Source: Eggerthella lenta DSM 2243 (GTDB taxonomy: Bacteria > Actinomycetota > Coriobacteriia > Coriobacteriales > Eggerthellaceae). Taken from it: a stretch of DNA of 64,000 nucleotides. The notes beneath the pieces were generated by a model. The model was not told the DNA's origin and searched no databases. It worked only from the letters and a program-made list of their open reading frames with translations. Numbering within the stretch: the stretch's first letter is position 1; each line of letters begins with the position of its first letter. The stretch is from NCBI RefSeq assembly GCF_000024265.1, contig NC_013204.1:2980501-3044500 (forward strand). The letters run 5' to 3'. The position numbers were made by a program, and so were the translations under genes. Of the stretch, positions 1 through 64,000 are shown one piece after another.

Positions 1-750
1 GCACTCGCGCACGCCCTTGCTCTCGGACTTGTCGGCAGCCACCACGTCGGCCTTGAACACCACCGAGCGCGCGATGGCCTCCTCTACTACCACCTCGTCG
101 CGCGCCGCCAGCGCGCCCGCCGCGTCGACCAGCCAGAAGAAGAAGTCGTCCGAGTCGATGACCGCGGACTTCGCTATCTCCGCGCAGCCGCAGGCCCACT
201 CGCGTTCGTCGAGCGTGGCCAGCGTGGCCGTGTCGGCGCACACGTACGCCGGCTGTTTGAACGCGCCCACGAGGTTCTTGCCGGCCGCCAGGTTGACGCC
301 GGTCTTGCCGCCCACCGAGGAGTCCACCATAGATAGCAGCGTCGTGGGAACCTGCACCACCGGCACGCCGCGCATATAGGTTGCGGCAACGAACCCGGCG
401 AGGTCGCCCACCACGCCGCCGCCGAGCGCCACCACCACGCAGTCGCGGCCGAGCGCAAGGCTGGCCATGGCCTCCCATATCTCTCCCGCCACCTCGACAG
501 ACTTCGAGCCTTCGCCCGCCGGCACGGCGATGTCGCTCACGCGGAACCCGGCTTGCGCGAGCGCTTCCTTCGCGTCGGCGCGATACAGCGGCGCAACGTT
601 CTCGTCGGTGACGACGAGCGCGCGGTCCGACTCGGCGAACACCGGCAGCTTGCGCAGATGCGCGCCCAGATTCGCCAGCACGCCGCCGCCGATGCGCACG
701 TCGTAGGCTTCTTCGCCGGGGATGTTGACGATCACTTTCGTTGCAGGCAC
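1..750 (-). CDS. aroB: 3-dehydroquinate synthase, partial (C-terminus beyond window)
   Basis: Second step of the shikimate pathway: converts DAHP to 3-dehydroquinate using NAD and a divalent metal, in the cytosol. My reading of the minus strand gives 250 uninterrupted codons from a GTG at 750. Visible family features are the NAD-binding GGGVVGDLAGF segment, the MRGVPVVQVPTTLLS stretch and VDSSVGGKTGVN. The family is usually about 350-360 residues, so the C-terminal third is outside the window. The GTG is chosen because AAGGAGG lies 7 nt upstream. It overlaps the end of aroK by 19 bp, so aroC, aroK and aroB are probably one transcript with coupled translation. Identification is firm. Confidence 0.95.
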   Translation of the reverse strand, partial: MPATKVIVNIPGEEAYDVRIGGGVLANLGAHLRKLPVFAESDRALVVTDENVAPLYRADAKEALAQAGFRVSDIAVPAGEGSKSVEVAGEIWEAMASLALGRDCVVVALGGGVVGDLAGFVAATYMRGVPVVQVPTTLLSMVDSSVGGKTGVNLAAGKNLVGAFKQPAYVCADTATLATLDEREWACGCAEIAKSAVIDSDDFFFWLVDAAGALAARDEVVVEEAIARSVVFKADVVAADKSESKGVREC

Positions 751-1301
751 AGGATGCCCTCCTTCTCGAGCGCGCTCTGCACTTCGCGCGCGATGGTAGC
801 CACGTTCTTGCCGGCGGTGTCGATGGTGAGGTCGGCCACCTCGGCGTACAGGGGCAGGCGCTCCTCGGACGTCTTGCGCGCGACATCGAGGTCCTGGAAC
901 AAAGGGCGCGTGGAGGTGTCGCTGATGCGCGACTTCGCCTCGTCGGCCGTGACCTTCAGGTACACGACGAACCCCGCATCGCGCAGGATGGCGCGGTTCT
1001 CATCGCGCTTCACCACGCCGCCGCCGCACGACACGAGCAGCGGCTCCTTGCCGGCCAGCTCGCGCAGCACGTCCGTCTCGATGGCGCGGAAGCCGTCCTC
1101 GCCCGCCTGCGCGAAGATCTCCTTCACGCGCTTGCCCTCGCGGCGCTCGAGGTACGTGTCCATGTCCACCGAGGCCACGCCGCAGGTGCGCGCCAGCCGT
1201 CGCGCGACCGACGTCTTCCCCGCGCCCATGAATCCCACGAAGAACACGGGGCGCGCAAGCTCCCCCACCACGCGAGGTCGTCTCGAAGCCTCGTGCCTCA
1301 T
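732..1301 (-). CDS. aroK: shikimate kinase
   Basis: Phosphorylates shikimate to shikimate 3-phosphate with ATP. The 189-residue protein has a P-loop (GFMGAGKTS, residues ~23-31), the substrate-binding VDMDTYLE segment and a CGGG motif near residue 93, all standard for the family. Its length is slightly above the usual ~170 because of an N-terminal extension of about 15 residues. The start ATG overlaps the aroC stop as ATGA, which supports this start and translational coupling. It lies between aroC and aroB in a shikimate operon. Confidence 0.96.
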   Translation of the reverse strand: MRHEASRRPRVVGELARPVFFVGFMGAGKTSVARRLARTCGVASVDMDTYLERREGKRVKEIFAQAGEDGFRAIETDVLRELAGKEPLLVSCGGGVVKRDENRAILRDAGFVVYLKVTADEAKSRISDTSTRPLFQDLDVARKTSEERLPLYAEVADLTIDTAGKNVATIAREVQSALEKEGILCLQRK

Positions 1302-2470
1302 CGCGCCATCGTCCTGAGCCGCTGGCGGTACGCTTTCACGGCCGCCTTGATGTCGGCCATGTTATCGCGCCCGAACTTCTCGAGGTACGCCTCGGCCAGC
1401 ACGAACGCCACCTCGCTCTCGGCCACCACGGCGCAGGCGGGAACGGCGCACGTGTCGCTGCGCTCCTTCGACGCCTCTTCGACTTCCAACGTGTCGAGGT
1501 TCACCGTCTCGAGCGGCGTCATGAGCGTGGGAATGGGCTTCATGGCCGCACTCACGATGAGGGGCATGCCCGTGGTCATGCCGCCTTCGAGGCCGCCCGC
1601 ATTGTTCGACGTGCGCACGAAGCCGACCTGCTTGTCCAGCGCGATGGGGTCGTGCACCTCGGAGCCCACGCGGCGAGCCGCTTCGAAGCCCAGACCGAAC
1701 TCGACGCCCTTGATGGCAGGGATGGAGAACAGCGCCGCTCCCAAACGCGAGGTCAGACGATCGTCCGCCGTAGCGTAGCCGCCCACGCCCGGCACGAGCC
1801 CCGTCACCACGACGCGGAACGTGCCGCCCAGGCTCTCGCCCGCGTCTTTCGCGCGGTCGATCTCGGCCTTCATGGCCTCCGTCGCCTGTTCGTCGGGACA
1901 GCGCACCTCGCTCGTCTCGATAGCCAGCGGCTTGTAGTCGGGAGCGTTCATGAGCGCGTCGTCCTCTTTGAAGGACGCGCTTCCGATGGACGTGACGTAC
2001 GAGAACACCTCCACACCCAGGTCGGCCAAGAACTCGCGCGCGATGCCGGCCGCCGCCACGCGCGCAGCCGTCTCGCGGGCGCTTGCGCGCTCGAGGATGT
2101 TGCGGCAGTCGGACGTGTCGGTTTTGAGCGCCCCCACGAGGTCGGCGTGGCCGGGGCGTGGCGTGACCTCACGGGCGAGGTCGGACGGAGCCTCGCCGAA
2201 CGTGGCCATGCGATCGGTCCAGTTCTCCCAGTCCCGGTTGCGCACCACGAGCGCGATAGGAGTTCCCAGCGTGCGGCCGAAGCGCACGCCGGAGACGACC
2301 TCCACGGTATCGCGCTCGATACGTTGGCGGCCGCCGCGCCCGTAACCGGACTGACGACGAGAAAGGTCGGTGTTGATCTGCGATTCGGAGATCTTCAAGC
2401 CCGCGGGCACGCCTTCGACGATGGCCGTCAGGCACGGACCGTGGCTCTCGCCTGCTGTTAGGTATCGCAT
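1298..2470 (-). CDS. aroC: chorismate synthase
   Basis: Final common step of aromatic biosynthesis: converts EPSP to chorismate with reduced flavin. The 390-residue protein starts MRYLTAGESHGP, the canonical N-terminus of the family, and contains RQSGYGRGGRQRIE and the SGVRFGRTLGTPIA segment. A purine-rich GGAAAG lies upstream of the ATG. First gene of the aroC-aroK-aroB run; the intergenic stretch upstream separates it from aroE. Full length, nothing unusual. Confidence 0.97.
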   Translation of the reverse strand: MRYLTAGESHGPCLTAIVEGVPAGLKISESQINTDLSRRQSGYGRGGRQRIERDTVEVVSGVRFGRTLGTPIALVVRNRDWENWTDRMATFGEAPSDLAREVTPRPGHADLVGALKTDTSDCRNILERASARETAARVAAAGIAREFLADLGVEVFSYVTSIGSASFKEDDALMNAPDYKPLAIETSEVRCPDEQATEAMKAEIDRAKDAGESLGGTFRVVVTGLVPGVGGYATADDRLTSRLGAALFSIPAIKGVEFGLGFEAARRVGSEVHDPIALDKQVGFVRTSNNAGGLEGGMTTGMPLIVSAAMKPIPTLMTPLETVNLDTLEVEEASKERSDTCAVPACAVVAESEVAFVLAEAYLEKFGRDNMADIKAAVKAYRQRLRTMAR

Positions 2471-2599
2471 AGTCTGTCGCTTTCCGCGCTGATACGAATG
2501 GTTCGCATCGTATTGTACCCTACCGTTCAGGCAAGGCTAGCGAAAAGCAGGTCGCACGCCGCATCCGCATCGAATGAGGCATCAACCCCATCCCTATGG

Positions 2600-2830
2600 C
2601 TCACGTACTCGTCATCCTGAGCGAGCACAGCATTCGACAGTCCAGTGGACTGTCGAACTCCCGAGCACGCGGAGCGAGCGCAGGGAGGCTCCGCGAAGCG
2701 GGGACGCGAAGGATCCCGTACGGTGCCAACCGAGACGCTTTCAGCTGGCGCCTCACGGGATCCTTCGACTCCGCGCTACGCGCTCCGCCCAGGATGACGA
2801 AGCAACCAGTCGGTTCCGTTCAGGATGACG
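2600..2830. repeat. palindromic intergenic repeat (GTCATCCTGAGC type)
   Basis: The aroC-aroE gap holds no convincing gene. It contains GTCATCCTGAGCG near 2611 and the reverse form CAGGATGACG near 2792 and 2822, which fold back on each other. A perfect palindrome lies inside at 2633-2657 (TTCGACAGTCC-AGT-GGACTGTCGAA), and GGATCC-type arms (cgggatccttcg / cgaaggatcccg) lie between. The same GTCATCCTGA/TCAGGATGAC unit occurs at 18100-18185. This looks like a dispersed, transcribed palindromic repeat rather than a coding feature. Function unknown. Confidence 0.7.
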
Positions 2831-2835
2831 GAAGT

Positions 2836-3783
2836 CTACAGGTCGAACCCTGCCGCTTCCGCCATCAAGGCGAACAGCTCGTCGTCAGACAGGGCGACGT
2901 CGACCTCGGCGAGGTCGCACACGGCGTGCACGGTAGCCACCGCCTGCGCTACCAGCATCCCGGCGCCGTCGTGCACCGTACATCCCGCTTCGCGCGCGGC
3001 GCGCACGAGCGCCGTCTCGCCGTGGCCGTATACCGCGTCGAACACGGTCTGCCCCGCGCTCAGAAGCTCGACGTCGAACGGCGAGCCGTCGCCCTCGTTC
3101 ATGCCGAGCGGCGTCGCGTTCACCACGAGATCGGCGGCGGCCAGCGCCTTCGTGGACGTGGTGTAGCTGCCGAACTTGAACGTGGTGCGCTCGTAAGCCG
3201 TGCGGAAGCTGCGATGGTGCGCCTGCGCTGCCGGCAGGTCCACCGTGGCATTTGCCAACAGGCCGAACCGCTCGACGTAGCCTTCGAGCACCTTGCGGGA
3301 GCGCTCCTTGTCGCGCCCGACCAGCATGGCCACGTCCGCCCCGGCGATGGCGCATGCGTGCAGGATGGACAGCGCCGTGGGGCCCGTGCCGCACACGGCC
3401 ACGCGCTTGCCTGCGAAGCAAAAGCCCGTGCGCTCCAAGTACGCCACGCAGCCCTGGCCGTCGGTGTTGAAGCCGATGAGCGCGTCACCCTTCTTCACCA
3501 GCACGTTCGCGCCCTGGGCGAGCTTCGCCGTGGCAGCCTTCGCCGTGGCGGCCTCGAACGCGAGCGGCTTGTACGGCGTGGTGATGTTGATGGACAGGAA
3601 GCCGCGCGCCTCCACGAACGAGCGCGCCTCTTCCTCGGTCGCGCAATCAGCCAAACCGTAGCGCCACGGCAATCCTAAGCGCTCGTACACGGCGTTGTAC
3701 ATCGCGGGCGACGAAGAGTGCGCAATGGGATGTCCCAAGAGGTACAGGCTCTCGGCCGGCCGTTCGGCTTGCGTGTCGGTCAT
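2836..3783 (-). CDS. aroE: shikimate dehydrogenase
   Basis: NADPH-dependent reduction of 3-dehydroshikimate to shikimate. The 315-residue protein has the substrate-domain motif YLLGHPIAHSSSPAMYN (residues ~13-29), the catalytic-lysine segment INITTPYKPLAFEA, the glycine-rich VCGTGPTALS loop of the Rossmann domain and a VVNATPLGMNEGDGSP motif. It is longer than the usual ~280 residues because of an insertion after the Rossmann loop. AAAGGATCG lies upstream of the ATG. It starts the run aroE-separate from aroC, downstream of yqeG with a 27-bp gap. A quinate/shikimate dehydrogenase preference cannot be excluded. Confidence 0.92.
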   Translation of the reverse strand: MTDTQAERPAESLYLLGHPIAHSSSPAMYNAVYERLGLPWRYGLADCATEEEARSFVEARGFLSINITTPYKPLAFEAATAKAATAKLAQGANVLVKKGDALIGFNTDGQGCVAYLERTGFCFAGKRVAVCGTGPTALSILHACAIAGADVAMLVGRDKERSRKVLEGYVERFGLLANATVDLPAAQAHHRSFRTAYERTTFKFGSYTTSTKALAAADLVVNATPLGMNEGDGSPFDVELLSAGQTVFDAVYGHGETALVRAAREAGCTVHDGAGMLVAQAVATVHAVCDLAEVDVALSDDELFALMAEAAGFDL

Positions 3784-3810
3784 AACGATCCTTTCGCTCG
3801 CTCGTTCACA

Positions 3811-4371
3811 TCAGACGCCCTGCGCGTCGGGTTCCTCATCCTCGCAGGGGACGGCGTTCTGCGACGTCGATGCGGCGCCCTCCGGCTTACGCTCGCCCAT
3901 GACGACGCGCTCGAAGTTGCGCAGCAGCAGCGTATGGGGCAGATCCTGCTCCACCAGCGGAGCCAGCAGATACGCCTTCATGCCCAGAAAATGCGCGCCC
4001 ATGACGTCGGTGACCAGCTGATCGCCGATGACCACCGTCTCGGAACGCTTCGCTCCCAGCTTGCGCAAAGCCATGAGGAACGCGGGCGGCAACGGCTTGA
4101 CGGCCTTCGCCACGATGGGCAGCGAAAGACGGTTCGCCAGCTGGTACACCCCTTCGTGCCAGTTGTTGGACACAAGGCAGAACGTAATGCCCGCATCGCG
4201 CGCCTTCGCCAGCCAGAACCCCACATCGCGCGGCACTTCGTGGGTGTCACGCGTGAGGATGGTGTTGTCCACGTCCAGCAGCACGTTGCGAAAGTCCAGC
4301 GCCAGCAGGTCGCGGTCGATATCGATGCGCGAGATGCGCGCAAAGTAGCGGTCGGGTTCGAGAAAAGCCAT
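3811..4371 (-). CDS. YqeG family HAD-type phosphatase
   Basis: A 186-residue HAD superfamily subclass IIIA hydrolase of the YqeG family. Visible motifs in order are LLDVDNTIL (nucleophile Asp, residue ~33), VSNNWH (motif II), a lysine in VAKAVKP and GDQLVTDVMGA (motif IV acidic pair). All catalytic residues are present. Members are commonly found next to shikimate genes and mltG/ruvX genes; the physiological substrate is not established. It lies 18 bp after mltG and 27 bp before aroE on the same strand, so is probably co-transcribed with both. Confidence 0.88.
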   Translation of the reverse strand: MAFLEPDRYFARISRIDIDRDLLALDFRNVLLDVDNTILTRDTHEVPRDVGFWLAKARDAGITFCLVSNNWHEGVYQLANRLSLPIVAKAVKPLPPAFLMALRKLGAKRSETVVIGDQLVTDVMGAHFLGMKAYLLAPLVEQDLPHTLLLRNFERVVMGERKPEGAASTSQNAVPCEDEEPDAQGV

Positions 4372-4389
4372 GGCGTTGTCGCTAACGGC

Positions 4390-5547
4390 CTAGGAGAACG
4401 TCTGCTGATGCTCTTCGTACGTTTCGCTGAAGTAGTACTGCATCGTACCGCTTTCATCAGGCGCGAAGTAGAAGAAGAAGTAGTTCGTCTGCGCAGGGTT
4501 GCACACGGCTTGCAGGCAATCGAGACCCGGCGAGCAGATGGGCGTGGGAGGCAGACCCGTGTTCGTGTAGGTGTTGAACGGTGTTGGATTCTTGATATCC
4601 TCGGGGGTGGGGTCGTGACCCAGCTCGTAAGCCGTGGTCGCATCGCTTTGCAGGAAGCCGTAGTTCGGATCGCCGAAGTTGTTCAGGCGGTTGTAGAACA
4701 CCGAGGCCACCTGGGCGCGGATCTGCTCGTCGCCCGACGACTCGCGCTCAACGATGGAAGCCAGCTTCACGGCATCGTAGATGGTGAGGCCCTGGCTTTG
4801 CGGGTAGGACCAATCGAGCCCCGACGTCTCGGTCTTGAACTGGTCGAGCATCATGCGCACTACCGACTCGGCCGTGGCATCGTCGCCGATCTCGTACGTT
4901 TTCGGGAACAGGAAGCCTTCCAGGCTGTTCGTGCCCGCGTCGGCCAGGAAGTCGTAGTCGGCCGCGTATGAGCTGGCATCCGACGCAGCGGCCGTGAACG
5001 CGTCCGCCGTGATGCGATTCTCGGTGAAGGTTGCCACGCTCTGGGCAACGGCCTCGAGCGTGCTTCCTTCGGGGATGGTGAGCGCGTTCGCCACCGGACC
5101 GGCCGTCAGCTGGTTGATGATGGCGTCGAGCGACATACCGCCCGCGAATGTGTAGGTACCGGGCTTGAGCTGGGAATCAACGCCCATCTCGTTGACGCGC
5201 TTCGTGAAGTCTCCCGCATTGGAAACCAGACGGGCTTCCGCAAGCTGCTCTCCGACGACCTTGGCACCAGCACCTTCGGCCACCGTGATCGTGGCCTCCT
5301 GACCCTCGGCCAGAAGCTCGACCGATTGCGCGGAACAGCTGTTGAACAGGGTGAGCGCGCCCCACGCCAAACCTCCGACGACAAGAACGGCCAAAACGGC
5401 GGCGACTATAGCAGGAGCCTTGCTTTTCTTCGGGCGGATATAGCTGGTATCGTACGTACGGAACTGGCGCTCGCCCCGGGCATGAGCCGAGCGAGCTGCA
5501 TGGTTCGGACGCTGAGAATAGGTGACTTGCTTCCTGTGCTGGGGCAT
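4390..5547 (-). CDS. mltG: endolytic murein transglycosylase
   Basis: Membrane-bound YceG-family lytic transglycosylase that cleaves nascent glycan strands and sets glycan chain length. The 385-residue protein has a basic cytosolic N-terminus, one membrane segment at ~residues 45-68, a LysM-like fold and the YceG catalytic domain, with the conserved glutamate in LASIVERESSG. An AGAGGA precedes the ATG by 8 nt. Operon order on the minus strand is ruvX, mltG, yqeG, a common arrangement in Gram-positive bacteria. Confidence 0.92.
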   Translation of the reverse strand: MPQHRKQVTYSQRPNHAARSAHARGERQFRTYDTSYIRPKKSKAPAIVAAVLAVLVVGGLAWGALTLFNSCSAQSVELLAEGQEATITVAEGAGAKVVGEQLAEARLVSNAGDFTKRVNEMGVDSQLKPGTYTFAGGMSLDAIINQLTAGPVANALTIPEGSTLEAVAQSVATFTENRITADAFTAAASDASSYAADYDFLADAGTNSLEGFLFPKTYEIGDDATAESVVRMMLDQFKTETSGLDWSYPQSQGLTIYDAVKLASIVERESSGDEQIRAQVASVFYNRLNNFGDPNYGFLQSDATTAYELGHDPTPEDIKNPTPFNTYTNTGLPPTPICSPGLDCLQAVCNPAQTNYFFFYFAPDESGTMQYYFSETYEEHQQTFS

Positions 5548-5568
5548 GGAACTGATCCTCTTCTTCCA

Positions 5569-5985
5569 TCAAGCCTCACGGCGCGCGTCAAGCCACGCCT
5601 GCAAAAACAAACTTGCGGCTATCATATCTATTTTGCCGCGCATGGCCTTCTCGGTCATGCCCTTTTCACGCAAACTCCGTTTGGCTTCCTGCGAACTTAA
5701 CCGCTCATCAGCGAATTCGTAAGGGATGCCGCAGGCGTCGGATATGGTTTTCGCCGCTTTCCGAATGCGCGCGGCCTGAGGCCCCTCCGCGCCCGCCATG
5801 GTGTAGGGAAGTCCGCACAGCAGCAGCTCCGGCTCCCAATCCTCAAGCGCTCGCTGGAACGGCTTCGCGCAGTTCAGCACTTCCGAGGCGGGCAGCACGG
5901 CCACCGGAGAAGCCACCCGCTCCCCCGGATCGCTCACCGCAACCCCCACGCGCGTCTCCCCAATATCCAAAGCCATAATTCGCAT
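5569..5985 (-). CDS. ruvX: putative pre-16S rRNA nuclease / Holliday junction resolvase-like RuvX (YqgF)
   Basis: RNase H-fold protein of the YqgF/RuvX family, thought to mature the 16S rRNA 5' end and also described as resolvase-like. From the ATG at 5985 it is 138 residues, the usual length. Conserved acidic sites appear as MALDIGETRVGVA, CGLPYTMAG, FADERLSSQEA and KIDMIAA. A start at 6000 is also open, but GAAAGGG lies about 7 nt before the 5985 ATG, which also gives the standard N-terminus. The start is 21 bp upstream of mltG's coding region on the same strand. Confidence 0.9.
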   Translation of the reverse strand: MRIMALDIGETRVGVAVSDPGERVASPVAVLPASEVLNCAKPFQRALEDWEPELLLCGLPYTMAGAEGPQAARIRKAAKTISDACGIPYEFADERLSSQEAKRSLREKGMTEKAMRGKIDMIAASLFLQAWLDARREA

Positions 5986-6148
5986 GATGAGCCCTTTCAT
6001 GTTACCGGCGGATACGCGCGGCTTTCCGCTTTCAGCCTATTGTACGTCAATGCGGCAACCTGGCGAAGAGCGCAAGCATGCTCGCAACCTCTTTTGAGAA
6101 AATCGCACGGTCGATAGACGGCGGCTTGTCGTCGAGGTGCGAGAATAT

Positions 6149-6298
6149 GGCAAAAATTTTGAGCTAGGTGAATGTGGGACGCCAGAAGACCGTCTTTGCA
6201 TCGTAACTTATGCGCAAAACACCTGGTCGGTTTTCTCACACGCTCGCTTTTAGCCAAGTTAGATATATGTAACTTTTACCTACCTCGAAATTCTTGCC
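6149..6298. promoter_or_regulatory. inverted pair of a 24-bp motif in the alaS-ruvX gap
   Basis: Two copies of GGCAARAATTTYGAG followed by STAGGTRAA face each other: plus strand 6149-6172 and minus strand 6275-6298. They match at 20 of 24 positions and are separated by 102 bp. The region is noticeably AT-richer than its surroundings. Placement upstream of ruvX (minus strand) suggests either two protein-binding sites or the arms of a foldback element. I see no convincing gene between 5986 and 6695; the 86-codon frame at 5997-6257 has no recognisable features. Confidence 0.5.
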
Positions 6299-6429
6299 AA
6301 AATCAACCCGCCAAACGACCGAATAGGATTTCTCGATCCGTTTCGCACGCCCCAGGTTGACGAAGACGACAAGACGGTCACGCGCGTCCCGAAGAGGCAA
6401 GCGAGGCAGCATGATCACTCCCCAGGATG

Positions 6430-6461
6430 AAAAAAGGGCTTCTCCGATTCACGGAGAAGCC
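6430..6461 (-). terminator. intrinsic terminator downstream of alaS
   Basis: Read on the minus strand: a 10-bp perfect stem GGCTTCTCCG / CGGAGAAGCC (6437-6461) with a 5-nt loop, followed by C and a run of six T (6430-6435). It lies ~230 nt after the alaS stop and would end the alaS transcript. Confidence 0.8.
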
Positions 6462-6531
6462 GCCGAAAAAGACGCCCCGCAGGTTGAAGCGCCGCTCGCA
6501 GAGCCGGTGCCCCCAGCGGAAGAACCGCCTC

Positions 6532-6684
6532 GGGCGCCGTGCCGAGGGGTGCGCCGCGAGATTTCCCCTTCGGGACTTGTCACGCTTCGCTTCGCGACGC
6601 CGCACCCATCGAGTCGAAACGTCCTGTGGACGTTTCGAGCGAGCTCGGGACCGCCTGGGCGCCGCACCCCTCGGCACGGCGCCC
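6532..6684. repeat. long foldback element after alaS
   Basis: Perfect 22-bp inverted repeat with arms 6532-6553 and 6663-6684 (core GGCGCCGTGCCGAGGGG). A second palindrome lies inside at 6614-6638 (TCGAAACGTCC-TGT-GGACGTTTCGA). The inner palindrome has the same GTCC-N3-GGAC centre as the one at 2633-2657 in the aroC-aroE gap. The element begins 12 bp after the alaS stop, so it is probably transcribed as a long hairpin. Related to the palindromic repeat class of this genome; function unknown. Confidence 0.65.
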
Positions 6685-6695
6685 AGCCAACAACC

Positions 6696-9332
6696 CTACA
6701 GCAGCATGTCGCGCGCAGCCTGAAGGGCCGCGTCGATGCCCGAGGCGTCTTTGCCGCCGGCCTGCGCCATGGCGGCCTTTCCGCCGCCGCCGCCCTTGAT
6801 GTTCCCCGAGATCGCCTTGATGACGGCGTCTGCGTCGAAGCCCACCTCCACCGCCTCCGGCGTGCCGGCCGCCAACAGCGTGGGCTTGCCGTCTTTCTCC
6901 GTGGCCAGCACCGCGGCGCCCGGCTGGCCCAGACGCGCGCGCAGCACATCCCACATATTGCGCATCTGACCCGCATCGGCCTCCGGCATGCGGCCGAACA
7001 CTACCGGATAGCCCGCAGCGCTCGTCTGCGCGGTCTCGAGCAAGGCGTTGATGCCGTCGTCGGCCACGGCCTCGCGCCCACGCTTCAGCTTCGTCTGCAG
7101 GTCTTTCAAGGTCTTCATGTTCGATGCCGTGCGCTCGCTCACGTCGAACAGGGGCACGCGCAAAGACTCGGCCGCCTCCTTGAGCTCAGCCTCCACGCGA
7201 TTCATGTACGCAAGCGCGTCGAAGCTGGTCACGGCTTCGATGCGACGCAGGTTCGCGCCCACGCTGGTCTCGGAGGTTATCTTAACGAAGCCGATTTCGC
7301 TCGTAGCCGAAACGTGGGTACCGCCGCACAGCTCCTGCGAAAAGCCCTCGATGTCGAGCACGCGCACGAACTCGCCGTACTTCTCGCCGAACAGCGCCAT
7401 GACGCCGGCTTCGCGTGCCGATGCGAGCGACGTCTCGTAGGCGCGCACGGGATGATTCTCCATGATCTTCTGGTTCGCCAGGCGCTCCACCTCGGCGATC
7501 TGTTCGGCCGTCATGGCCTCGAAGTGGGTGAAGTCGAAGCGCAGACGGCTGTCGGCGACGTAGCTGCCCGCTTGCTTCACATGATCGCCCAGCACCTCGC
7601 GCAGCGCCCAATGCAGGATGTGCGTAGCGGTGTGGTTGCGGCGGATACGCTCGCGGCGCGGCACGTCGATGGCGGCATGCACGGCATCGCCCGCGCTCAA
7701 GCGACCGCTCTCCACCTTCACGGTGTGCGCGATCAGGCCCTTCTCGGGCTCCTTCGTGTCCAGGACCGCCACGATGGCATCGTCCTTCGCAAGCACGCCG
7801 GCGTCGCCGATCTGGCCGCCCTTCTCAGCGTAGAAGGGCGTAGCGTCCAACACCACGCGACCCTCGTCGCCCGCCTCCAGCACATCCACCTGCACGCCGT
7901 CTTTCACGAGCGCCAGCACGCGCGCTTCGGCGTCGTTCTTCGTATAGCCGAGGAATTCGGTGGGACCCACGGCCTCGAGGATCTCGTTCATCACGCCGCC
8001 ATAGGTGGACCAGGCCGCCTCGGCGTCCTTCGTATTGGCAGCGCGAGCGCGCTCGCGCTGCTCGTCCATGCAGCGGCCGAAGCCTTCCATATCAACTTCG
8101 ATGCCGCGCTCGTCGCACAGCTCTCGCGTGACCTCCACGGGGAAGCCGTACGTATCGTGCAGCGTGAACGCGCGGTCGCCCGGCAGCACCTCGCCCTCGA
8201 GCTCGGCCAGCGCCTCGTCGAGGAACGCGCGGCCCTGGCGCAGGTTTGAGCCGAAGCGCTCTTCCTCGGACAGGATGACGCGCCGCGTGAGCTCGCGGTT
8301 CTCCACGATCTCAGGGTACACGTGACCCATGAGGTTCACGATCTCGTCGACGTAATCGTTGAGGAACGGCTTGTCGAGGCCCAGCAGATGGCCCTTCATC
8401 ACGGCGCGACGCAGCAGACGGCGCAGCACATAGCCGCGGCCTTCGTTGGAGGGCAGGATGCCGTCGGCGATCATGAATGCCACGGCACGGCTGTGATCGG
8501 CCATGATGCGCAGCGATAGGTCGATGGCCGCGTCCTCGCCGTACGTCGTTCCGGTCAGCTTCTCGCCCACCGCCACGAGGCTGCGCAGCACGTCCGTCTC
8601 GTAATTGGACTGGACGCCCTGCAGGATGGCCGCGATGCGCTCGAGGCCCATGCCGGTGTCGATGTTCTTCTTCGGAAGGGGCACGAACGTACCGTCTTCC
8701 TGTCCGTCGTACTGGGTGAACACGAGGTTCCAGTACTCCAGGAAGCGGTCGCAGTCGCAACCAGGCGCGCAGTCGGGGCTGCCGCAGCCGAAGTCCTCGC
8801 CCTGATCGAAGTAGATCTCCGAGCAGGGGCCGCAGGGGCCCGTAGGCCCGGCACGCCAGAAGTTGTCATCCTCGCCCAGGCGCGAGATATGGTCGTCGGG
8901 CACGCCCAGCTTCTTCCAGATCTCGATGGTCTCGTCGTCGTCGAGATACACGGTGAAGTACAGGCGCTCGGCCGGCAGGCCCAGCACCTCGGTGGAGAAT
9001 TCGTACGCCCACGCGCACATCTCCTCCTTGAAGTATTCGCCGAAGCTGAAGTTGCCCAACATCTCGAAGAAGCTCTGGTGACGGCCCGTGGTGCCGATGA
9101 TGTCGATGTCGTTCGTGCGCACGCACTTCTGCACCGTCGTCGTGCCGATGTAGGGGGCTTCAAGGTGCTTCTGCTGCAGGAAATACGGCTTGAACTGCAC
9201 CATGCCGGCGCTCGTCAGCAACAACGACGGGTCGTCGGGAATGAGCGATGACGAGGGCCAGCGCTTGCAGCCCTTCTCCTCGAAAAAGCTCAGGTACTTC
9301 TCGCGGATCTCCGCGCTGGTCATGTACTTCAT
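6696..9332 (-). CDS. alaS: alanine--tRNA ligase
   Basis: Charges tRNA-Ala and edits misacylated Ser/Gly. The 878-residue protein is full length. The class II catalytic core is at the N-terminus (FFEEKGCKRWPSSSLIPDDPSLLLTS is the start of motif 1, abbreviated here to its region). The editing domain carries HTATHILH (residues ~565) and CGGTHVS (~665), the zinc/editing quartet. The C-terminal DHHA1 region ends in the glycine-rich GGGGGKAAMAQAGG. GGAGAT lies upstream; an alternative ATG three codons later is possible. No T-box leader is visible in the 103-bp gap upstream. Confidence 0.97.
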   Translation of the reverse strand: MKYMTSAEIREKYLSFFEEKGCKRWPSSSLIPDDPSLLLTSAGMVQFKPYFLQQKHLEAPYIGTTTVQKCVRTNDIDIIGTTGRHQSFFEMLGNFSFGEYFKEEMCAWAYEFSTEVLGLPAERLYFTVYLDDDETIEIWKKLGVPDDHISRLGEDDNFWRAGPTGPCGPCSEIYFDQGEDFGCGSPDCAPGCDCDRFLEYWNLVFTQYDGQEDGTFVPLPKKNIDTGMGLERIAAILQGVQSNYETDVLRSLVAVGEKLTGTTYGEDAAIDLSLRIMADHSRAVAFMIADGILPSNEGRGYVLRRLLRRAVMKGHLLGLDKPFLNDYVDEIVNLMGHVYPEIVENRELTRRVILSEEERFGSNLRQGRAFLDEALAELEGEVLPGDRAFTLHDTYGFPVEVTRELCDERGIEVDMEGFGRCMDEQRERARAANTKDAEAAWSTYGGVMNEILEAVGPTEFLGYTKNDAEARVLALVKDGVQVDVLEAGDEGRVVLDATPFYAEKGGQIGDAGVLAKDDAIVAVLDTKEPEKGLIAHTVKVESGRLSAGDAVHAAIDVPRRERIRRNHTATHILHWALREVLGDHVKQAGSYVADSRLRFDFTHFEAMTAEQIAEVERLANQKIMENHPVRAYETSLASAREAGVMALFGEKYGEFVRVLDIEGFSQELCGGTHVSATSEIGFVKITSETSVGANLRRIEAVTSFDALAYMNRVEAELKEAAESLRVPLFDVSERTASNMKTLKDLQTKLKRGREAVADDGINALLETAQTSAAGYPVVFGRMPEADAGQMRNMWDVLRARLGQPGAAVLATEKDGKPTLLAAGTPEAVEVGFDADAVIKAISGNIKGGGGGKAAMAQAGGKDASGIDAALQAARDMLL

Positions 9333-9435
9333 AGTCGTGTCTTTCTATCTCCTCGGGGGCCGCCTCGCACGACCCGCTGCTCCACTAACGACGTGCGCCC
9401 GCACGCCCCCACGCGCTCAGGCCAACAAAGCCCGA

Positions 9436-10725
9436 TCAACGCTTCTTACGATGCTGCGCCTTCTGATCGGCCTCGGCCTTGCGCTGCTCGACGCGCTCGA
9501 ACGCCGCCGAGATGTCGGGATGCGGCGACGTGGCATCGGCGATGGGATCGAGCGTGCCGTCCGAGGCGGTGGTGCCTTGGAAGAACACGCCGTCTGCGCT
9601 TACCAGCTGCCGCCCCATGCGCTTTTCGAAATAATACACGAAAACCGACTTCGCAACCGCGACGGCGGGAATGGAAGCCAACATACCCACAAGCGAGCCC
9701 GTGAAGCCGCTCATAGCGCCGCCTATAGCGGAGCCCGCCATCAAAGCGATGAGGGTGAGCGCCGGATGAACGTCCACCGAGTTCGCCATGATCTTCGGCG
9801 AAATAAACGTATAGACGATCTGCTGGATGGCAATGGTGCCGCCGAGCGCGATGACCGCGATCCAGGGGCTGACGAACACGCCCACGATGGCCGCAAGCGC
9901 ACCGCCGAGCCACGGGCCCACGATGGGGATGATGTTCAACAGGCCGGCGATACCGCCGAGCGCCGCGTAGTTCGGGATGCCGATGGCGCCGAACAGAACG
10001 ACGCAGCCCACGCCGATGATGGCGCACTGCAAAAGCGTGCCCTTGATGTAGCCGCCCATGACGCGCGTGAACGTGACGTGCAGCATTTCCAGATCCTCGT
10101 GGCGCTTCGGGTTGACGAGGCGCATGCATTCGCGTCCAAGCTGCGGAAGCTCCATGAGGATCCAGAAAGCCACCACCAGCGCAAACCCGAGCGCAACGAA
10201 CGTGTTGACCAGACCCGTCCCGATGGCGACCACGCCGTTGGCGCTATCGCGGGCGAACGTCGAAGCCCATGAGACGATGGCGTCCAGCGCATTGTTGATC
10301 CACGTTTGCACCGTGTCGTTCTGAAGCACGTCGGCGTAGCGCGTGTACAGGTCGTTGCCCCACCCGGCGATGGTCTGAACGTAGCCCGGAATGCTCTCGA
10401 TGAGGTTGGTGAACTGGTCGCCCACGCCGAACGCCGGCGAGAACATGAGAAGCCCCACCAAAGCCAGAACAACGAACATCAGGACGTAGGCGATCGTCGT
10501 GCCGGCCACGCGGGGAACGCCCAGTTTCTCCAGCTTGTTCACCGGTCCTCGCAGGCAGAATACGATGACGATGGACCAGATGACGATGCCGATAGGCACG
10601 CTCAAGATATTGAACAGGTAAACGAGAACGCCCGTGAGCAGAATGCCGCCCACGATCGTCCAGACTATGAGAAAGCTTCGCTTCGCTTTGTCGGTTTTCG
10701 TCGCTTCGGAGCTGGGAGTCTCCAC
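9436..10725 (-). CDS. AI-2E family transporter (PerM/TqsA-like)
   Basis: A 429-residue polytopic membrane protein of the AI-2E transporter superfamily. About eight hydrophobic segments are visible (e.g. SFLIVWTIVGGILLTGVLVY near residue 17). The family's characteristic central region and GLLNIIPIVGPWLGG loop are near residue 270-285. Substrates vary across the family (autoinducer-2 export, Na+/Li+ antiport), so transport specificity cannot be assigned. The start is a GTG with AAAGGG 7-8 nt upstream. A charged C-terminal tail rich in K/R/Q follows the last membrane segment. It lies 32 bp downstream of the DUF948 gene. Confidence 0.85.
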   Translation of the reverse strand: METPSSEATKTDKAKRSFLIVWTIVGGILLTGVLVYLFNILSVPIGIVIWSIVIVFCLRGPVNKLEKLGVPRVAGTTIAYVLMFVVLALVGLLMFSPAFGVGDQFTNLIESIPGYVQTIAGWGNDLYTRYADVLQNDTVQTWINNALDAIVSWASTFARDSANGVVAIGTGLVNTFVALGFALVVAFWILMELPQLGRECMRLVNPKRHEDLEMLHVTFTRVMGGYIKGTLLQCAIIGVGCVVLFGAIGIPNYAALGGIAGLLNIIPIVGPWLGGALAAIVGVFVSPWIAVIALGGTIAIQQIVYTFISPKIMANSVDVHPALTLIALMAGSAIGGAMSGFTGSLVGMLASIPAVAVAKSVFVYYFEKRMGRQLVSADGVFFQGTTASDGTLDPIADATSPHPDISAAFERVEQRKAEADQKAQHRKKR

Positions 10726-10757
10726 CGAGTCGCCCTTTCGTGCCGTGTATGCTGTCG

Positions 10758-11519
10758 TTACTTGCCCTGGTTCGCTTTTTCGTCTGCGTCGTACGTGAAG
10801 TACTGCTGCGCAGCTGCGGCATCGGCGTTCGCGGCGGTAGCCACGGCATCGGCCATGGTGGCGGCGACTTCGGACGTCTTATCGGCGGCGACGCGTTTGG
10901 CTTCGGCCTTCTCGTCTCGCTCGGCACGCTGCTCGGCGCGTTGCTCGCGCTGGTCGGCAACGGCCTCCTTCGCGGCCGCGACCGAGGTGGTCACCACGCC
11001 CTTGACGACGTCGGCGGTCGAAACGGGCACTTCGGTGCCGTTTCCGTTCGCACCATGGGAGGCGGAGCGCTCGGCTTTCGCCTGGCCGAGGGCAACCGAC
11101 TCGTCGCTGGCGCGGCGCGACTTGAACGCGTTGCGCACACGCGAGGTCACGTTGTTCACCAATTCCACCGGAGCATTGGTCACCGTGTCCACCGCTTCGA
11201 CGGCCGAGGCCACCGAGTCGGTGATTTCGTTCACGTCTTCGAGAATCTGATCGACGCGCATGATCTCGAGGTTGGCGGCATCGACCGTCAGCGACACACG
11301 CTCCACCAGCGGATCCACCTTCGCCGCGACGGGCTCGAGCGACGCCGTGATACGCTCCACGCTTGCCAGCGTAGGCTCGACCTGCCTCTGCAGATCGTCG
11401 ACCGTCTTGCGTGTCTTGCGCACGGTCATGACAAGCTCGATGACGAGCCACACCAGCACCGCGCCCACGATCACATAGACCACCGGCAACGCTATGCTGA
11501 GAATTTCGCTGATATCCAC
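10758..11519 (-). CDS. DUF948 domain-containing membrane protein
   Basis: A 253-residue protein with one N-terminal membrane segment (residues ~8-28, LSIALPVVYVIVGAVLVWLV) followed by a long helical region and an Ala/Glu/Arg-rich tail typical of a coiled coil. The region after the membrane segment matches the DUF948 type (VDDLQRQVEPTLASVERI). Function is not established; DUF948 genes often lie near alaS, AI-2E transporter and ruvX genes in Gram-positive genomes, as here. The GTG start is supported by AGGAGG 7 nt upstream. Confidence 0.8.
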   Translation of the reverse strand: MDISEILSIALPVVYVIVGAVLVWLVIELVMTVRKTRKTVDDLQRQVEPTLASVERITASLEPVAAKVDPLVERVSLTVDAANLEIMRVDQILEDVNEITDSVASAVEAVDTVTNAPVELVNNVTSRVRNAFKSRRASDESVALGQAKAERSASHGANGNGTEVPVSTADVVKGVVTTSVAAAKEAVADQREQRAEQRAERDEKAEAKRVAADKTSEVAATMADAVATAANADAAAAQQYFTYDADEKANQGK

Positions 11520-11624
11520 CGTATGCCTCCTGTTTCCGAAGCCATTACTATAGCACGAGCACCTTGGATGATATACAGGCCGAGGTCAACTTTTCACCCT
11601 GCTTCCACAGGAGTAGACAATCGG

Positions 11625-12965
11625 TTACCTTCCGCGCGACGTGGGGTTTTCTCCGGAATCCAGACGGTCTCGCGCGAACGTGTCGCTGCGGTAGGCCTCC
11701 CAACCGCGATCGCTCGACCGGTAGAAGCAGCCGCGCTCCAAACCGTCGGGCAGGTAGCGCTGGCTCACCCAGCCGCTGGGGTAGCTGTGCGGATACTTGT
11801 ACTCGCCGTAGTTCTCGGATCCGGGGCGGTGCCGATCGCGCAGATGGTCGGGCACGTTGCGAGACGGCCCGTTGCGCACCTCGTTCAGCGCGGCATCGAT
11901 GCCCGCCTCCGCCGCGTTGCTCTTGGGCGCGAGCGCCAGGTAGATGGCAGCCTGCGCCAGGTTGATGCGGCACTCGGGATAGCCGATGACCTCGGCCGAC
12001 TTGAACGCGGCCTCAGCGATGAGCAGCGCCTGCGGATCGGCGTTGCCGATATCCTCCGACGCAGCGATGAACATGCGGCGCGCGATGAACTTCGGGTCTT
12101 CTCCCCCATCGATCATGCGGGCGAGCCAGTACAGCGCGGCATCGGGGTCGCTGCCGCGCATGGACTTGATGAACGCCGAGATGACGTCGTAGTGCATGTC
12201 CTTGTTCTTGTCGTAGGGCAGCGAGCGATGCGGCGTGGCCGCGCGCACGTTGTCCTCGGTGATCTTCGCGGGCTTCTTCGAGGTGCCGGGCTGCACCATA
12301 CCAGCGGCAAGCTCCAACGTGGTGAGCGCCGCGCGCCCGTCGCCGCCCGCCAGCAGCACGATGGCGTCGCGCGCTTTGGCATCCAACCGATAGCGGCCGC
12401 CCAGGCCGCGCTCGTCGGCCAGCGCACGCTCCACGAGGCTGACGATCTCCTCGTCGGACAGCCCGTGCAGCTCCACCACGCGCGAGCGGCTGATCAGCGC
12501 CGAGTTAACCTCGAAGAAGGGGTTCTCCGTTGTGGCTCCCACCAGCACCAGCACGCGATCCTCCACGGCGTGCAGCAGCGCGTCCTGCTGGCTGCGGTTG
12601 AAGCGGTGGATCTCGTCGACGAACAGGATGGTGCGCAAACCGAACGCCGACAGGCGCTTGTCGGCGGCATCGATTTCGCGGCGCAGATCCGAAACCGTGC
12701 CGCCGATGGCCGACACCTCCACGAACGTAGCCTTCGTCGTCTCGGCGATGACGTGCGCGAGCGAGGTCTTGCCCGTGCCCGCCGGGCCGAACAGGATGAC
12801 CGAGCTCAACTGGTCCTGCTCGATGGCGTTGCGCAGCCACGAGCCGGGGCCCACCGCCTCGTCCTGGCCGACCACTTCTTCAAGCGTGCGCGGACGCATG
12901 CGCACTGCCAAGGGCGCCACTTCCGACTTCCGCTCGTTTTCCATTTCGGTAAATAAGGTATCCAT
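11625..12965 (-). CDS. rarA: replication-associated recombination protein A (AAA+ ATPase)
   Basis: RarA/MgsA clamp-loader-like AAA+ ATPase acting at stalled replication forks. Motifs in order are the N-terminal PLAVRMRPRTLEEVVGQ, Walker A GPAGTGKTS (~residue 60), Walker B ILFVDEIHRFN (~110), sensor 1 GATTENPFF and the C-terminal MgsA domain (ASEDIGNADPQAL, KSNAAEAGIDAALNEV). At 446 residues it is full length. In many Gram-positive genomes the gene neighbours 6S RNA, as it does here (13.2 kb). Confidence 0.95.
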   Translation of the reverse strand: MDTLFTEMENERKSEVAPLAVRMRPRTLEEVVGQDEAVGPGSWLRNAIEQDQLSSVILFGPAGTGKTSLAHVIAETTKATFVEVSAIGGTVSDLRREIDAADKRLSAFGLRTILFVDEIHRFNRSQQDALLHAVEDRVLVLVGATTENPFFEVNSALISRSRVVELHGLSDEEIVSLVERALADERGLGGRYRLDAKARDAIVLLAGGDGRAALTTLELAAGMVQPGTSKKPAKITEDNVRAATPHRSLPYDKNKDMHYDVISAFIKSMRGSDPDAALYWLARMIDGGEDPKFIARRMFIAASEDIGNADPQALLIAEAAFKSAEVIGYPECRINLAQAAIYLALAPKSNAAEAGIDAALNEVRNGPSRNVPDHLRDRHRPGSENYGEYKYPHSYPSGWVSQRYLPDGLERGCFYRSSDRGWEAYRSDTFARDRLDSGENPTSRGR

Positions 12966-13197
12966 GCCATATATCGTATCATGCGAACGCTTGTTTGCCT
13001 AGCGGACGTTGCATTGTAGGCCGAAAAACTCGGAATCGCGCCCGAAAACGAGGCCTTCGGGCGACAACGCGCTCCCGTCCTCGCATTCCGTCGCTCGATC
13101 CGCAGCCGCTCGGCATGTAGAAGACCGGGTTGTGTAATCGGCGAAACAACCGGATGTCAAGTCTTTATTTTAACGATGCTACCCATATACTCAAAAG

Positions 13198-13371
13198 CAG
13201 GTCCTGCCCTCGAAGCCATACTTTGCGATGGACCGATGCTGATACATGAGGGAGCTCAAGATCGCGCGTGAAATGGGGATTCGTGTCCGTTGACACGAAA
13301 GCCAGGAAGCGGGCTGCGAGCACCCACCTTTTAAGGTGGGTTCATCCTTCTGGCCGGGGGTAGGGCTTTTT
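13198..13371 (+). ncRNA. ssrS: probable 6S RNA
   Basis: A ~174-nt region with the 6S architecture. A long closing stem pairs 13201-13212 (GTCCTGCCCTCG) with 13355-13366 (CGGGGGTAGGGC), 12 consecutive pairs allowing G-U. Internal hairpins include TTCGTGTC/GACACGAA and CACCCACCTT/AAGGTGGGT. Five T follow at 13367-13371, fitting termination. A -10 TATACT lies at 13186-13191, placing the 5' end near 13198. 6S RNA binds housekeeping RNA polymerase holoenzyme and damps transcription in stationary phase. The position beside rarA matches the layout in several Gram-positive genomes. Called from structure and context, not from a model search. Confidence 0.72.
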
Positions 13372-13528
13372 CCACGCTCGTAAACGGCATGTTCCTCTGC
13401 GGTTATCCGCGCACTTCAAGCAAGGGCTTCTCTTTTCGCAATCCGCATCGTCATAGGGCGAGCCCGATTGTCCGCTTTTGGGTTCCATAGAACTCAATTG
13501 CGTGTTTGACACCGGATACCCTGATTGC

Positions 13529-13744
13529 ATGTCACAGGAAACGAGAACATTCGTCGGCAACCGAATCCGAGAACTGCGTAAAAGCCAGAAGCTCTCGCAG
13601 CAGAAGCTTGCGCTGATGGTGAACGTCGAGCGCTCTTACCTGGCAAAAATCGAAGGCGGGAAGCGAAACCCGAGCCTCGAATGCATAGAGAAGATTTCCA
13701 AGGGTCTCGGCCTTTCCTTGGAAGAATTCTTCAAAGGGTTGTAG
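13529..13744 (+). CDS. XRE-family DNA-binding protein
   Basis: A 71-residue single-domain helix-turn-helix protein. The HTH spans most of it: IRELRKSQKLSQQKLALMVN followed by ERSYLAKIEGGKRNPSLE, typical of XRE/Cro-C1 repressors. An open frame extends upstream to 13478, but the MSQETRTFVG start gives the expected length. No strong ribosome-binding site is visible, so the start is uncertain. It is followed 4 bp later by a paralogous XRE gene that is frameshifted, so the pair is a tandem duplication. Confidence 0.75.
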   Translation: MSQETRTFVGNRIRELRKSQKLSQQKLALMVNVERSYLAKIEGGKRNPSLECIEKISKGLGLSLEEFFKGL

Positions 13745-13748
13745 CCTT

Positions 13749-13963
13749 TTGACCCGAGCAACCAGGATACTCCTCGGACAGCGCGTCCGGGCGCTTCGCG
13801 AGGAGAGCAATCTGACGCAGGAGCAGCTTGCGCTCATGACGGGCGTAGGACGGTCGTACCTCGCAAGGTGGAGGCGGGCAACCGCAACGCCACCATCGAC
13901 TTCATGGAGAAGGTCGCGCTCGGCTTGGGCGTGACGCTGGGTCAGCTGTTCGAGGGCTTGTAG
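13749..13963 (+). pseudogene. XRE-family regulator, frameshifted
   Basis: The second of two tandem XRE genes. From a TTG at 13749 the frame reads LLGQRVRALREESNLTQEQL and LALMTGVGRSYLA, then diverges. In the next frame the continuation is VEAGNRNATIDFMEKVALG then LGVTLGQLFEGL and a stop at 13961. The break is after TACCTCGCAAGG near 13868, where one base (probably an A in AAAGG) is missing relative to the SYLAKIEGG of the neighbour. The inferred unbroken protein is ~71 residues and about half identical to the upstream copy. Either a real loss of function or a sequencing error. Its 3' end overlaps the end of the convergent cyclase gene by 22 bp. Confidence 0.75.
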
Positions 13964-15693
13964 GCTTCCTTTCCCATGGACGCAAGCGCATCTTCGACAT
14001 CGACGTAGGACGCGAGCGCCACCGCACCTCCCGCGGCCTCGTCTTCTGCAAAAGCGCCTGAAACTCGCACCCGTGCGGGAACGCCGCCGCGATTCACACA
14101 CACGGTTCCGGCGAAGCCTCGCTCGCCCGCCTCGCGAGCCTCCTTGGCCAACGCACCGACGGCTCGACGCCCCTCCTCGTCGTCGCCCGTCACCAAACTG
14201 TAGCAAGCATTGGATTCGAGAGTTGTGAAAGCTTCATCCAACCTATGACGAGCGAACCCGATGCCCAGCAGCTCCATGAGCGTGCCTTCCTGCGCGACAT
14301 CTCGCGCCTTCGCCCTTTCGCGCTCGTCGAAGCGGTCGCCGCGAGCACGTCGAGAAGGCGCTACGTCCGACGTGCTCCTGTTCTGGTAGAAACGGCGCTT
14401 ATCGCGGTACATCGCCTCGTCTGCATCGAACAACGTTCTATCGATCTCACTCGATCGCGGCGTCCATTGCGCGCCGATAGCCACCTCGCACGACGGAACT
14501 TCGTCGAACGCTTTCTGCAGCCGCTCCACAAGCGACCGAAAGCCCGCTTCGTCGGTATCCACGACCGTGGCCACGAACTCGTCGCCGCCCACACGGTACA
14601 GCCGCGCAACCTCTCCGAGAACGCGCTGCATCGTCTGAGCTCATGCTTGCAACAGATGGTCGCCTTCAGCATGGCCGCCGCGATCGTTGATCTCCTTCAT
14701 GCCGTTGACATCGAGAAAAACCGCGCCGAACGGGCGCGCCAGCTTCTCAAGGCGCCGCACGTCCTCGTTGTAGCGGTTTCGATTGTACAGCCCGGTCAGA
14801 GAATCGTGATAGCTCATCGCCACCAGCTGGCGCTCGTTTTCGATACGCTGCAACGTCATGCTGTAGAAGTAGCACAACGTGCGCAGCAGCGGCGCGATGT
14901 CGCGGATCTGGTCGGCCGGAGGGTTGTCCATGCCGAGGAAGCCCACGAGACGCCCGTCGCGTTCGATGGGTGCGACGACCAGACTGGCGATCTCCTGCAC
15001 GTGCAGCGTTTCGTACTCCCGAGGATCGACAACGCCCTTGATGGCGTCCAGATCCTCGATCAGCACGCATTCCCCCCGACCGAACAGGTCGAGCCACCGC
15101 TCGAACAAACGGTAGTCCATATCCTGAAGGCTTTCGATCTGGGAGGATATGCCGTCAGCACACCACTCGTGCGTATTGCTGAACCCTTCTCCGCGAGCCG
15201 AGAACAGATAGGAACGCTCGGCTCCAAGCTCCTCGCCCAACCGTTCGAGCATGCGCACGGACGCGCGCTCCGGATCGGTCTCGCGATACAGATCGTTAGC
15301 GATCTCGAGGATGACCTCCTCGTTGCGATGCAGGTTCCGAAAGCGCATACCCTCTTCTTTTTGATCGGTGAGGTCGAAGCCCACCTCAAGACGAACCAGC
15401 TTCCCACCCCAGTTGATCAGACGATCGTTCAGCAGATGACGATGGTTCGTCAAAGGGTTCGTGAATTCCCACACGTAGCTTTTCTCGACGCTGAGCAGAT
15501 GATTCGTGCAGAACGGACACGGCTCATCGCGCCCTTGCAGGAATTCGTAGCACTTGACGCCCTCCAGATCGGCATCGAGCGGCACCTTGAAAAGCCGGCG
15601 GCCCGCCTCGTTCACGTGCAGAAGCTCGTACGTCTCGATGTCCGAGATGTAGAACGGATCGGGATAGTTCAGATCGTCGTTGTATTCAGCCAT
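13942..15693 (-). pseudogene. PAS-GAF-GGDEF diguanylate cyclase interrupted by an in-frame TGA
   Basis: Two open frames, 14641-15693 (350 codons) and 13942-14631 (229 codons), lie in the same reading frame, separated by a TGA (14641-14643) and three codons. Together they make one ~584-codon gene. It has a PAS-like sensor with a CPFC cysteine pair (residues ~60), a GAF-like domain (VRMLERLGEELGAERSYLF to TLCYFYSM), and a GGDEF domain. The first half has DSLTGLYNRNRYNED and GGHAEGDHLLQA; the second half begins QTMQRVLGEVARLYRVGGDEFV. The stop falls inside the GGDEF fold, so the upstream product lacks the active site. A ~200-residue C-terminal part follows. Predicted role of the intact gene: c-di-GMP synthesis. 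Confidence 0.85.
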
Positions 15694-15873
15694 GGAGAGC
15701 CTTCGTTCACGGTAACGGACATGCCGGCGTTTGCGCTTCGCGGTTACTGGTATTGCGTCCTAGTATAGCGATATTCTCAGTAACGTGCGCGCCCGATCGC
15801 AAGCTCCAGAAGAACGGCAGCGCCCTCCGGAGAGGGCGCAAAAAGCCGTGCATGCTCGATAGTAGCCGAGAGG

Positions 15874-17280
15874 TCAAGCGCTGGGAAAACGCAGCACGAA
15901 CGTGGTGCCCTGCCCTTCGGCGCTCTCCACCTCGATAACGCCTCCGTGGTACATAACCGCATGCTTGACGATGGCCAGACCCAGTCCCGTTCCTCCGGTT
16001 TCCTTCGAACGGCTCTTGTCCACGCGGAAGAAGCGTTCGAACACCTTGTCGTGCAACTCGGCCGGGATGCCCGGTCCCGTGTCGCTGACGCGCACGACCG
16101 TCTGGTACGCGGCGTTCGCGAGCCCGCCTTCCACGCATTCGGAGCCCACCTTCATGGTGACGAGGCCGCCTTCGTGGTTGTAGCGGATGCCGTTCTCGAT
16201 GAGGTTGTACAGCATCTCCTCGGCCAACGTCTCGCTGCCCGCGATGCACGCCGACGCGCCCTCCACCCGCACGCGCACGCCCTGGTCGTCCGCGAAGCTG
16301 GACAACCTCCCGGCCACGCGCTGCGCCACCGCGTACAGGTTAATGGCCGTCGCACCGTCGTTCTCGAAGGCCGACTCGTCAAGCTTCGACAGCGTCAGCA
16401 CGTCGTTGATCAGCGAGCGCATGGTCTGCGCCTCGTCGTAGATGAGCGCGGCGAACTTCTGGCGGTCGGAGGGCTGCACCATGTCGTTCTTCATGAGCTC
16501 GGCGTAGCCCGATATCACCTGCAGGGGCGTCTTCATCTCATGGCTCACGTTGCTGGAGAAATCGCGGCGCATGTTCTCGGCTTCGGCCAGCTCGCTGTTC
16601 TGCTGCTTGAGCTGGCGCTGTTGCTCGTCGATCCGGATGAGCAGCGGGTCCATCTCCTCGTATATCTCATTGTCCAAGGGGTTCGCGAAATCGAGCGCGT
16701 CGATGGGCTTCATGATCCGGCTCGTAAGTATCTTCGACAGCAGGAACACGAGCGCCACTGCCACGATGAGCGCTATGAGCACGGGCATGAGCATCTCGCT
16801 GAGAAACGATAGCAGCGAATGCCGCGTCTCGGACAGGCGCACGATACTGCCGTCGTCCAGCTTCACCGCCGCATACACGGTGTCGGTGCCCAGCGTTTCA
16901 GAGTAGCGCATGGTGACGGCCTCGCCCATGTCTGCCGCTTCCTGCACCTCGGGGCGGTCGGCGTGGTTGTCCATGGCATCGGTGTCGGCGGCGCTGTCGA
17001 ACAGCACCGTGCCGTCCGCATCGATGAGCGTGTAGCGCGTCAGTCCACTGAACTGCTCTTTCAGCGCGGGAGCGTTCTCGGACGACGGAGTGGCGTTCAG
17101 ATAGCGCGCCGCATCCTGGGCACTGGCCGCAAGCTCGGTTTCAGCGTCGTGCTCGTAAGACAGGTAGTAGATGGTGGTCATCGTCACGGACAGCGCAACG
17201 ATGACGGCCAACGTGAACGCGAGCACGCTCGTGAAAATCTTGCCGGACAGGCTCTTAACCTTGAAATGCGTCGGGCTCAT
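15874..17280 (-). CDS. sensor histidine kinase, PhoR-like
   Basis: A 468-residue membrane sensor kinase. Two membrane segments (~15-40 and ~163-184) bracket an extracytoplasmic sensor. A HAMP-like linker leads to the HisKA helix with the phospho-accepting His247 in SHEMKTPLQVISGYAELM. The HATPase domain shows NLIENGIRYN, DTGPGIP and GGTGLGLAIVKH. The ATG at 17280 is used; the frame is open further upstream, but that part is the antisense shadow of the regulator gene. It starts 8 bp after the response regulator stop, next to pstSCAB, so it very probably senses phosphate limitation (inference from context). Confidence 0.88.
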   Translation of the reverse strand: MSPTHFKVKSLSGKIFTSVLAFTLAVIVALSVTMTTIYYLSYEHDAETELAASAQDAARYLNATPSSENAPALKEQFSGLTRYTLIDADGTVLFDSAADTDAMDNHADRPEVQEAADMGEAVTMRYSETLGTDTVYAAVKLDDGSIVRLSETRHSLLSFLSEMLMPVLIALIVAVALVFLLSKILTSRIMKPIDALDFANPLDNEIYEEMDPLLIRIDEQQRQLKQQNSELAEAENMRRDFSSNVSHEMKTPLQVISGYAELMKNDMVQPSDRQKFAALIYDEAQTMRSLINDVLTLSKLDESAFENDGATAINLYAVAQRVAGRLSSFADDQGVRVRVEGASACIAGSETLAEEMLYNLIENGIRYNHEGGLVTMKVGSECVEGGLANAAYQTVVRVSDTGPGIPAELHDKVFERFFRVDKSRSKETGGTGLGLAIVKHAVMYHGGVIEVESAEGQGTTFVLRFPSA

Positions 17281-17288
17281 GCGCGCGC

Positions 17289-17981
17289 TCACGAGGAGGG
17301 TTTGATGCAGTAGCCCACGCCGCGCACCGTACGAACGAGGGCGTCGGCCCCTTCTTGCGCCGCGGCCAGCTTCTGGCGCAGCGTCTGCACGTGCACATCC
17401 ACCGTGCGCGTCTCCCCCACGTACGTCATACCCCACACGTCTTCCAGCAGTTGGCTGCGCGACAGCACGTGCCCCTGGTTCTGCAGCAGCGTGTGCAGCA
17501 GGTCGAACTCCTTGAGCGTGAGCGTGATGGGCTCGCCGCCCACCTGCACGGTGTGAGCCGACACGCATAGCTCGATAGGACCGCAAGACAGCTCGTCGTC
17601 GGCCATGACGGGAGGCGCCGACGCGCGGCGCATGAGCGCGTTCACGCGGCTGACCAGCTCCATCATGCCGAAAGGCTTGGCCAGATAGTCGTCAGCGCCG
17701 GCATCGAGGCCGCTCACCGTGTCGAACTCGGTGCCCTTGGCCGTGAGCATCATCACGGGCAGATGCTTGGTCGCCGGGTTCTCGCGCAGCATATGGAGGA
17801 TCTCGAGCCCGTCGATTTCCGGCAGCATGATGTCGAGCAGCACCAACTCGGGGAGGCGCTCCTTGCACGCGGCGAAGAACTCGCCCGCCGCCGGGAAGCC
17901 CGCCGCCTCGAATCCGGCCTGCTTGAGAGCGTACACCGTGAGGTCGCGGATGTTGGTATCGTCTTCAACGTAGTAGATCAT
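17289..17981 (-). CDS. OmpR/PhoB-family response regulator
   Basis: A 230-residue regulator with an N-terminal receiver domain: acidic pair D7-D8, phospho-acceptor D50 in LLDIMLPEIDG, T80 and K102 in LAKPFG. The C-terminal winged helix has LTLKEFDLLHTLLQNQGHVLS split across SRSQLLEDVWG and TRTVDVHVQTLRQKL. It pairs with the PhoR-like kinase 8 bp downstream and follows pstB, so PhoB-like control of phosphate uptake is likely. A motif identical in layout to one upstream of pstS lies ~87 bp before its start (18068-18084), suggesting autoregulation. Confidence 0.9.
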   Translation of the reverse strand: MIYYVEDDTNIRDLTVYALKQAGFEAAGFPAAGEFFAACKERLPELVLLDIMLPEIDGLEILHMLRENPATKHLPVMMLTAKGTEFDTVSGLDAGADDYLAKPFGMMELVSRVNALMRRASAPPVMADDELSCGPIELCVSAHTVQVGGEPITLTLKEFDLLHTLLQNQGHVLSRSQLLEDVWGMTYVGETRTVDVHVQTLRQKLAAAQEGADALVRTVRGVGYCIKPSS

Positions 17982-18067
17982 GGGTTGGTCCTTTCGGCCG
18001 GCAGCGCGCTTTCGCCGCCGTCGAGCCTATTGTAAAGCAGGAGGAAAAACCACGGGCTTGCGGCAAC

Positions 18068-18084
18068 GTCAAATTTGCGTAAAG
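18068..18084 (-). promoter_or_regulatory. candidate Pho box upstream of the response regulator
   Basis: Minus strand reads CTTTACGCAAATTTGAC. The halves CTTTAC and TTTGAC have exactly the same spacing as in the pstS upstream site (22012-22028). Direct half-sites about one helical turn apart are the usual form of PhoB/PhoP-type boxes. A possible -10 TACAAT lies ~32 nt further downstream. Confidence 0.55.
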
Positions 18085-18099
18085 CCGAAAGGAAGCCCC

Positions 18100-18185
18100 T
18101 TTGTCATCCTGAGGGAACGCGGCTTTGCCGCCTCCGCTCAGGATGACAGGCCGCGACTTCGGCGCTGCGCTCAGGATGACAACGC
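18100..18185. repeat. palindromic repeat, GTCATCCTGAG type
   Basis: Contains GTCATCCTGAGG at 18104 and two inverted copies CGCTCAGGATGACA ending near 18149 and 18182. It is the same family as the aroC-aroE repeat at 2600-2830. It fills the gap between pstB and the response regulator gene. Confidence 0.7.
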
Positions 18186-18191
18186 TCCGAC

Positions 18192-19061
18192 CTAGCCGAA
18201 CCTTCCCGCCACGTAGTCGGCGGTGCGGGGGTCGGCCGGGTTCGTGAAGATGTCGTCGGTGGAGCCGGCCTCCACCATCTCGCCCAGCAGGAAGAACGCG
18301 GTCTTGTCGGACACGCGCAGCGCCTGCAGCATGTTGTGCGTCACCATGATCACCGTGTACTTGCTCTTGAGCTCGCCCACAAGGTCTTCGATCTTAGCGG
18401 TGGAGATGGGGTCGAGCGCGCTGGTGGCCTCGTCCATCAGCAGCACTTCGGGGCGCACCGCCAACGCGCGCGCGATGCACAGGCGCTGCTGCTGGCCGCC
18501 GGAGAACCCGAGCGCGTTCTTCTTCAGGCGGTCCTTCATCTCGTCCCAGATGGCGGCGTCGCGCAGGCTCTGCTCCACGATGGCGTCCAGATCCTCGCGC
18601 TTCTTGATGCCGTGGGTGCGCGGGCCGAAGGCCACGTTGTCGTACACGCTCATGGGGAACGGATTGGGCTGCTGGAACACCATGCCCACCCGACGGCGCA
18701 GATTGTTCACGTCGATGGAGCGGTAGGCGTCCTCGCCGTCCAACGTGATCTCGCCTTCGATACGGCAGCCTTCCACCAGGTCGTTCATGCGGTTGAGGCT
18801 TTTCAGCAGCGTGGACTTGCCGCAGCCCGACGGGCCGATGAGCGCCGTCACCTGGTTCTTGGGGAACTGCAGGTCGATGCCCTTCAGCGCGTGGAAATCC
18901 TTGTAGTACAGATCGAGGTTGCGCACGCCCATCTTGGCGGGCGCGTCGACGGGCGCCTTCTCCTTGATGCGGCGGTCGGCCGCCTGACCCTGCGCCTGGG
19001 GCATGTAGGTAGCCGGGGCGTTCTGGGTCGGAGCGGTTCTCTCAAGCGTGACGTTAGTCAT
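18192..19061 (-). CDS. pstB: phosphate ABC transporter ATP-binding protein
   Basis: Cytosolic ATPase of the high-affinity phosphate importer PstSCAB. The 289-residue protein has Walker [10 protein letters not shown], the family-typical [10 protein letters not shown], the Q-loop [10 protein letters not shown], signature [17 protein letters not shown] and Walker [14 protein letters not shown]. It carries an extra ~45-residue N-terminal extension before the ABC domain. It overlaps the pstA stop by 8 bp with GGGAGG upstream of the ATG. No phoU follows, unlike many pst operons. Confidence 0.96.
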
Positions 19062-20022
19062 AGGTGCCTCCCTTGTTCATCTTCTTGGCGGCGAACGTGG
19101 CCAGGAGGTTCAGAAGCACCACCATGACCAGCAGCACCACCGCCGTGGCATAGGTCTCGTTCACGTGCAGGCCTTCGCTGGCCAGCGCGTACATGTGCAC
19201 GGCCAGCGTGCGGGCGGAATCGAACACCGCCATGGCGCCCTCGCCGGCGAAGTTCGGGATCTGGGCGATGGAGCCGGCCGTGAAAATGAGCGCAGCCACC
19301 TCGCCCACGCACCGGCCGAGCGCCAGTATCACGCCGCCCAGGATACCGGGCACGGCCGAAGGCAGCACGCAGCGAAACACCGTGCGCAAACGGCCGGCGC
19401 CCAAACCGAACCCGCCTTCGCGGTACGCGTCGGGAACGGCCAGCAGCGCTTCCTCGGTGGTGCGCATGACCACGGGCAGCACCATGATGGCCAGCGTGCA
19501 GGCACCCGCCAAAAGCGACAGGTTCCAATGCAGCGCCGTCACGAAGAACAACATGCCGAACAGGCCGTAGATGATGGACGGGATGCCCTGCAGCGTCTCG
19601 GCGGTGGTACGCACGACAGCTACGAAACGACTGCCGCGCGGCGCGTATTCCACCAGGTAGATGGCCGATCCCACGCCCACCGGCACCGCCATGAGCAGCG
19701 AGAGGGCCGCCATCAGCAGCGTGTTCACCAGCGCCGGCATGAGTGAGACGTTCGTGGAGTTGTACTCCCACTCGAACAGGCTGGGCGTGAGGTACGGCAC
19801 GCCGTTCACCAGGATGTAGCCCACCAGGAACAGCAGCACCGCCGTGGTCAGCAGCGCGCCCAGATACACCAGCGCTCGCAGCAGCATGGAAACCACGCGG
19901 CGTGCGGCGCGATGACGCTCTTCCGCCGCTTCGAACATCGCATCGATCCGATCGCCCGGGTTGGCGGCGGGCGCCGGGGAGGCGTCGACCGATTCGTAGG
20001 CGATCGTCAGCTTGGGACTCAT
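19054..20022 (-). CDS. pstA: phosphate ABC transporter permease PstA
   Basis: Membrane permease subunit of PstSCAB, 322 residues. Six or more membrane segments are visible. The permease loop lies around [15 protein letters not shown] and the EAA-type cytoplasmic loop is [21 protein letters not shown] ~45-residue hydrophilic N-terminus precedes the first membrane segment. Its ATG shares one base with the pstC stop, and its 3' end overlaps pstB by 8 bp, a tightly coupled operon. Confidence 0.94.
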
Positions 20023-20882
20023 TACCTCGTCTCACCCCGCTTCTTGATAACGTTGAACAACATAGTGATGAGCAGGATGAACACGAACAGCACCACGCCC
20101 GTGGCCACGAGCGCGCCGCGGTGCAGGTCGGCCGCGTAGCCCATCTCCAGCACGATGTTGGCGGTCATGGTGCGCACGCCCTCGAAGATGCTCTCGGGAA
20201 CGATGGGCTGGTTGCCGGCCACCATGATGACGGCCATGGTCTCGCCGATGGCGCGGCCCACGCCCAGCACGATGCCGGCCATGATGCCGGAGACGGCGGC
20301 GGGAACGATAACGCGGAACACCGAGCGCTCGTGATCGGCACCCAGCGCCAGCGCACCCTCGTAGTACTTCTTGGGCACAGCATCGAGCGCGCTCTGCGCA
20401 ACGGTGATGATGGTGGGCAGGATCATGATGCCCAGCAGTACGGCAGCGGCCAGAAGCGACAGGCCGCGGCCCGGCATATTGTCGCGAATAAACGGCACGA
20501 TCATCACCAGGCCGAAGAAGCCGTAGACAACCGACGGGATGCCCGCCAAGAGCTCTACGCCCGGCTTGAGGAACGCCGCGATCTTGCCGCTGGCGAACCG
20601 CGACAGGAAGATGGCGCACAAAAGCCCCGTAGGAACGCCGACCAGGATGGCGCCGGCGGTCACGTAGATGCTGCCCACGATCATCGGGAAGATGCCGTAG
20701 ATATCGTTGGCGGGACGCCACGTAGTGCCGAAAAGAAACTCGGGAAGGCCGATCTGCGCGATGGCCGGCACGCCGTTCGCGAAGAGAAAGACGCAGATGA
20801 GAGCCACCGCGAGGACCGATATCCCCGCGGCGGCCACGAACAGCGCCTTCGCTATGCCCTCTTTGATGTGCAGGTGGAACAT
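20022..20882 (-). CDS. pstC: phosphate ABC transporter permease PstC
   Basis: The other permease subunit, 286 residues, with GIPSVVYGFFGLVMIVPFI and the EAA loop EGALALGADHERSVFRVIVP. I take the ATG at 20882 rather than the in-frame GTG at 20888, because AAGGAG sits 5 nt before the ATG and would overlap the GTG. The gap to pstS is ~88 bp. Confidence 0.94.
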   Translation of the reverse strand: MFHLHIKEGIAKALFVAAAGISVLAVALICVFLFANGVPAIAQIGLPEFLFGTTWRPANDIYGIFPMIVGSIYVTAGAILVGVPTGLLCAIFLSRFASGKIAAFLKPGVELLAGIPSVVYGFFGLVMIVPFIRDNMPGRGLSLLAAAVLLGIMILPTIITVAQSALDAVPKKYYEGALALGADHERSVFRVIVPAAVSGIMAGIVLGVGRAIGETMAVIMVAGNQPIVPESIFEGVRTMTANIVLEMGYAADLHRGALVATGVVLFVFILLITMLFNVIKKRGETR

Positions 20883-20924
20883 GTACACTCCTTGGTCTGG
20901 CTATGTCAGCGAGAGGCGCCGAGG

Positions 20925-20985
20925 CGGGGTGCATCGGCGCCTCGCAGCGTCGAGCGCTTCCGGCGGCTGTTAAGCCGACGGAACA
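20925..20985. repeat. palindromic repeat at the pstS 3' end
   Basis: Contains GGCGCCTCGCAGCGTCGAGC followed by TTCCGGCGGC...GCCGACGGAAC, an inverted pair spanning the pstS stop codon. A close relative lies at 38942-38996, just after the ccmB stop. In both cases the palindrome sits at the 3' end of a minus-strand gene, so it may act as an mRNA end or stabiliser. Confidence 0.55.
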
Positions 20986-21893
20986 ACATCTTCCCACGTG
21001 GTCAGCTCGCCGGTGTAGATGCCCTTCACCTGGTCGGACGTAAGCTCGTCGATGGAGGCATCCGGGTTCACGATAACCGCGATGCCGTCCTGGGCGATGA
21101 CCGTGGCCTTCACGCCGCTCTCGGAGTCCTTGAGCTCGCGGGAGACCATGCCGATGTCGCAGGTTCCCTCGGTGGCCATGTTCACGCCGGTGGTGGAGTC
21201 GGACTGGTTGACCTCGATGGCGACGTCGGGATTGAGAGCCTTGTACGCCTCGGCCAGCTTCTCCATGACCGGGGTTACGGACGAGGAACCGGCGATGACG
21301 ATCTTGCCGGACTTGCCGGAAGCCTTATAGGAGCCCGCGTTGTCGGCAACGGAGATGCAACCGTTCTCCTCGACCACCTTCTGACCGTCGGAACTCATGA
21401 TGTAGTCGATGAAGTCCTGGGCCACATCGGACACGCCGTCCTTCGTCACGATATTGAACGGACGGGCCACCTTGTACGTGCCGCTCTTCACGTTCTCGGC
21501 CGTAGCTTCGGCGCCGTCGATGCTGAGCGCCTTCACCGTGTTGTTCAGCGAACCGAGCGATATGTAGCCGATGGCGTTCGCGTCGCCCGCCACGGACGTC
21601 ATCATGACGGACGTGGAGTTCGTGATGGCGGCCGTGGGAGTGGTCAGATCAACCTTGTCTCCGTTGGCATCCTTTTCCTCGATGCCGAACAGCTCGATGA
21701 ACGCACCCCGCGTGCCGGAGCCGTCCTCGCGCGAATAGACCGAGACCTCGCCGGACGGGCTGGTCGAAGCCGACGCTCCTCCGTCGGTTGCGCCGCTCGC
21801 ACCATCGCCGTTGCCCGACGCACAGCCGAACAGCCCGAACAGTCCCAGCGCCAGAACCGCCGCGCTCACCGCCATTGCCAAACGCTTCTTCAT
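20970..21893 (-). CDS. pstS: phosphate-binding lipoprotein PstS
   Basis: Extracytoplasmic phosphate-binding protein. From the ATG at 21893 it is 307 residues with a lipoprotein signal (LALGLFGLFGC, acylated Cys ~24). Family motifs are VYSREDGSGTRGAF, the phosphate-binding GSSSVTPVMEKLAEAY and QSDSTTGVNMATEGTCDIGM. The frame is open to 22016, but GGAAGG and the signal peptide place the start at 21893. The two substrate domains appear in circularly swapped order compared with the classic PstS: the SREDGSGTR part is N-terminal. First gene of pstSCAB. Confidence 0.93.
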   Translation of the reverse strand: MKKRLAMAVSAAVLALGLFGLFGCASGNGDGASGATDGGASASTSPSGEVSVYSREDGSGTRGAFIELFGIEEKDANGDKVDLTTPTAAITNSTSVMMTSVAGDANAIGYISLGSLNNTVKALSIDGAEATAENVKSGTYKVARPFNIVTKDGVSDVAQDFIDYIMSSDGQKVVEENGCISVADNAGSYKASGKSGKIVIAGSSSVTPVMEKLAEAYKALNPDVAIEVNQSDSTTGVNMATEGTCDIGMVSRELKDSESGVKATVIAQDGIAVIVNPDASIDELTSDQVKGIYTGELTTWEDVVPSA

Positions 21894-22011
21894 CTTCTTC
21901 CTTCCTTCGATGCGCTTTGCGAGCGCATTGCTTTCCGCTGAAGCGCGGGCATCGGAGGCCCGCTGCAAGGAACATGATGAAGACGGAGCATCAGAACCGT
22001 GTCGGATGCCG

Positions 22012-22028
22012 GTCAAAAGTCTGTAAAG
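22012..22028 (-). promoter_or_regulatory. candidate Pho box upstream of pstS
   Basis: Minus strand CTTTACAGACTTTTGAC, ~119 bp upstream of the pstS start. The CTTTAC and TTTGAC halves and their spacing are identical to the site upstream of the PhoB-like gene (18068-18084). The remaining 22030-22300 stretch holds no gene I can support. Confidence 0.55.
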
Positions 22029-22299
22029 TTTCGAGAGGCCGTCTTTTTCGTGCCGGCGCTAGATCGACGCAAGACCCACGCCAGGCGTACGCTCAAACCG
22101 TGTTGGAAACACTGGCAAGAAATATGGAATCCGCGTTGGAAGCGCGTTGAAAGCGCGCGAGATCGAGGAAGATCCGCGCTGGATGCGCGCCATCTGCGCA
22201 TGATACGCGGTCGCTATACTAAGAGGTACGAAGCGCAGAGGCGGCGCGGCACCACACCCCTTTCCACCAGATGCTCCCGAGCGAGGGACCGACGGAGGG

Positions 22300-22325
22300 A
22301 AAAACAGCACTAAATGTGCTGTTTT
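22300..22325. terminator. bidirectional intrinsic terminator
   Basis: AAAACAGCAC-TAAAT-GTGCTGTTTT: a 10-bp perfect stem with A and T runs on both sides. It would stop minus-strand transcripts arriving from the DUF2804 gene or from the antisense promoter at 22589-22616. Confidence 0.8.
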
Positions 22326-22400
22326 ACACTGATTCGTTGCGCGCGAGCGCGCGCCTGGTCGTATGGTGCGCTTTGCCGGAAGCCGCTACGATGGCCTGAA

Positions 22401-22520
22401 ATGGACGCCATGACCGTTTTGGCCTTGATAGCGGCGATCCTTGAGTTCGCTTCCAGTTTGCTGGGGTTCTTGACAGCGATAATGGAGCGGCTCCCGATCC
22501 GCAAGGACAAGGAGCCGTAA
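22401..22520 (+). CDS. possible 39-residue hydrophobic peptide (type I toxin-like)
   Basis: Small plus-strand frame MDAMTVLALIAAILEFASSL followed by LGFLTAIMERLPIRKDKEP. It consists of one membrane-spanning helix and a short charged tail, the shape of type I toxin or holin-like peptides. No strong ribosome-binding site is visible and a second ATG lies three codons in. A convincing minus-strand promoter (22589-22616) would give an antisense RNA over the whole frame. That arrangement, in an otherwise gene-free 800-bp gap, is what makes the frame worth listing. It could equally be non-coding. Confidence 0.35.
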   Translation: MDAMTVLALIAAILEFASSLLGFLTAIMERLPIRKDKEP

Positions 22521-22549
22521 CAAGAAGCCAAACCGCCGAAGCGATTCGA

Positions 22550-22616
22550 GAGCCGTGGGGAGTTAGCAGCTCCCTGCGGCTCGCCTCTATTATACGACCG
22601 GGCAGCGCAAAAGCAA
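22550..22616 (-). promoter_or_regulatory. minus-strand promoter and hairpin opposite the small peptide
   Basis: Minus strand: -35 TTGCTT (22611-22616), 16-bp spacer, -10 TATAAT (22589-22594). Transcription would begin near 22582 and immediately enter a hairpin (GAGCCGCAGGGAGC / CTCCCCACGGCTC, 22550-22582). The RNA would run antisense to the peptide frame at 22401-22520 and reach the terminator at 22300-22325, about 280 nt. Confidence 0.5.
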
Positions 22617-22689
22617 GCTCGAACGCAACCTTCCCGGCCTTCCGCGCGCCGATTCATTCCCGGCTCTCGCGCGCCCGTCCCGTGCTTGA

Positions 22690-23772
22690 TCAGTACACGT
22701 TGTGGATGACCTCGGCAGAGCCGAGGAGATTCTCCACGAGCAGCGTGGAACCGTCGTCAAGCGTCACCGCACCGTCGAAGCGGCCGAATACCTGGTGCTG
22801 GTCGGATCGGATCAGCTTGAAGTCCATCCAGTCCACACGGTCGAGCAGCGGCGTGAACACGAGGTCGAGTCGTCCCTCGTCGTCGGTCATATGCCAGGGC
22901 TGCATGAGCTGGTAGCGATCGGCCGTCTTCTTCGCGTGCGCACCGCCCGTCTTCTCGGGGATGCCGAAGTCCACGCGGTGCAACTTGTGCGCAGCACCGT
23001 CGATGAACACCATGTTCTCGGAAGCCGCCGACGTGTCGCCGAACCCGTAGCCCAGGTTGAGGCCGAAGCGACGACCGTCCTGCCAACCCTGCGCCACGGC
23101 CCAGTACCACGTGTTGTCGCGCGTCCATACGCCTCGCCCCCAGTCCAGCAGGCCGAACGAGTTCTCGGGGCAGAACCCGTGCACCAAAAGCCCCTTCTTG
23201 AAACTGCCCCTCGCCTGCATGGCGACGATCTTCTGGTTGTAGTAGAACGCGAGCGGGTCTTCGGCCCATGGCGTGCTGATCACCATCGAATCGCGCGGCT
23301 CCTCGTCCAGCACGGCCTCGAACGTCAGGTCGTCGCCGCCGTCGAAGCCCGCGAACCACACGTTGAGGCGGCGCTGCCCGCCAGCAACCTCGAAGCGGAA
23401 CGATACGCGGTTGTTCTCGAAGGAGGTCACGCCCTCGGCCGAGGTGGCGGGCAGCTTGAAGCGCCCCATCGGAAACGGCGAGATCACGCTGGCCGTATGC
23501 GACGTGGCCTGCGCGAAGTCCATCACCGATGCCGAGATGAGCCCCACGTAACCCATATCGGCGACGGTCAGCGCCACAGCGAACTCGTCGTCGTTCACCA
23601 GGTAGTAGTCCCATTCTTTGATGCGGCGCTTCGGCGCCTTGATACGGTCGCGATCGTACGCGCGCAGAAGCGACGTGGCCCATCCGCATTCGGCGAGCTT
23701 GCCGTCGAGGTGGTGCAGCGGGCCTTCGGTCAAACGCGTTTCGGACATGGTTTTCATCGCCTCCTCGCTCAC
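22690..23772 (-). CDS. DUF2804 family protein
   Basis: A 360-residue protein of the DUF2804 family, recognised by RIKEWDYYLVNDDEFAVALT near the N-terminus and SFGLLDWGRGVWTRDNTWYW with ASENMVFIDGAAHKLHRV in the second half. No signal peptide or membrane segment is visible. Members resemble beta-sandwich carotenoid/lipocalin-like folds; no activity is established. The start overlaps the mscS stop as a 4-bp coupled junction, so the two are likely co-translated. Confidence 0.85.
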   Translation of the reverse strand: MSEEAMKTMSETRLTEGPLHHLDGKLAECGWATSLLRAYDRDRIKAPKRRIKEWDYYLVNDDEFAVALTVADMGYVGLISASVMDFAQATSHTASVISPFPMGRFKLPATSAEGVTSFENNRVSFRFEVAGGQRRLNVWFAGFDGGDDLTFEAVLDEEPRDSMVISTPWAEDPLAFYYNQKIVAMQARGSFKKGLLVHGFCPENSFGLLDWGRGVWTRDNTWYWAVAQGWQDGRRFGLNLGYGFGDTSAASENMVFIDGAAHKLHRVDFGIPEKTGGAHAKKTADRYQLMQPWHMTDDEGRLDLVFTPLLDRVDWMDFKLIRSDQHQVFGRFDGAVTLDDGSTLLVENLLGSAEVIHNVY

Positions 23773-24734
23773 GATTGCTCCTCTTTCCCAAGCCGCAGCG
23801 CCCGCGCCATGCGCTTGCGGAAGCTCGGCCTCTGCTTCTGCTTGGGAGTCGGCTTCGGTTTAGGCTTCGGCTTAGTCGGCGCATGGCCGGCGGCTTCCTG
23901 CGCAGCGGCCTCTTCGGCTTCCTGCTGCGCCTCCTCCAGCACCTGCTCCGCGCGATCGGGCGCCGCCGTTCGGGTCAGCGGCGCCACGGCGCGCAGCACC
24001 GCATCGATTGCACGGCCCGTGGTACGGCTGTCGGCCATGCTGAACGAGATGGAACCCGCATAGCCCTGCGCGGTGATCTCCGAGAACGTGAGCTTCGGCT
24101 GTTTAACCACCTTGCCGATGCCGGCCGCCGCCTCGCCGGCCTTGCGCTCGATAGCCTCGGCCACTTCGTCGAGATGCTGGCCTTCCGTGGTGACCACGAT
24201 GGCCAAGCTCACTTGGTTCGTGGGCGGAAGGTGCGTGAGAGCGGTTTTGCTGATGATGGAGTTAGGGATGAGCACTTCCTCGCCCGCGCCGTTGCGTATG
24301 GTGGTGTGGCGCCAGGTGATGTCTTTCACCACGCCTGTGGACGAGCCCACCTCGATGTTGTCGCCGGGTTTGATGATGCGCAGCAGGCTGACCTGCAAAC
24401 CTCCGATGAGGTTCGACAGCGTGTCCTGGAAGCCCAACGAGATGGCGATGCCGCCGATGCCGAGCGCGGTGATGGCGGCGCTCACGTCCACGCGGAAGCA
24501 GGTGGACAGCATGATGCACACGCCGGTGATCCACACGGCTCCGCGGGCGATGTTGATGAAGATGGAGCTTGAGGGCAGATCGCGCTCTTCGTTGATGGCA
24601 AGCACGCGGCCCAGGAAGCGCCTCGTCAGACGCGCGACGACTGCCGTGATCGCCAGAATGACCACCGCCGAGATGGCCGTGGTCACCCAGTCGGTGCGCA
24701 CGATAGCGTCGATGTAGTTTTGAAGCTGTTCCAT
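23769..24734 (-). CDS. small-conductance mechanosensitive channel (MscS family)
   Basis: A 321-residue channel. Three N-terminal membrane segments end in the pore helix (ITALGIGGIAISLGFQDTLS, residues ~88-107). The MscS beta domain follows (LLRIIKPGDNIEVG; EEVLIPNSIISKTALT). A ~90-residue charged tail rich in Pro-Lys repeats (TKPKPKPKPTPKQKQRP) ends the protein. It relieves turgor on hypo-osmotic shock. It shares a 4-bp overlap with the DUF2804 gene downstream. Confidence 0.92.
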   Translation of the reverse strand: MEQLQNYIDAIVRTDWVTTAISAVVILAITAVVARLTRRFLGRVLAINEERDLPSSSIFINIARGAVWITGVCIMLSTCFRVDVSAAITALGIGGIAISLGFQDTLSNLIGGLQVSLLRIIKPGDNIEVGSSTGVVKDITWRHTTIRNGAGEEVLIPNSIISKTALTHLPPTNQVSLAIVVTTEGQHLDEVAEAIERKAGEAAAGIGKVVKQPKLTFSEITAQGYAGSISFSMADSRTTGRAIDAVLRAVAPLTRTAAPDRAEQVLEEAQQEAEEAAAQEAAGHAPTKPKPKPKPTPKQKQRPSFRKRMARALRLGKEEQS

Positions 24735-24787
24735 GCCGTTATCCTACCATGTCGACCATACCGTCGCCAAGGAAAGGAGACGGCGCC

Positions 24788-25339
24788 TCACCACGATGGG
24801 GGCTTTACAGGGAAGTCTTCGTGAGTTTCCCACAAAACGATGCGACCGCGGGCTCGGGTGGCGGGAACGTCAATCAACCGTTGGTTGCGGGAGCCGCGCC
24901 ACGGAAGCTGGTAGGAATGTTGCGCCTGGAGGAAGGGGCCGTCCACCAGCACGTCGGTCTGGTCGAGCAGATCGCGCGCGGCCGGATCGGGGATGCCCTC
25001 CTCCAGCTGCTCGTAGCGGTAGCCCGAGTACGTCCACACGTCCAGTCCCAGCTCGCGCACTTGGCGCGCCAATGCGGCGCACGCGGCGGCCTGCTCGAAC
25101 GGCTCGCCGCCCGACACGGTGACGCCCTGCACCAGCTTGTTGGCGGCGATCTCCGCCACCACGTCGGCGATGGCGCGCACCGTGCCGCCCGCGCAGGGCT
25201 GGCTGTCGGGGTTGTGGCACCCAGGACAGCCGTGCGAGCAGCCCTGCACGAACACGGCATAGCGCAGCCCCGGCCCATCGACGATGGAATCCGGAGCCGT
25301 GCCGTAAAGACGTATAGTGTCGGGAGGGGTCACGTTCAA
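24788..25339 (-). CDS. nrdG: anaerobic ribonucleoside-triphosphate reductase activating protein
   Basis: Radical-SAM activase that installs the glycyl radical on NrdD. The 183-residue protein has the radical-SAM cysteines in CSHGCPGC (C-x3-C-x2-C, residues ~33-40), preceded by DGPGLRYAVFVQG, and the glycine-rich VSGGEPFEQ. A basic C-terminal part includes RNQRLIDVPA. It follows nrdD by 4 bp on the same strand. Confidence 0.95.
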   Translation of the reverse strand: MNVTPPDTIRLYGTAPDSIVDGPGLRYAVFVQGCSHGCPGCHNPDSQPCAGGTVRAIADVVAEIAANKLVQGVTVSGGEPFEQAAACAALARQVRELGLDVWTYSGYRYEQLEEGIPDPAARDLLDQTDVLVDGPFLQAQHSYQLPWRGSRNQRLIDVPATRARGRIVLWETHEDFPVKPPSW

Positions 25340-25343
25340 CCTG

Positions 25344-27671
25344 TTACATCTGATGCTTCACGCGGTCGCCTTCTTCGGCGCGCTTGGCATCGTTGAAGCG
25401 GTCGAGGGTGCCCACGAGGTAACCGGTGATGCGGCGGATGCGCTCGAACGACTGGCCGTGCTCCGCCTCGGTGCGGCCGCACTTGGGGCACACGTCTCCG
25501 ATGATGCCGTTGTAACCGCACACGGGATCGCGATCCACCGGATGGTTCACCGAACCGTAGCCGATGCCGCTCTCCTTCATGTGCCGGATGACGGCCTCGA
25601 ACGCCTCGAGGTTCTCGCTGGGGTCGCCGTCCAGCTCCACGTAGGAGATATGGCCCGCATTCGTCAGCGCATGGTACGGCGCCTCGATCTCTATCTTGTC
25701 GAAGGCGCTGATGTCGTAGTACACCGGCACGTGGAAGCCGTTCGTGTAGTAGTCGCGATCGGTGATGCCGGGGATGGACCCGTAGCGCTCACGGTCCATA
25801 CGCACGAAGCGGCCGGACAGGCCTTCGGCCGGCGTGGCGATGAGGCCGTAGTTCAGCCCGCGCTCCTGCGACAGGCGGTCGAGGTAGCTGCGCATATGGC
25901 CGATGATCTCGAGGCCCAGGTTCTGCGAAGCCTTCGACTCGCCGTGGTGCTTGCCCGTCAGCGCCACCAGCGTCTCGGCCAAGCCGATAAAGCCCAGCGA
26001 CAACGTGCCGTGCTTCAGCACCTCGCGCTGCTCGTCGGTAGGCGCCAGCTTCTCGGAATCGATCCACACGCCCTGGCCCATGAGGAACGGCGCGTTGTAC
26101 ACGTGCTTGCGCGCCTGGATCTCGAAGCGCTCGTCAAGCTGCCCCACCGCCAGCGCAAGCTTCGCGTCCAAGAGGTCGAAGAACAGATCGAGGTCGCCCT
26201 TCGAGCGGATGGCCAGGCGCGGCAGGTTGATGGACGTAAAGCTGAGGTTGCCGCGGCCGGGAGCGATCTCGCGATCGGGATCGTACACGTTGCCCATGAC
26301 GCGCGTACGGCAGCCCATGTAGGCGATCTCTGTCTCGGGCGTGCCCTTGTAGTACTGCGCGTTGAACGGCGCGTCGATGAAGCTGAAGTTCGGGAACAGG
26401 CGCTTCGCGGAGCAATGCATGGCCAGCTTGAACAGGTCGTAGTTCGGATCCTCGGGGTTGTAGTTCACGCCCTCCTTCACGCGGAAGATCTGCACGGGGA
26501 AGATGGGCGTCTCGCCGGAGCCGAGGCCTTCCTCGGTGGCCAGCAGCATGTTCTTCACCACCATGCGACCCTCGGGCGAGGTGTCCATGCCGTAGTTCAC
26601 CGAGCTGAACGGCGTCTGCGCGCCGGCGCGGCTGTGCATGGTGTTCAGGTTGTGCACGAGCGCCTCCATGGCCTGGAACGTCGTGCGGTCGGTATCGCCC
26701 AGGGCGTTCTTAGCCGCATAGGCCACGGCCTTGTCGGCGGCCTCCTCGCTGGCGCCGACCTCCACGAGCGCCGCGCGCACGGCGGCCTCGAAGCCCTCGT
26801 CCATGGCGAGGCTGGCCCACACGCCCGTCTCCGCCTCGATGCGCGCGAGCGCGTCCTGCGCGAACGCGCGGGAGTCGTCCACGGAATCGCCCAGCAGCAG
26901 ATCGACGGCTTCGGCCAGATGCTTCTTGTACAGGCGGCGGTACGTCTTGCGCACGCCCTCGGCCAGACCGTAGTCGAAGTCGCAGATAGCCTGGCCGCCG
27001 TGCTGGTCGTTCTGGTTGCTCTGGATGGCGATGCAGGCCAGCGCCGCGTAGCTGGCGATGTCGTTGGGCTCGCGCAGCACGCCGTGGCCCGTGGAGAAGC
27101 CGCCCTTGAACAGCTTCTTCAGCTCGATTTGGCAGCACGTGGTGGTGAGGGTGTAGAAGTCCATGTCGTGGATGTGGATGTCGCCCTCACGATGCGCTCG
27201 CGCGAACTTCGGATCGATGACGCACATCTCGTAGAACTGCTTGGCCGACTCCGAGCCGTACTTGAGCATGGTGCCCATGGCGGTGTCGGCGTCGATGTTG
27301 GCGTTCTCGCGCTTCATGTCAGAGTCCGACGCCTTCGAGAACGTGATGTCCTTGAGCGTTTGGATGAGGCGGCTGTTCACGTCGCGCGAGCGGCTGCGCT
27401 CGGCGCGGTACAGGATGTAGGACTTGGCCGTCTGGACGAAGCCGGACTCGATGAGCGTCTCCTCCACGAGGTCCTGCACGCCCTCAACCGTGGGCGCGCC
27501 CTCGATGGCGCCACTCTCCAGCTTGTCCACCACGCGCTGCGCGATATCCTCGGCCGCCGCGCGATCCTGCATGGCCCCGCATGCCTGGAAAGCGCGCTCC
27601 ACCGCCTCGGCGATCTTCTCCTGCTTGAATTCCACCGTTCGGCCGTCGCGCTTCATGATGGTCTCGACCAT
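25344..27671 (-). CDS. nrdD: anaerobic ribonucleoside-triphosphate reductase
   Basis: Class III ribonucleotide reductase giving dNTPs under anaerobic conditions. From the ATG at 27671 it is 775 residues. An ATP-cone opens the protein (MKRDGRTVEFKQEKIAEAVE). The C-terminal glycyl-radical region includes CGYNGIIGDVCPKCG, with paired cysteines, and RRITGYLVGTLDRFNDAK, where the radical glycine lies in RITGYL. The frame is open to 27821, but that extension overlaps the NrdR-like boxes; AGAGGA precedes the 27671 ATG. Operon nrdD-nrdG. Confidence 0.95.
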   Translation of the reverse strand: MVETIMKRDGRTVEFKQEKIAEAVERAFQACGAMQDRAAAEDIAQRVVDKLESGAIEGAPTVEGVQDLVEETLIESGFVQTAKSYILYRAERSRSRDVNSRLIQTLKDITFSKASDSDMKRENANIDADTAMGTMLKYGSESAKQFYEMCVIDPKFARAHREGDIHIHDMDFYTLTTTCCQIELKKLFKGGFSTGHGVLREPNDIASYAALACIAIQSNQNDQHGGQAICDFDYGLAEGVRKTYRRLYKKHLAEAVDLLLGDSVDDSRAFAQDALARIEAETGVWASLAMDEGFEAAVRAALVEVGASEEAADKAVAYAAKNALGDTDRTTFQAMEALVHNLNTMHSRAGAQTPFSSVNYGMDTSPEGRMVVKNMLLATEEGLGSGETPIFPVQIFRVKEGVNYNPEDPNYDLFKLAMHCSAKRLFPNFSFIDAPFNAQYYKGTPETEIAYMGCRTRVMGNVYDPDREIAPGRGNLSFTSINLPRLAIRSKGDLDLFFDLLDAKLALAVGQLDERFEIQARKHVYNAPFLMGQGVWIDSEKLAPTDEQREVLKHGTLSLGFIGLAETLVALTGKHHGESKASQNLGLEIIGHMRSYLDRLSQERGLNYGLIATPAEGLSGRFVRMDRERYGSIPGITDRDYYTNGFHVPVYYDISAFDKIEIEAPYHALTNAGHISYVELDGDPSENLEAFEAVIRHMKESGIGYGSVNHPVDRDPVCGYNGIIGDVCPKCGRTEAEHGQSFERIRRITGYLVGTLDRFNDAKRAEEGDRVKHQM

Positions 27672-27780
27672 GCTGCCAATCCTCTCTTCGAGCTTCTTCT
27701 TGCTTCGTCGTTTTCCTGCTGCGAGCTGTGGCTTCGCTTGGTTTATGCGCAGTGTTTCCACACGATCTACGCCATGTTTT

Positions 27781-27828
27781 CCACAATATGTAGTAGTAGG
27801 TGATGTTAGGAAAGTGAACATATAGTAC
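27781..27828 (-). promoter_or_regulatory. two NrdR-box-like sites upstream of nrdD
   Basis: Box 1 at 27781-27796 (CCACAATATGTAGTAG) keeps all strongly conserved positions of the NrdR consensus acaCwAtATaTwGtgt. Box 2 at 27813-27828 (AGTGAACATATAGTAC) keeps most of them. They are 32 bp apart, three helical turns, the usual NrdR spacing. They lie 110-157 bp before the nrdD start. The rest of 27830-28046 shows no gene. Confidence 0.65.
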
Positions 27829-28046
27829 TCGCGCGGCGCCCACCATGCAAGAGGTAAAACCGTGGAGATTCAACACCCACACGGGATGCGGCGGGCGATT
27901 CACAGTATATCCACGGGCATGAAGGCGAACGTTGAAAGCTCGTCCGAGGCGACGCGCGCACGCGGAGAGCAGCTTCGCCAGAAGAGCACCGCGAACGACG
28001 GCTCGCACCGATGCCCCCGCCGGCCGCAGCGGCCTCGCCCCACGCG

Positions 28047-28313
28047 CTATTGGACGGTGCCGTACACCTGCCCCCACGCATGCCCGCCGATAGCCGAGTT
28101 CAGCTGGTCGCATAGGCGCTGGCGCGTGTAGCTGCCGGGCGGCAGCAGGTTGACGATCTCGGCCAGGTCGTCGGGAAGGTCGGCGGCCTCGGCAGCCACG
28201 ACGATGTCGAGGCGGCGGAGCTTCTCCTTCGGCCCCAGTCCGAGGTACAGCGAATCCACCACATCCTGCAGCGCTCCGTAATGCGGGCTGCGCACCGTGT
28301 TAGAGCCTGCCAT
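28047..28313 (-). CDS. conserved small protein of unknown function
   Basis: An 88-residue soluble protein beginning MAGSNTVRSPHYGALQDVVD and ending GGHAWGQVYGTVQ. The ATG at 28313 is supported by GGAGGAG seven nt upstream; the open frame to 28430 is antisense shadow. Its sequence has DSLYLGLGPKEKLRRLD and a predicted helical fold. It lies 1 bp after the homocysteine methyltransferase-like gene and is surely co-transcribed with it. I do not recognise the family; the pairing suggests a role with that methyltransferase. Confidence 0.7.
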   Translation of the reverse strand: MAGSNTVRSPHYGALQDVVDSLYLGLGPKEKLRRLDIVVAAEAADLPDDLAEIVNLLPPGSYTRQRLCDQLNSAIGGHAWGQVYGTVQ

Positions 28314-28314
28314 G

Positions 28315-29217
28315 CTACTCCTCCACATCCGAGCGCACAACGTCGAACCCTTCGCTGGCCGCCGCGAGCGCGCCTGCATAGGCCGGCGTGGCGGCACCGG
28401 CCGCACGCAGGAACTGGGCTCCGGCCGCACGCAGCTGCACGGCCGCCCCTACCAGCACATCGGGGCAGTAATACGGGTTCTCGTGCGTAACGTCGCCTTG
28501 CTTCGGATTATGCTCGCGCACGATCAGCTGAGCCAGCACCGGCAGCCGCCCCGCCCCGCTGGCGCGGCGAGCGAACGTCACGGCCGCATCGAGCGGAGCC
28601 GCCGTGGCGAAGCCGACCACGCTGGCCTCGTAGTCCACCATGACGGCGAGCGCATCCTCGAGCGTATGGCGACCGTCGGCCAGCATGCCGTCGGCATCCA
28701 CGTCCACCGACGCGAACACCGGCGCGCCGCTCACCTGGCGCACGCCCATGAGCGCGCACTTGAGGTCGGCTGGGTTGGCGAACCCGTTGAGGAAGAACGC
28801 GTCGAACTCCTGGCCATCGCAGGCGTGGGCGGCACGGGCGTACTGGTCGCGGTTCTCGTTGAGCGAGCTTTTGCTGGCGGCATCGAGGGGGAGGCCGCAC
28901 GGGCCGATCTCCACCAGCACGTGCTGGGACTTCAGCTCGCGCGCCAGGGACAAGCCCGTGCGCACGATCTCCGCCGCGCGGTCTTCCATGCCGCGATGCG
29001 CCAGACGAGCAGGCGCGATGCCTTCCGTGTTCGCCACGAGGCACTGGGCGCCTGCCATCTTGTTGAGGCGCAGCGCATCGCGCACCGCCTCCGGCTCCAC
29101 AAGGTTGGCAAATTCGAGATCGTGTTCCACGTCGAACCCTTGCCGGGCCAGTACAACGGCAACCGGCGAGGACAGCACGAGCATGTCCTTGTGAAAACGA
29201 AGCGCGATATCGGGCAT
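28315..29217 (-). CDS. homocysteine S-methyltransferase-like TIM-barrel protein
   Basis: A 300-residue protein resembling the homocysteine S-methyltransferase (MetH N-terminal) barrel. Recognisable parts are LEFANLVEPEAVRDALRLNK, a strand with VLVEIGPCGLPLD, and FFLNGFANPADLKCALMGV where methyltransferases normally have the FETF/NC zinc region. The canonical zinc-binding cysteine pair (GGCCG type) near the C-terminus is not seen; only single cysteines (IGPCG, YYCPD) are present. So it may bind zinc differently or act on another substrate. It is the last minus-strand gene before the 2.3-kb noncoding region. Confidence 0.68.
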   Translation of the reverse strand: MPDIALRFHKDMLVLSSPVAVVLARQGFDVEHDLEFANLVEPEAVRDALRLNKMAGAQCLVANTEGIAPARLAHRGMEDRAAEIVRTGLSLARELKSQHVLVEIGPCGLPLDAASKSSLNENRDQYARAAHACDGQEFDAFFLNGFANPADLKCALMGVRQVSGAPVFASVDVDADGMLADGRHTLEDALAVMVDYEASVVGFATAAPLDAAVTFARRASGAGRLPVLAQLIVREHNPKQGDVTHENPYYCPDVLVGAAVQLRAAGAQFLRAAGAATPAYAGALAAASEGFDVVRSDVEE

Positions 29218-29387
29218 GGGGAGTTCCTTTCGTCAGGTGATCCATGATACCGAAAAGAGCCCCGACATGCGACCGTCGAAATGAGCCGATGCGCTCGCGC
29301 ACACCGAGACGGAAGCACCTCGCGCGAACGGCGCAGTTCGAGCGGCGGAAGGAAGGAAGATGGACGCTCGCCGACGCTTCGCGGCAT

Positions 29388-29441
29388 TTCACAGGACGAA
29401 CATGAGTCGATCACGTGTTCTTCAAGGCTTACTTTTATACT
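29388..29441 (+). promoter_or_regulatory. promoter and upstream element of small RNA copy 1
   Basis: TTCACA (29388-29393) begins exactly 54 nt before the end of the -10 TATACT (29436-29441); the predicted start G is 8 nt further on. The same layout occurs upstream of copies 2 and 3. No clear -35 hexamer is visible, so an activator binding near -60 is plausible. Confidence 0.6.
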
Positions 29442-29448
29442 TGATCTC

Positions 29449-29580
29449 GCAAACGAAAGAATCCCCTCCTTTCAGTTTGTACTGCTTTTCCCCTTACAAA
29501 GCAGTGGCGGCACCTCGGTGCCGCACATCCCCCTCCTTGTGGCCCGGTGGAGCTCCCCTCTCCCCGGGCCGATCTGTTTC
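29449..29580 (+). ncRNA. repeated structured small RNA, copy 1 (C-rich, anti-SD-like loops)
   Basis: A ~132-nt predicted transcript. Hairpin 1 (29449-29480): GCAAAC/GTTTG stem with loop AATCCCCTCC. Hairpin 2 (29481-29505): ACTGCTTT/AAAGCAGT, loop with TCCCC. Hairpin 3 (29507-29524): GCGGCAC-CTCG-GTGCCGC. Then single-stranded ATCCCCCTCCTTGT and a terminator hairpin (GGCCCGG/CCGGGCC, 29541-29570) followed by GATCTGTTTC. The CCTCCTTTC in hairpin 1 equals the usual 16S rRNA 3' end. No open frame is shared with copies 2 and 3. Likely a trans-acting small RNA that pairs with Shine-Dalgarno regions (inference). Confidence 0.78.
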
Positions 29581-29784
29581 TCGTACCCGCACACGCCCGC
29601 TTCCGCATCATCGACCAACGCATATCATCGTAGAACATGTTACTTCAGGTCGATGCCGCTTTGAGGCAATGCCGTTCGCCAACCTTTCGCTCGCCAGATT
29701 TCTGCGGCGCGGCGCCCATCGGAAAACTTCTTTTCCTGACTCTTTTGATCCTTGTTAACGAACCGTTACTCTGCGACCCATCGT

Positions 29785-29838
29785 TTCACAAAACGCGCAC
29801 GCCCGCATCATACGATGTGCGCGAACGACCCGTATACT
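29785..29838 (+). promoter_or_regulatory. promoter and upstream element of small RNA copy 2
   Basis: TTCACAAAAC at 29785 and -10 TATACT at 29833-29838, the same 54-nt span as copies 1 and 3. It shares GCATCATA and CGTTACT upstream with copy 3. Confidence 0.6.
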
Positions 29839-29845
29839 AGCAGCT

Positions 29846-29978
29846 GTAAACGAAAGACTCCCCTCCTTTCAGTTTGCCTCTGCTTTACCCCCTTAGAAGC
29901 AGAGCGATGCGCAAGCGTCGCATCATCCCCCTCCTTGTGGCCCGGTGGAGCTCCCCTCTCCCCGGGCCGATCTGTTTT
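29846..29978 (+). ncRNA. repeated structured small RNA, copy 2
   Basis: Same architecture as copy 1. Hairpin 1 has the loop ACTCCCCTCC. Hairpin 2 is CTCTGCTT/AAGCAGAG with CCCCC in the loop (29878-29904). Hairpin 3 is GCGATGC-GCAA-GCGTCGC (29904-29921). Then CATCCCCCTCCTTGT and the terminator hairpin 29939-29968 with TCTGTTTT. Stem sequences in hairpins 2 and 3 differ from copy 1 but stay paired, which is covariation. No gene lies downstream within 1.4 kb, so this copy is best read as a free-standing RNA. Confidence 0.8.
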
Positions 29979-30120
29979 CATGCCCCTCGCTTCGTCGAAC
30001 CCGCCGAGACAATGCATGGAGCCCGCGCCCACGCAGCGGCAGAGCGGCAGAGCGGCAGAACCTCCGCCTGAGCCGTCACCCAGTCACGTCCCTCGCTGCG
30101 AACGCGCGATTTCGCCAACC

Positions 30121-30294
30121 TACGCTGCTAAACCAGGATTGACATGCACCGCCGCATGCCGCTTCCTCTGTCGGACAGCTAGCGATCAGGCGAGACGAGC
30201 GTCCGGCCGATGGCCGAAGGGGGCTTCCGAGCCGCCGGCGAGTTTTCGCGGGGCGGGTCGACCTGAGCTATGTCAATCCCGGTTTAACAGCGAA
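30121..30294. repeat. inverted-repeat element A
   Basis: Arms 30121-30145 and 30270-30294 match at 22 of 25 positions (CTGYTAAACCRGGATTGACAT core) around a ~124-bp GC-rich loop without a gene. It is one of four foldback elements in tandem with no frame or transposase. Confidence 0.6.
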
Positions 30295-30303
30295 CGCCAA
30301 CCT

Positions 30304-30470
30304 ATGTGCTGCAAAAACGCCGGTTTGGCAGTCCCGGCCCGATCTGGCGGTGCGTTCCGAGGCGGCGACAAAGCGCGAACTGGGATTACGCCTCGCCGAT
30401 CCTCGGGAAGGAGCGTCGGGCGCGATCGAAGGCCGCCGAAGACTGCCAAACCGACGTTTTTGCAGCACAT
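30304..30470. repeat. inverted-repeat element B
   Basis: Arms 30304-30333 and 30441-30470 match at 29 of 30 positions (core GCTGCAAAAACG and GGTTTGGCAGTC), with a 107-bp loop. It is the best preserved of the four. The loop shares GCGCGATCRAAGGC with element C in the opposite orientation. It looks like a non-autonomous mobile or foldback element. Confidence 0.7.
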
Positions 30471-30534
30471 CGTATGGCGAAGCCGTGCGGCAGAGCATTG
30501 CCGAGCCGTCGGAAGGGCGGCTTGGACGCGAATC

Positions 30535-30663
30535 GACTCCCATGACAATCTCAAAGCGGCTCCAGCGCGCCGCGCGGCCTCGCCAACCAGCATAATCGCA
30601 GGTGGCGAAAACCGCCTACCGCCGCCGACGCCCAACCGAGCCGCCGATTTTGTCATGGGAGCC
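30535..30663. repeat. inverted-repeat element D
   Basis: Arms around CTCCCATGACAA (30537) and TTGTCATGGGAG (30650). Shorter arms than A and B (about 14 bp) but the same size and layout. No gene inside. Confidence 0.5.
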
Positions 30664-30787
30664 ATTTTGCGGCCAACCCGGCCTCGGCCCGCAGAACCCG
30701 CGGGCCGCGAAACCACCGCCGAGGGCCGCGCTGCAGCAAGCTTGTCAGCGAACGGCATTCCCACGGCCTCGCTCGACGCGCACAAGC

Positions 30788-30801
30788 ATTTCACGTGAAA
30801 C
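30788..30801. promoter_or_regulatory. parS-like site 1
   Basis: ATTTCACGTGAAAC matches the ParB centromere core GTTTCACGTGAAAC at 13 of 14 positions. It is the first of three such sites within 212 bp. Confidence 0.6.
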
Positions 30802-30929
30802 GCTTGAGGCAGACTGCGCGAACCAAACGGAATGCCAGCGCGAGCCCGCGCCATAGGCGCGAACGAGCGCAGATGGCGGGCGGAGCATGGGGCGAACCCC
30901 GGCGGCCGAACAAGCATGCGCGTACAAAC

Positions 30930-30943
30930 GTTTCACATGAAAC
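30930..30943. promoter_or_regulatory. parS-like site 2
   Basis: GTTTCACATGAAAC, 13 of 14 to the parS core. Confidence 0.6.
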
Positions 30944-30985
30944 ACTAAGAGGGACTCCACGGTTTGGGGCGGGATCCCGGCTGCA

Positions 30986-30999
30986 GCTCCACGTGGAAC
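30986..30999. promoter_or_regulatory. parS-like site 3 (degenerate)
   Basis: GCTCCACGTGGAAC, 11 of 14 to the core but with a symmetrical TCCACGTGGA centre like the GTTCCACGTGGAAC variant. No parA or parB gene is in the window. Confidence 0.4.
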
Positions 31000-31086
31000 C
31001 GCACGGCTTCGGACGATCCCCGACCACGGACCAGACAGGCCCGCGACGTCCTCGGTTCGACGGCAAGACCCCCGCTTCTTGGCAGC

Positions 31087-31225
31087 AATCGACCGGTTTG
31101 GTAATCCCGCCGAGTGATTCACTTGACGTTTCGAGAACCCGAGCTGGGGAAACGCCTTTGATCGCGCTCGGCAAGCCCGAAGCACCGCAGCCGGGCCCTC
31201 GCCAGAATTGCCAAACCGGTTGATT
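31087..31225. repeat. inverted-repeat element C
   Basis: Arms 31087-31105 (AATCGACCGGTTTGGTAAT) and 31207-31225 match at 17 of 19 in inverted orientation, with a ~101-bp loop. The CCGGTTTGG core is shared with element B, so these belong to one family. Confidence 0.6.
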
Positions 31226-31357
31226 CCTACCGCTTGACGTCGTTTTCGCCGTCAAACCCCCGGCGCTCCGTTGGACAATCAGCTCGAGCTTCCGCGTCAG
31301 GGTTTTCCCTAGGGTTTTGCGTCATGTTTACCTATCTGTTACTTTCAAGGCCTCCAA

Positions 31358-31411
31358 TTCACAAAACATGCACTCGTGCATCATATGATATTCAATGTCA
31401 ACTTTTATAAT
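31358..31411 (+). promoter_or_regulatory. promoter and upstream element of small RNA copy 3
   Basis: TTCACAAAAC at 31358 and -10 TATAAT at 31406-31411 with the fixed 54-nt span; GCATCATA-GAT is shared with copy 2. AGGGTTTTCCCT, related to a palindrome upstream of nrfA, lies ~50 bp further up (31299-31310). Confidence 0.6.
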
Positions 31412-31418
31412 AGCTTCA

Positions 31419-31550
31419 GCAAACGAAAGGCTCCCCTCCTTTTCAGTTTGCATCTGCTTACCCCTTAAAGCAGAGCGGCACCCAATAGGTGCCGCATCAT
31501 CCCCTCCTTGTGGCCCGGTGGAGCTCCCCTCTCCCCGGGCCGATCCTTTT
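31419..31550 (+). ncRNA. repeated structured small RNA, copy 3 (5' of a dehydrogenase gene)
   Basis: Same four-hairpin layout. GCAAAC/GTTTGC with loop GCTCCCCTCC; TCTGCTT/AAGCAGA with ACCCC; GCGGCACC-CAATA-GGTGCCGC; then CATCCCCTCCTTGT and the terminator hairpin 31512-31541 with TCCTTTT. Its end is 17 nt before the dehydrogenase ATG, whose ribosome-binding site (GGAAGGA) lies just past the terminator. So this copy may act as a free RNA by termination, or as a conditional leader if read-through occurs. Copies 1 and 2 have no downstream gene, favouring the small-RNA reading. Confidence 0.76.
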
Positions 31551-31567
31551 CTCGGGAAGGAACGCCT

Positions 31568-32530
31568 ATGAACATCGTGGTCCTCGAAGGACAGGTGAAC
31601 AACCCCGGCGACTTGAGCTGGGACGCGCTCGACCGGTTCGGCACCGTCACCGTGTACGACCGCACGTCGCGCGATCAGCTGAAAACTCGGGTAGCCGAAG
31701 CCGACATCGTCGTGTCGAGCAAGACGGAATGGAACGTCGAGGCGCTCGGCTGGGCTCCTCGCCTCAAGATGATCGCGCTCACCTCCACCGGCTACAACGT
31801 GGTGGATCTCGACGCGGCGCGCGATGCGGGCGTGATCGTATCGAACGTGCCCGCCTACTCCACGCCCGACGTGGCGCAGATGACGTTCGCGTTGCTGCTG
31901 GAGCTGTGCTTGCATGTAGGAGAGCATTCCAATCTGGTCATGGAAGGCGACTGGACGCGCGCCAAGGACTTCTCGTTCTGGAACACGCCGCTTGTGGAGC
32001 TGGCAGGCAAGACGATGGGCATCGTCGGCATGGGAAGCATCGGGCAGGCAGTATGCCGCATCGCGCGTGCTTTCGGCATGCCCGTGGTGTTCGAGAATCG
32101 ATCGGCAAAACCCCAATTGGAAAGCGATGGCGTGCGTCAAGTGAGCCTCAACGAGCTGCTGGCCGTTTCGGATGTGGTGACCCTGCACGCACCGGCCACG
32201 CCCGAAACCGACCGCATGATGAACGCCCAGACCATCGGCCGCATGAAGGACGGCGCATACCTCCTGAACACCGCGCGCGGCACGCTGGTGGACGAGCAGG
32301 CCGTGGTGGACGCACTGCGATCCGGCAAGCTGGCGGGTTTCGCAGCCGATGTCGTGTCGGTGGAGCCCATGCAACCCGACAACCCCTTGCTGCAAGCGAA
32401 AGGCCAGAACATCATCGTAACGCCCCATATCGCCTGGGCTACCCACGAAGCCCGCGAACGCTTGCTGGCTACCGTGACCGCTAACGTCGGCGCGTTCGTG
32501 GAGGGTGCACCGCAAAACGTAGTGAATTAG
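31568..32530 (+). CDS. D-2-hydroxyacid dehydrogenase (hydroxypyruvate/glycerate reductase type)
   Basis: NAD(P)-dependent oxidoreductase of 320 residues. The Rossmann motif is VGMGSIGQAVCRIARAF (~residue 150). The catalytic Arg is in NTARGTLVDE, Glu in SVEPMQPDNP, and His in TPHIAWAT. Overall it resembles glycerate/hydroxypyruvate reductases; phosphoglycerate dehydrogenase is less likely because no ACT domain is present. The ATG at 31568 has GAAGGA 7 nt upstream; the frame is open further 5' but that lies in the small RNA. The only plus-strand metabolic gene in the chromosomal part, preceded directly by small RNA copy 3. Confidence 0.85.
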   Translation: MNIVVLEGQVNNPGDLSWDALDRFGTVTVYDRTSRDQLKTRVAEADIVVSSKTEWNVEALGWAPRLKMIALTSTGYNVVDLDAARDAGVIVSNVPAYSTPDVAQMTFALLLELCLHVGEHSNLVMEGDWTRAKDFSFWNTPLVELAGKTMGIVGMGSIGQAVCRIARAFGMPVVFENRSAKPQLESDGVRQVSLNELLAVSDVVTLHAPATPETDRMMNAQTIGRMKDGAYLLNTARGTLVDEQAVVDALRSGKLAGFAADVVSVEPMQPDNPLLQAKGQNIIVTPHIAWATHEARERLLATVTANVGAFVEGAPQNVVN

Positions 32531-32594
32531 ACGGCTGCGTACGACTGCGTCCCGGAACCCGGCCGCTTCCGCGGCATCCCGGCCTCACCTCACT

Positions 32595-32622
32595 CTGCCG
32601 CCCGTCGCACGACGGGCGGCAG
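32595..32622. terminator. hairpin between convergent genes
   Basis: CTGCCGCCCGTCG / CGACGGGCGGCAG, a perfect 13-bp stem with a CA loop, between the convergent dehydrogenase and solute-binding lipoprotein genes. No T run, so termination strength is uncertain. Confidence 0.55.
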
Positions 32623-32626
32623 TACG

Positions 32627-34471
32627 TCAACGCGCGGCCTTGCAAGCAGTGAACGCGGGGACGGGCTTCACGTCCGACACCGCCGCATCGGTCAAGCGGG
32701 ACGTTTCGACCGCCCCGTCGAAATACGTCACCGTGAATACGTCTTCGTCGGCGACTTCAACGCCGTTCACTTTGAGCGATCGCACTTTGCGGTCTGCATC
32801 ATAGTCCACCTCGGCTCCCGACACCTCGTAGCGGAACGGAGCAAGGGCCTCCTTCGACGCGTCCTTCCGCTCGAACGTGCGCCCGCTCTCTAGCACCGCG
32901 CGCAGGTCTTCGCCCGAAATGCGCGCAGTGGCCAGCGTAGGCACCGGCTTCCCCGCATTGGGCAAGAGCACGGTCAGCTCATTGGCGTGCAGCTCCCCTT
33001 CGTACAGCTTGCCGGAAATCCCATAAGGATGCATTTGGCCGTCTGCCATGCCGCCAGGCAGCATAAGGCACAGGTCGGTGCCCCCGTACTCCCTGAACGC
33101 GTCGGCGAAGTATCGGACGGTCTCCTCCCGGCTCAGGTCGCGTTCGATATGTGCCACTACGTCGCCGATCTGGGTTTCCGACTTGTTGGACTTCATAGCC
33201 TCGTCGCAGGCCTGCAACGCTTCCTCGGCGCTGACGGTGCCAGCGATGTACCCGCCCAGCGCCTCTCCTCCCAGCAAGAGCGGCGCAGTGTAAGCCGCCA
33301 ACTCCACAAGGTTATTGCGGTCGACCACGTTGCGGTAATCGCTCAAAAGCGGCGCGTGGAGCTCGCCGTCCGCCTTTCTCGTGGCCGGATATCGCCCTTC
33401 CGCGCCATCCGTGAACATGCTCTGGCCCTCGGGGGTGCTCATCAGGTCGAACATCTCCAGCGCTATGGCCAGCTTCTCCTCGTTGCCCGGCTCTTCCAGC
33501 TTCTTGTTAATACCGTAGTACGAGCTGACCGCATACAGGTACCAGCCGTTATCTTCGCCCTCGCCTCTCGCAAGGAACGGAGCTTGGCCCAAATCGAAGT
33601 CGAAATCAGTGGTCTTCACGTTGTTGGCAACGCCGTAGATCATGGCCACGTCACCGTTCGCGAACATCTCCGCGGCGTCCGAATTCGACAGGGAAAGGTC
33701 GTCAGCCGAAATCAATCCGCTGTCGAGCCAAAGCCGATACTCGTCCATGAAAGGCCCGAACGTGCCCACCATGCTCGCTTCGCCCGCAAGATAATCCTGT
33801 TCCCAAGACGACCCCTGCGGCGTGTGCAGAAACTGCGCCGAAGCGATATTGGTCAGCTGCAGGAAGCGTTGACCCGTCAGCTCCATCGAGTACGCCATAA
33901 GCCGGATGCCCTCCGCCTTCGCCTGCTCGTTGAGGGCAATGAGTTCCTCGAGCGACTGAGGCGCCTCCCAGCCGTGCTCGGCGAAAAGGTCCTTGTTGTA
34001 GAAGAACCCTGCAAGCGTCAGGTAACCCGGCAGATAGTAGAGGCTGCCGTCGATGGTCATGCGATCGAGAACGCTGGGAAGGTACTCGCTGGAAAAATCG
34101 TACGCCGCGAGATCCACCAGATTATGCTCCAAATCCTCGGTCAGATCCTGATTGCGCGTGTTGATCAGGATATCGGGGATATCGCGCTGCTCGAGCTCGG
34201 TGACGATCTGCGCGGAATAGTTGCTGTTCGAATACGTATCGAACTCGAAGCGCAGGTTGGGGTGGCGATTGGTCATCTCGTCCAACAGCTCCTGCGGCAG
34301 CTCCTTGGTCTGGCATTTCGATACCGTCAGCACTATCTCATCGTCGCGTCCGGACGCATTGCCCATAGCCTCGCCGGAACAGCCGACCAGTCCGATGCCG
34401 ACCAGCGACCCCGCTAGCACGATCGACGCGAACGTCTTCGCCGCCTTACCGGCTCTCTTCAACGCTTTCAC
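32627..34471 (-). CDS. solute-binding lipoprotein fused to a 5'-nucleotidase C-terminal-like domain
   Basis: A 614-residue protein with a lipoprotein signal (GSLVGIGLVGC, acylated Cys31). Residues ~45-440 form an ABC sugar-type extracellular solute-binding domain (VSKCQTKELPQELLDEMTNR; DIPDILINTRN; GYLTLAGFFYNKDLFAEHGW). Residues ~455-610 resemble the 5'-nucleotidase C-terminal domain: YFADAFREYGGTDLCLMLPG, YGISGKLYEGELHANELTVL and ATARISGEDLRAVLESG. The catalytic metallophosphatase domain that normally precedes it is absent. No ABC permease is nearby. It overlaps the EAL protein gene by 26 bp, so it may be the sensory partner of that signalling protein rather than part of a transporter. Confidence 0.72.
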   Translation of the reverse strand: MKALKRAGKAAKTFASIVLAGSLVGIGLVGCSGEAMGNASGRDDEIVLTVSKCQTKELPQELLDEMTNRHPNLRFEFDTYSNSNYSAQIVTELEQRDIPDILINTRNQDLTEDLEHNLVDLAAYDFSSEYLPSVLDRMTIDGSLYYLPGYLTLAGFFYNKDLFAEHGWEAPQSLEELIALNEQAKAEGIRLMAYSMELTGQRFLQLTNIASAQFLHTPQGSSWEQDYLAGEASMVGTFGPFMDEYRLWLDSGLISADDLSLSNSDAAEMFANGDVAMIYGVANNVKTTDFDFDLGQAPFLARGEGEDNGWYLYAVSSYYGINKKLEEPGNEEKLAIALEMFDLMSTPEGQSMFTDGAEGRYPATRKADGELHAPLLSDYRNVVDRNNLVELAAYTAPLLLGGEALGGYIAGTVSAEEALQACDEAMKSNKSETQIGDVVAHIERDLSREETVRYFADAFREYGGTDLCLMLPGGMADGQMHPYGISGKLYEGELHANELTVLLPNAGKPVPTLATARISGEDLRAVLESGRTFERKDASKEALAPFRYEVSGAEVDYDADRKVRSLKVNGVEVADEDVFTVTYFDGAVETSRLTDAAVSDVKPVPAFTACKAAR

Positions 34472-36749
34472 CGCGATCTCCGTTTCGCCTCATCGTATCG
34501 TCTAGTTTGAAATCCTGGAACTCATCGGCAGGCATTGGTTTTCCGAACACGTACCCCTGCACCACATTGCAGCCGACGCTCTCGAGGAAATCCACCTGTC
34601 CCATATCCTCGATCCCTTCGGCAACCGTTTCGATACGCATGTCGCGCGCTATGCCCACGATGCCGTTGACGATGCTCCTTGCCTTGTCCATGTCGGTATC
34701 TCCGCGGAAGAACCCCTGGTCAAGTTTGATGATATCCACTTCGAGACTACGCAACATGTTGAGGCTGGAGTAACTGCTCCCGAAATCGTCCATGGAGCAA
34801 CGTGCGCCTAACGCGTGGATGCGCCGAATAACTTGGTTGATCTCGCCGGTGCGATCGAACACGACGGACTCGGTGAACTCGAATTCCAGGTAGCGAGCCG
34901 GAACCTGGTTCTCGGCGATATGGCGCTCGTAGCGCGCGAAGAAATCCGAAACGTCGAAGTTCGAGCGCGAGACGTTGACGGAAACGCAGAAAAGCGGCCT
35001 CCCCTCCCGCTCCCATCGCTTCAACAAAGCGCACACCTGGCAAAACATGTAGAAATCCAGCTCGGCGATAACGCCGTCGCGCTCGAAGAGCGGAACGAAC
35101 TCGTTCGGGCAGAGCATACCTTCCGGAGAGATCCAGCGCACGAGCGCCTCGGCACCGACGATGCGGCGCTCGGGCAGCGCAACCTTCGGCTGCAAATACA
35201 TATGAAACTCGCCGTTCGCAAGCGCATGGGGAAAGCGATCCTCGAGCTCCTTCTCTCGAAGGAAGCGCCGACGGAGGCGATCATCATAGAAGCCAACGCG
35301 TGCGCCGCTTGGAAGCATCCGCTTCTCCGCGCTCGCACGCGCCAAGTTAGCCGCATCGGTCACAAGCGTGAACTCTTGCTCGAGCGCATCGTCGTCCAAT
35401 ATGTAAGCGCCGAAGTCCATCGACACGAGCACTTGCTCGCCGACGCTCTCGGATGTGAGCCTGAACTCGTTTAGACGCTCCTTTGTCGACGCCTCGTCAG
35501 GCTCGCGCAACAGAATGACGAAATGGTCTGCGGAGACGCGTGCCGCGAACTCGCCTTCGCGCAGCTGCCGCTCTATCATGTCGTACGCCGACCTGAGCAG
35601 ACGGTCTCCGCCCTCCTTGCCCTCGCGATCGTTGTACGACTTGAATTTGGCTATGTTGGCGTACACGAGCACCAAGTTGCGCGGATCCGTTCGGACGACG
35701 TCGTAATAGCGCTCGCGAAACCGGCCGGCCGTGTCTCCGCCGGTAACAGGATCCACGTAGGCGATGGCCTCCAACCGTCGACGATTGCGATGCTGCACGA
35801 TCACGATGAACAGCATGATCACGCCGAACACCAACGCCACCGTAACGCCCACCGCCACGGTCAGCAGATACAGGCTGTTCGTCCTCTGATCGACGTAATC
35901 GCTGGGAACGATGGACAGCAGATGCCAATCGCTCACGCCCACAGGCGTATAGCAGAAATACGAACTGACGCCGTTGTACTTCGCAAGAACGACGCCTTGC
36001 TCCCCCTTTTTGAGCCCCGCCCGCAGAACGTGGACCGGCTCTTCGTCATCGGCGTTCTGGCTCTCCAAAGCCGACACGATATTATACTCGCCGCTGATGG
36101 CCGTTTGATCCTCGGGACGCACCGCCACCGAACCGTCGTCCTTGACGATGCAGGCGTATCCTCTCCCTTCGAACGAATCGATGGACAGGAGCTGCAGCAT
36201 CTCGTCCACCCCGTACACGCCCGCAAGCGCCTTCATGTGATGCCCATCGATGACCGCGTTCACGGGAATTGAAAACACGAGCACATCCTGGCCGTCCATG
36301 GTCTCGATACCCGAGATGGAACGTTTGCCTTCAAGCAACGTCTTGTTGAGATAGTCCTGCGACCTGGTGTAGCGCTGCGTGGTGTCGGCGAAGTACCACA
36401 CGCCGTCCTCGTCCACATAAGCAAGACGGGACAGATTCCACCGATCCCTATCCTCGGCCATTTCTCCGTTCAGCTCGTCGAGCGTGGCGCCGTTCTCCAC
36501 CAACGTCATCTGACCGCGTTCGATGGTTTCCATCGCCGAGAATATCTGAGAGGTGACCGTGCGCACGTTCTCGGTGATCTGGCTGGATATATCAGCCAAG
36601 TATCCGATGCTGTCCTTGCGGGTAAGATTGCGAACCGTGTCCGAGTACGCGTGGACCAGCAGCGCTCCTCCTATAACGGCGACGATGACCACGGAGGCAA
36701 CGGCAGCCGCAAGCCCGATCATGCCTCTTTCGCCGCGCGCGTGCCTCAT
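34446..36749 (-). CDS. membrane sensor with degenerate GGDEF and EAL (c-di-GMP phosphodiesterase)
   Basis: A 767-residue protein. N-terminal membrane helix (~12-35), a ~260-residue extracytoplasmic dCache-like sensor, a second membrane helix (LLTVAVGVTVALVFGVIMLF), then GGDEF and EAL domains. The GGDEF signature is replaced by VSADHF, so cyclase activity is unlikely. The EAL domain is intact: AEALVRW, MDDFGSSYSSLNML, KLDQGFF, AEGIEDMGQ and the substrate loop GKPMPADEF. So it probably hydrolyses c-di-GMP in response to an external ligand. Upstream of, and overlapping, the solute-binding lipoprotein gene. Confidence 0.88.
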   Translation of the reverse strand: MRHARGERGMIGLAAAVASVVIVAVIGGALLVHAYSDTVRNLTRKDSIGYLADISSQITENVRTVTSQIFSAMETIERGQMTLVENGATLDELNGEMAEDRDRWNLSRLAYVDEDGVWYFADTTQRYTRSQDYLNKTLLEGKRSISGIETMDGQDVLVFSIPVNAVIDGHHMKALAGVYGVDEMLQLLSIDSFEGRGYACIVKDDGSVAVRPEDQTAISGEYNIVSALESQNADDEEPVHVLRAGLKKGEQGVVLAKYNGVSSYFCYTPVGVSDWHLLSIVPSDYVDQRTNSLYLLTVAVGVTVALVFGVIMLFIVIVQHRNRRRLEAIAYVDPVTGGDTAGRFRERYYDVVRTDPRNLVLVYANIAKFKSYNDREGKEGGDRLLRSAYDMIERQLREGEFAARVSADHFVILLREPDEASTKERLNEFRLTSESVGEQVLVSMDFGAYILDDDALEQEFTLVTDAANLARASAEKRMLPSGARVGFYDDRLRRRFLREKELEDRFPHALANGEFHMYLQPKVALPERRIVGAEALVRWISPEGMLCPNEFVPLFERDGVIAELDFYMFCQVCALLKRWEREGRPLFCVSVNVSRSNFDVSDFFARYERHIAENQVPARYLEFEFTESVVFDRTGEINQVIRRIHALGARCSMDDFGSSYSSLNMLRSLEVDIIKLDQGFFRGDTDMDKARSIVNGIVGIARDMRIETVAEGIEDMGQVDFLESVGCNVVQGYVFGKPMPADEFQDFKLDDTMRRNGDRGESVEESR

Positions 36750-36832
36750 AGGACATTATACTATTCGAAGGCCTGCCAGATGACGGCAGGCTTTCGCAAT
36801 CGCTCCGTTACGCTCGGCGACGGTTGTTCTCG

Positions 36833-37645
36833 CTATTCGGCTGCGCGCCCGAACAGCACGTTGTTGGTTTCCAGCCAGCTTTCCACCGTGCCGGTGTCGA
36901 AGCCGTCGGCGGGGTCGATAATCAGCGCATACATCTCCTCCTCGCGCAGCACGGCGTCCAGCGCGTCGGTCAGCTGGATCTCGCCGCCCACGCCGGGCTC
37001 GACGTCGGCCAGAAGCTCCATCACGCGAGCGCTGAGGAGGTAGCGGCCGAACACGGCCAGGTTCGACGGCGCGTCCTCCAACGCCGGCTTCTCCACCAGC
37101 GCGTCGATCTTCCACACGTCGTCGGCCACGGCCGCGCCCGCGATGACGCCGAAGCGGCTGACCTGGTCGTCCGGAACCGGCATGACCGCGATGACGCTGG
37201 CGCCGCCGTGTGCGTCGGACACCTCCTGCATGCGCGGCAGCATCTTGTTGTCGGGCACCAGCACGTCGCCCAACAGCACGTAGAACGGCTCGTCGCCCGT
37301 CTTCTCGTGCGCGCACCGCACCGCATGCCCCAAGCCCAGCGCCTCGTCCTGGTACACGTAGCTCACGTTGTAGTTGCCCACGCGCTCCACTGCGTCGGCA
37401 TACGCATCCTTCCCGCGGGCGCGCAACAGCTCCACAAGCTCCGGGTTCGGCGAGAAGTGCTCCTCGATGGCCTTCTTCTCGCGGCTGTTGATGATGACCA
37501 CCTCGTCGGCGTCCGACGCGAGGCCCTCCTCCACCACGTACTGGATGGCCGGTCGGTCGACTACCAGCAGCATTTCCTTCGGCTGCGCCTTCGTGGCGGG
37601 CAGGAAGCGCGTGCCGAGGCCGGCAGCGGGAATGAGAGCCTTCAT
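36833..37645 (-). CDS. galU: UTP--glucose-1-phosphate uridylyltransferase
   Basis: Makes UDP-glucose from UTP and glucose 1-phosphate. From the ATG at 37645 it is 270 residues, starting MKALIPAAGLGTRFLPATKA with the nucleotide-binding signature; QPKEMLLVVDRPAIQYVVEE follows, and DVEPGVGGEIQLTDAL near the C-terminus. AAAGG lies 7 nt upstream, so the longer frame to 37702 is not used. It is slightly shorter than the usual ~290-300. Gene between the ccm cluster and the EAL protein. Confidence 0.93.
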   Translation of the reverse strand: MKALIPAAGLGTRFLPATKAQPKEMLLVVDRPAIQYVVEEGLASDADEVVIINSREKKAIEEHFSPNPELVELLRARGKDAYADAVERVGNYNVSYVYQDEALGLGHAVRCAHEKTGDEPFYVLLGDVLVPDNKMLPRMQEVSDAHGGASVIAVMPVPDDQVSRFGVIAGAAVADDVWKIDALVEKPALEDAPSNLAVFGRYLLSARVMELLADVEPGVGGEIQLTDALDAVLREEEMYALIIDPADGFDTGTVESWLETNNVLFGRAAE

Positions 37646-37748
37646 GGGCATACCTTTCTCTGTAACGTGCGCGAAGCGCCGCAGAAGCGGCGCTTCGTCC
37701 ATGGTGTTCGGTTATTGTAGCACGACGGGAAAACCCGTCGCCATCCTG

Positions 37749-37934
37749 CTACTTTGCCTGCAATTCCGCGACGGCCTCTTCCAGAACCGCCATCTGCTTC
37801 TCGGCCTTCTTGTAGCTCAGCGTGATGACCAGCATGTACACCAGAATAGCCAACCACATGAGCACGTACGCTCCGATGATGAACGGCATCGACGGAACGA
37901 TGGTGCTGTATATCTCTACGAGAACCGGATTCAT
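37749..37934 (-). CDS. CcmD-like small membrane protein
   Basis: A 61-residue protein with one membrane segment (SMPFIIGAYVLMWLAILVYM) followed by an amphipathic Lys/Glu coiled stretch (KKAEKQMAVLEEAVAELQAK). That shape and its place just after ccmC match CcmD, the small subunit that helps release haem-loaded CcmE from CcmAB. AAAAGGAG precedes the ATG. Sequence conservation in this family is low, so the call rests on context. Confidence 0.7.
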   Translation of the reverse strand: MNPVLVEIYSTIVPSMPFIIGAYVLMWLAILVYMLVITLSYKKAEKQMAVLEEAVAELQAK

Positions 37935-38044
37935 AAGTTTCTCCTTTTATCAACAACGAACATCCCACAGGTCCAGCAAGGTCAGCGAGGGCTTCCGCAG
38001 TGCCCGAGATCGCCCCGCTCCGCCGTTCGCAGAACGGCGGACCC

Positions 38045-38815
38045 TCAGTCTTCCAACTGCTCCTTCAGCGCTTCGACGCGCTCGGTCAGGCGAACCTGGC
38101 GGAAGCGGAAGCGGTACAGGGCGAACCCGATCAGCATGATGCCGACGAGGCAGAACATGAGCGTGATGCCCATATCGGCCGACATGCCGCCCTCGCGCAC
38201 GACCACCGGGTGGATGCTGGAGGGAATCAGGCGCGTTACCATAAAGCAGATCGGCACGTCGATGAGGGCGATGATGCTGAGCACCGCCCCGTACGTCGCG
38301 CGACGCTCGGGCTCGTCGATGGCGTTGCGCAGGATGAAGTACGCGATGATGATGAGCATGAGGATGAGGTACGTCGTCAGGCGCGGATCCCACGTCCACC
38401 ACACGCCCCATTCGAACCTCGTCCACAAGTCGCCCGTGATCATCGTGCACGCCACGAACAGCAGCGCGATCTCCATCGCGATCTTCGAGCAGGTGTCGAA
38501 GCGGCGGTTCTTCGTCATGAGGAAGCGAACCGCGTAATAGCCCGCGAACGCCAGCGCGATGAACGACGTGATAGCCACCGGCATATGGAAGTAGAAGATC
38601 TTCTGCGACAACAGCAGCACGCTGGTCACCATCTGGCCGCCGATCATCTCGACGCCGTTCACCGCGGCACCGTTCACCGGCGAAGCCCACAGGAACGCCA
38701 GCAAAAAGCCGATCGTCGACAGCACGGCGCCCGCAACGAGCACCGTCGGCGCTATCCGGTCGGGCCATTGCCCCGCTTCCGGCAGCTTGAGCGCCTTTTT
38801 CGTTTTCTCAGTCAT
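38045..38815 (-). CDS. ccmC: haem exporter protein CcmC
   Basis: Six-helix membrane protein that loads haem onto CcmE. From the ATG at 38815 it is 256 residues. The haem-binding WWD motif reads WGVWWTWDPRLTTYLILML (~residue 130), flanked by conserved histidines (FYFHMPVA; SSIHPVVV). GAAGGAG lies 4-10 nt before the ATG; the open frame to 38908 is not used. Gap of ~180 bp to ccmB upstream contains a palindromic repeat. Confidence 0.93.
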   Translation of the reverse strand: MTEKTKKALKLPEAGQWPDRIAPTVLVAGAVLSTIGFLLAFLWASPVNGAAVNGVEMIGGQMVTSVLLLSQKIFYFHMPVAITSFIALAFAGYYAVRFLMTKNRRFDTCSKIAMEIALLFVACTMITGDLWTRFEWGVWWTWDPRLTTYLILMLIIIAYFILRNAIDEPERRATYGAVLSIIALIDVPICFMVTRLIPSSIHPVVVREGGMSADMGITLMFCLVGIMLIGFALYRFRFRQVRLTERVEALKEQLED

Positions 38816-38941
38816 TACTCTCCTTCTGTCACGGGTCCAACCAAAGTCAGCGAGAAGGGTCCTGGTGCTGAAAATCGCCGTGTTGCGCGGCCGCGCGTGC
38901 TTTCGCACGCAAGGGCAAGCGCAAAAGCGGCGAGTTTCGGC

Positions 38942-38996
38942 GCCAGGGCGCCTCGCAGCATCGAGCAGTTCCGTCGGCCGGCAGGCCGACGGAACA
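38942..38996. repeat. palindromic repeat between ccmB and ccmC
   Basis: GTTCCGTCGGCC-GGCA-GGCCGACGGAAC (38968-38995), preceded by GCGCCTCGCAGCATCGAGC. The related unit lies at 20925-20985 at the end of pstS, again immediately downstream of a minus-strand gene. Confidence 0.55.
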
Positions 38997-39713
38997 TCAA
39001 GCGCTAATCACGAAATCGTACAGAACCCACGATGCGAGGATCATGATCACATCGTAGCCGCCCGCAAGCGCCAACGACGTCAGCATGATGTCCGCGTATC
39101 CTTCCGCGCCTACGATGACCGCCGTCGTCGCGGACACGCATGCGTACAGAAGCGGGAAGATCAGCGGGATGAACAGCACGGCCAGCATCACGTCCTTGCC
39201 GCGCGTGTTGATGGTGATGGTGGACAGCAGCGTGCCGATGCCCGCCACGCCGACGGTGCCCACGAGCAGCGGCACCACGAGCAGCCAGAAGCTCTCGGAG
39301 GGCGTGGTGGTGGTCAGGAAGAAGAAGTAGAACAACGGCACGGCGATCACTTCCACCACCAGCAAGAACAGCAGGTTCGACGTCGATTTCGCCAGGAACA
39401 CCACCGAACGATCCATCGGCACCAGCAGGATGCCCTCCATGCAACCCTGCTCCTTCTCGTGCGCGAACGAGCGGTTCAGGCCCAAAAGCGACGTGAACAC
39501 GATGAGCGCCCACAGAAGGCCGCCGCTCATCTGCAGCACGTCGGTGGTCTGCGAGGTCTGCGCCAGCGCCGCCCCGTACACGATGATCACCAAAAGCGCG
39601 TAGATGCCCATGGACGTGAGCATCTCCTTCGTGCGGAACTCCTGCTCCAAGTCCTTGCGCAGCAGCGTCTTGTACTGCTGGAAGGTCGAGGGCTTCTTCA
39701 GCTCGACCGCCAT
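38997..39713 (-). CDS. ccmB: haem exporter protein CcmB
   Basis: Membrane partner of CcmA, 238 residues, six hydrophobic segments in an ABC-2-like arrangement. It includes LRKDLEQEFRTKEMLTSMGI at the cytosolic N-terminus and LNRSFAHEKEQGCMEGILLV before the second helix. The CcmAB pair releases haem-CcmE using ATP. It follows ccmA without a gap. Confidence 0.92.
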   Translation of the reverse strand: MAVELKKPSTFQQYKTLLRKDLEQEFRTKEMLTSMGIYALLVIIVYGAALAQTSQTTDVLQMSGGLLWALIVFTSLLGLNRSFAHEKEQGCMEGILLVPMDRSVVFLAKSTSNLLFLLVVEVIAVPLFYFFFLTTTTPSESFWLLVVPLLVGTVGVAGIGTLLSTITINTRGKDVMLAVLFIPLIFPLLYACVSATTAVIVGAEGYADIMLTSLALAGGYDVIMILASWVLYDFVISA

Positions 39714-40439
39714 CTACGCCACCCCCATGCCAACCGTCGAGCGATACAGCGTCGAGAACTCGTCGAAATCGAACGCGTCCTTCTCGTCGAACGCCACCAC
39801 CTTGCCCTTCGCCAGCACCAGCGCATGCGTGCACATGGCGAAGCCCTTCTGCAAGTCATGGCTGACCATGACGAACGTGCGTCCTTCGCGCTGCTGGTCG
39901 ATCAGGTCGTCGAATATCTCCACCGCGTGCGGGTCGAGCCCCGAGTACGGCTCGTCCAGAAACACCACGTCGGGATCGTGGATGAGCGCGCGGGCGATGG
40001 ACAGGCGCTGCGTCATGCCGCGCGAGAACGTGCGCACCACGTCGAGACGGCGGTGTTTCAGCTCCACCGCCTCCAGCAGCTCGAGGACGCGCGCCTCGGG
40101 GTCGACCACCCCGTAGAGGCGCGCGTAGATCATCAGATTCTGCTCGGCCGTCAAATCGGGGTAGAGCATCGAGTTGTGCGAGATGAGGCCTATGTGGTCG
40201 CGCGCCTTGTCCGGATCCTCCTTCAAGTCCACGCCCATGAGCGTGGCCGAGCCCGACGTGGCCCTCGACAGCGTGGACAACACGCGCAGCAGCGTGGTCT
40301 TGCCCGCGCCGTTCGGACCGAAAATGGACAGGAACGCGCCCTGCGGCACCTCGATCGACACGTTGTCGACGGCCCGGCGGTTGCCGAACACCTTCGAGAG
40401 CTTCTTGGTCTTGATCGCAGGTTCCACAACGGCCTCCAT
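39714..40439 (-). CDS. ccmA: haem exporter ATPase CcmA
   Basis: ABC ATPase of cytochrome c maturation, 241 residues. Walker A GPNGAGKTT, signature FSRGMTQRLSIARAL, Walker B VVFLDEPYSGLDP. With CcmB it drives release of haem-loaded CcmE from CcmC. It starts 6 bp after the ccmF stop and ends directly before ccmB. Confidence 0.92.
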   Translation of the reverse strand: MEAVVEPAIKTKKLSKVFGNRRAVDNVSIEVPQGAFLSIFGPNGAGKTTLLRVLSTLSRATSGSATLMGVDLKEDPDKARDHIGLISHNSMLYPDLTAEQNLMIYARLYGVVDPEARVLELLEAVELKHRRLDVVRTFSRGMTQRLSIARALIHDPDVVFLDEPYSGLDPHAVEIFDDLIDQQREGRTFVMVSHDLQKGFAMCTHALVLAKGKVVAFDEKDAFDFDEFSTLYRSTVGMGVA

Positions 40440-40445
40440 GGCGCT

Positions 40446-42677
40446 TTACGCCTCGACTTTCTCAGGTTCGGGCTTCTCGGCGGCCTCGACCTCGGCATCC
40501 CCGTCGGCGCCGGCGGGCGCCGCGGTGCCGTCGGCCAGCTTGCGCTTCGCGCCGCGACGGCCGACGGTGGCTATCAGCACGCCAGCCATCAGCAGGCCGA
40601 AGCCGATCCACACTTCCAGGATCAGCGGATTCACGCGCACGTCCATCGAGAAGTCACCGTCGGAGTTCACGCCGCGGTACACGACGAACAGATCCTCGGT
40701 CGGGAACGTGATGACGCTGGCCACCAGCTTCTGCTGCTGCGTGGACTGGACGAACTGCACCGTCGGATCAACGGCCCCGACGAACTCGCCGTTCTTGTAC
40801 ACGTCGAAGTACACGGTGTAGAGGATGTCATCGTCGTTCGGCTGCGGAGCGATATTATTGCCGGTGTAACGCAGCTCGAAGTCTTGGATGACGAAAGGCT
40901 CGGAAGCCGAGTCGGTTTCCTCATCGTACTTCACATAGCCGGTCTTCTCGGTCACGTACATCGAGGAGCCGATGAGGCCCACGAGGATCACGGCCATGCC
41001 CAGGTGGGCGACGAAGCCGCCGAACGTGGACGCGCGGTTCACCAGCATGCCCCAAGCGGACGCCAGCACGTTGCCTTGGTGCCCCTTCTGGTAGCCGCGG
41101 ATGGCGCGACCCAGCATGAACAGCGAATTGAAGAACAGCAGGCTGGCCACCAGCAAGCCCACCACGGCCACGCCGTTGTAGTACCACGACGGGCCCTGCT
41201 CCAAGAGGCCGTCGGCCTCGGTGCCGCCCGCCGCCAGGATGGCGTCGTAGCTGGGCAGCAGGTAGGTGACGAAGTAGAACATGAGCACGGCGAACAGCAC
41301 GACGGCGCAGATACCCGGGATGCGGGCGCGCTTCCAGAACTGCTTGCCTTCAGTGCGGCCCCACGAAAGCAGCGGGCACACGGCCAGGATGGCCAGGTAG
41401 ATCACGCCGAGCGGACGGGCGATGGCGTTGTACGTGCCGGCCGACACCGTCTGGCCGCCGAACGGCAGGAAAGCAGGAAGCGCCGACGAGACGGTCAGGT
41501 ACGTCAGCAGCACCGCGAACACGACCATGATGACGTTGTTGAAATAGTAGGCGGCATCCTTCGACAGCATGTTCTCCACGTCGTCGGCGCCCGAGGAGGC
41601 CGGGCCGAAGCTCTTCCACCGCACGATAAGGCCCACGATGCCGGCCAGGATGGACGCACCGATGAGCGCGCCGAACAGCGCGAGCGACACGGGATCGCCC
41701 TCGAAGGCGTGCACCGACTGCACGAGACCCGAACGGGAGATGAACGTGCCCACGATAACGAACGCGAAGGTCAGGCACGCGCACATGACCGACCAGCGCT
41801 TGAACGCGCCGCGCTGGCGGTACACGGTGAAGCTGTGGATGAGCGCGACGCCCACGATCCACGACAGCAAGCTGGCGTTCTCGACGGGGTCCCAACCCCA
41901 GTAGCCGCCCCAACCGAGCACGACGTACGCCCAGATGGCGCCCAGGCCGATGCCCACGCCCAGGAAGAACCAGGAGAACAGCGTGTAGCGCTGCGAGCGC
42001 ACGACCCATTCCTTAGAAGAATCGTTCACGATGATAGCCGCGATGGCGTACGCGAACGGGATGGTGAGACCCGCGTAGCCCACGAACAAAGTGGGCGGAT
42101 GGATGGCCATGGCCCAGTGCTCCAGCAGCGTGTTCATGCCCAGCACCGAAGCTGCAGCCGTCAGATTGCCCGAGCCGTCGAAGTACTTGGCGGGCGTGGC
42201 CGCAAACGGCATGTTGCTTTCGGAGAACAGGATCACGCCCACGAACGCCGCCAGCACCAGCTGCGACACGAGCAGCGCCATAGAATCCAGCTTCCTGCCC
42301 TGCCTCATATTGCGAACGGCCACCACCGAGTTGAAGATGGCGATGAGCCAACCCCAGAACAACAGCGAGCCTTCGCGGCCTGCCCACAGACCCGACAGCT
42401 TGTAGAGCCAGGCGATGTCGCTGGACGAGTCGCTGCGATAGCGCAGCACGTACTCGATGCTGGTATCGCCGGTCATGAAGCAGTACACCAGCACGCCGCA
42501 GCACACGGTCAGAGCCGCCAGCGTCACCAGCACGGCCACATGCCCGCCCCACGTCAGCGTCTCGCCTGCACCGCCCGACTTCTTGCGGGACAACAGGGCT
42601 CCCGCGACCAGGCACACGATGGACACCGCTACGCCGGCGAATGCGACGAGCACTCCTATCAAACCTATAGTTGGCAT
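40446..42677 (-). CDS. ccmF: cytochrome c-type haem lyase CcmF
   Basis: Large membrane protein (743 residues, ~15 hydrophobic segments) that attaches haem to apocytochromes. The haem-handling WWD segment reads WGGYWGWDPVENASLLSW (~residue 245). Conserved GLWAGREGSLLFW and RSGLVQSVHAF are also present. A hydrophilic Ala/Glu-rich tail (~40 residues) ends the protein. The start is 53 bp after ccmE. Confidence 0.95.
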   Translation of the reverse strand: MPTIGLIGVLVAFAGVAVSIVCLVAGALLSRKKSGGAGETLTWGGHVAVLVTLAALTVCCGVLVYCFMTGDTSIEYVLRYRSDSSSDIAWLYKLSGLWAGREGSLLFWGWLIAIFNSVVAVRNMRQGRKLDSMALLVSQLVLAAFVGVILFSESNMPFAATPAKYFDGSGNLTAAASVLGMNTLLEHWAMAIHPPTLFVGYAGLTIPFAYAIAAIIVNDSSKEWVVRSQRYTLFSWFFLGVGIGLGAIWAYVVLGWGGYWGWDPVENASLLSWIVGVALIHSFTVYRQRGAFKRWSVMCACLTFAFVIVGTFISRSGLVQSVHAFEGDPVSLALFGALIGASILAGIVGLIVRWKSFGPASSGADDVENMLSKDAAYYFNNVIMVVFAVLLTYLTVSSALPAFLPFGGQTVSAGTYNAIARPLGVIYLAILAVCPLLSWGRTEGKQFWKRARIPGICAVVLFAVLMFYFVTYLLPSYDAILAAGGTEADGLLEQGPSWYYNGVAVVGLLVASLLFFNSLFMLGRAIRGYQKGHQGNVLASAWGMLVNRASTFGGFVAHLGMAVILVGLIGSSMYVTEKTGYVKYDEETDSASEPFVIQDFELRYTGNNIAPQPNDDDILYTVYFDVYKNGEFVGAVDPTVQFVQSTQQQKLVASVITFPTEDLFVVYRGVNSDGDFSMDVRVNPLILEVWIGFGLLMAGVLIATVGRRGAKRKLADGTAAPAGADGDAEVEAAEKPEPEKVEA

Positions 42678-42730
42678 GTACTATCCTTTCGGGGCGGCTA
42701 TGCGACCGCCCTTCGTTTGTAGAAACCGGT

Positions 42731-43396
42731 CTAGCCTTCGAGGGCCACTTCGGTTGCGGAGAACTTGCCCTGCGCGTTCATGGATCCGGTCAGGACGAGC
42801 GAAGAGCCATCCTTCACTTCCTCCGAGATCGCGTCGTTGAACTCGACGGCAAGCTCTTCGCCGTTCTCGGGATCGACGAGCACGAACCGGTCGCCCTCGC
42901 CCGCCGCCTTCAGCGTGCCGTCCTTCACCGCGCCGGCCACCTTCACCGGCTTGTCGACGACCTCGTCGCCGTATCCCGTCAACTGGGAAACCGTCAACGC
43001 GTTCGTGGCGTTCTCGTATTTTGACGGGCACTTCGTGACCAGCTCGCTGGCGTTGAGCACGCCGTCTTCGCCGACCTTGCCCGTGCAGATGGCCGTCACG
43101 TCGTTGCCGAACGTGGCGGAAACGCCGCCCTCGAAGCGCACGCGGAGCTGCTGGGTGATGTCCCCGTTCGGATCGTAGATGTCGAACGTCAGCACGTTGC
43201 CTTCGGTTGCGAATGAATTCTCGACGACGTTGCCGCTCACCTGGATCTTCTGATCCGCATAGCTCCCCGTCGCAGCCTCTGCCACCGACACGGTCTTCGC
43301 CGAGCTCGTACCGCCGACTACAGCTAGGATAACCACCAGCACAATGACGATGATGCCGGTCACCACAACCATGCGACGCTTCGTTTTCGCGTTCAC
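42731..43396 (-). CDS. ccmE: haem chaperone CcmE, CxxxY type, with extra OB-fold
   Basis: Periplasm-facing haem carrier, 221 residues, with one N-terminal membrane anchor (VVVTGIIVIVLVVILAVVGG). The OB-fold CcmE domain ends in TKCPSKYE, i.e. C-x3-Y at the haem-binding site in place of the classic H-x3-Y. This is the variant known from Desulfovibrio and archaea (System I*). A further ~85 residues (KVAGAVKDGTLKAAGEG onwards) look like a second OB-fold, not present in usual CcmE. It heads the ccmEFABCD run. No CcmG or CcmH gene is seen. Confidence 0.85.
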   Translation of the reverse strand: MNAKTKRRMVVVTGIIVIVLVVILAVVGGTSSAKTVSVAEAATGSYADQKIQVSGNVVENSFATEGNVLTFDIYDPNGDITQQLRVRFEGGVSATFGNDVTAICTGKVGEDGVLNASELVTKCPSKYENATNALTVSQLTGYGDEVVDKPVKVAGAVKDGTLKAAGEGDRFVLVDPENGEELAVEFNDAISEEVKDGSSLVLTGSMNAQGKFSATEVALEG

Positions 43397-43566
43397 GCTC
43401 GCCTCCTCAATTGCCTCTCTCCAACCGTCATTTTCACGTACCTCAAAGTTCCGAGGAGCGCAATGGCGCCGAATTCAAAGATTCACCATGCGCGGCGCCT
43501 CGGCGTGGAAGCCTCCTGCATATCTCGCATTCGCAGGGCCACCATTTCGTTCCTCGGACCTTTGAC

Positions 43567-43610
43567 AAAAGGAGCCCGTCCAAGCGTACCATGGCGCTTC
43601 GGCGGGCTCC
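43567..43610 (-). terminator. intrinsic terminator after nrfH
   Basis: Minus strand: GGAGCCCG...CGGGCTCC with an inner AAGCG/CGCTT stem (43571-43610), then TTTT. It lies ~54 bp after the nrfH stop and would separate nrfH from the ccm transcript. Confidence 0.75.
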
Positions 43611-43663
43611 CTCTTGCTTATTCGGTTCTTTGCTCGCGAACGAGCGGTGGTGCTGTCAGTGGC

Positions 43664-44362
43664 TTACGCCGCAGTCGAAAGCTTGTTGGCCTCGGCAACC
43701 GTCAGCCAGCCCTCGGGCACTTCGGCCTCGCTGTGGCACTGCGTGCAGTACATCACAGAAGCGCGGTGCGCCTTGTGGCACTCGCTGCACTCGATCTCGC
43801 CGTGCTGCGCCTTGTGCGGGTTGAACTCCATACCGCTCGTAGCCTTCACGAGGTCGTCGCGCGTCAGGTTGTGGCAGCTCTCGTTCAGGCAGAACTCGTC
43901 GCCGTCAAGGCCGCGCGCCTCGGTCAGCATGTCCGTGTCGCGCTCCTCAAGCGGGTACACGTAGTTGCCGGTGACCCAGTTGATGCCCTCGGACATCTGC
44001 TCGCTCAGCGTGGGCACGTGGCAAGACATGCAGTCCTTGCCCTGGGCCTTGTGCGAGACGGCCAGCATCGCGTTCGTGTTGCTCACTTCGTTGCCCCACT
44101 TGTCGACGCCCGTGGTACCAGGCTCCTGCTCGTACGTCTCAAGGTACTCGTCCATCGGCGTGTGGCAGATGGCGGCGCAGAAGCTCGGCTGCTCGTGCCA
44201 AACCCAGAAGCCGGCACCGGCTGCAATCAAGACAACCACGACGACGCCCACGACGATCGGCCACTTCTTTCCCTTTTTCTTGGGAGCGGCTTCCTCGGTC
44301 GTAGAGCCCTCGGTCGCAGGTGCCTCAGTGGCGGCTTCCACTTTGGTTTCCTCTTCGCTCAT
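43664..44362 (-). CDS. nrfH: multihaem cytochrome c, NrfH/NapC type
   Basis: Membrane-anchored quinol-oxidising partner of NrfA, 232 residues. A hydrophilic ~33-residue N-terminus, one membrane anchor (WPIVVGVVVVVLIAAGAGFW), then five haem-binding sites: CAAICH (C-x3-CH), CMSCH, CLNESCH (C-x4-CH), CSECH and CTQCH. Two of the five have expanded spacing. Classic NrfH has four haems, so a fifth is notable. Located between the ccm genes and nrfA, with its own promoter. Confidence 0.85.
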   Translation of the reverse strand: MSEEETKVEAATEAPATEGSTTEEAAPKKKGKKWPIVVGVVVVVLIAAGAGFWVWHEQPSFCAAICHTPMDEYLETYEQEPGTTGVDKWGNEVSNTNAMLAVSHKAQGKDCMSCHVPTLSEQMSEGINWVTGNYVYPLEERDTDMLTEARGLDGDEFCLNESCHNLTRDDLVKATSGMEFNPHKAQHGEIECSECHKAHRASVMYCTQCHSEAEVPEGWLTVAEANKLSTAA

Positions 44363-44456
44363 GCTCTCTAACCCCCTTTCTCATGATCTCGTCTTGCATT
44401 TCCGTCGTCTCCGTTACAAAGTGGCATCGATTTCGCTGCCAAACGGAAACACAAGC

Positions 44457-44484
44457 ACTTTACCACATGCATACTAGCGGTCAA
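44457..44484 (-). promoter_or_regulatory. promoter of nrfH
   Basis: Minus strand: -35 TTGACC (44479-44484), 16-bp spacer, -10 TAAAGT (44457-44462), ~95 bp before the nrfH ATG. It allows nrfH expression independent of nrfA. Confidence 0.6.
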
Positions 44485-44603
44485 CCGACAAAAAACCTAT
44501 CACCCATTTGGGGGGAATTAGCCCGGATTCACCCCGTTTTTCGTGTGATTCGGCCCTTTTTCGGCAAAAACAATGCATCAAGCCGGTCGAGGGGTCCTAA
44601 GAC

Positions 44604-44632
44604 GGGGAAAGGAAGCCAGGCTTCCTTTCCCC
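44604..44632 (-). terminator. strong hairpin after nrfA
   Basis: GGGGAAAGGAAGCC-A-GGCTTCCTTTCCCC, a perfect 14-bp dyad ~38 bp after the nrfA stop. No T run follows, so it may end, attenuate or stabilise the nrfA mRNA relative to nrfH. Confidence 0.65.
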
Positions 44633-44669
44633 ACCCCTCTAAAGACGTTGGAGAGAACGTCGTTGTCGG

Positions 44670-46007
44670 CTAAGCGAGCATCGCCAGGGCTTCGTCGGCA
44701 GCAGCCTCGGCCTTGTCGAGCGTCTCGTTGGTCAGCTTGGAATTGTGCGCTCCCTCGCTGTTTTCAACCATCACGAAATCCCAGTAGAACTGCGCGTTGC
44801 GCTGAAGCTTCTGCAGCTTGGCAAGCTCCTCGGACGCAGCCGGGATATCGGTCTTTGCCTCGTTCGCAGCCTTCATGGCGGCGATCTCGTCAGCGTACTT
44901 CGCAGCGATCTTGTTGGTCATGTCCTCGATCTTCTCGCTGATCGCGGTCACGCGCTCTTCCTCGCTGGCCTGGATGTCCTTGACCTTCTTCTCCAGGTCG
45001 TCGTGGCACTTGCTGCAGTCGTTCTCGATGAGCTGCTTGTTCTCGAGCGGGCTCACCCAGTTATGCGACGTGTACTCGCCGTTCGCGCCCTCAGCGGGAG
45101 CCATGTGGCAGTCGGAGCAGCCGTAGCCGGCCTTGGCCATCGGGGACTGCTCGCCGCCGTGCATGGTCTCGAACTCGGGATGCTGAACCTTGATCATCGG
45201 AGCGAACGTGTCAGCGTGGTTCCAATCCTTGAAGTTGCGCTCGTCGTAGTAAGCCAGGATGGCGTCCGGGGTCATCTGATCGAGGCCCGTGTAGGGGTTC
45301 GTCGTGGCCTTGGTCTCGCCATCGAAGTAGTACTCGTTGTGGCACTGGCCGCACACCTGGGAGTTCATCGGAGCCTTGCTGCCCTCGCCCGCGTCGTTGC
45401 CTAGCGCCTTCACGAAGTACGAACCGGTCACCTTGAGCGACTGAGGATCGTTCTCGTGGCAGTTGTAGCAGCTGACCGGCTCGGTGAACTCGCCGATCAA
45501 GTCGTTGAACTTCTCCTTGTACACGCCTTCTCCCTCATCGTTCACCATGGCGGTGAACTGCGGGGTCTTGCAGGTGATGCAGCCGGCGAGCTGCTCTTTC
45601 TGCGTGGTGCGCGGAGTTTCCTTCACGCTCTGCAGCGTGTACAGATGGCTGGCCGCCTCGTCATAGCCGAGCGCGAACGCGTAACCCTTGTACATGGTGT
45701 TCAGAGCCGGGTACAGCTCCAGATAATTGTGCTTGTCGCCGCCATCCTGAAGAGGCGCGTTGGACTTGTTCTCCATGTACGAAGCGTATTGGTCCGGATA
45801 CGCGTCCTTCCACGACTCGGCGGTGACGACGCCGTACTTATCGGGCTCAGGCGTTTCCACCTGCTGCACCGTTTTGTTCTCATCTGCCTTCTGCTCCGTA
45901 GCGTCTTCGGTAGCCTGGGGCGCACATGCAACCAGCCCCATGACCATACCGAATGCGCAGACGGAGGCGGTCCAGACAGCGAGTTTGTTCCTCTTGGTCT
46001 TAACCAT
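44670..46007 (-). CDS. nrfA: ammonia-forming cytochrome c nitrite reductase
   Basis: Pentahaem enzyme reducing nitrite to ammonia with six electrons. The 445-residue protein has a lipoprotein-like signal (VMGLVACAPQ). The catalytic haem is bound by CITCK, the NrfA hallmark with lysine as ligand. Four more sites are CYNCH, CGQCH, CSDCH and CSKCH, and HNWVSPLENK carries conserved histidine. The lipid anchor suggests attachment to the outer face of the membrane. GGGAGG precedes the ATG. Upstream of nrfH rather than downstream of it, the reverse of the usual nrfHA order. Confidence 0.94.
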   Translation of the reverse strand: MVKTKRNKLAVWTASVCAFGMVMGLVACAPQATEDATEQKADENKTVQQVETPEPDKYGVVTAESWKDAYPDQYASYMENKSNAPLQDGGDKHNYLELYPALNTMYKGYAFALGYDEAASHLYTLQSVKETPRTTQKEQLAGCITCKTPQFTAMVNDEGEGVYKEKFNDLIGEFTEPVSCYNCHENDPQSLKVTGSYFVKALGNDAGEGSKAPMNSQVCGQCHNEYYFDGETKATTNPYTGLDQMTPDAILAYYDERNFKDWNHADTFAPMIKVQHPEFETMHGGEQSPMAKAGYGCSDCHMAPAEGANGEYTSHNWVSPLENKQLIENDCSKCHDDLEKKVKDIQASEEERVTAISEKIEDMTNKIAAKYADEIAAMKAANEAKTDIPAASEELAKLQKLQRNAQFYWDFVMVENSEGAHNSKLTNETLDKAEAAADEALAMLA

Positions 46008-46111
46008 ACAATCTCCTCCCTTCGACTGACGATCTCTCCTTCACAAAATATACAACTTTTATTGACGGAATGCACGAGAAACGAGGGTATTCGGGGATTC
46101 CCACCACCCCA

Positions 46112-46133
46112 TTAGGGAAAAACCCTAGTTAAC
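46112..46133. promoter_or_regulatory. palindrome upstream of nrfA
   Basis: TTAGGGAAAAACCCTAGTTAAC, with TAGGG-A5-CCCTA symmetry, ~105 bp before the nrfA ATG. A similar AGGGTTTTCCCT lies upstream of small RNA copy 3. Likely an operator or a small hairpin. A -10-like TATATT lies nearer the gene. Confidence 0.45.
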
Positions 46134-46301
46134 TATTCGCAGGTCAGAATGGTAAAGAAGCACCTGCGGCCACATTGGCGCGGCTTGCCAACTTCCCGCA
46201 GCAGCCGCCGACCCAAGCAGGCCGCAAGCCAGGAGGGGCTCGAACGGCCCGCTGCCGAAGCCGGATCAGCAGCGGGTCGTCTCCCGCATGGAAGAGATTT
46301 A

Positions 46302-46395
46302 ACGCTATGCACGATTTTCTTTATCGCCTTTTTTGACGACCTGGGGTTTCTTTCATCGATCACAGCGGAAAGCGCCCGCAAATCATGCATAGCGT
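46302..46395. promoter_or_regulatory. inverted repeat between nrfA and the ABC permease
   Basis: ACGCTATGCACGATTT (46302-46317) faces AAATCATGCATAGCGT (46380-46395), 15 of 16 positions matching, 62 bp apart. It lies in a 485-bp gap with no gene I can support. It could be paired operator sites for a divergent regulator, or foldback arms. Confidence 0.45.
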
Positions 46396-46492
46396 GCATT
46401 CTCTGCCACCCTGCCCCTTCCGCTGTTGCGCCGATTCCGTCGCGAGCCTGCCGAAGCGGCCGCCGAAGGCCAATCCTGAAACGTCCCGCGAC

Positions 46493-47830
46493 TCACTCCC
46501 CCATCGCGAGGACGGTTGCAGGCTCTTTGCGAAGAGCGGCGAGCGTGGGCACGAGCGTCGCGGCGAGGACGAGGACGAAGCCCGCGAGCGAGACGGCCAA
46601 GCCCTCGCCGAAAGCCAACCCGTCGAACAGCGGCATGCCCACGGCGCACGCGGTGACGGCGTTGGAGACGACCACGGCCGCCATGCCCGCCAGCGTTGCC
46701 GTGACGGCATGGATGAAGGCTTCGCACACGGCCGCGGCCAGCAGCGTTCGAGGCCGAGCGCCGCCGGCAATGAGCAGGGCCACGTCGCGGGTGCGCGATT
46801 TCGACGTCATGACCACGCTGACCGCCGCCCCGATGGCGCACAGGAGGACGGGGCCTCCGAGCAGGAGGATGGTCGAGGTGAAATCGAGCGAGGTCTTGTA
46901 GTCTAGCAAGCCCTGCTGCTGCGCGTAGAACGCCAGCATGTTGCTGAGCGAGGCGACACCCGCCAACAGGTCGAACCCGACCATGACTGGCGTTTCCACC
47001 GAGGTGCTGAGGGACAGGCCGTAGCGCGCGGTATGCCGCGCCAGATACCAGGCGTTCCAACGCAATTGCGGCATGATGGACGTCCATGCCCTCATCAGCG
47101 CCGAAAGCACCACCGGGGCGACAGTCGCGAGCGTTGCGACCGCAAGAAGGGGCACGAACAGCGCATTGCTCAGTGCGGCGTACGACTGCGCTTCGACCAT
47201 GAAGACGGAGAGCGCGCAGGTGCCCGTCGCCAAGCTCGCGAACAGGATCGCCCTCAACCACGTCATACCCCTGCGCTTCGGTTCAGAATCGCGCAGGGCT
47301 TCCAAAGGAGGCGTTTCGCCTGCGCTGCGGGCGCCCTTCAATCCTCCGACGAGGGACACGGCCGCCACCGCAAGCCACACCGTGGGCATCCGCGAAGCCC
47401 CCACTTCGAGAACCACCTGATCGATCGGCTGGTAGAACGGTGAGCTGAACACCCAAGGAAACAAAGGGGCGTACGTGACCGATTCGACGAGCGTTCCGCA
47501 TGCGGCACCCAGCGTCGCCACGACGGCGAGCTGGGCGAGCACCACCGCGCTCACGCTTCGCGGGCTGACGTTCGCGATCTGCCACAAAGCGTACGATCGC
47601 CGCTGCGCAGACACCGTGAGGTTCGCCGCCGACACGAGAACCACCGCTGCCGCGAACGAGGAGAACGCGACCATCGTCCAAACCAGGGTTTCCAAGTTCC
47701 GATACGTTTCCGTAGTCGTCAGTATCGACACCGCCCAGCCGCCGATGTAGCCGCAGCCCACGGCCACGAGGAACGCCCCTATCCAGGTGGCTGCGTGATC
47801 GCGCAGATCCGAGAACACCAAGCGCATCAT
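46493..47830 (-). CDS. FtsX-like ABC transporter permease
   Basis: A 445-residue membrane permease of the FtsX/MacB superfamily, ATG at 47830. Hydrophobic segments begin with TWIGAFLVAVGCGYIGGWAV, then a long extracytoplasmic loop and further helices to the end. It overlaps the ATPase stop by 4 bp (ATGA), so the two are translated together. Such pairs export peptides or lipids or confer resistance to antimicrobial peptides. The substrate cannot be told. An XRE membrane regulator lies upstream. Confidence 0.82.
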   Translation of the reverse strand: MMRLVFSDLRDHAATWIGAFLVAVGCGYIGGWAVSILTTTETYRNLETLVWTMVAFSSFAAAVVLVSAANLTVSAQRRSYALWQIANVSPRSVSAVVLAQLAVVATLGAACGTLVESVTYAPLFPWVFSSPFYQPIDQVVLEVGASRMPTVWLAVAAVSLVGGLKGARSAGETPPLEALRDSEPKRRGMTWLRAILFASLATGTCALSVFMVEAQSYAALSNALFVPLLAVATLATVAPVVLSALMRAWTSIMPQLRWNAWYLARHTARYGLSLSTSVETPVMVGFDLLAGVASLSNMLAFYAQQQGLLDYKTSLDFTSTILLLGGPVLLCAIGAAVSVVMTSKSRTRDVALLIAGGARPRTLLAAAVCEAFIHAVTATLAGMAAVVVSNAVTACAVGMPLFDGLAFGEGLAVSLAGFVLVLAATLVPTLAALRKEPATVLAMGE

Positions 47831-48570
47831 GCCGGCACCTCCCCGTCTTCCAGCGCTGCAAGGATCTGAGCGGGCGTCGAGCGCCCCATCTCTCGTGCAA
47901 CCTGCCCGTCCCGCAGCACCAGGATGCGATCCGCCATGGACGCTGCTTCCAAATCGTGCGTCACCATCACCACCGAACGTTTCGGGTCGTCGGCGATGCG
48001 CCGCAGCATGCTCAGCACCGCGCGACCGTTCCGGGAATCCAATGCGCCCGTGGGCTCGTCCGCGAAGATCACGTCCGCGCCACCCGCAAGCGCACGAGCG
48101 ATGGCCACGCGCTGCTGCTCGCCGCCGGACAGGTCGCCGGGGCGGCTCTTTCCCTTGCCGTCGAGGCCTACGCTTTTCAGCACCGCGCTCGTCTGCGCCT
48201 TCGCGATGGGACGACCCGCCAGGCGCGCGGGCAGCGACACGTTCTCCCCCACGCTCAGCGACGGGATGAGGTTGTACGATTGGAAGATGAAGCCCACGTG
48301 GTCGCGGCGCGTTCTGGACAGCGCGTTGCGGCCCGCATGCACCATCTGCGTGCCCATCATCTGGATGGAGCCCAAGTCTGCCGCCTCCAATCCGGACAGG
48401 CAGTACAAAAGCGTCGACTTCCCCGAGCCGCTGGGGCCCACGATGCCCACCATCTCGCCGGACTCGACGCGCAAACTTACGCCGCGCAGCACGTCGGCGA
48501 CCCGACGCTTGCTTCCGCGCCCGATGCTGAACGATTTCTTCACCTCTCGCGCGATGATCGTCGTGCTCAT
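47827..48570 (-). CDS. ABC transporter ATP-binding protein (MacB/LolD type)
   Basis: A 247-residue ATPase. Walker A GPSGSGKST, Q-loop FIFQSYNLIPSLS, signature LSGGEQQRVAIARALA and Walker B VIFADEPTGALDSRNG, the form typical of the MacB/LolD/FtsE group. It is coupled to the FtsX-like permease by a 4-bp overlap. The gap upstream to the XRE membrane protein is ~208 bp with no gene. Confidence 0.92.
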   Translation of the reverse strand: MSTTIIAREVKKSFSIGRGSKRRVADVLRGVSLRVESGEMVGIVGPSGSGKSTLLYCLSGLEAADLGSIQMMGTQMVHAGRNALSRTRRDHVGFIFQSYNLIPSLSVGENVSLPARLAGRPIAKAQTSAVLKSVGLDGKGKSRPGDLSGGEQQRVAIARALAGGADVIFADEPTGALDSRNGRAVLSMLRRIADDPKRSVVMVTHDLEAASMADRILVLRDGQVAREMGRSTPAQILAALEDGEVPA

Positions 48571-48778
48571 ATGCTCTCCTTAGAACCGATTTTGGGAATG
48601 GCGTGCCAGAGGCGAGCTTCGCCCTGGTCGAACATGCTTGTTGTTTGGAATGCGGGCGGCGAAACCGCCGGAACGGCAACATGGAGCCGATCCTTCGTGC
48701 GTCAGAGGCGTCGAGGAGTCGGGGATTCGGCACGCCTCAGTACGCAACCGCCGCCTTGAGAAGAACCTCGCGTAACGC

Positions 48779-49741
48779 CTAACCGTCGCTTCGCGCGGAA
48801 CGGAACGCCTTGATCGCAAGGCACGCAAGGCCGCCGACCGGCCATGCCAGCAGGAACAGCCTGCTCGCCGGCGTGAACATCAACACCAGGCCGACCGCCG
48901 TCGCCGCAAGCATAACGGCTGCATAGGTGCCGCGTTCGCGCTTGGCACGGCGGGCGCGCTCGGCAAGGCCGTCGTCGCCCATAGCCTCGATCTGCTCCTC
49001 GCTCATGCCCCCGAGCGATGCGCGGTTGTAACGCTCCAGATTGCAACGCGTCCCCAACAAAACGCTTCGTACGATAACGAACACGCCGATCGCGGCGAAC
49101 GCCAAGAACGTCGCGCTTGCGAGCCACACGTCCGCTTGCAGCACGATAGTCGCGGCCAGCCCCGCCATGAGCAGGCCGACACCCGCGACGAGCCCCGTCG
49201 ACAGAGCGGTGCGCGCCTGGTTTTTCTGTTCGGCCGTGTAGAAGTCGTCGACGAAGGGGTGCGCCTTGCGGAATGCGCCGCGCGCGAACGATGCAGGGAG
49301 GATGAGCGCGAGACCGACGGCCACGCCGACGAACACGAGCGCGGATGCGAAGCTCCTCACTTCGGCTATCGGCATGAGTCCGGGATCCGACAGGATGAGG
49401 GCCAATGCCGAGCTCGCGAAGATGACGGCGATGCCCAGCGGGAGCTTCCACGCGAAAACGCGCATGGCTTGATCGTACCCGGTCACGTCCTGCTGGGACT
49501 TTCCCGGCGGAATGCTGGCGGCCCCGTTGGCCGGACGGCCGGTCAAGTCGCCCGTCACCAACTCGTCGAGCGTGCATTCGAACAGACCACACATCTTCAG
49601 CAGCTTGTCCATCTCAGGATACGCGCGCTCGGCCTCCCATTTCGACACCGATTGCCGGCTGACGCCCAGCAGCATGGCAAGCTGCTCCTGCGTCATGTTG
49701 CGCGTGGCGCGCAAGTGCTGCATGTTGTCGCGAAAGCTCAT
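48779..49741 (-). CDS. XRE-type regulator with membrane domain
   Basis: A 320-residue protein with an N-terminal HTH (residues ~5-60: HLRATRNMTQEQLAMLLGVS; RQSVSKWEAERAYPEMDKLL) joined to a membrane portion with about seven hydrophobic segments. HTH plus membrane architecture is common in regulators of neighbouring ABC exporters that sense envelope or antimicrobial stress. GGATGG lies upstream of the ATG at 49741; the frame is open further 5' but without support. Likely regulator of the ABC pair. Confidence 0.82.
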   Translation of the reverse strand: MSFRDNMQHLRATRNMTQEQLAMLLGVSRQSVSKWEAERAYPEMDKLLKMCGLFECTLDELVTGDLTGRPANGAASIPPGKSQQDVTGYDQAMRVFAWKLPLGIAVIFASSALALILSDPGLMPIAEVRSFASALVFVGVAVGLALILPASFARGAFRKAHPFVDDFYTAEQKNQARTALSTGLVAGVGLLMAGLAATIVLQADVWLASATFLAFAAIGVFVIVRSVLLGTRCNLERYNRASLGGMSEEQIEAMGDDGLAERARRAKRERGTYAAVMLAATAVGLVLMFTPASRLFLLAWPVGGLACLAIKAFRSARSDG

Positions 49742-49926
49742 AGGTCCATCCTTCGTTCGTGCGGTCGATGCCCCTATCTTGCGGGCGACCCGGCCCACAC
49801 TCAACCAACTTCCGGCTTCTTTTTCGCGGACAGCATGACAACTTCCGGTATCGAATCGCAGGTCAGAGAGAAGTATAGCGCAACACGAAAATCGGGGACT
49901 ATCAGCCTTCTCGATCAAGGTTCGGA

Positions 49927-50000
49927 GGTGGAGATGAGAAGATTAGAACCCACGACCCTCCCATTGCAAGTCCAACGCCCTACCCAACCGTGCCAAGCGG
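49927..50000 (-). pseudogene. tRNA-like remnant at the element boundary
   Basis: The minus strand reads a D-loop-like GGTTGGGTAG, an anticodon-like ACTTGCAAT, and GGTCGTGGGTTCTAATC, which resembles a T-arm, ending CATCTCCACC. Anticodon and T stems do not pair, so it cannot fold as a functional tRNA. It sits exactly where chromosomal genes end and phage-like genes begin, so it may be a decayed tRNA or attachment-site relic. The rest of 49742-50147 is without a gene. Confidence 0.4.
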
Positions 50001-50147
50001 TTCATATCAGCTGTGATCGTATACGTACCACTTGGGCTCCCAGCTCATCCGTAAACGATTACAATTGATTTAGAAGCTAAAATGGTGATACGTCCTTCGC
50101 TTTCGGGCCCGCACGCCTTCCCGGACAAGGAGAGTTTCCGCCCTTGA

Positions 50148-51143
50148 TTGCAGCATTGGTTTTGGGCATACTCCCTTTATCGGCTTTCGAAAGGGACGAC
50201 CCAGAAAAACGATAGCGTCGGAATCGACGATGGAGCCAAAGCGATAGGTGATATTGCATTAGTTTCTGCTCGCTCCATCGACGTCAAGAGCCTTATCCAT
50301 GTCGTGAGAAACCAGCAAGTTATGCTTGATAGCGATCTGGCTTTTCTCTACGACGTAGAAACAAAGGTTTTCAATTAAGCAGTAAAGCGCAACGAAAGCC
50401 ATTTTCCCGATAGATTCAGATTCCGACTTCCCTCTGAAGAGTACGAGCGTTTGAGGTCACAAACTGTGACCTCAAACGGGAGAGGCGGAAGGCGATACCT
50501 CCCTTACGCATTTACGGAGCAGGGCATCGCGATGCTTTCGGCGGTTCTCCGCAGCGATGTCGCGATCGAGACGAGCATTCGCATCATAGACGCTTTCGTA
50601 GAGACGCGTCGCTTCCTCGCAAGCAATGCAGCGCTTTTCGAGCGCATCGGACAAGTCGAGCTAAAGCAGCTTGAATACCAGAAGACCACCGACAAGAAGC
50701 TCGATCGGATTTTCGCCTACCTAGAAGATACGCCTGAAACTACTCAGAAGATTTTCTTTGACGGCCAGTTATTTGACGCATTCAGTCTCATGGTCGAGCT
50801 CGTCCAGAAAGCTCAATGCGAGATCGAGCTAGTAGATGGCTACGTCGATGTCTCGACTCAAAATATTTTGGCAAAGAAAGCGGTAGGCGCTTCCGTATCC
50901 GTGCACACGCTTCCCGATGCACGGCTAACAAGGGCCGACATCAACACGTTCAACTCTCAATACCCGACACTGAAGGTGCAACGCACCTCTGCCTTTCATG
51001 ATCGCTTCTTGATCATAGACCGTTCGATCGGGTATCACATCGGCGCATCCCTCAAAGACGCCGGCAAAAAGTGTTTTGCCATAACGAAAATCCAAGATGC
51101 CCAGATGATGGAAGGCCTTCTCGAACGACTGAAGAAGATTTGA
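50148..51143 (+). pseudogene. ORF6N domain / PLD-like protein, interrupted by TAA
   Basis: The frame gives VKSLIHVVRNQQVMLDSDLA and FLYDVETKVFN, then TAA at 50376-50378, and continues in the same frame AVKRNESHFPDRFRFRLPSE and YAFTEQGIAMLSAVLRSDVA. The stop replaces the conserved glutamine of the ORF6N signature (VFNQAVKRN), a single CAA-to-TAA change. The C-terminal half (residues ~120-230 of the second part) resembles a PLD-like domain with HDRFLIID. Start uncertain. ORF6N proteins are DNA-binding antirepressor-type proteins of mobile elements. Two open pieces remain, 50148-50378 and 50451-51143. Confidence 0.78.
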
Positions 51144-51210
51144 AAAGCAGGGAGCAATTTCATGGTCGCACCTTGAAAAATCGGGGCGAAGCCAATGGCC
51201 TCGCCCCGAT

Positions 51211-52683
51211 CTAGTTTCCGTGGTGGAGTTCAGGACCATTTACCCGAACACCTCCGCTGTCATCAACGATCTGTCCGATATCGTCGTCACCGCCCTCGAA
51301 GGTGAACGCGATATGCAAATCGTCATCGCCTACGAGAACAACTTTCGAGACGAACACCTCGATCAGAGTTTCCGGGTCCTCCTCCTGTGCGATATCTTCA
51401 AGCCAGAACAAAATGCGGTTGCGATCAACCGTCACGCTTTCAATCGACACTGCCACGCGCAACTCGTCTTCGAGAAGTTCTTTGCGCTTCGTAAGCTCTT
51501 CCACGCGCTCTTTACCACCGGGAGGCGCGTACCCTCCTTCAATCGCCTGCCAGATTCGATCAAAGGACAATTCTATATCGTGCAGTTCCGACCTGATGAT
51601 CTCCGATTGAGGCTTCGCGCCGGTATCTTGCTCGATTTCCGCAACCAGATCCGCGATCTTCTCGCGCGTTGCCTCGTCGGACAACGCGGCGATCACGGCA
51701 TCCGCCACGTTCGCCTCTATAATGTCCTTCCGAACGTTTCGCCGGCATTTCTTGCACCTGTAGTAATAGTAGCGAGTGCCGGCCTTCGACGTGCCGCTCG
51801 TGCCGATCATCGGGGTTTTGCATTTTCCGCAGAACAGCTTACCGGTCAAGGCGTAGTTCTCCGTGTTCTCGCGCTTGCGCGGGCGCGCGTTCTTCTCAAG
51901 AATCTTCCAGATCATTTGCTGCTCCTCCAATGACCACAGAGCCGGCATGCCTCCCGGAATCTCGTACCCAGCATACACGTATATGCCTGCGTTCTGCTTG
52001 CGCTTGAGCATCTTGGTAATTGCAGACTGGGTAAACTTGTTGCCGAACTGCGTTCGGTAAGGTTCGCACGCTCTTCTGATATCCGCGATCATCGAGCCGG
52101 AAAGCAGCATGTCCTTCATCATGCGCATTACGGTTGCCTGCTGCTCGTTCAGTGCATAGAACCCATCAACGATATCCCAGCCGTACAACCGTTGACCATT
52201 CGCCATGCATCGCTCGGCGTTCTTCGCGATCCCTTCGGTGATGCGCTCTGAATCGACGGCGCTCTCCCACTCCGCGAGGACTTCGAGCATTCCGAGCTGC
52301 AACACGCCGGACGACCCCTCGGCGATCTGCTCGCCTGCGTAGAGGATTTCAACGCCGCATTTGCGCAGCATTATGCGAGCGAGCGCCATTTCGTCGCGGT
52401 TGCGCATGATGCGCGGGACCTTGTAGATAACCACGTAGTCCATCAAATGCCGCTTGGCGTCCTCAAGCATCTGCTGAAAATCTGCGCGATTGGTATCGCG
52501 GCCCGTCTTCGCTTCGTCGATATAGACTTTCACGACTTCAAGCTCGTGCTCGTGGCAATAGGCGTAGTCGTTATCAAGCTGTATTTCGATGGATTCGCCG
52601 CGCTGGTTGTGCGACGAGTAGCGCGCGTATATCGCGGCGCGAGCGCCCTTCTTTGGAGCAGAACGTTTCGCCCGCTTCGCCAT
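51211..52683 (-). CDS. large serine recombinase (phage-like integrase)
   Basis: A 490-residue site-specific recombinase of the large serine family. The N-terminal resolvase domain has the nucleophile serine in AAIYARYSSHNQ, then a conserved arginine region YKVPRIMRNRDEMAL. A recombinase domain and a zinc ribbon (CGKCKTP ... CKKCRR, ~residues 290-325) follow, then a coiled-coil stretch. It catalyses integration and excision. Gene at the left end of the element, on the minus strand, as expected for a prophage. Confidence 0.92.
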   Translation of the reverse strand: MAKRAKRSAPKKGARAAIYARYSSHNQRGESIEIQLDNDYAYCHEHELEVVKVYIDEAKTGRDTNRADFQQMLEDAKRHLMDYVVIYKVPRIMRNRDEMALARIMLRKCGVEILYAGEQIAEGSSGVLQLGMLEVLAEWESAVDSERITEGIAKNAERCMANGQRLYGWDIVDGFYALNEQQATVMRMMKDMLLSGSMIADIRRACEPYRTQFGNKFTQSAITKMLKRKQNAGIYVYAGYEIPGGMPALWSLEEQQMIWKILEKNARPRKRENTENYALTGKLFCGKCKTPMIGTSGTSKAGTRYYYYRCKKCRRNVRKDIIEANVADAVIAALSDEATREKIADLVAEIEQDTGAKPQSEIIRSELHDIELSFDRIWQAIEGGYAPPGGKERVEELTKRKELLEDELRVAVSIESVTVDRNRILFWLEDIAQEEDPETLIEVFVSKVVLVGDDDLHIAFTFEGGDDDIGQIVDDSGGVRVNGPELHHGN

Positions 52684-52684
52684 G

Positions 52685-53083
52685 CTACGCCATCGTCACG
52701 ACGGGATCGCCGCCGGCGCTTTCCTCCTCGACCATGGCAACGTCGTATTGGTCGCCACCTTGAGCCTTATCGACGCTGCTGTAGAACCAAACGGTGTGCA
52801 TCGGGTATCCGTCGCCCGCGACTACTTCCTCGAACACGCTCAAGAGCTGTTCTTCGGTTGCTGTGGCCGAAACGGCAACGCGGTACCCCATGCACTCTTC
52901 GCCATCACGAACGTAGCTTTGCGAAGCGTCGGTTTTGGTGTATTCGTCCGCCACGGTTTGCTGCGCATCGGTGGCGGAGGATGCAGGTGGCGCGATCTGG
53001 TACGTTATAGCGGATACCGCGATTACAACGACGAAAACGGCGGCAACGGCTATGCCGATCTTCTTACCCTTGCTCATGAACAA
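52685..53083 (-). CDS. membrane-anchored protein of unknown function in the element
   Basis: A 132-residue protein with one N-terminal membrane segment (IGIAVAAVFVVVIAVSAITY) and a ~100-residue extracytoplasmic part with GEECMGYRVAVSATATEEQL and HTVWFYSSVDKA. It starts 6 bp after the repressor stop and ends 1 bp before the recombinase, so it belongs to the lysogenic transcript. No family recognised; membrane proteins at this position sometimes act in superinfection exclusion. Confidence 0.65.
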   Translation of the reverse strand: MFMSKGKKIGIAVAAVFVVVIAVSAITYQIAPPASSATDAQQTVADEYTKTDASQSYVRDGEECMGYRVAVSATATEEQLLSVFEEVVAGDGYPMHTVWFYSSVDKAQGGDQYDVAMVEEESAGGDPVVTMA

Positions 53084-53089
53084 CCCCTC

Positions 53090-53464
53090 CTATGCTACAC
53101 CGGAAACGTGATCATCCTGCACGTTGTTTTCCCCACCATTTTTTGCTTCGTCCGTCGGGTAAACCTCGCGGACGGTTTTTGCATTCGCACTCATAAATCG
53201 TTTTCCTTCCGGCGTTGTCTGCCGATACGTCGCCGTAATCTCTGACAACGCAGGATCGATTTCGTATGTGCCGAAGTAAAGCTCTTCGACGGTCATGCCC
53301 AACGCCTTGGCGATTTTGATGAACGTACCGATGCCTATTTTGTCGAACTTCGTAGTCCCGTTGACAATGGCGTAAACAGTAGAGGCAGGAATCATCGCCA
53401 TTTCAGCAAATGAAGCAGGCTTTATGTTTCGCTCCTTGAGTAGTGCTGCGATTCTGTTGTCCAT
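53090..53464 (-). CDS. XRE-type phage repressor
   Basis: A 124-residue protein with an N-terminal HTH (NIKPASFAEMAMIPASTVYA, IVNGTTKFDKIGIGTFIKIA) typical of Cro/C1 repressors, and a short C-terminal region without a LexA-type protease motif. It is divergent from the Cro-like gene, with three operator-like sites between them. So it is the probable lysogeny repressor. Confidence 0.82.
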   Translation of the reverse strand: MDNRIAALLKERNIKPASFAEMAMIPASTVYAIVNGTTKFDKIGIGTFIKIAKALGMTVEELYFGTYEIDPALSEITATYRQTTPEGKRFMSANAKTVREVYPTDEAKNGGENNVQDDHVSGVA

Positions 53465-53524
53465 TTTTACTCCTTCGCGATAGCTGGATTATACAGAGAA
53501 ACTACCAATTCGCATAGTCAAATC

Positions 53525-53609
53525 ACAGAAGTCTGTAACTAAATTCGGATTAATGTTGCCTTTTCTCCCGACGTCTGTAATAATCTGGATTGCGATTACA
53601 GTTGTCTGT
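53525..53609. promoter_or_regulatory. repressor operators and early promoter
   Basis: Three related sites: ACAGAAGTCTGT (53525-53536), a half-matching CCCGACGTCTGT (53567-53578) and ACAGTTGTCTGT (53598-53609). Two are perfect ACAG-N4-CTGT palindromes; all share GTCTGTA-type halves. A rightward promoter lies across the middle one: -35 TTGCCT (53556-53561), 17-bp spacer, -10 AATAAT (53579-53584). This is the layout of a lambda-like switch. Confidence 0.68.
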
Positions 53610-53665
53610 AGATTCTTTCCAAGAAGATCGCAGACGACGGGCAATCTTGAGAGGAGGTGAGCCTA

Positions 53666-53890
53666 TTGCTGTACCCCAACCTCGAAGCGGAAATGAAACG
53701 CTTCGGCGTCGATCAGAGGGATATCGCGCAGACGACCGGAAAGCACGTAACCACGATTTCCGACTGGATGAACGGAAAGGTCGATAGCGCATTCCCCGTA
53801 AAGCAGGCGATCAAGGTCCAACGCGAGTTGTTCCCAACGCTGCCTATCGAATACCTGTTCGACGAGCAACCCATCCAACGAGCAAGCTAG
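53666..53890 (+). CDS. Cro-like helix-turn-helix protein
   Basis: A 74-residue DNA-binding protein: LEAEMKRFGVDQRDIAQTTG and KHVTTISDWMNGKVDSAFPV show the HTH. The start is taken as the TTG at 53666, with GAGGAGG ~8 nt upstream; the in-frame GTG at 53657 overlaps that site. First gene of the rightward early operon. Confidence 0.7.
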   Translation: MLYPNLEAEMKRFGVDQRDIAQTTGKHVTTISDWMNGKVDSAFPVKQAIKVQRELFPTLPIEYLFDEQPIQRAS

Positions 53891-53902
53891 AAAGGAGGAA
53901 AG

Positions 53903-54151
53903 ATGTTCAAACGTGCAGAAGTGGAAGCGTGGTTTACAGGCTGCAACATCAAGGCCGGCAAAACGACCATGCAGTTCGAGCTTGACCAAGAGTATAAATC
54001 GACGCTTCCCGACCTCGCGCTGCTGACCGGAACGAAGGTCAGGCTCGAAATCATCGACGACCAGCAGGTTCTTTTCGTCAGCAAAGAAACTGGCGAATTC
54101 TTCGACGAAGAAGAGATCGACGAAGCCGAAGAGCCGGACGACGCGGCGTAG
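53903..54151 (+). CDS. small early phage protein, unknown
   Basis: An 82-residue protein with AGKTTMQFELDQEYKSTLPD and an acidic tail (FFDEEEIDEAEEPDDAA). GAAAGGAGG lies upstream of the ATG. The fold looks like a small beta protein. No family recognised. Confidence 0.65.
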   Translation: MFKRAEVEAWFTGCNIKAGKTTMQFELDQEYKSTLPDLALLTGTKVRLEIIDDQQVLFVSKETGEFFDEEEIDEAEEPDDAA

Positions 54152-54153
54152 CC

Positions 54154-54372
54154 ATGACACCGGAACAGCGTTCGATGGCCACGAGGCTGTCGAGGATCAT
54201 TTCGCAGTTTTACAAGGACCCCGAAAACGAAAGGAGATACCAAGCATGGCTCGAAGCCAACGCGCGGAAACGCGCGGAAAACGAGAAGCGCGGCCCCGCT
54301 ACCAACGACAGCCGCGCCCTATCCGAAACCGGACGAACCGCAGCATACCACATCGCAGCCACGAGCTGCTAG
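54154..54372 (+). CDS. small early phage protein, unknown (overlapping frame)
   Basis: A 72-residue basic protein (TRLSRIISQFYKDPENERRY). It starts 2 bp after the previous stop but its second half overlaps the next gene in another frame for 127 bp. No strong ribosome-binding site is visible. Could be a chance frame; coupling to the preceding gene supports it weakly. Confidence 0.45.
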   Translation: MTPEQRSMATRLSRIISQFYKDPENERRYQAWLEANARKRAENEKRGPATNDSRALSETGRTAAYHIAATSC

Positions 54373-54488
54373 GCGCATCGCTTGCCTTAGCCCTTTGCAT
54401 CACCATCATCTGGGGGTTCGGTTGGGCCTACCAGATCGGCTATGAGAAGGGCTACGGCTACGCCGTCATGACGGCGGTGGAGCTATGA
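54246..54488 (+). CDS. small membrane protein of the early region
   Basis: An 80-residue protein: very basic N-terminus then one membrane segment (LLGASLALALCITIIWGFGW). AAGGAG lies ~9 nt before the ATG, a better signal than for the overlapping frame. It ends as a 4-bp overlap with the next gene. Function unknown. Confidence 0.6.
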   Translation: MARSQRAETRGKREARPRYQRQPRPIRNRTNRSIPHRSHELLGASLALALCITIIWGFGWAYQIGYEKGYGYAVMTAVEL

Positions 54489-54889
54489 GCGCCGCCAAAT
54501 CGCCGGAGCTGCGCGCCCGCGAGGCGTGCCGGTGGATCGCCGGCAACCTCGACGCGTTCGACTGGCTCGTGGGCGTCATCCTCGCGGAGGTTGACAAGGG
54601 TAACCCGTGCTTCATGCGCGGTGACGCTTTCAAGCTGGCGCGCGAAAAGAAGGTGAGGCTGTCCAACGTCGAGCGGCTTTGCCGCGACAACAACCTGTGG
54701 GCCATATTCACACGCTACGCGGCCATGAAGTACCCGAGAGCGGCCCATACGGTGCATTTCAAGGGCGCGCCCATCGATGAAGCCCCCCTCGCCCGCATCT
54801 GGCGCGAGGAAGTGGACGCCGATACCGTCTTCCGCGCGTCGTCGTGGCGCGAGGCGTTGGAAATGTGCAATCGAGGTGAGGCCGCATGA
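54485..54889 (+). CDS. phage early protein, unknown
   Basis: A 134-residue soluble protein: ACRWIAGNLDAFDWLVGVIL, KVRLSNVERLCRDNNLWAIF and a C-terminal RASSWREALEMC. The fold looks all-helical. It is coupled by ATGA overlaps at both ends, to the membrane protein and to rusA. No family recognised. Confidence 0.65.
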   Translation: MSAAKSPELRAREACRWIAGNLDAFDWLVGVILAEVDKGNPCFMRGDAFKLAREKKVRLSNVERLCRDNNLWAIFTRYAAMKYPRAAHTVHFKGAPIDEAPLARIWREEVDADTVFRASSWREALEMCNRGEAA

Positions 54890-55311
54890 ACCGCCAGACG
54901 TTAATCAACTTCGTGCCGGTCAAGCGCCGCGTGAAGCTCGAATTCCGGGGCAAGTGCACGAGCTGCCCTTGGAAGCTCAAGGGGTGCCACGTGTACACCC
55001 CGCAGGCGACCATCGACGAGGAACGGGCGCTCGGGCAAGCCTACAAGGGGCCGAGACACGAAGGGCCGGTTTCCGTGCGCATCGACGTGTTCCGCGTCCT
55101 GCCCGGAAGCAGGCCGAAGCGCGTGCTCGGCGAGCCTGACACCATGACGCCCGATATCGACAACATCGCGAAGGCGGTGCTCGACGGGCTGAACGGGATC
55201 GCCTACGACGACGACAAGCAGGTGGTGGAGCTGCACGTCTACAAGCACGACCGCGAGCGCCGCGTGGGCGACAGCGTGCGGATCTCGGTGGAAGGCGTGA
55301 CCGGTGCCTAG
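54886..55311 (+). CDS. RusA-family Holliday junction resolvase
   Basis: A 141-residue crossover-junction endodeoxyribonuclease. The RusA signature is clear: TPDIDNIAKAVLDGLNGIAY then DDDKQVVELHVYK, with the acidic metal-binding residues. An N-terminal CTSCPWKLKGC insertion resembles a small zinc knot. It resolves recombination intermediates in phage replication, fitting the ERF and SSB genes downstream. Confidence 0.88.
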   Translation: MNRQTLINFVPVKRRVKLEFRGKCTSCPWKLKGCHVYTPQATIDEERALGQAYKGPRHEGPVSVRIDVFRVLPGSRPKRVLGEPDTMTPDIDNIAKAVLDGLNGIAYDDDKQVVELHVYKHDRERRVGDSVRISVEGVTGA

Positions 55312-55819
55312 GGGACGCGCGTGGACCGTCGGCGAGCTTGCCTACATCAGGCGATGGGCCGGACGCAAGCCGGCGCACGAGATCGCACGCCACCTCAAGC
55401 GCACGAAACAGGCCGTGGAGCGCCAAGCGCAGCGCATGGGGGTTTCCCTCAAGCACTACGAAAGCACGCTCGTATGGTGTCCGAACTGTTGCGCATGGCG
55501 GACGAGGCTCACGCTCGGCTTCTGCCCCGTGTGCTCGCGCAAGCAGACGCGTGCGGAGCAGATGGAGCGGGAGAAGGCGCTGCTCGACAGGCTCGCGCCG
55601 GAGGAACGGGCGCTCAAGCGCCCGGAACTGCACGAATCGCGGATCGACCCGAAGCCGAGGCTGGAAGCGGTTACCGACGGCATGAGGCCGTGGGCTGCGG
55701 CGAGGATCGAAGAGCAGAACGCCGTGCTCGTGCAGAGGTGGGAAACGCTCAACCTCGACCGCGAGAACGCCGCGAGGCGACGGCGGATCGAGCGCATGGA
55801 AGACCAGTTGAAAAACTGA
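55304..55819 (+). CDS. HTH/zinc-ribbon phage protein
   Basis: A 171-residue protein. N-terminal SANT/HTH-like helices (WTVGELAYIRRWAGRKPAHE), a zinc ribbon (WCPNCCAWRTRLTLGFCPVC, four cysteines), then a charged coiled stretch. It overlaps rusA by 8 bp. Probably a phage DNA-binding protein. Confidence 0.68.
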   Translation: MPRGRAWTVGELAYIRRWAGRKPAHEIARHLKRTKQAVERQAQRMGVSLKHYESTLVWCPNCCAWRTRLTLGFCPVCSRKQTRAEQMEREKALLDRLAPEERALKRPELHESRIDPKPRLEAVTDGMRPWAAARIEEQNAVLVQRWETLNLDRENAARRRRIERMEDQLKN

Positions 55820-55866
55820 ATTTTTTGGATATTTCGATACCTGAACAGGCATTCTAAGGAGAAAAA

Positions 55867-56187
55867 ATGTTTGACAAGCAGAAAAGCGACGAGAAGCAAA
55901 TCCTGTGTGGCTGCGGATCGATCACCGAGGCGCAGGCCGATGCGCTCATGAAGAAGGTTTCGAGCATGGAAGGCATCCCCGACTACTTCGTGAACGGGGT
56001 TGCCGTCGGCCTGTACTTCGCCTGCCTCGAAAGCGGCGACATGCGCGGGACGACCATCGAGGACTTCGTGAGGAACGCACACGACGCCTATATCGCCGAA
56101 GCCGCGACGCAGATGGTCGATAAACTTGTCGCGCGGAAGGTTTGCGGCATGGGCGGCGTCATGAAGGTCGAGGTGCGCCATGCCTAG
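55867..56187 (+). CDS. phage protein, unknown
   Basis: A 106-residue soluble protein with several cysteines (ILCGCGSITEAQADALMKKV; KVCGMGGVMKVEVRHA) and AAGGAG upstream of the ATG. It overlaps the next gene by 8 bp. A helical protein without recognised domain. Confidence 0.62.
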   Translation: MFDKQKSDEKQILCGCGSITEAQADALMKKVSSMEGIPDYFVNGVAVGLYFACLESGDMRGTTIEDFVRNAHDAYIAEAATQMVDKLVARKVCGMGGVMKVEVRHA

Positions 56188-57235
56188 GGCGAAAGCGGCC
56201 GATACGGTCGAGGTCGTCGAGGTGGAAGCCGAGATCATCGACGGCGCAGAAGATCAGCAGAAGGCGGAGCTGTCCGTCACCAACAAGCCCGGGAGCATCG
56301 AGGCGAACTTCGACGCGTTGGAGGAATACGTCGATGGCATCCTCGAAGATTACGCGGACTGGGAGCCGTCGGCGGACAACGCCGAGGACGTGAAGCAGTG
56401 CGACCGCGAGAAGAAGTACCTCAACGGCCTCGCCTCCCAGCTCGACACGCGGCGCAAGGCCGTCAAGTCGGAATACCTCAAGCCCCTCGACGCCTTCGAG
56501 GCGCGCGCCAACTCGATCCGCGACAAGATCAAGGCGACGGCCAAGCGCCTCGACGACGTGAAGAAGCAGGCGGATCAGGCGGAGAAGGACGCCAAGTATT
56601 CCGCGCTCGAAGCCCATTACTGCGAGTTCGCCGAACTGCTCGCGCCCGTGGTGCCTTACGCGAGGCTCCATGATCCCAAGTGGCTCAACAAGCGCCCCAC
56701 CCTGCCGCAGGCCATCAAGGAGCTTGACGCGAAGGTGGAAAAGGTCGCGAACGACTGGGACAGCCTCAAGAAGCGCAACCTCGAATTCCACGATGCTGCA
56801 GAGGCGTTCTTCTTCGAGCACTTGGACCTCGGCGCAGCCTGCACGTATAACGACAAGCTCGTGGAGGACCACAGGCGCATCGAAGAGCTTAAGCGCGAGA
56901 TGGCGCAGGAGGAAGAGGCACAGGAGGCCGCGCCAGCGCAAGAGCGACCGGAGCCGGCACCTGCGCCGATGCCCGCGCCGGTGCCCGTGAGCGCGCCGCA
57001 GCCCGCCCCCGCGCCCGTCGTCGCGTGCGCGCCGCAGCCCATGCCCGCGCCTATGCCGGAGCCGGTCCCGCCCGACGCAGGCCCTTACGTCATGGTCATC
57101 AACTTGGCGACGCTCGACCAGATTCAGCAGATCGGCCGGTTCTCCGGGAGCATCGGGGTTACCGGCGTTTTCAAACGCGGCACGCTGCAAGAGGCGTATA
57201 TGCGCGAGGCGGGGGGTGTCGGATATGACCGGTAG
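56180..57235 (+). CDS. DUF1351 family phage protein
   Basis: A 351-residue protein of the DUF1351 type common in Gram-positive phages beside recombination genes. The core ~residues 30-220 is coiled and charged (YLNGLASQLDTRRKAVKSEY; LKPLDAFEARANSIRDKIKA). A Pro/Ala-rich linker (PAPAPMPAPVPVSAPQPAPA) leads to a small C-terminal domain (YVMVINLATLDQIQQIG). A role in recombination with the ERF protein is inferred from position. Confidence 0.8.
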   Translation: MPRAKAADTVEVVEVEAEIIDGAEDQQKAELSVTNKPGSIEANFDALEEYVDGILEDYADWEPSADNAEDVKQCDREKKYLNGLASQLDTRRKAVKSEYLKPLDAFEARANSIRDKIKATAKRLDDVKKQADQAEKDAKYSALEAHYCEFAELLAPVVPYARLHDPKWLNKRPTLPQAIKELDAKVEKVANDWDSLKKRNLEFHDAAEAFFFEHLDLGAACTYNDKLVEDHRRIEELKREMAQEEEAQEAAPAQERPEPAPAPMPAPVPVSAPQPAPAPVVACAPQPMPAPMPEPVPPDAGPYVMVINLATLDQIQQIGRFSGSIGVTGVFKRGTLQEAYMREAGGVGYDR

Positions 57236-57758
57236 CGTCATCCAATCCAAGCTGCTCGAGATTCAAAACGCCCTCAAGGTCGAGAAGGGGCATTACAGCG
57301 ACTACGGCGAGTATTACTACCGGAACAAGGAAGACATACTCGAAGCCGCCAAGCCGCTGTGCCACGAGAAGGGATGCATCATCACATGCGACGACGACGT
57401 TCGACTGCTTGAAAACGGATGGGTGTACGTCGTCACGACCGCACGCCTCACTGACGTGGAGAGCGGCGAGAGCGAGGAGCGCCACGGATGGGCGCGCGAG
57501 GTCGCGGAGAAGACGAAGATGGACCCGTCGCAGATAACCGGAGCTGCATCGTCCTACGCAGGGAAGCGCGCCCTCGGGAACCTGTTCGCGCTCGACGATT
57601 CGACCGACGCGGACGGCCAGGGGGCGAAGCAGGAGCCTCCGGCGAGCGGCCCGTTCCTCGCCCGCTGCCGGAGCTGCGGCACCCGCATGCAGTTCTTCAA
57701 CCCGGAGCAGATGCGCACGTACCGCTGCTGCCCTAACCCCGACTACGAGGTGGAGTGA
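57225..57758 (+). CDS. ERF-family single-strand annealing protein
   Basis: A 177-residue annealing protein of the ERF/Rad52-like phage class: MTGSVIQSKLLEIQNALKVE, GHYSDYGEYYYRNKEDILEA, ERHGWAREVAEKTKMDPSQI and TGAASSYAGKRALGNLFALD. A C-terminal zinc knot has CRSCGTRMQFFNPEQMRTYR then CC. The ATG at 57225 is preferred, with GGGGGGT 8 nt upstream; an in-frame GTG is at 57216. It overlaps the previous stop by 11 bp. It works with SSB and RusA in phage recombination. Confidence 0.85.
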   Translation: MTGSVIQSKLLEIQNALKVEKGHYSDYGEYYYRNKEDILEAAKPLCHEKGCIITCDDDVRLLENGWVYVVTTARLTDVESGESEERHGWAREVAEKTKMDPSQITGAASSYAGKRALGNLFALDDSTDADGQGAKQEPPASGPFLARCRSCGTRMQFFNPEQMRTYRCCPNPDYEVE

Positions 57759-58105
57759 TGCAGGAGCTTTACGCGCAGCTCGACGAGCTGACCGACGCCC
57801 TCATGCGCGAGCTTGATACGTGCAAGACGAGCGGTTGCCAGTACGCCGAGAACGAGGCCGAATACCGCAAGGCCCTGCGCATCGAGATCCTTGCGGAACG
57901 CGACAAGCGAACGCCCGTGACCATCATCAGCGACGTTTGCCGAGGCAAGCCCGAGATAGCCGCGCTCAAGCAGCGGCGCGACTGCTCGGAGGCGATCTAC
58001 AAGGCGTCGCAAGAGGCGATCAACGTATACAAGCTGCGCATGAGGATGCTCGACGCGCAGATCAGCCGCATATGGAGCAGCGGCGGACAAGGAGGAGCGG
58101 CATGA
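57755..58105 (+). CDS. phage protein, unknown, helical
   Basis: A 116-residue helical protein with a CKTSGCQYAENEAEYRKALR segment and a basic C-terminus (YKLRMRMLDAQISRIW). It overlaps ERF and SSB by 4 bp each. Position between them suggests a recombination accessory. Confidence 0.65.
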   Translation: MMQELYAQLDELTDALMRELDTCKTSGCQYAENEAEYRKALRIEILAERDKRTPVTIISDVCRGKPEIAALKQRRDCSEAIYKASQEAINVYKLRMRMLDAQISRIWSSGGQGGAA

Positions 58106-58608
58106 AGGACTTCGTGATGGACGGCTACGTGTGCAAGGGCGTCGAGGTGCGCAGCACGCAGGCCGGGAAGCTGGTGACCAAGTTCACCCTCAACTCGCCG
58201 GACTACAACCGCAGCACGCAGCAGAGCGAGCCGGCCTTCTTCCGGTGCGAATACTGGCACAACGGCCAGAACGACCCAAAGGCGGCGAACATCGTCGAGG
58301 GTGCCGTGCTGCTCGTCTGGGGTTCCATGCGCTTCGACCAGTACACCGACAAAGCAGGAAACAAGCGCAGCGAGACGGCATTCAAGGTGCGCGAGATCGG
58401 GCTTATCAAGCCTCCTGCGAGGCCGCAGCAGCCGCAGTACGCGCCGCAGCCGACACAACAGGCGTACGCGCCGCAATACGCGCCGCAGCCGGCCCCTGCG
58501 CCCGTCCAGCAGCCCGCAGCGGCCTACCAGCAGCCCGCGCCCGTCGCCGTCCCGCCGCAGGCCGTCCAAGTTCCCATGTCGGTGTACGACGAAGATATCC
58601 CCTTCTAG
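58102..58608 (+). CDS. ssb: single-stranded DNA-binding protein
   Basis: A 168-residue SSB: OB-fold residues 1-105 (GKLVTKFTLNSPDYN; FFRCEYWHNGQ), a Gln/Pro/Ala-rich linker, and the acidic tip DEDIPF that docks partner proteins. The ATG at 58102 overlaps the previous stop. Phage version of the host protein. Confidence 0.9.
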   Translation: MKDFVMDGYVCKGVEVRSTQAGKLVTKFTLNSPDYNRSTQQSEPAFFRCEYWHNGQNDPKAANIVEGAVLLVWGSMRFDQYTDKAGNKRSETAFKVREIGLIKPPARPQQPQYAPQPTQQAYAPQYAPQPAPAPVQQPAAAYQQPAPVAVPPQAVQVPMSVYDEDIPF

Positions 58609-58618
58609 GCGTCAGACC

Positions 58619-59314
58619 ATGGGTTTCTATTTTCAAGATGACTTTTGGGAGGCGTGCAGCGAGCTGCCGAAAAAGGACAGGGACGCCGCAGCGGCGGCAA
58701 TCGTCGCCTACTACTTCGACCCCGACGAGAAGCCGAGCATCAAAGGAGCATCAAAGGCCGTGTTCATCGCGTTTCGCGAGCGCATCGACCTATCGCGCAA
58801 ACGCTCGAACGCGGGCAAATCAAAGCCCGATCAAAACGACGATCAAACGAAGGATCAAAGCAGAATCAAACCGAAAGCAACAGGCGATCAAAGCGGCAAT
58901 CAAAACCGCGATGGCTCCAATGTCAAACCGGACGGTCACCTATTAAAGGGGGAGAGTGAGAGGGAGAAAGACCTTAAGGAACCCCCCTTACCCCCCTTGG
59001 ACGAGTGCGACAACGAGGCGGCGGCATTCGCCGTCGAAGCCCTCGCTGCCTTCAACGCCATCACCGGGCAGGACGTGCGCGACATGCCCGGTGACGCGTG
59101 GTGCGGCCTTCGCCGCGTGTTCGACGCAGGCCGCACCATCGACGACGTGAAAGCCGTCATCGAGAAGAAGAACGCCGAATGGAAGGACGACAAGAGGATG
59201 GCGCGTTTCGTGAGGCCGTCCACCCTGTTCGGCGACAAGTTCGACGAATACCTCAACCAGAAGGACGAAGGAGGTTCGAGTGCAGAAACTAGCGAATATG
59301 CTGCGACGTTCTGA
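58619..59314 (+). CDS. phage replisome organiser-type protein
   Basis: A 231-residue protein. The N-terminus (MGFYFQDDFWEACSELPKKD) is of the DUF6291 type, a Lys/Asp/Gln-rich linker follows (QNDDQTKDQSRIKPKATGDQ), and the C-terminus matches the conserved phage C-terminal domain (FNAITGQDVRDMPGDAWCGL; VIEKKNAEWKDDKRMARFVR; PSTLFGDKFDEYLNQ). It would bind the origin and recruit the DnaC-like loader encoded next. Confidence 0.8.
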   Translation: MGFYFQDDFWEACSELPKKDRDAAAAAIVAYYFDPDEKPSIKGASKAVFIAFRERIDLSRKRSNAGKSKPDQNDDQTKDQSRIKPKATGDQSGNQNRDGSNVKPDGHLLKGESEREKDLKEPPLPPLDECDNEAAAFAVEALAAFNAITGQDVRDMPGDAWCGLRRVFDAGRTIDDVKAVIEKKNAEWKDDKRMARFVRPSTLFGDKFDEYLNQKDEGGSSAETSEYAATF

Positions 59315-59978
59315 TCGCCGCAGCCTTGAGAAGGTAATGAAAATGCCCGCGCTCACCGACGAGCAGAGGGCGGAGATCGACCGCGAGGCGAAGGAGGCGG
59401 CAAGGCGTGAGCACGTGCGCGTCGCCAGGCAGAGGATCGCGAGCGCGCACATCCCTCCGCTGTACGCATCCGCATCGCTCGAAGACTGCCACCCTGCGGT
59501 CGCGGAGTACGCCAGCGAGGTCGCGGAAGGCGGCACGGGCTGGCTCCTGCTCACAGGCCGCAACGGGCGCGGAAAGACGCACCAGGCTTGCGCTGCGCTG
59601 CTCCACCTCGCCAAGACGCACCGCGTGGAGTTCGCGACGATGCAGGGAATTCTCGACGAGTGCAAGCAGACGTTCGGACGGCCGGAGAGCGAGGAGGACG
59701 TGAAGGCGCATTACCGCAACGTGCCGGTGCTCGTGCTCGACGACCTCGGCAAGGAGAACCCCACGGACTACTCGCTGCCCATCATCTTCGACATTGTGGA
59801 CAGGCGGTATACGCGCCTCAAGCCGACGATCATAACCACGAACATGAACGCCGCCCAGCTCTTGGCGCACATGTCAACGAAGGGCGACCGCACCATGGCC
59901 GAATCGGTCGTTTCGAGGCTCGTGACCGCCCGCGTTGTCGAGATCACCGGGCCGGATCGGAGGCTTCGCAATGCCTGA
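59280..59978 (+). CDS. DnaC-like helicase loader ATPase
   Basis: A 232-residue ATPase of the DnaC/IstB type. Walker A GRNGRGKTH (~residue 92), Walker B VLVLDDLGKENPT, sensor TIITTNMNAAQLL, and the C-terminal VVSRLVTARVVEITG. It starts at GTG with GGAGG upstream, overlapping the organiser gene by 35 bp. It loads the helicase at the phage origin. Confidence 0.86.
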   Translation: MQKLANMLRRSDRRSLEKVMKMPALTDEQRAEIDREAKEAARREHVRVARQRIASAHIPPLYASASLEDCHPAVAEYASEVAEGGTGWLLLTGRNGRGKTHQACAALLHLAKTHRVEFATMQGILDECKQTFGRPESEEDVKAHYRNVPVLVLDDLGKENPTDYSLPIIFDIVDRRYTRLKPTIITTNMNAAQLLAHMSTKGDRTMAESVVSRLVTARVVEITGPDRRLRNA

Positions 59979-60684
59979 ATTCGAGGTGATAGCGGGCGAC
60001 ATGTTCGACGTGATCGGGCGCGTCGAGCCGGCTTCTTGCCGGTGCGTGCTCATTGATCCGCCCTACATGATCGGCACGCAGAGCGTCCACCGCGACAACA
60101 TGATCGACCCGTGGGCCGACCTCATGAACGGCGCGAGGTTCTACCGCGAGGTCATCGACGCGGTGCGGCCGAAGCTCACCAAGGACGGGGCCATGTGGCT
60201 GTTCATGAACTGGCGAGGCCTGCCGGGAATCTACAAAGCGTCATGTGATGCGAAGTGGCTCCCCGCCTCGTGCATGGTGTGGTCGAAGGACTGGCCCGGA
60301 ACCGGCGACCCGCTGCGGGCGTCGCATGAGCTATGCCTTCTCTACACCTGCGATGGCTTCAAACGGCCGAACGCCAAGACGCTCGACGTGCAGACGTTCA
60401 AGCTGGTTCCCACCGCCCACCGCGTGCACAGCGCGCAGAAGCCCGTCCCCCTGCTGCGCATGATGCTCGACTTCACGACCGCGCGAGGCGACAAGGTGCT
60501 TGATTGCTTCTGCGGCTCCGGCTCCACGGGCGTCGCCGCCGTCTCTATGGGCCGTAGGTTCGTCGGCATCGAGGCGAACGCGGCCATCGCGGAGGTCGCG
60601 AGGAGGCGCATCGAGGGCGAGGCTTCGCAAGGTCAGTTGTTCGTTACGTCAGAGGAAGGCAAACGTGGAAACATCGAGCGATAA
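59971..60684 (+). CDS. DNA methyltransferase (N4/N6 type), phage copy 1
   Basis: A 237-residue amino-methyltransferase. Catalytic LIDPPYMIG near the N-terminus and the SAM-binding CFCGSGSTGVAA near the C-terminus, i.e. the beta-class order. A conserved AHRVHSAQKPVPLLR precedes the SAM motif. No restriction partner is adjacent. It overlaps the DnaC-like gene by 8 bp. Likely protects phage DNA from host restriction. Confidence 0.85.
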   Translation: MPEFEVIAGDMFDVIGRVEPASCRCVLIDPPYMIGTQSVHRDNMIDPWADLMNGARFYREVIDAVRPKLTKDGAMWLFMNWRGLPGIYKASCDAKWLPASCMVWSKDWPGTGDPLRASHELCLLYTCDGFKRPNAKTLDVQTFKLVPTAHRVHSAQKPVPLLRMMLDFTTARGDKVLDCFCGSGSTGVAAVSMGRRFVGIEANAAIAEVARRRIEGEASQGQLFVTSEEGKRGNIER

Positions 60685-61462
60685 CACGATCAGGAACGTG
60701 GACGCATTAGCGGGGCTTCGGGAGCTTGAGAGCGATTCATGCGACGCGCTTCTCACAGACCCGCCCTATTCGTCCGGCGGCATGTTCCGAGGGGACCGCG
60801 CCGGCAAAACATCGAAGAAGTACCAGAGTACGGGCGTCATCGACGTCAAGCCGGAGTTCTACGGCGACAACCGCGACCAGTTGAGCTTCATGCACTGGTG
60901 CGCCATGTGGCTTTCCGAATGCCACCGCGTTTTGAAGCAGGGATCGGTGGCGATGGTTTTCACCGACTGGCGGCAGATCGCGGCGACGGTGAACGCCTTG
61001 CAGATGGGCGGGTTCATCTACCGAGGCGTCTTCTCATGGATAAAGCCTGCCGCGAGGCCGCAGAAGGGCCGTTTCACCTCGAACGCCGAATACTGCGTTT
61101 GGGGAAGCAAGGGGCCTATGCCGTCAGATGGCTGCTGCATCAAAGGCTACTTCGAGAAAAGCCCGGAACCTACGGCGAAGCGCATCCATTCCACGCAGAA
61201 GCCGGTCGAGCTTCTCGAGCACCTTCTCAAGATCACACCCGAAGGATGCACGGTGCTCGATCCGTTCATGGGTTCAGGCTCCACCGCTATTGCAGCGATA
61301 AGAACGGGCAGGTCATTCATCGGGTTTGAAATGAGCGAGGAGTATTGCCATCTGGCGAACGGCCGGGTATCGGCGGAGCTTTCCCAAGAAACGCTCTTCA
61401 ATGAAGGGGGGGGGGCAGATAGATGGCTAAGACGACTTTGCCGCCGATTTGGTGGCCGTTGA
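60665..61462 (+). CDS. DNA methyltransferase (N4/N6 type), phage copy 2, with G10 tract
   Basis: A ~265-residue beta-class methyltransferase: LLTDPPYSSGG, HSTQKPVELLEHLLKITPEG and VLDPFMGSGSTAIAA. Starts at GTG 60665 with GAGGAAGG upstream, overlapping copy 1 by 20 bp. Near its 3' end lies a run of ten G (61406-61415). With ten G the frame continues GADRWLRRLCRRFGGR into the next gene; with nine it would end at EGGGQIDG, close to the usual C-terminus. So the C-terminus is frame-dependent. Confidence 0.85.
   Translation: METSSDNTIRNVDALAGLRELESDSCDALLTDPPYSSGGMFRGDRAGKTSKKYQSTGVIDVKPEFYGDNRDQLSFMHWCAMWLSECHRVLKQGSVAMVFTDWRQIAATVNALQMGGFIYRGVFSWIKPAARPQKGRFTSNAEYCVWGSKGPMPSDGCCIKGYFEKSPEPTAKRIHSTQKPVELLEHLLKITPEGCTVLDPFMGSGSTAIAAIRTGRSFIGFEMSEEYCHLANGRVSAELSQETLFNEGGGADRWLRRLCRRFGGR
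61406..61415 (+). repeat. G10 homopolymer
   Basis: Ten consecutive G in the 3' end of methyltransferase copy 2 and 7 nt before the HNH ATG, where it also acts as the ribosome-binding site. Prone to slippage. Confidence 0.9.
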
Positions 61463-61857
61463 TGGACGCGCCGACCATCCGCCTCGAACGTTGCCCGATC
61501 TGCGGGCGAACGCAACCGCTCAACTCGCACCACATCGTCAAGCGTTCGGCCGGCGAGCTGTTCGACGCCCACGGTCGCAAGCGCAAGAAGCCCGAGATCA
61601 CGCTGTGCGGCTTCGGCAACAACCTGCGCGACGCGGACGGCCGGTATTACTGCCACGGCCTCGCGCACCACGAAATGCTGCATTTCCGCTGGGTGCCGAC
61701 CTACGAGGCAATTGGATCGACGTACCCGAAACTCGACGGCGGGCACCTCGAATACCTGCTGACCGACGAACCGACGAAGTACGACGCCGCCCTCAAAATG
61801 GACGGGTGGCAGAGGGTGAAGACCGACTGGCAGAACGCGGAACTATGGGTGTGCTAG
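61423..61857 (+). CDS. HNH-type protein
   Basis: A 144-residue protein with CPICG and NSHHIVKRSAG, a downstream CGFGNN and HEMLHFRW. The layout CxxC ... HH ... N ... H is that of HNH nucleases. It begins 7 nt after the G10 tract, which serves as its Shine-Dalgarno, and overlaps the end of the long frame of methyltransferase 2. Confidence 0.72.
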   Translation: MAKTTLPPIWWPLMDAPTIRLERCPICGRTQPLNSHHIVKRSAGELFDAHGRKRKKPEITLCGFGNNLRDADGRYYCHGLAHHEMLHFRWVPTYEAIGSTYPKLDGGHLEYLLTDEPTKYDAALKMDGWQRVKTDWQNAELWVC

Positions 61858-62066
61858 ACCGCTTCGGAGGGCCGCAGGCGTGGGATATCAACTGCGCCAC
61901 GCAGGACGCCGCGCTCGCGGCCCTCAAGCACGCGAACCCCGGATGCGGGACGTGCGAGTACGGAATCGTCTGCCCGGATTGCGGGCTGGCGTACTGCAAG
62001 GAAACCGACGAGTGGGGCGACAACTTCGCCCCGCCATGCGAATACGAGGGATGGCAGGAGAAATGA
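61845..62066 (+). CDS. small zinc-binding phage protein
   Basis: A 73-residue protein with six or more cysteines (PGCGTCEYGIVCPDCGLAYC) fit for zinc. It overlaps the HNH stop by 13 bp and the next ATG by 4 bp. Function unknown. Confidence 0.6.
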   Translation: MGVLDRFGGPQAWDINCATQDAALAALKHANPGCGTCEYGIVCPDCGLAYCKETDEWGDNFAPPCEYEGWQEK

Positions 62067-62524
62067 CCAAGGAGAAAGAGGCGTTCTGCGGAAAAGGCGG
62101 CGTTGCCTTTTCGAGCGAGAGGCACTATTGGGAAACGCCGCAAGATCTGTTCGACACGCTCGACAACGAGTTTCACTTCACGCTCGACCCGGCAAGCACG
62201 GACGAAAACGCGAAGTGCGAGAAGCATTACACGATAGAAGACGACGGGCTATGCCAGTCATGGGCAGGCGAGCGCGTTTTCTGCAATCCTCCATACGGGA
62301 GAGAGCTATCGAAATGGGTGAAAAAAGCCCATGCCGAAGTCGCCCTTAACCCCGGAACCGTCGTCGTCATGCTGATACCAGCCCGCACAGACACAACGTA
62401 TTTTCACGACTACATCTATCACAAGGCGGAGGTCCGTTTCATCCGCGGTCGCTTGCGGTTCTGTATTCAAGGCAAAGCCAAGGATGCGGCCCCGTTCCCC
62501 TCGATGGTGGTGGTGTTCCGATGA
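62063..62524 (+). CDS. phage Dam-type adenine methyltransferase
   Basis: A 153-residue enzyme of the phage N6-adenine methyltransferase (Dam) type: WETPQDLFDTLDNEFHFTLD, the catalytic VFCNPPYGRELSKWV and VVMLIPARTDTTYFHDYI. The third methyltransferase in 2.6 kb. Shorter than cellular Dam, normal for this phage family. The alternative is a degradative DNA-binding relic, but all motifs are intact. Confidence 0.83.
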   Translation: MTKEKEAFCGKGGVAFSSERHYWETPQDLFDTLDNEFHFTLDPASTDENAKCEKHYTIEDDGLCQSWAGERVFCNPPYGRELSKWVKKAHAEVALNPGTVVVMLIPARTDTTYFHDYIYHKAEVRFIRGRLRFCIQGKAKDAAPFPSMVVVFR

Positions 62525-62865
62525 CGCGACCCGTGCTGTACGTCTCCGGCCCCGTCACCGGCATGCCCGACGACAACCGCGAGGCGTTCGAGGCCGCAGC
62601 CGACGAGCTGGCGGCGTGCGGCTACATCGTCCGCATACCGCACTGGGACGTGCGGCCCGGAGAGAAGTGGCCGGCGGCGATGCGGATCACCCTCATGGCG
62701 ATCATCGCGCAGGCCGACGGCCTCGCGATGCTCGACGGATGGGAGCGCAGCGAGGGCGCGCAGCTTGAGGCCCACGTGGCCCGCAGCCTCATGATGCCCG
62801 TTAAGACCGTCAGCCAGTGGGCCGCTAGGATGCCAGCGAAGAGAGGACGGAAAACATGCAAGTAG
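62521..62865 (+). CDS. DUF4406 family protein
   Basis: A 114-residue protein starting LYVSGPVTGMPDDNREAFEA, the signature of the DUF4406 / nucleoside deoxyribosyltransferase-like fold, with DGLAMLDGWERSEGAQLEA. Possibly acts on nucleotides. Coupled by ATGA to the Dam gene. Confidence 0.78.
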   Translation: MTRPVLYVSGPVTGMPDDNREAFEAAADELAACGYIVRIPHWDVRPGEKWPAAMRITLMAIIAQADGLAMLDGWERSEGAQLEAHVARSLMMPVKTVSQWAARMPAKRGRKTCK

Positions 62866-63131
62866 CAACGCCTTGGCAATGGCAGTTCCCGCCGTGCTCG
62901 AAATGGATACCGAAGAACGGACGTATGCGGCGCGACCAAGCATTGAAAATCATCGAGGAAGCAGAAGAGGTGATGAAGGCTCAAAGGGTCGGTGATCCCC
63001 TCTACGCAATGGAGCTTATGGACGTCATCAACGCCTGCGAAACCGCGTTGCGAGAAGTGCCGGAAGACACACTCGACAGCATCAAGCGCGCAACCATACG
63101 CAAGAACGAAGAGCGAGGGTACTACGAATGA
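62856..63131 (+). CDS. MazG-like nucleotide pyrophosphohydrolase
   Basis: A 91-residue helical protein: ALKIIEEAEEVMKAQ and YAMELMDVINACETAL give the EExxE ... ExxD metal pattern of all-alpha NTP pyrophosphatases. Such phage enzymes sanitise nucleotide pools or lower (p)ppGpp. Overlaps both neighbours. Activity inferred. Confidence 0.65.
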   Translation: MQVATPWQWQFPPCSKWIPKNGRMRRDQALKIIEEAEEVMKAQRVGDPLYAMELMDVINACETALREVPEDTLDSIKRATIRKNEERGYYE

Positions 63132-63331
63132 GCGCGACGTGGCATGACATAGCGAAGGAGGAACCGCCGGCGGGGATCCTCGTGCTTTGCCAAGGCGCGC
63201 ACGGCGAGCTGTTCCTCGGCGTCCACGTCGGCCTCGGATACTTCGCCGTTCCGAACAGCCGAGGCGGACGCATAGCCGTCGCATGGCACGAACTACCCGA
63301 ACCATACTTACCTAAGGAGAAAACGCTATGA
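63128..63331 (+). CDS. DUF551 family protein
   Basis: A 67-residue protein: WHDIAKEEPPAGILVLCQGA and VAWHELPEPYLPKEKTL, the usual DUF551 start and end. Common in phages; function unknown. Confidence 0.75.
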   Translation: MSATWHDIAKEEPPAGILVLCQGAHGELFLGVHVGLGYFAVPNSRGGRIAVAWHELPEPYLPKEKTL

Positions 63332-64000
63332 ACGATTTGAAGATATACGCGCAAAACCTCGAATCAGCCGCGATGGAGCAGATCGAGACGCTCGCGAACG
63401 CGCCGGCGTTCGAGGGCGCGAAGATTCGCATCATGCCCGATGCTCACGCTGGCGCGGGCTGCGTCATCGGCTTCACGGCAAACCTCGGGGATAAGGTGGT
63501 GCCCAACCTCGTGGGCGTCGATATCGGATGCGGGATGCTGACTTCGCGCATCGAATTCATCGAGGAATGCCACCTCGACGAGTTCGACGAGGTGGTGAAG
63601 AAGAGCGTGCCGTCAGGATTCGCCGTGCACAACGTCCAGACGTGCGACATTGACGCGATGGGGCTTCTATGCCGCAACGAGCTGCAGAACGTCGCACGCC
63701 TTGAGCGCAGCATGGGGACGCTTGGAGGCGGGAACCACTTCGTCGAGATCGACGCCGCCGGCAACGGCGACGCGTACCTCGTCGTGCACTCCGGCTCCCG
63801 AAACCTCGGACTGCAAGTCGCCAACATCTACCAGCGAATGGCCGTCGAGACGTGCAAGGAGCCGACGCCGAAGGGCCTCGAATACCTCACCGGTGAGCTT
63901 CGCGACGCCTACCTCCACGATATGCACCTGTGCGAGCGATGGGCGGGGCTGAACCGAGAGGCGATGATGCACGCAATATACCGCGAGGCTCGATTGGGCG
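63328..64000 (+). CDS. rtcB: RtcB family RNA ligase, partial (runs off window)
   Basis: RNA-splicing/repair ligase that joins 2',3'-cyclic phosphate to 5'-OH ends with GTP and Mn2+. 224 codons are visible from the ATG at 63328 (ATGA overlap with DUF551). Metal-site motifs present are MPDAHAGAGCVIGFT, VGVDIGCGM (metal cysteine), GTLGGGNHFVEID and VVHSGSRNLG. The C-terminal guanylylation histidine (SHGAGR-type) lies beyond the window. An RtcB in a phage early operon suggests repair of tRNA or other RNA cut by host defence nucleases. Confidence 0.9.
   Translation, partial: MNDLKIYAQNLESAAMEQIETLANAPAFEGAKIRIMPDAHAGAGCVIGFTANLGDKVVPNLVGVDIGCGMLTSRIEFIEECHLDEFDEVVKKSVPSGFAVHNVQTCDIDAMGLLCRNELQNVARLERSMGTLGGGNHFVEIDAAGNGDAYLVVHSGSRNLGLQVANIYQRMAVETCKEPTPKGLEYLTGELRDAYLHDMHLCERWAGLNREAMMHAIYREARLG

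Follow-up and report, generated by a model that had tools for sequence, protein, structure and literature searches.

A Lipoprotein of Eggerthella lenta Joining a Solute-Binding Protein to a 5'-Nucleotidase C-Terminal Domain Is a Likely Co-Receptor of the Adjacent dCache Receptor

The window, the whole 64,000-nucleotide stretch of Eggerthella lenta DNA that was analysed, encodes a lipoprotein in which a solute-binding protein (SBP) is fused to the C-terminal domain of the 5'-nucleotidases. The gene lies beside that of a membrane receptor with a dCache-type domain in every evaluable relative, so that the protein is more likely part of a sensor than of a transporter. We consider it likely that the lipoprotein is a membrane-anchored co-receptor of the adjacent dCache receptor, in which the ligand-loaded SBP would dock on the receptor and set its output and the 5'-nucleotidase domain would be a relic. 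The features of the gene pair, in window coordinates, are:

34477..34481, (-) strand: Shine-Dalgarno-like GGAGA, 5 nt upstream of the GTG start, from the sequence
32627..34471, (-) strand: fusion lipoprotein gene (SBP/5'-nucleotidase C), 614 aa
34379..34390, (-) strand: lipobox LVGC, residues 28-31, closing the signal peptide, from the sequence
33173..34351, (-) strand: SBP_bac_1 domain, residues ~41-433 (Pfam, 1.3e-18; 3quf, Z 32.6)
32630..33172, (-) strand: 5'-nucleotidase C-terminal domain, residues ~434-614 (Pfam, 3.7e-12; AlphaFold2; 3ive)
34446..34471, (-) strand: overlap of the fusion and receptor genes, 26 bp
34446..36749, (-) strand: receptor gene, membrane dCache-GGDEF-EAL protein, 767 aa; the start may be the second ATG, 36722
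36654..36710, (-) strand: first transmembrane segment of the receptor, residues 14-32, from hydropathy
35874..36617, (-) strand: extracytoplasmic dCache-type domain, residues 45-292, between the two transmembrane segments (subfamily profile; PctA match)
35796..35852, (-) strand: second transmembrane segment, residues 300-318, from hydropathy
35388..35705, (-) strand: degenerate GGDEF domain, SADHF replacing GGDEF (Pfam, sequence)
34536..35237, (-) strand: EAL domain with EALVRW, ExExTE, DDFG, AEGIE and VQG motifs intact
36755..36798, (-) strand: strong hairpin after galU (RNA fold, -21 kcal/mol, z -2.4), and a TATAAT box immediately before the receptor gene

The open reading frame of the fusion protein begins with a GTG codon, and the lipobox cysteine was invariant among 23 homologues. 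The Pfam family SBP_bac_1 (PF01547) matched residues 60-350 with 68.4 bits, against a cut-off of 26, and 5_nucleotid_C (PF02872) matched residues 450-583 with 47.1 bits, against a cut-off of 23.6. No Pfam match to a metallophosphatase domain was obtained at E<=1; the SBP occupies the N-terminal part of the protein, where the 5'-nucleotidase enzymes have that domain. The AlphaFold2 model of the full-length protein had a pLDDT of 82.7 and a pTM of 0.81, and residues 43-429 superposed on SBPs of the carbohydrate type, 371 residues aligning with 3quf at Z 32.6. Carbohydrate SBPs were also the best NCBIfam matches, none coming near its cut-off. When the C-terminal domain was modelled alone (pLDDT 88), Foldseek matched it to 5'-nucleotidases, and it superposed on 3ive with a Z-score of 16.6 and an rmsd of 2.6 over 159 residues. 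A profile of 23 members of this domain, searched against the PDB, retrieved above the noise only 5'-nucleotidases and SoxB (best 1.4e-17). Pfam, profile searches and structure prediction therefore agreed with a preliminary description of the sequence, which had proposed an ABC-type binding domain joined to the C-terminal half of a 5'-nucleotidase without the catalytic half; no other fold was matched.

That description had also noted that the gene overlaps one for a membrane EAL protein, and the overlap is 26 bp. The receptor gave Pfam scores of 2.5e-62 for EAL, 3.8e-13 for GGDEF and a sub-threshold 8.6e-06 for dCache_1. The isolated ectodomain scored 29.6 bits with dCache_1 (PF02743), under the curated cut-off of 45; 8 of 11 homologues matched the family at E<=0.1, and a profile search of the PDB matched the dCache domain of PctA (1.9e-06). 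The ectodomain is read as a divergent dCache-like subfamily. Since the EAL motifs are intact and the GGDEF motif is degenerate, the output of the receptor is probably c-di-GMP hydrolysis. The hairpin and TATAAT box between galU and the gene pair suggest that the two genes probably form their own transcription unit, although a promoter and terminator scan of this interval found neither a consensus promoter nor a terminator. There are two candidate ATG codons for the receptor, at 36749 and 36722; with the TATAAT box only 5 nt ahead of the first, the second may be the real start.

Elsewhere in the window there are three copies of an element of ~150 nt on the (+) strand (29436-29583, 29833-29981 and 31406-31554). 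The copies are ~70-87% identical and are the only ones found in the E. lenta genome. Each has a TATACT/TATAAT box, strong hairpins (z about -6.3) whose loops carry C-rich CCCCUCC(UU) sequences like anti-Shine-Dalgarno sequences, and an end resembling a terminator. The element matched nothing in Rfam and is a candidate small-RNA family.

The conservation of the gene pair was surveyed in about 400 (398) Coriobacteriia and 391 Clostridia genomes, together with named genomes, whose neighbourhoods were retrieved. The few seeds and the hits were picked by protein similarity, not by neighbourhood. The fusion family is sparse, occurring in 10 of the 398 Coriobacteriia and at least 8 of the 391 Clostridia genomes, and comprised 30 non-redundant fusions from Eggerthellaceae, Lachnospiraceae, other Clostridia and Anaerorhabdus. 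A signalling gene was adjacent to 26 of the 30 by automatic ORF calling. In two others (L047 and L134), a dCache-GGDEF-EAL partner had been missed by the ORF caller, due to long out-of-frame extensions in GC-rich DNA, and was assigned by hand; another (L051), where the contig ends at the gene, was left out of the evaluable fusions. Each of the 29 evaluable fusions, or its tandem copy, adjoins a receptor with the same dCache subfamily. For 28 of them the receptor is the next gene; the exception is the second of two tandem fusion genes that share one dCache-HK-REC-REC receptor (L181:5593-9482). In many pairs the two genes overlap, by 1-28 bp. The 28 distinct receptors belong to one dCache subfamily, all with E<=4e-64 to a profile that was built iteratively from the same receptors. 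The outputs beside the fusions are either GGDEF-EAL or histidine kinase-receiver modules. Thus, of the conserved pairing with an EAL gene that had been anticipated, the pairing with the dCache receptor stood (29/29), but the EAL domain as such is not the constant element, since many of the receptors are histidine kinases.

Chance neighbourhood as the cause of the pairing was ruled out by two sets of controls. A dCache gene of this kind was near only 2 of 55 unfused SBPs and none of 48 unfused nucleotidase C domains, most of the latter having short flanks (at least 3 kb on both sides in 11/48); Fisher p values for the dCache contrasts between fusions and controls were about 1e-20 and below. An ABC permease was found within two genes of none of the 30 fusions, whereas 47 of the 55 unfused SBPs had one nearby. 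By the tests made, the lipoprotein is neither a nucleotidase nor a transporter-linked SBP.

E. lenta has a full-length paralogue of the fusion (26% identity), which forms one cluster with dCache-HK-REC and REC-HD-GYP-GGDEF genes (L135, G000:C1:1600000-1616000, locus 6888-13137). A REC-HD-GYP gene is carried by at least four of the histidine kinase versions (L053, L067, L133, L135), and the kinase and GGDEF-EAL versions may therefore converge on c-di-GMP. SBP-only lipoproteins, without the nucleotidase C domain, adjoin the same type of receptor at two other loci (L211:2859-4379 and L212:4171-5547). Receptors of this dCache subfamily are also found with no SBP gene beside them (L200-L210), one instance being a third E. 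lenta receptor, a histidine kinase (L200, G000:C1:1497710-1498441). Together, the receptors without an SBP neighbour and the SBP-only pairs indicate that the SBP is the accessory part of a receptor system that need not have one, and that the C domain is generally dispensable for the pairing.

The mechanism that we favor would proceed as follows: 1) the SBP domain would capture a small ligand outside the cell, in all likelihood a carbohydrate-like one, 2) the closed, ligand-bound lipoprotein would dock on the dCache domain of the neighbouring receptor, and 3) docking would alter the cytoplasmic output of the receptor, in E. lenta the hydrolysis of c-di-GMP by the EAL domain, which is intact, and a histidine kinase-receiver phosphorelay in the relatives that have a kinase. 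The fused C domain would be a catalytically dead relic, serving as a structural or docking arm rather than as a nucleotide binder. A carbohydrate-like ligand in the SBP cleft would agree with the fold, by class only. The amino-acid dCache motif R.WY was absent in all of the receptors, which counts against that ligand class only.

It is very unlikely that the lipoprotein is instead an orphan binding protein of an ABC transporter, serving a permease encoded elsewhere, with the receptor as an incidental neighbour or a regulator of uptake. The SBP domain does have a normal SBP_bac_1 fold, and the genome has 20 BPD_transp_1 matches. However, the nearest of these, at ~19.1-20.6 kb in the window, are roughly 12 kb from the fusion gene, which bears out the earlier remark that permease genes are absent nearby, and the difference between 0/30 fusions and 47/55 unfused SBPs in permease linkage argues against a transport function. 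Moreover, E. lenta VPI 0255T is asaccharolytic, as well as non-motile (PMC3035228). The paralogous fusion in this species likewise adjoins a receptor, not a permease.

The C domain, with its correct fold, might be thought to bind a nucleoside or nucleotide and present it to the receptor, the ligand class that the preliminary description had put forward. The residues of UshA that bind the nucleotide, which we take by motif position to be R410, F429, N431, F498 and D504 in UshA numbering, have no equivalents in the E. lenta protein. The same set is gone in 20 of the 23 aligned members; in these, as in the E. lenta protein, the F498-D504 loop is deleted. The domain of the E. lenta protein is, in addition, cut short by ~20 residues at its end. 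The loss of these residues makes a nucleoside ligand unlikely and was the ground on which presentation by the C domain was rejected for the E. lenta protein; a role of this kind is highly improbable. A minority clade (L015, L128, L129) keeps equivalents of R410, N431 and D504 and, judging from these positions, could still bind nucleotides.

Within the co-receptor scheme, docking on the dCache domain could be mainly through the C domain, with the SBP domain acting only as the ligand sensor, a variant that is possible but doubtful. The C domain is present in 29 receptor-linked SBPs and in none of the 47 permease-linked SBPs sampled, and the distances of the C domain and the dCache domain are correlated (0.89). 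However, some SBPs that lack the C domain are receptor-linked all the same (L211, L212 and the second copy at L180), and the correlation is exceeded by that between SBP and dCache divergence (r = 0.94 over 28 pairs). These mirror-tree correlations were down-weighted, as they saturate at ~20% identity and groups of closely related sequences inflate them. Paralogous systems in the same genome are only ~12-30% identical per domain, so the SBP-dCache correlation is not a mere reflection of species relatedness. A broader conjecture, offered tentatively, is that the dead 5'-nucleotidase C domain was recruited as a dedicated receptor-docking module that made the SBP a portable sensor head for one dCache subfamily, in two phyla and with both kinase and c-di-GMP outputs.

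On the co-receptor reading, signalling through receptors under SBP control would also operate in gut anaerobes, with Eggerthella, Gordonibacter, Blautia and Coprococcus as examples. Annotation can easily mistake such proteins for transporters or nucleotidases; the signature of SBP plus 5_nucleotid_C without Metallophos points to a sensor and not to a transporter. The ~28 gene pairs offer material for studying the coupling of a single extracellular module to either kind of output, kinase or c-di-GMP. No description of the SBP plus 5_nucleotid_C architecture was found in the open-access literature, and one may exist elsewhere.

Several known systems share parts of this arrangement. The 5'-nucleotidases UshA and CD73 have the same C-terminal domain fold (Z about 14-16), but the E. 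lenta protein lacks their metallophosphatase domain, has lost the nucleotide-binding residues and is fused to an SBP. In the LuxP-LuxQ system of Vibrio, an SBP serves as the co-receptor of a membrane hybrid kinase; it belongs to a different SBP family and has no C-terminal nucleotidase-type domain. NspS is a PotD-like, single-domain polyamine binder. In the NspS-MbaA systems of Vibrio cholerae and Sinorhizobium meliloti, the ligand occupancy of the SBP sets the c-di-GMP output of the receptor (PMC8967002). The E. lenta pair likewise consists of an SBP gene and a membrane GGDEF-EAL receptor gene, which are adjacent, overlap by 26 bp and remain paired across relatives. In contrast to these Gram-negative systems, E. 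lenta is Gram-positive, its SBP is an SBP_bac_1 lipoprotein with a 5'-nucleotidase C domain and the GGDEF domain of its receptor is degenerate. In Ruminiclostridium cellulolyticum, the SBP lipoprotein CuaD binds the membrane histidine kinase of CuaSR and sharpens cellobiose sensing (PMC10384115). As in E. lenta, the lipoprotein is encoded with its membrane receptor, but CuaD (410 aa mature) has no such C-terminal domain and the CuaSR kinase drives an AraC-type regulator beside a transporter operon. The best-supported reading is that the E. lenta pair works like NspS-MbaA and CuaD-CuaSR.

Follow-up and report, generated by a model that had tools for sequence, protein, structure and literature searches.

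The window, by which we mean the whole 64,000-base stretch of DNA analysed here, covers bases 2,980,501–3,044,500 of the single-contig, 3,632,260-base genome of the gut bacterium Eggerthella lenta DSM 2243, and its right edge falls inside a gene for an RtcB RNA ligase. The gene lies in a particle-forming prophage published as DSM2243phi4 (genome positions 3,031,719–3,068,586). The published work describes excision, a circularised attP, DNA that is protected from DNase and reaches 26-fold host coverage, and a diversity-generating retroelement that is active, RtcB being absent from the main text of that paper (PMC8778435). The standing of DSM2243phi4 as a functional prophage comes from this literature, and the element is also found in IMG/VR as a 37-kb viral contig. 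The only tRNA gene in the stretches covering the prophage is a tRNA-Ala near its right end, in agreement with the tRNA-Ala site at which it is reported to integrate (PMC8778435); no phage-borne tRNA gene was seen within the DSM2243phi4 genes.

In window coordinates, used from here on, the left end of the prophage is marked by a large serine integrase (51211–52683, − strand; phrog_95, 299 bits). Just outside it, at 50148–51143 on the + strand, are two adjacent ORFs, the second of which matches the PADLOC candidate defence model PDC-S05 (E 8e-90) from its position 73 onwards, while the first looks by eye like the missing start of that model, so that a single gene may here be split in two. Within the prophage, PHROG matches identify an Erf-like annealing protein, an SSB, a replication initiator-like protein and a DnaC-like loader (57216–59978, +), followed on the same strand by a DNA methyltransferase (59971–60684; phrog_67), an HNH endonuclease family protein (61423–61857; phrog_28142), a Dam-type adenine DNA methyltransferase (62063–62524; PF05869, 107 bits) and a DUF4406 protein resembling nucleoside deoxyribosyltransferases (62521–62865; PF14359, 118 bits; phrog_355). 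A RusA resolvase is also encoded on the prophage left flank. Two small + strand ORFs come next, of 91 residues (62856–63131) and 67 residues (63128–63331), each overlapping the following gene by 4 bp and each lacking a Pfam, PHROG or NCBIfam match; the 91-residue product appears MazG-like by eye. The 67-residue product had been labelled DUF551 in the preliminary description, an identity that finds no Pfam match at E ≤ 0.05.

The rtcB gene itself starts with the ATG at 63328 (+ strand) and runs without a stop to the window end at 64000, which corresponds to residue 224. Reading on into the host contig places the TAA stop at the equivalent of 64437 (genome positions 3,043,828–3,044,937), giving 369 codons with no internal stop. 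An AAGGAG ribosome-binding site, read directly from the sequence, occupies 63313–63321 on the + strand about 9 bases before the ATG, and the start codon sits within the ATGA that ends the 67-residue ORF, as the preliminary description had noted. On the other side, the next ORF begins 11 bp before the last base of the rtcB stop codon, and the second ORF downstream again starts through an ATGA overlap. These overlaps on both sides indicate that rtcB belongs to a tightly packed operon. A terminase gene follows about 1.3 kb downstream, and then more long genes on the same strand. The gene is thus placed between the early replication and modification genes of DSM2243phi4 and its terminase, and the PHROG matches together with the published prophage (PMC8778435) confirm the early-region setting that had been proposed from the first reading.

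That the gene encodes a true RtcB is directly supported by profile matches, active-site residues and fold, which also rule out a chance ORF and bear out the original identification. Its product scores 198 bits against Pfam RtcB (PF01139; cut-off 27) and 415 bits, over almost its full length, against PHROG 1075, annotated as tRNA splicing ligase. The active site was examined in an alignment that combined this protein, its E. coli counterpart and 104 relatives from phages and cells. The roles of the RtcB active-site residues are established by structural work, and all eight residues checked, namely the Mn2+ ligands, the guanylylated histidine and the C-terminal lysine, are kept: E. coli D75, C78, N167, H168, H185, H281, H337 and K407 correspond to D65, C68, N136, H137, H154, H235, H284 and K355. 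The eight columns are invariant across the 104 other aligned RtcBs, save for two gaps at the lysine. Three of these residues, H235, H284 and K355, lie beyond the window edge, and their presence in the full gene disposes of the catalytic loss in the unseen C-terminus that the preliminary description had named as the observation that would overturn its reading. The AlphaFold2 model (pLDDT 92.3, pTM 0.91) has as its top PDB match the RtcB–GMP/Mn2+ complex 4dwq (E 6e-25, TM 0.80), and all 16 PDB matches at E ≤ 0.001 are either RtcB structures or 2epg, a family member without an assigned function. The enzyme therefore appears catalytically complete, and we predict that it is active. A helical insert of about 40 residues after the HSGSRNLG motif, found in most phage relatives, is absent from this RtcB and from its two nearest relatives on the tree described below; since E. 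coli RtcB also lacks most of the insert, its absence is not regarded as a deletion in the prophage protein.

In a tree of 106 rows, built by a quick search and with SH-aLRT support only, a fully supported split sets the phage and Eggerthellaceae RtcBs apart from those of E. coli type and from the long actinobacterial ones. The prophage protein groups, with 100% support, with an RtcB from an Eggerthellaceae genome (L007, 62% identity) and with its closest viral relative, from a 116-kb viral contig (L039, 61%). The latter locus (L039:6001–8572; IMG/VR 3300031998_000026) brings two different RNA ligases together, with a DRB0094-type ATP-dependent RNA ligase encoded about 350 bp downstream of RtcB, and a KptA RNA 2′-phosphotransferase gene lies near one other viral RtcB; both neighbourhoods favor a role in RNA repair. 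The unrelated 112-kb E. lenta phage LE2-3 also carries RtcB (L026:8001–9224). This protein is 43% identical to that of the prophage and stands elsewhere on the tree, on a separate, long branch, and the two E. lenta phages thus appear to have acquired RtcB separately.

Eggerthellaceae RtcBs are not all prophage-borne, as the neighborhoods of L119–L126 look chromosomal, to judge from a rough gene call and a few family matches. In one of them (L119:7343–9310, genome G112), an ADP-ribosylglycohydrolase gene (PF03747) is followed, after a gap of about 100 bp, by an rtcB with 62% identity to that of the prophage, and the pair possibly forms a two-gene unit in these chromosomal-looking surroundings. 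In several other Eggerthellaceae genomes (L120, L123 and L127), RtcB lies near an FtsH-like AAA ATPase, with PrfH also beside RtcB in L120 and a weak WYL-domain match further upstream in L123, and the surroundings look like an RNA-repair or defence island. Among the viral loci, no conserved partner emerged: when minus-strand ORFs lying antisense to the end of rtcB are disregarded, no cluster of neighboring ORFs is shared by more than 7 of the roughly 70 viral RtcB loci, and no Pfam family occurs in more than 3 of 121 viral RtcB neighbors. Of the viral loci scanned for tRNA genes, only a minority have one near RtcB. Homologues of RtcA and PrfH were not found in the prophage stretches (L003–L005) or in the viral-locus stretches examined. 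Archease, which the preliminary description had suggested looking for, gave no match among the prophage neighbors scanned against Pfam and PHROG, a set that takes in part of the small ORFs, and is absent from the list of 25 families in the viral neighbor set.

RtcB is a less common solution in phages than the T4-type enzymes, as had been supposed at the outset. With the full prophage protein as a single query, 625 of 50,697 phage records match, so that at least 625 carry relatives, chiefly mycobacteriophages and Listeria, Bacillus, Caulobacter and haloarchaeal viruses; equivalent single queries with T4 Rnl1 and T4 Pnkp match 1,750 and 2,191 records, respectively, in counts where T4-like phages are oversampled. 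A survey of jumbo phages likewise finds RtcB to be the rarer solution (PMC7824862), and a scan of IMG/VR yielded at least 585 confirmed RtcB relatives. Protection against tRNA-cleaving defence was proposed for phage RtcB in 2011, for cluster K1 mycobacteriophages (PMC3203893), and the RtcB of Adephagia appears in a list of phage proteins whose expression inhibits M. smegmatis (PMC11373665). The counter-defence idea is therefore already published and its novelty here is low, although we found no tested target of any phage RtcB in the literature searched.

The type of RNA end is central to what this enzyme might repair. PIN/VapC enzymes form a metal-dependent class that leaves 5′-phosphate and 3′-OH ends, which RtcB does not join, whereas RelE/HicA-class, colicin-type or HEPN enzymes have suitable end chemistry. 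In the host genome, neither a PrrC-type AAA_13 nor a MazF homologue was detected. The ribonuclease candidates obtained, in a search that covered PrrC-type AAA_13, MazF, RelE/ParE, HicA and PIN families, are four RelE/ParE-family, two HicA-family and three PIN/VapC-like genes, of which the RelE/ParE and HicA families provide the putative metal-independent enzymes. The interpretation first put forward is partly borne out, in that RtcB is complete and its gene sits among the early genes of a functional prophage. No anticodon nuclease emerged as the target, however: PrrC and MazF were not found, and VapC, although represented by the three PIN/VapC-like genes, has the wrong chemistry for RtcB.

Taking these observations together, we consider it most likely, and better than an even bet, that this early/middle-operon RtcB reseals tRNA or rRNA cut by metal-independent ribonucleases and thereby sustains phage translation. 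The protein would act as an Mn2+- and GTP-dependent ligase that joins 3′-phosphate or 2′,3′-cyclic-phosphate RNA to 5′-OH RNA via a histidine–GMP intermediate. It would be made within the early/middle operon of temperate DSM2243phi4, and after induction or infection it would reseal cellular RNA, either tRNA or rRNA, cut by host or competitor ribonucleases, so that translation could continue for the phage. The timing of expression and the substrate proposed here are inferred, and repair of rRNA or mRNA matches the sequence evidence as well as repair of tRNA does. A counter-defence role is plausible and, as noted, already in the literature.

The existence of a PrfH-linked, RtcB2-type relative in the broad clade makes specific repair of the ribosome, rather than of tRNA, a live rival, though one to which we assign a clearly minor share of probability. 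Here, the enzyme would resemble RtcB2 of the RtcB2–PrfH operon and reseal 16S or other rRNA cut by ribotoxins of the colicin E3 or CdiA type, from which either the phage or the lysogen would profit. The clade, whose split from the E. coli-type and long RtcBs has full support, includes an Eggerthellaceae RtcB adjoining a PrfH above the NCBIfam cut-off (L008/L120), but its long branch leaves its position unsure. Likewise, the PrfH-coupled model TIGR03073 is among the best NCBIfam matches of the prophage RtcB, but at 95.4 bits against a cut-off of 271.8 the score is far below, and PrfH was missing from the stretches examined. RtcB2–PrfH is known to protect against colicin E3, and overexpression of RtcB2 alone suffices (PMC9223846).

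Somewhat less likely still is that the RtcBs of DSM2243phi4 and LE2-3, placed separately on the tree, both answer a ribotoxin or RNA-cleaving defence, yet to be described, that would be common in Eggerthella, whose own genome lacks an RtcB. Lysogenic conversion, whereby rtcB expressed from the prophage would give the lysogen a general RNA repair otherwise missing from E. lenta, apart from any part in phage replication, is improbable in our judgement. It draws on the distribution of the gene: no second RtcB was found elsewhere in the host genome, and matches occur in none of the three other Eggerthella genomes and in 11 of 138 genomes of the family. However, rtcB lies inside an array of overlapping early/middle genes instead of standing apart under a promoter of its own, as morons typically do, and a consensus scan gave no promoter for it, although such scans say little in a GC-rich host. 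A role in DNA 3′-end capping, which some bacterial RtcB paralogues are reported to have, or none at all, the gene being a mere passenger, would suit the diversity of RtcB phages and their lack of a common conserved partner gene, but retention of the active site across the phage clade and the RNA-repair genes adjoining some relatives make either very unlikely.

Compared with known systems, the prophage protein is closest in kind to the PHROG 1075 RtcBs of Dulem virus 39, Bacillus and Listeria myophages, LE2-3 and mycobacteriophages, which share the family over most of its length, the active site and the stand-alone gene, although the best named phage is just 48% identical. The cluster K1 mycobacteriophages (for example Anaya gp88 and Adephagia gp84) are likewise temperate, infect actinobacteria and have a stand-alone RtcB, about 31% identical to that of the prophage, but they carry a tRNA-Trp gene, whereas DSM2243phi4 has none among its genes. 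With the RtcB2–PrfH operon, the prophage enzyme shares the broad clade, but not the NCBIfam cut-off or a nearby PrfH. The fold and active-site residues are common to E. coli RtcB of the rtcBA operon and to archaeal and human RtcB–archease, all of which belong to a distant clade, the prophage protein being shorter and having no RtcA or archease match in the genes examined. T4 Rnl1 and Pnkp, which repair tRNA, may share its biological aim, but are unrelated enzymes that proceed by end healing and ATP-dependent sealing, in contrast to the direct joining of 2′,3′-cyclic-phosphate and 5′-OH ends by RtcB.

In summary, the gene belongs to a known kind, is unremarkable within it, and probably mends RNA damaged in infection. 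Beyond its use as a test system it adds one further case to a published idea, but because the prophage is functional and its type-strain host has no other RtcB, it offers a clean setting for testing which RNA a phage RtcB acts on.
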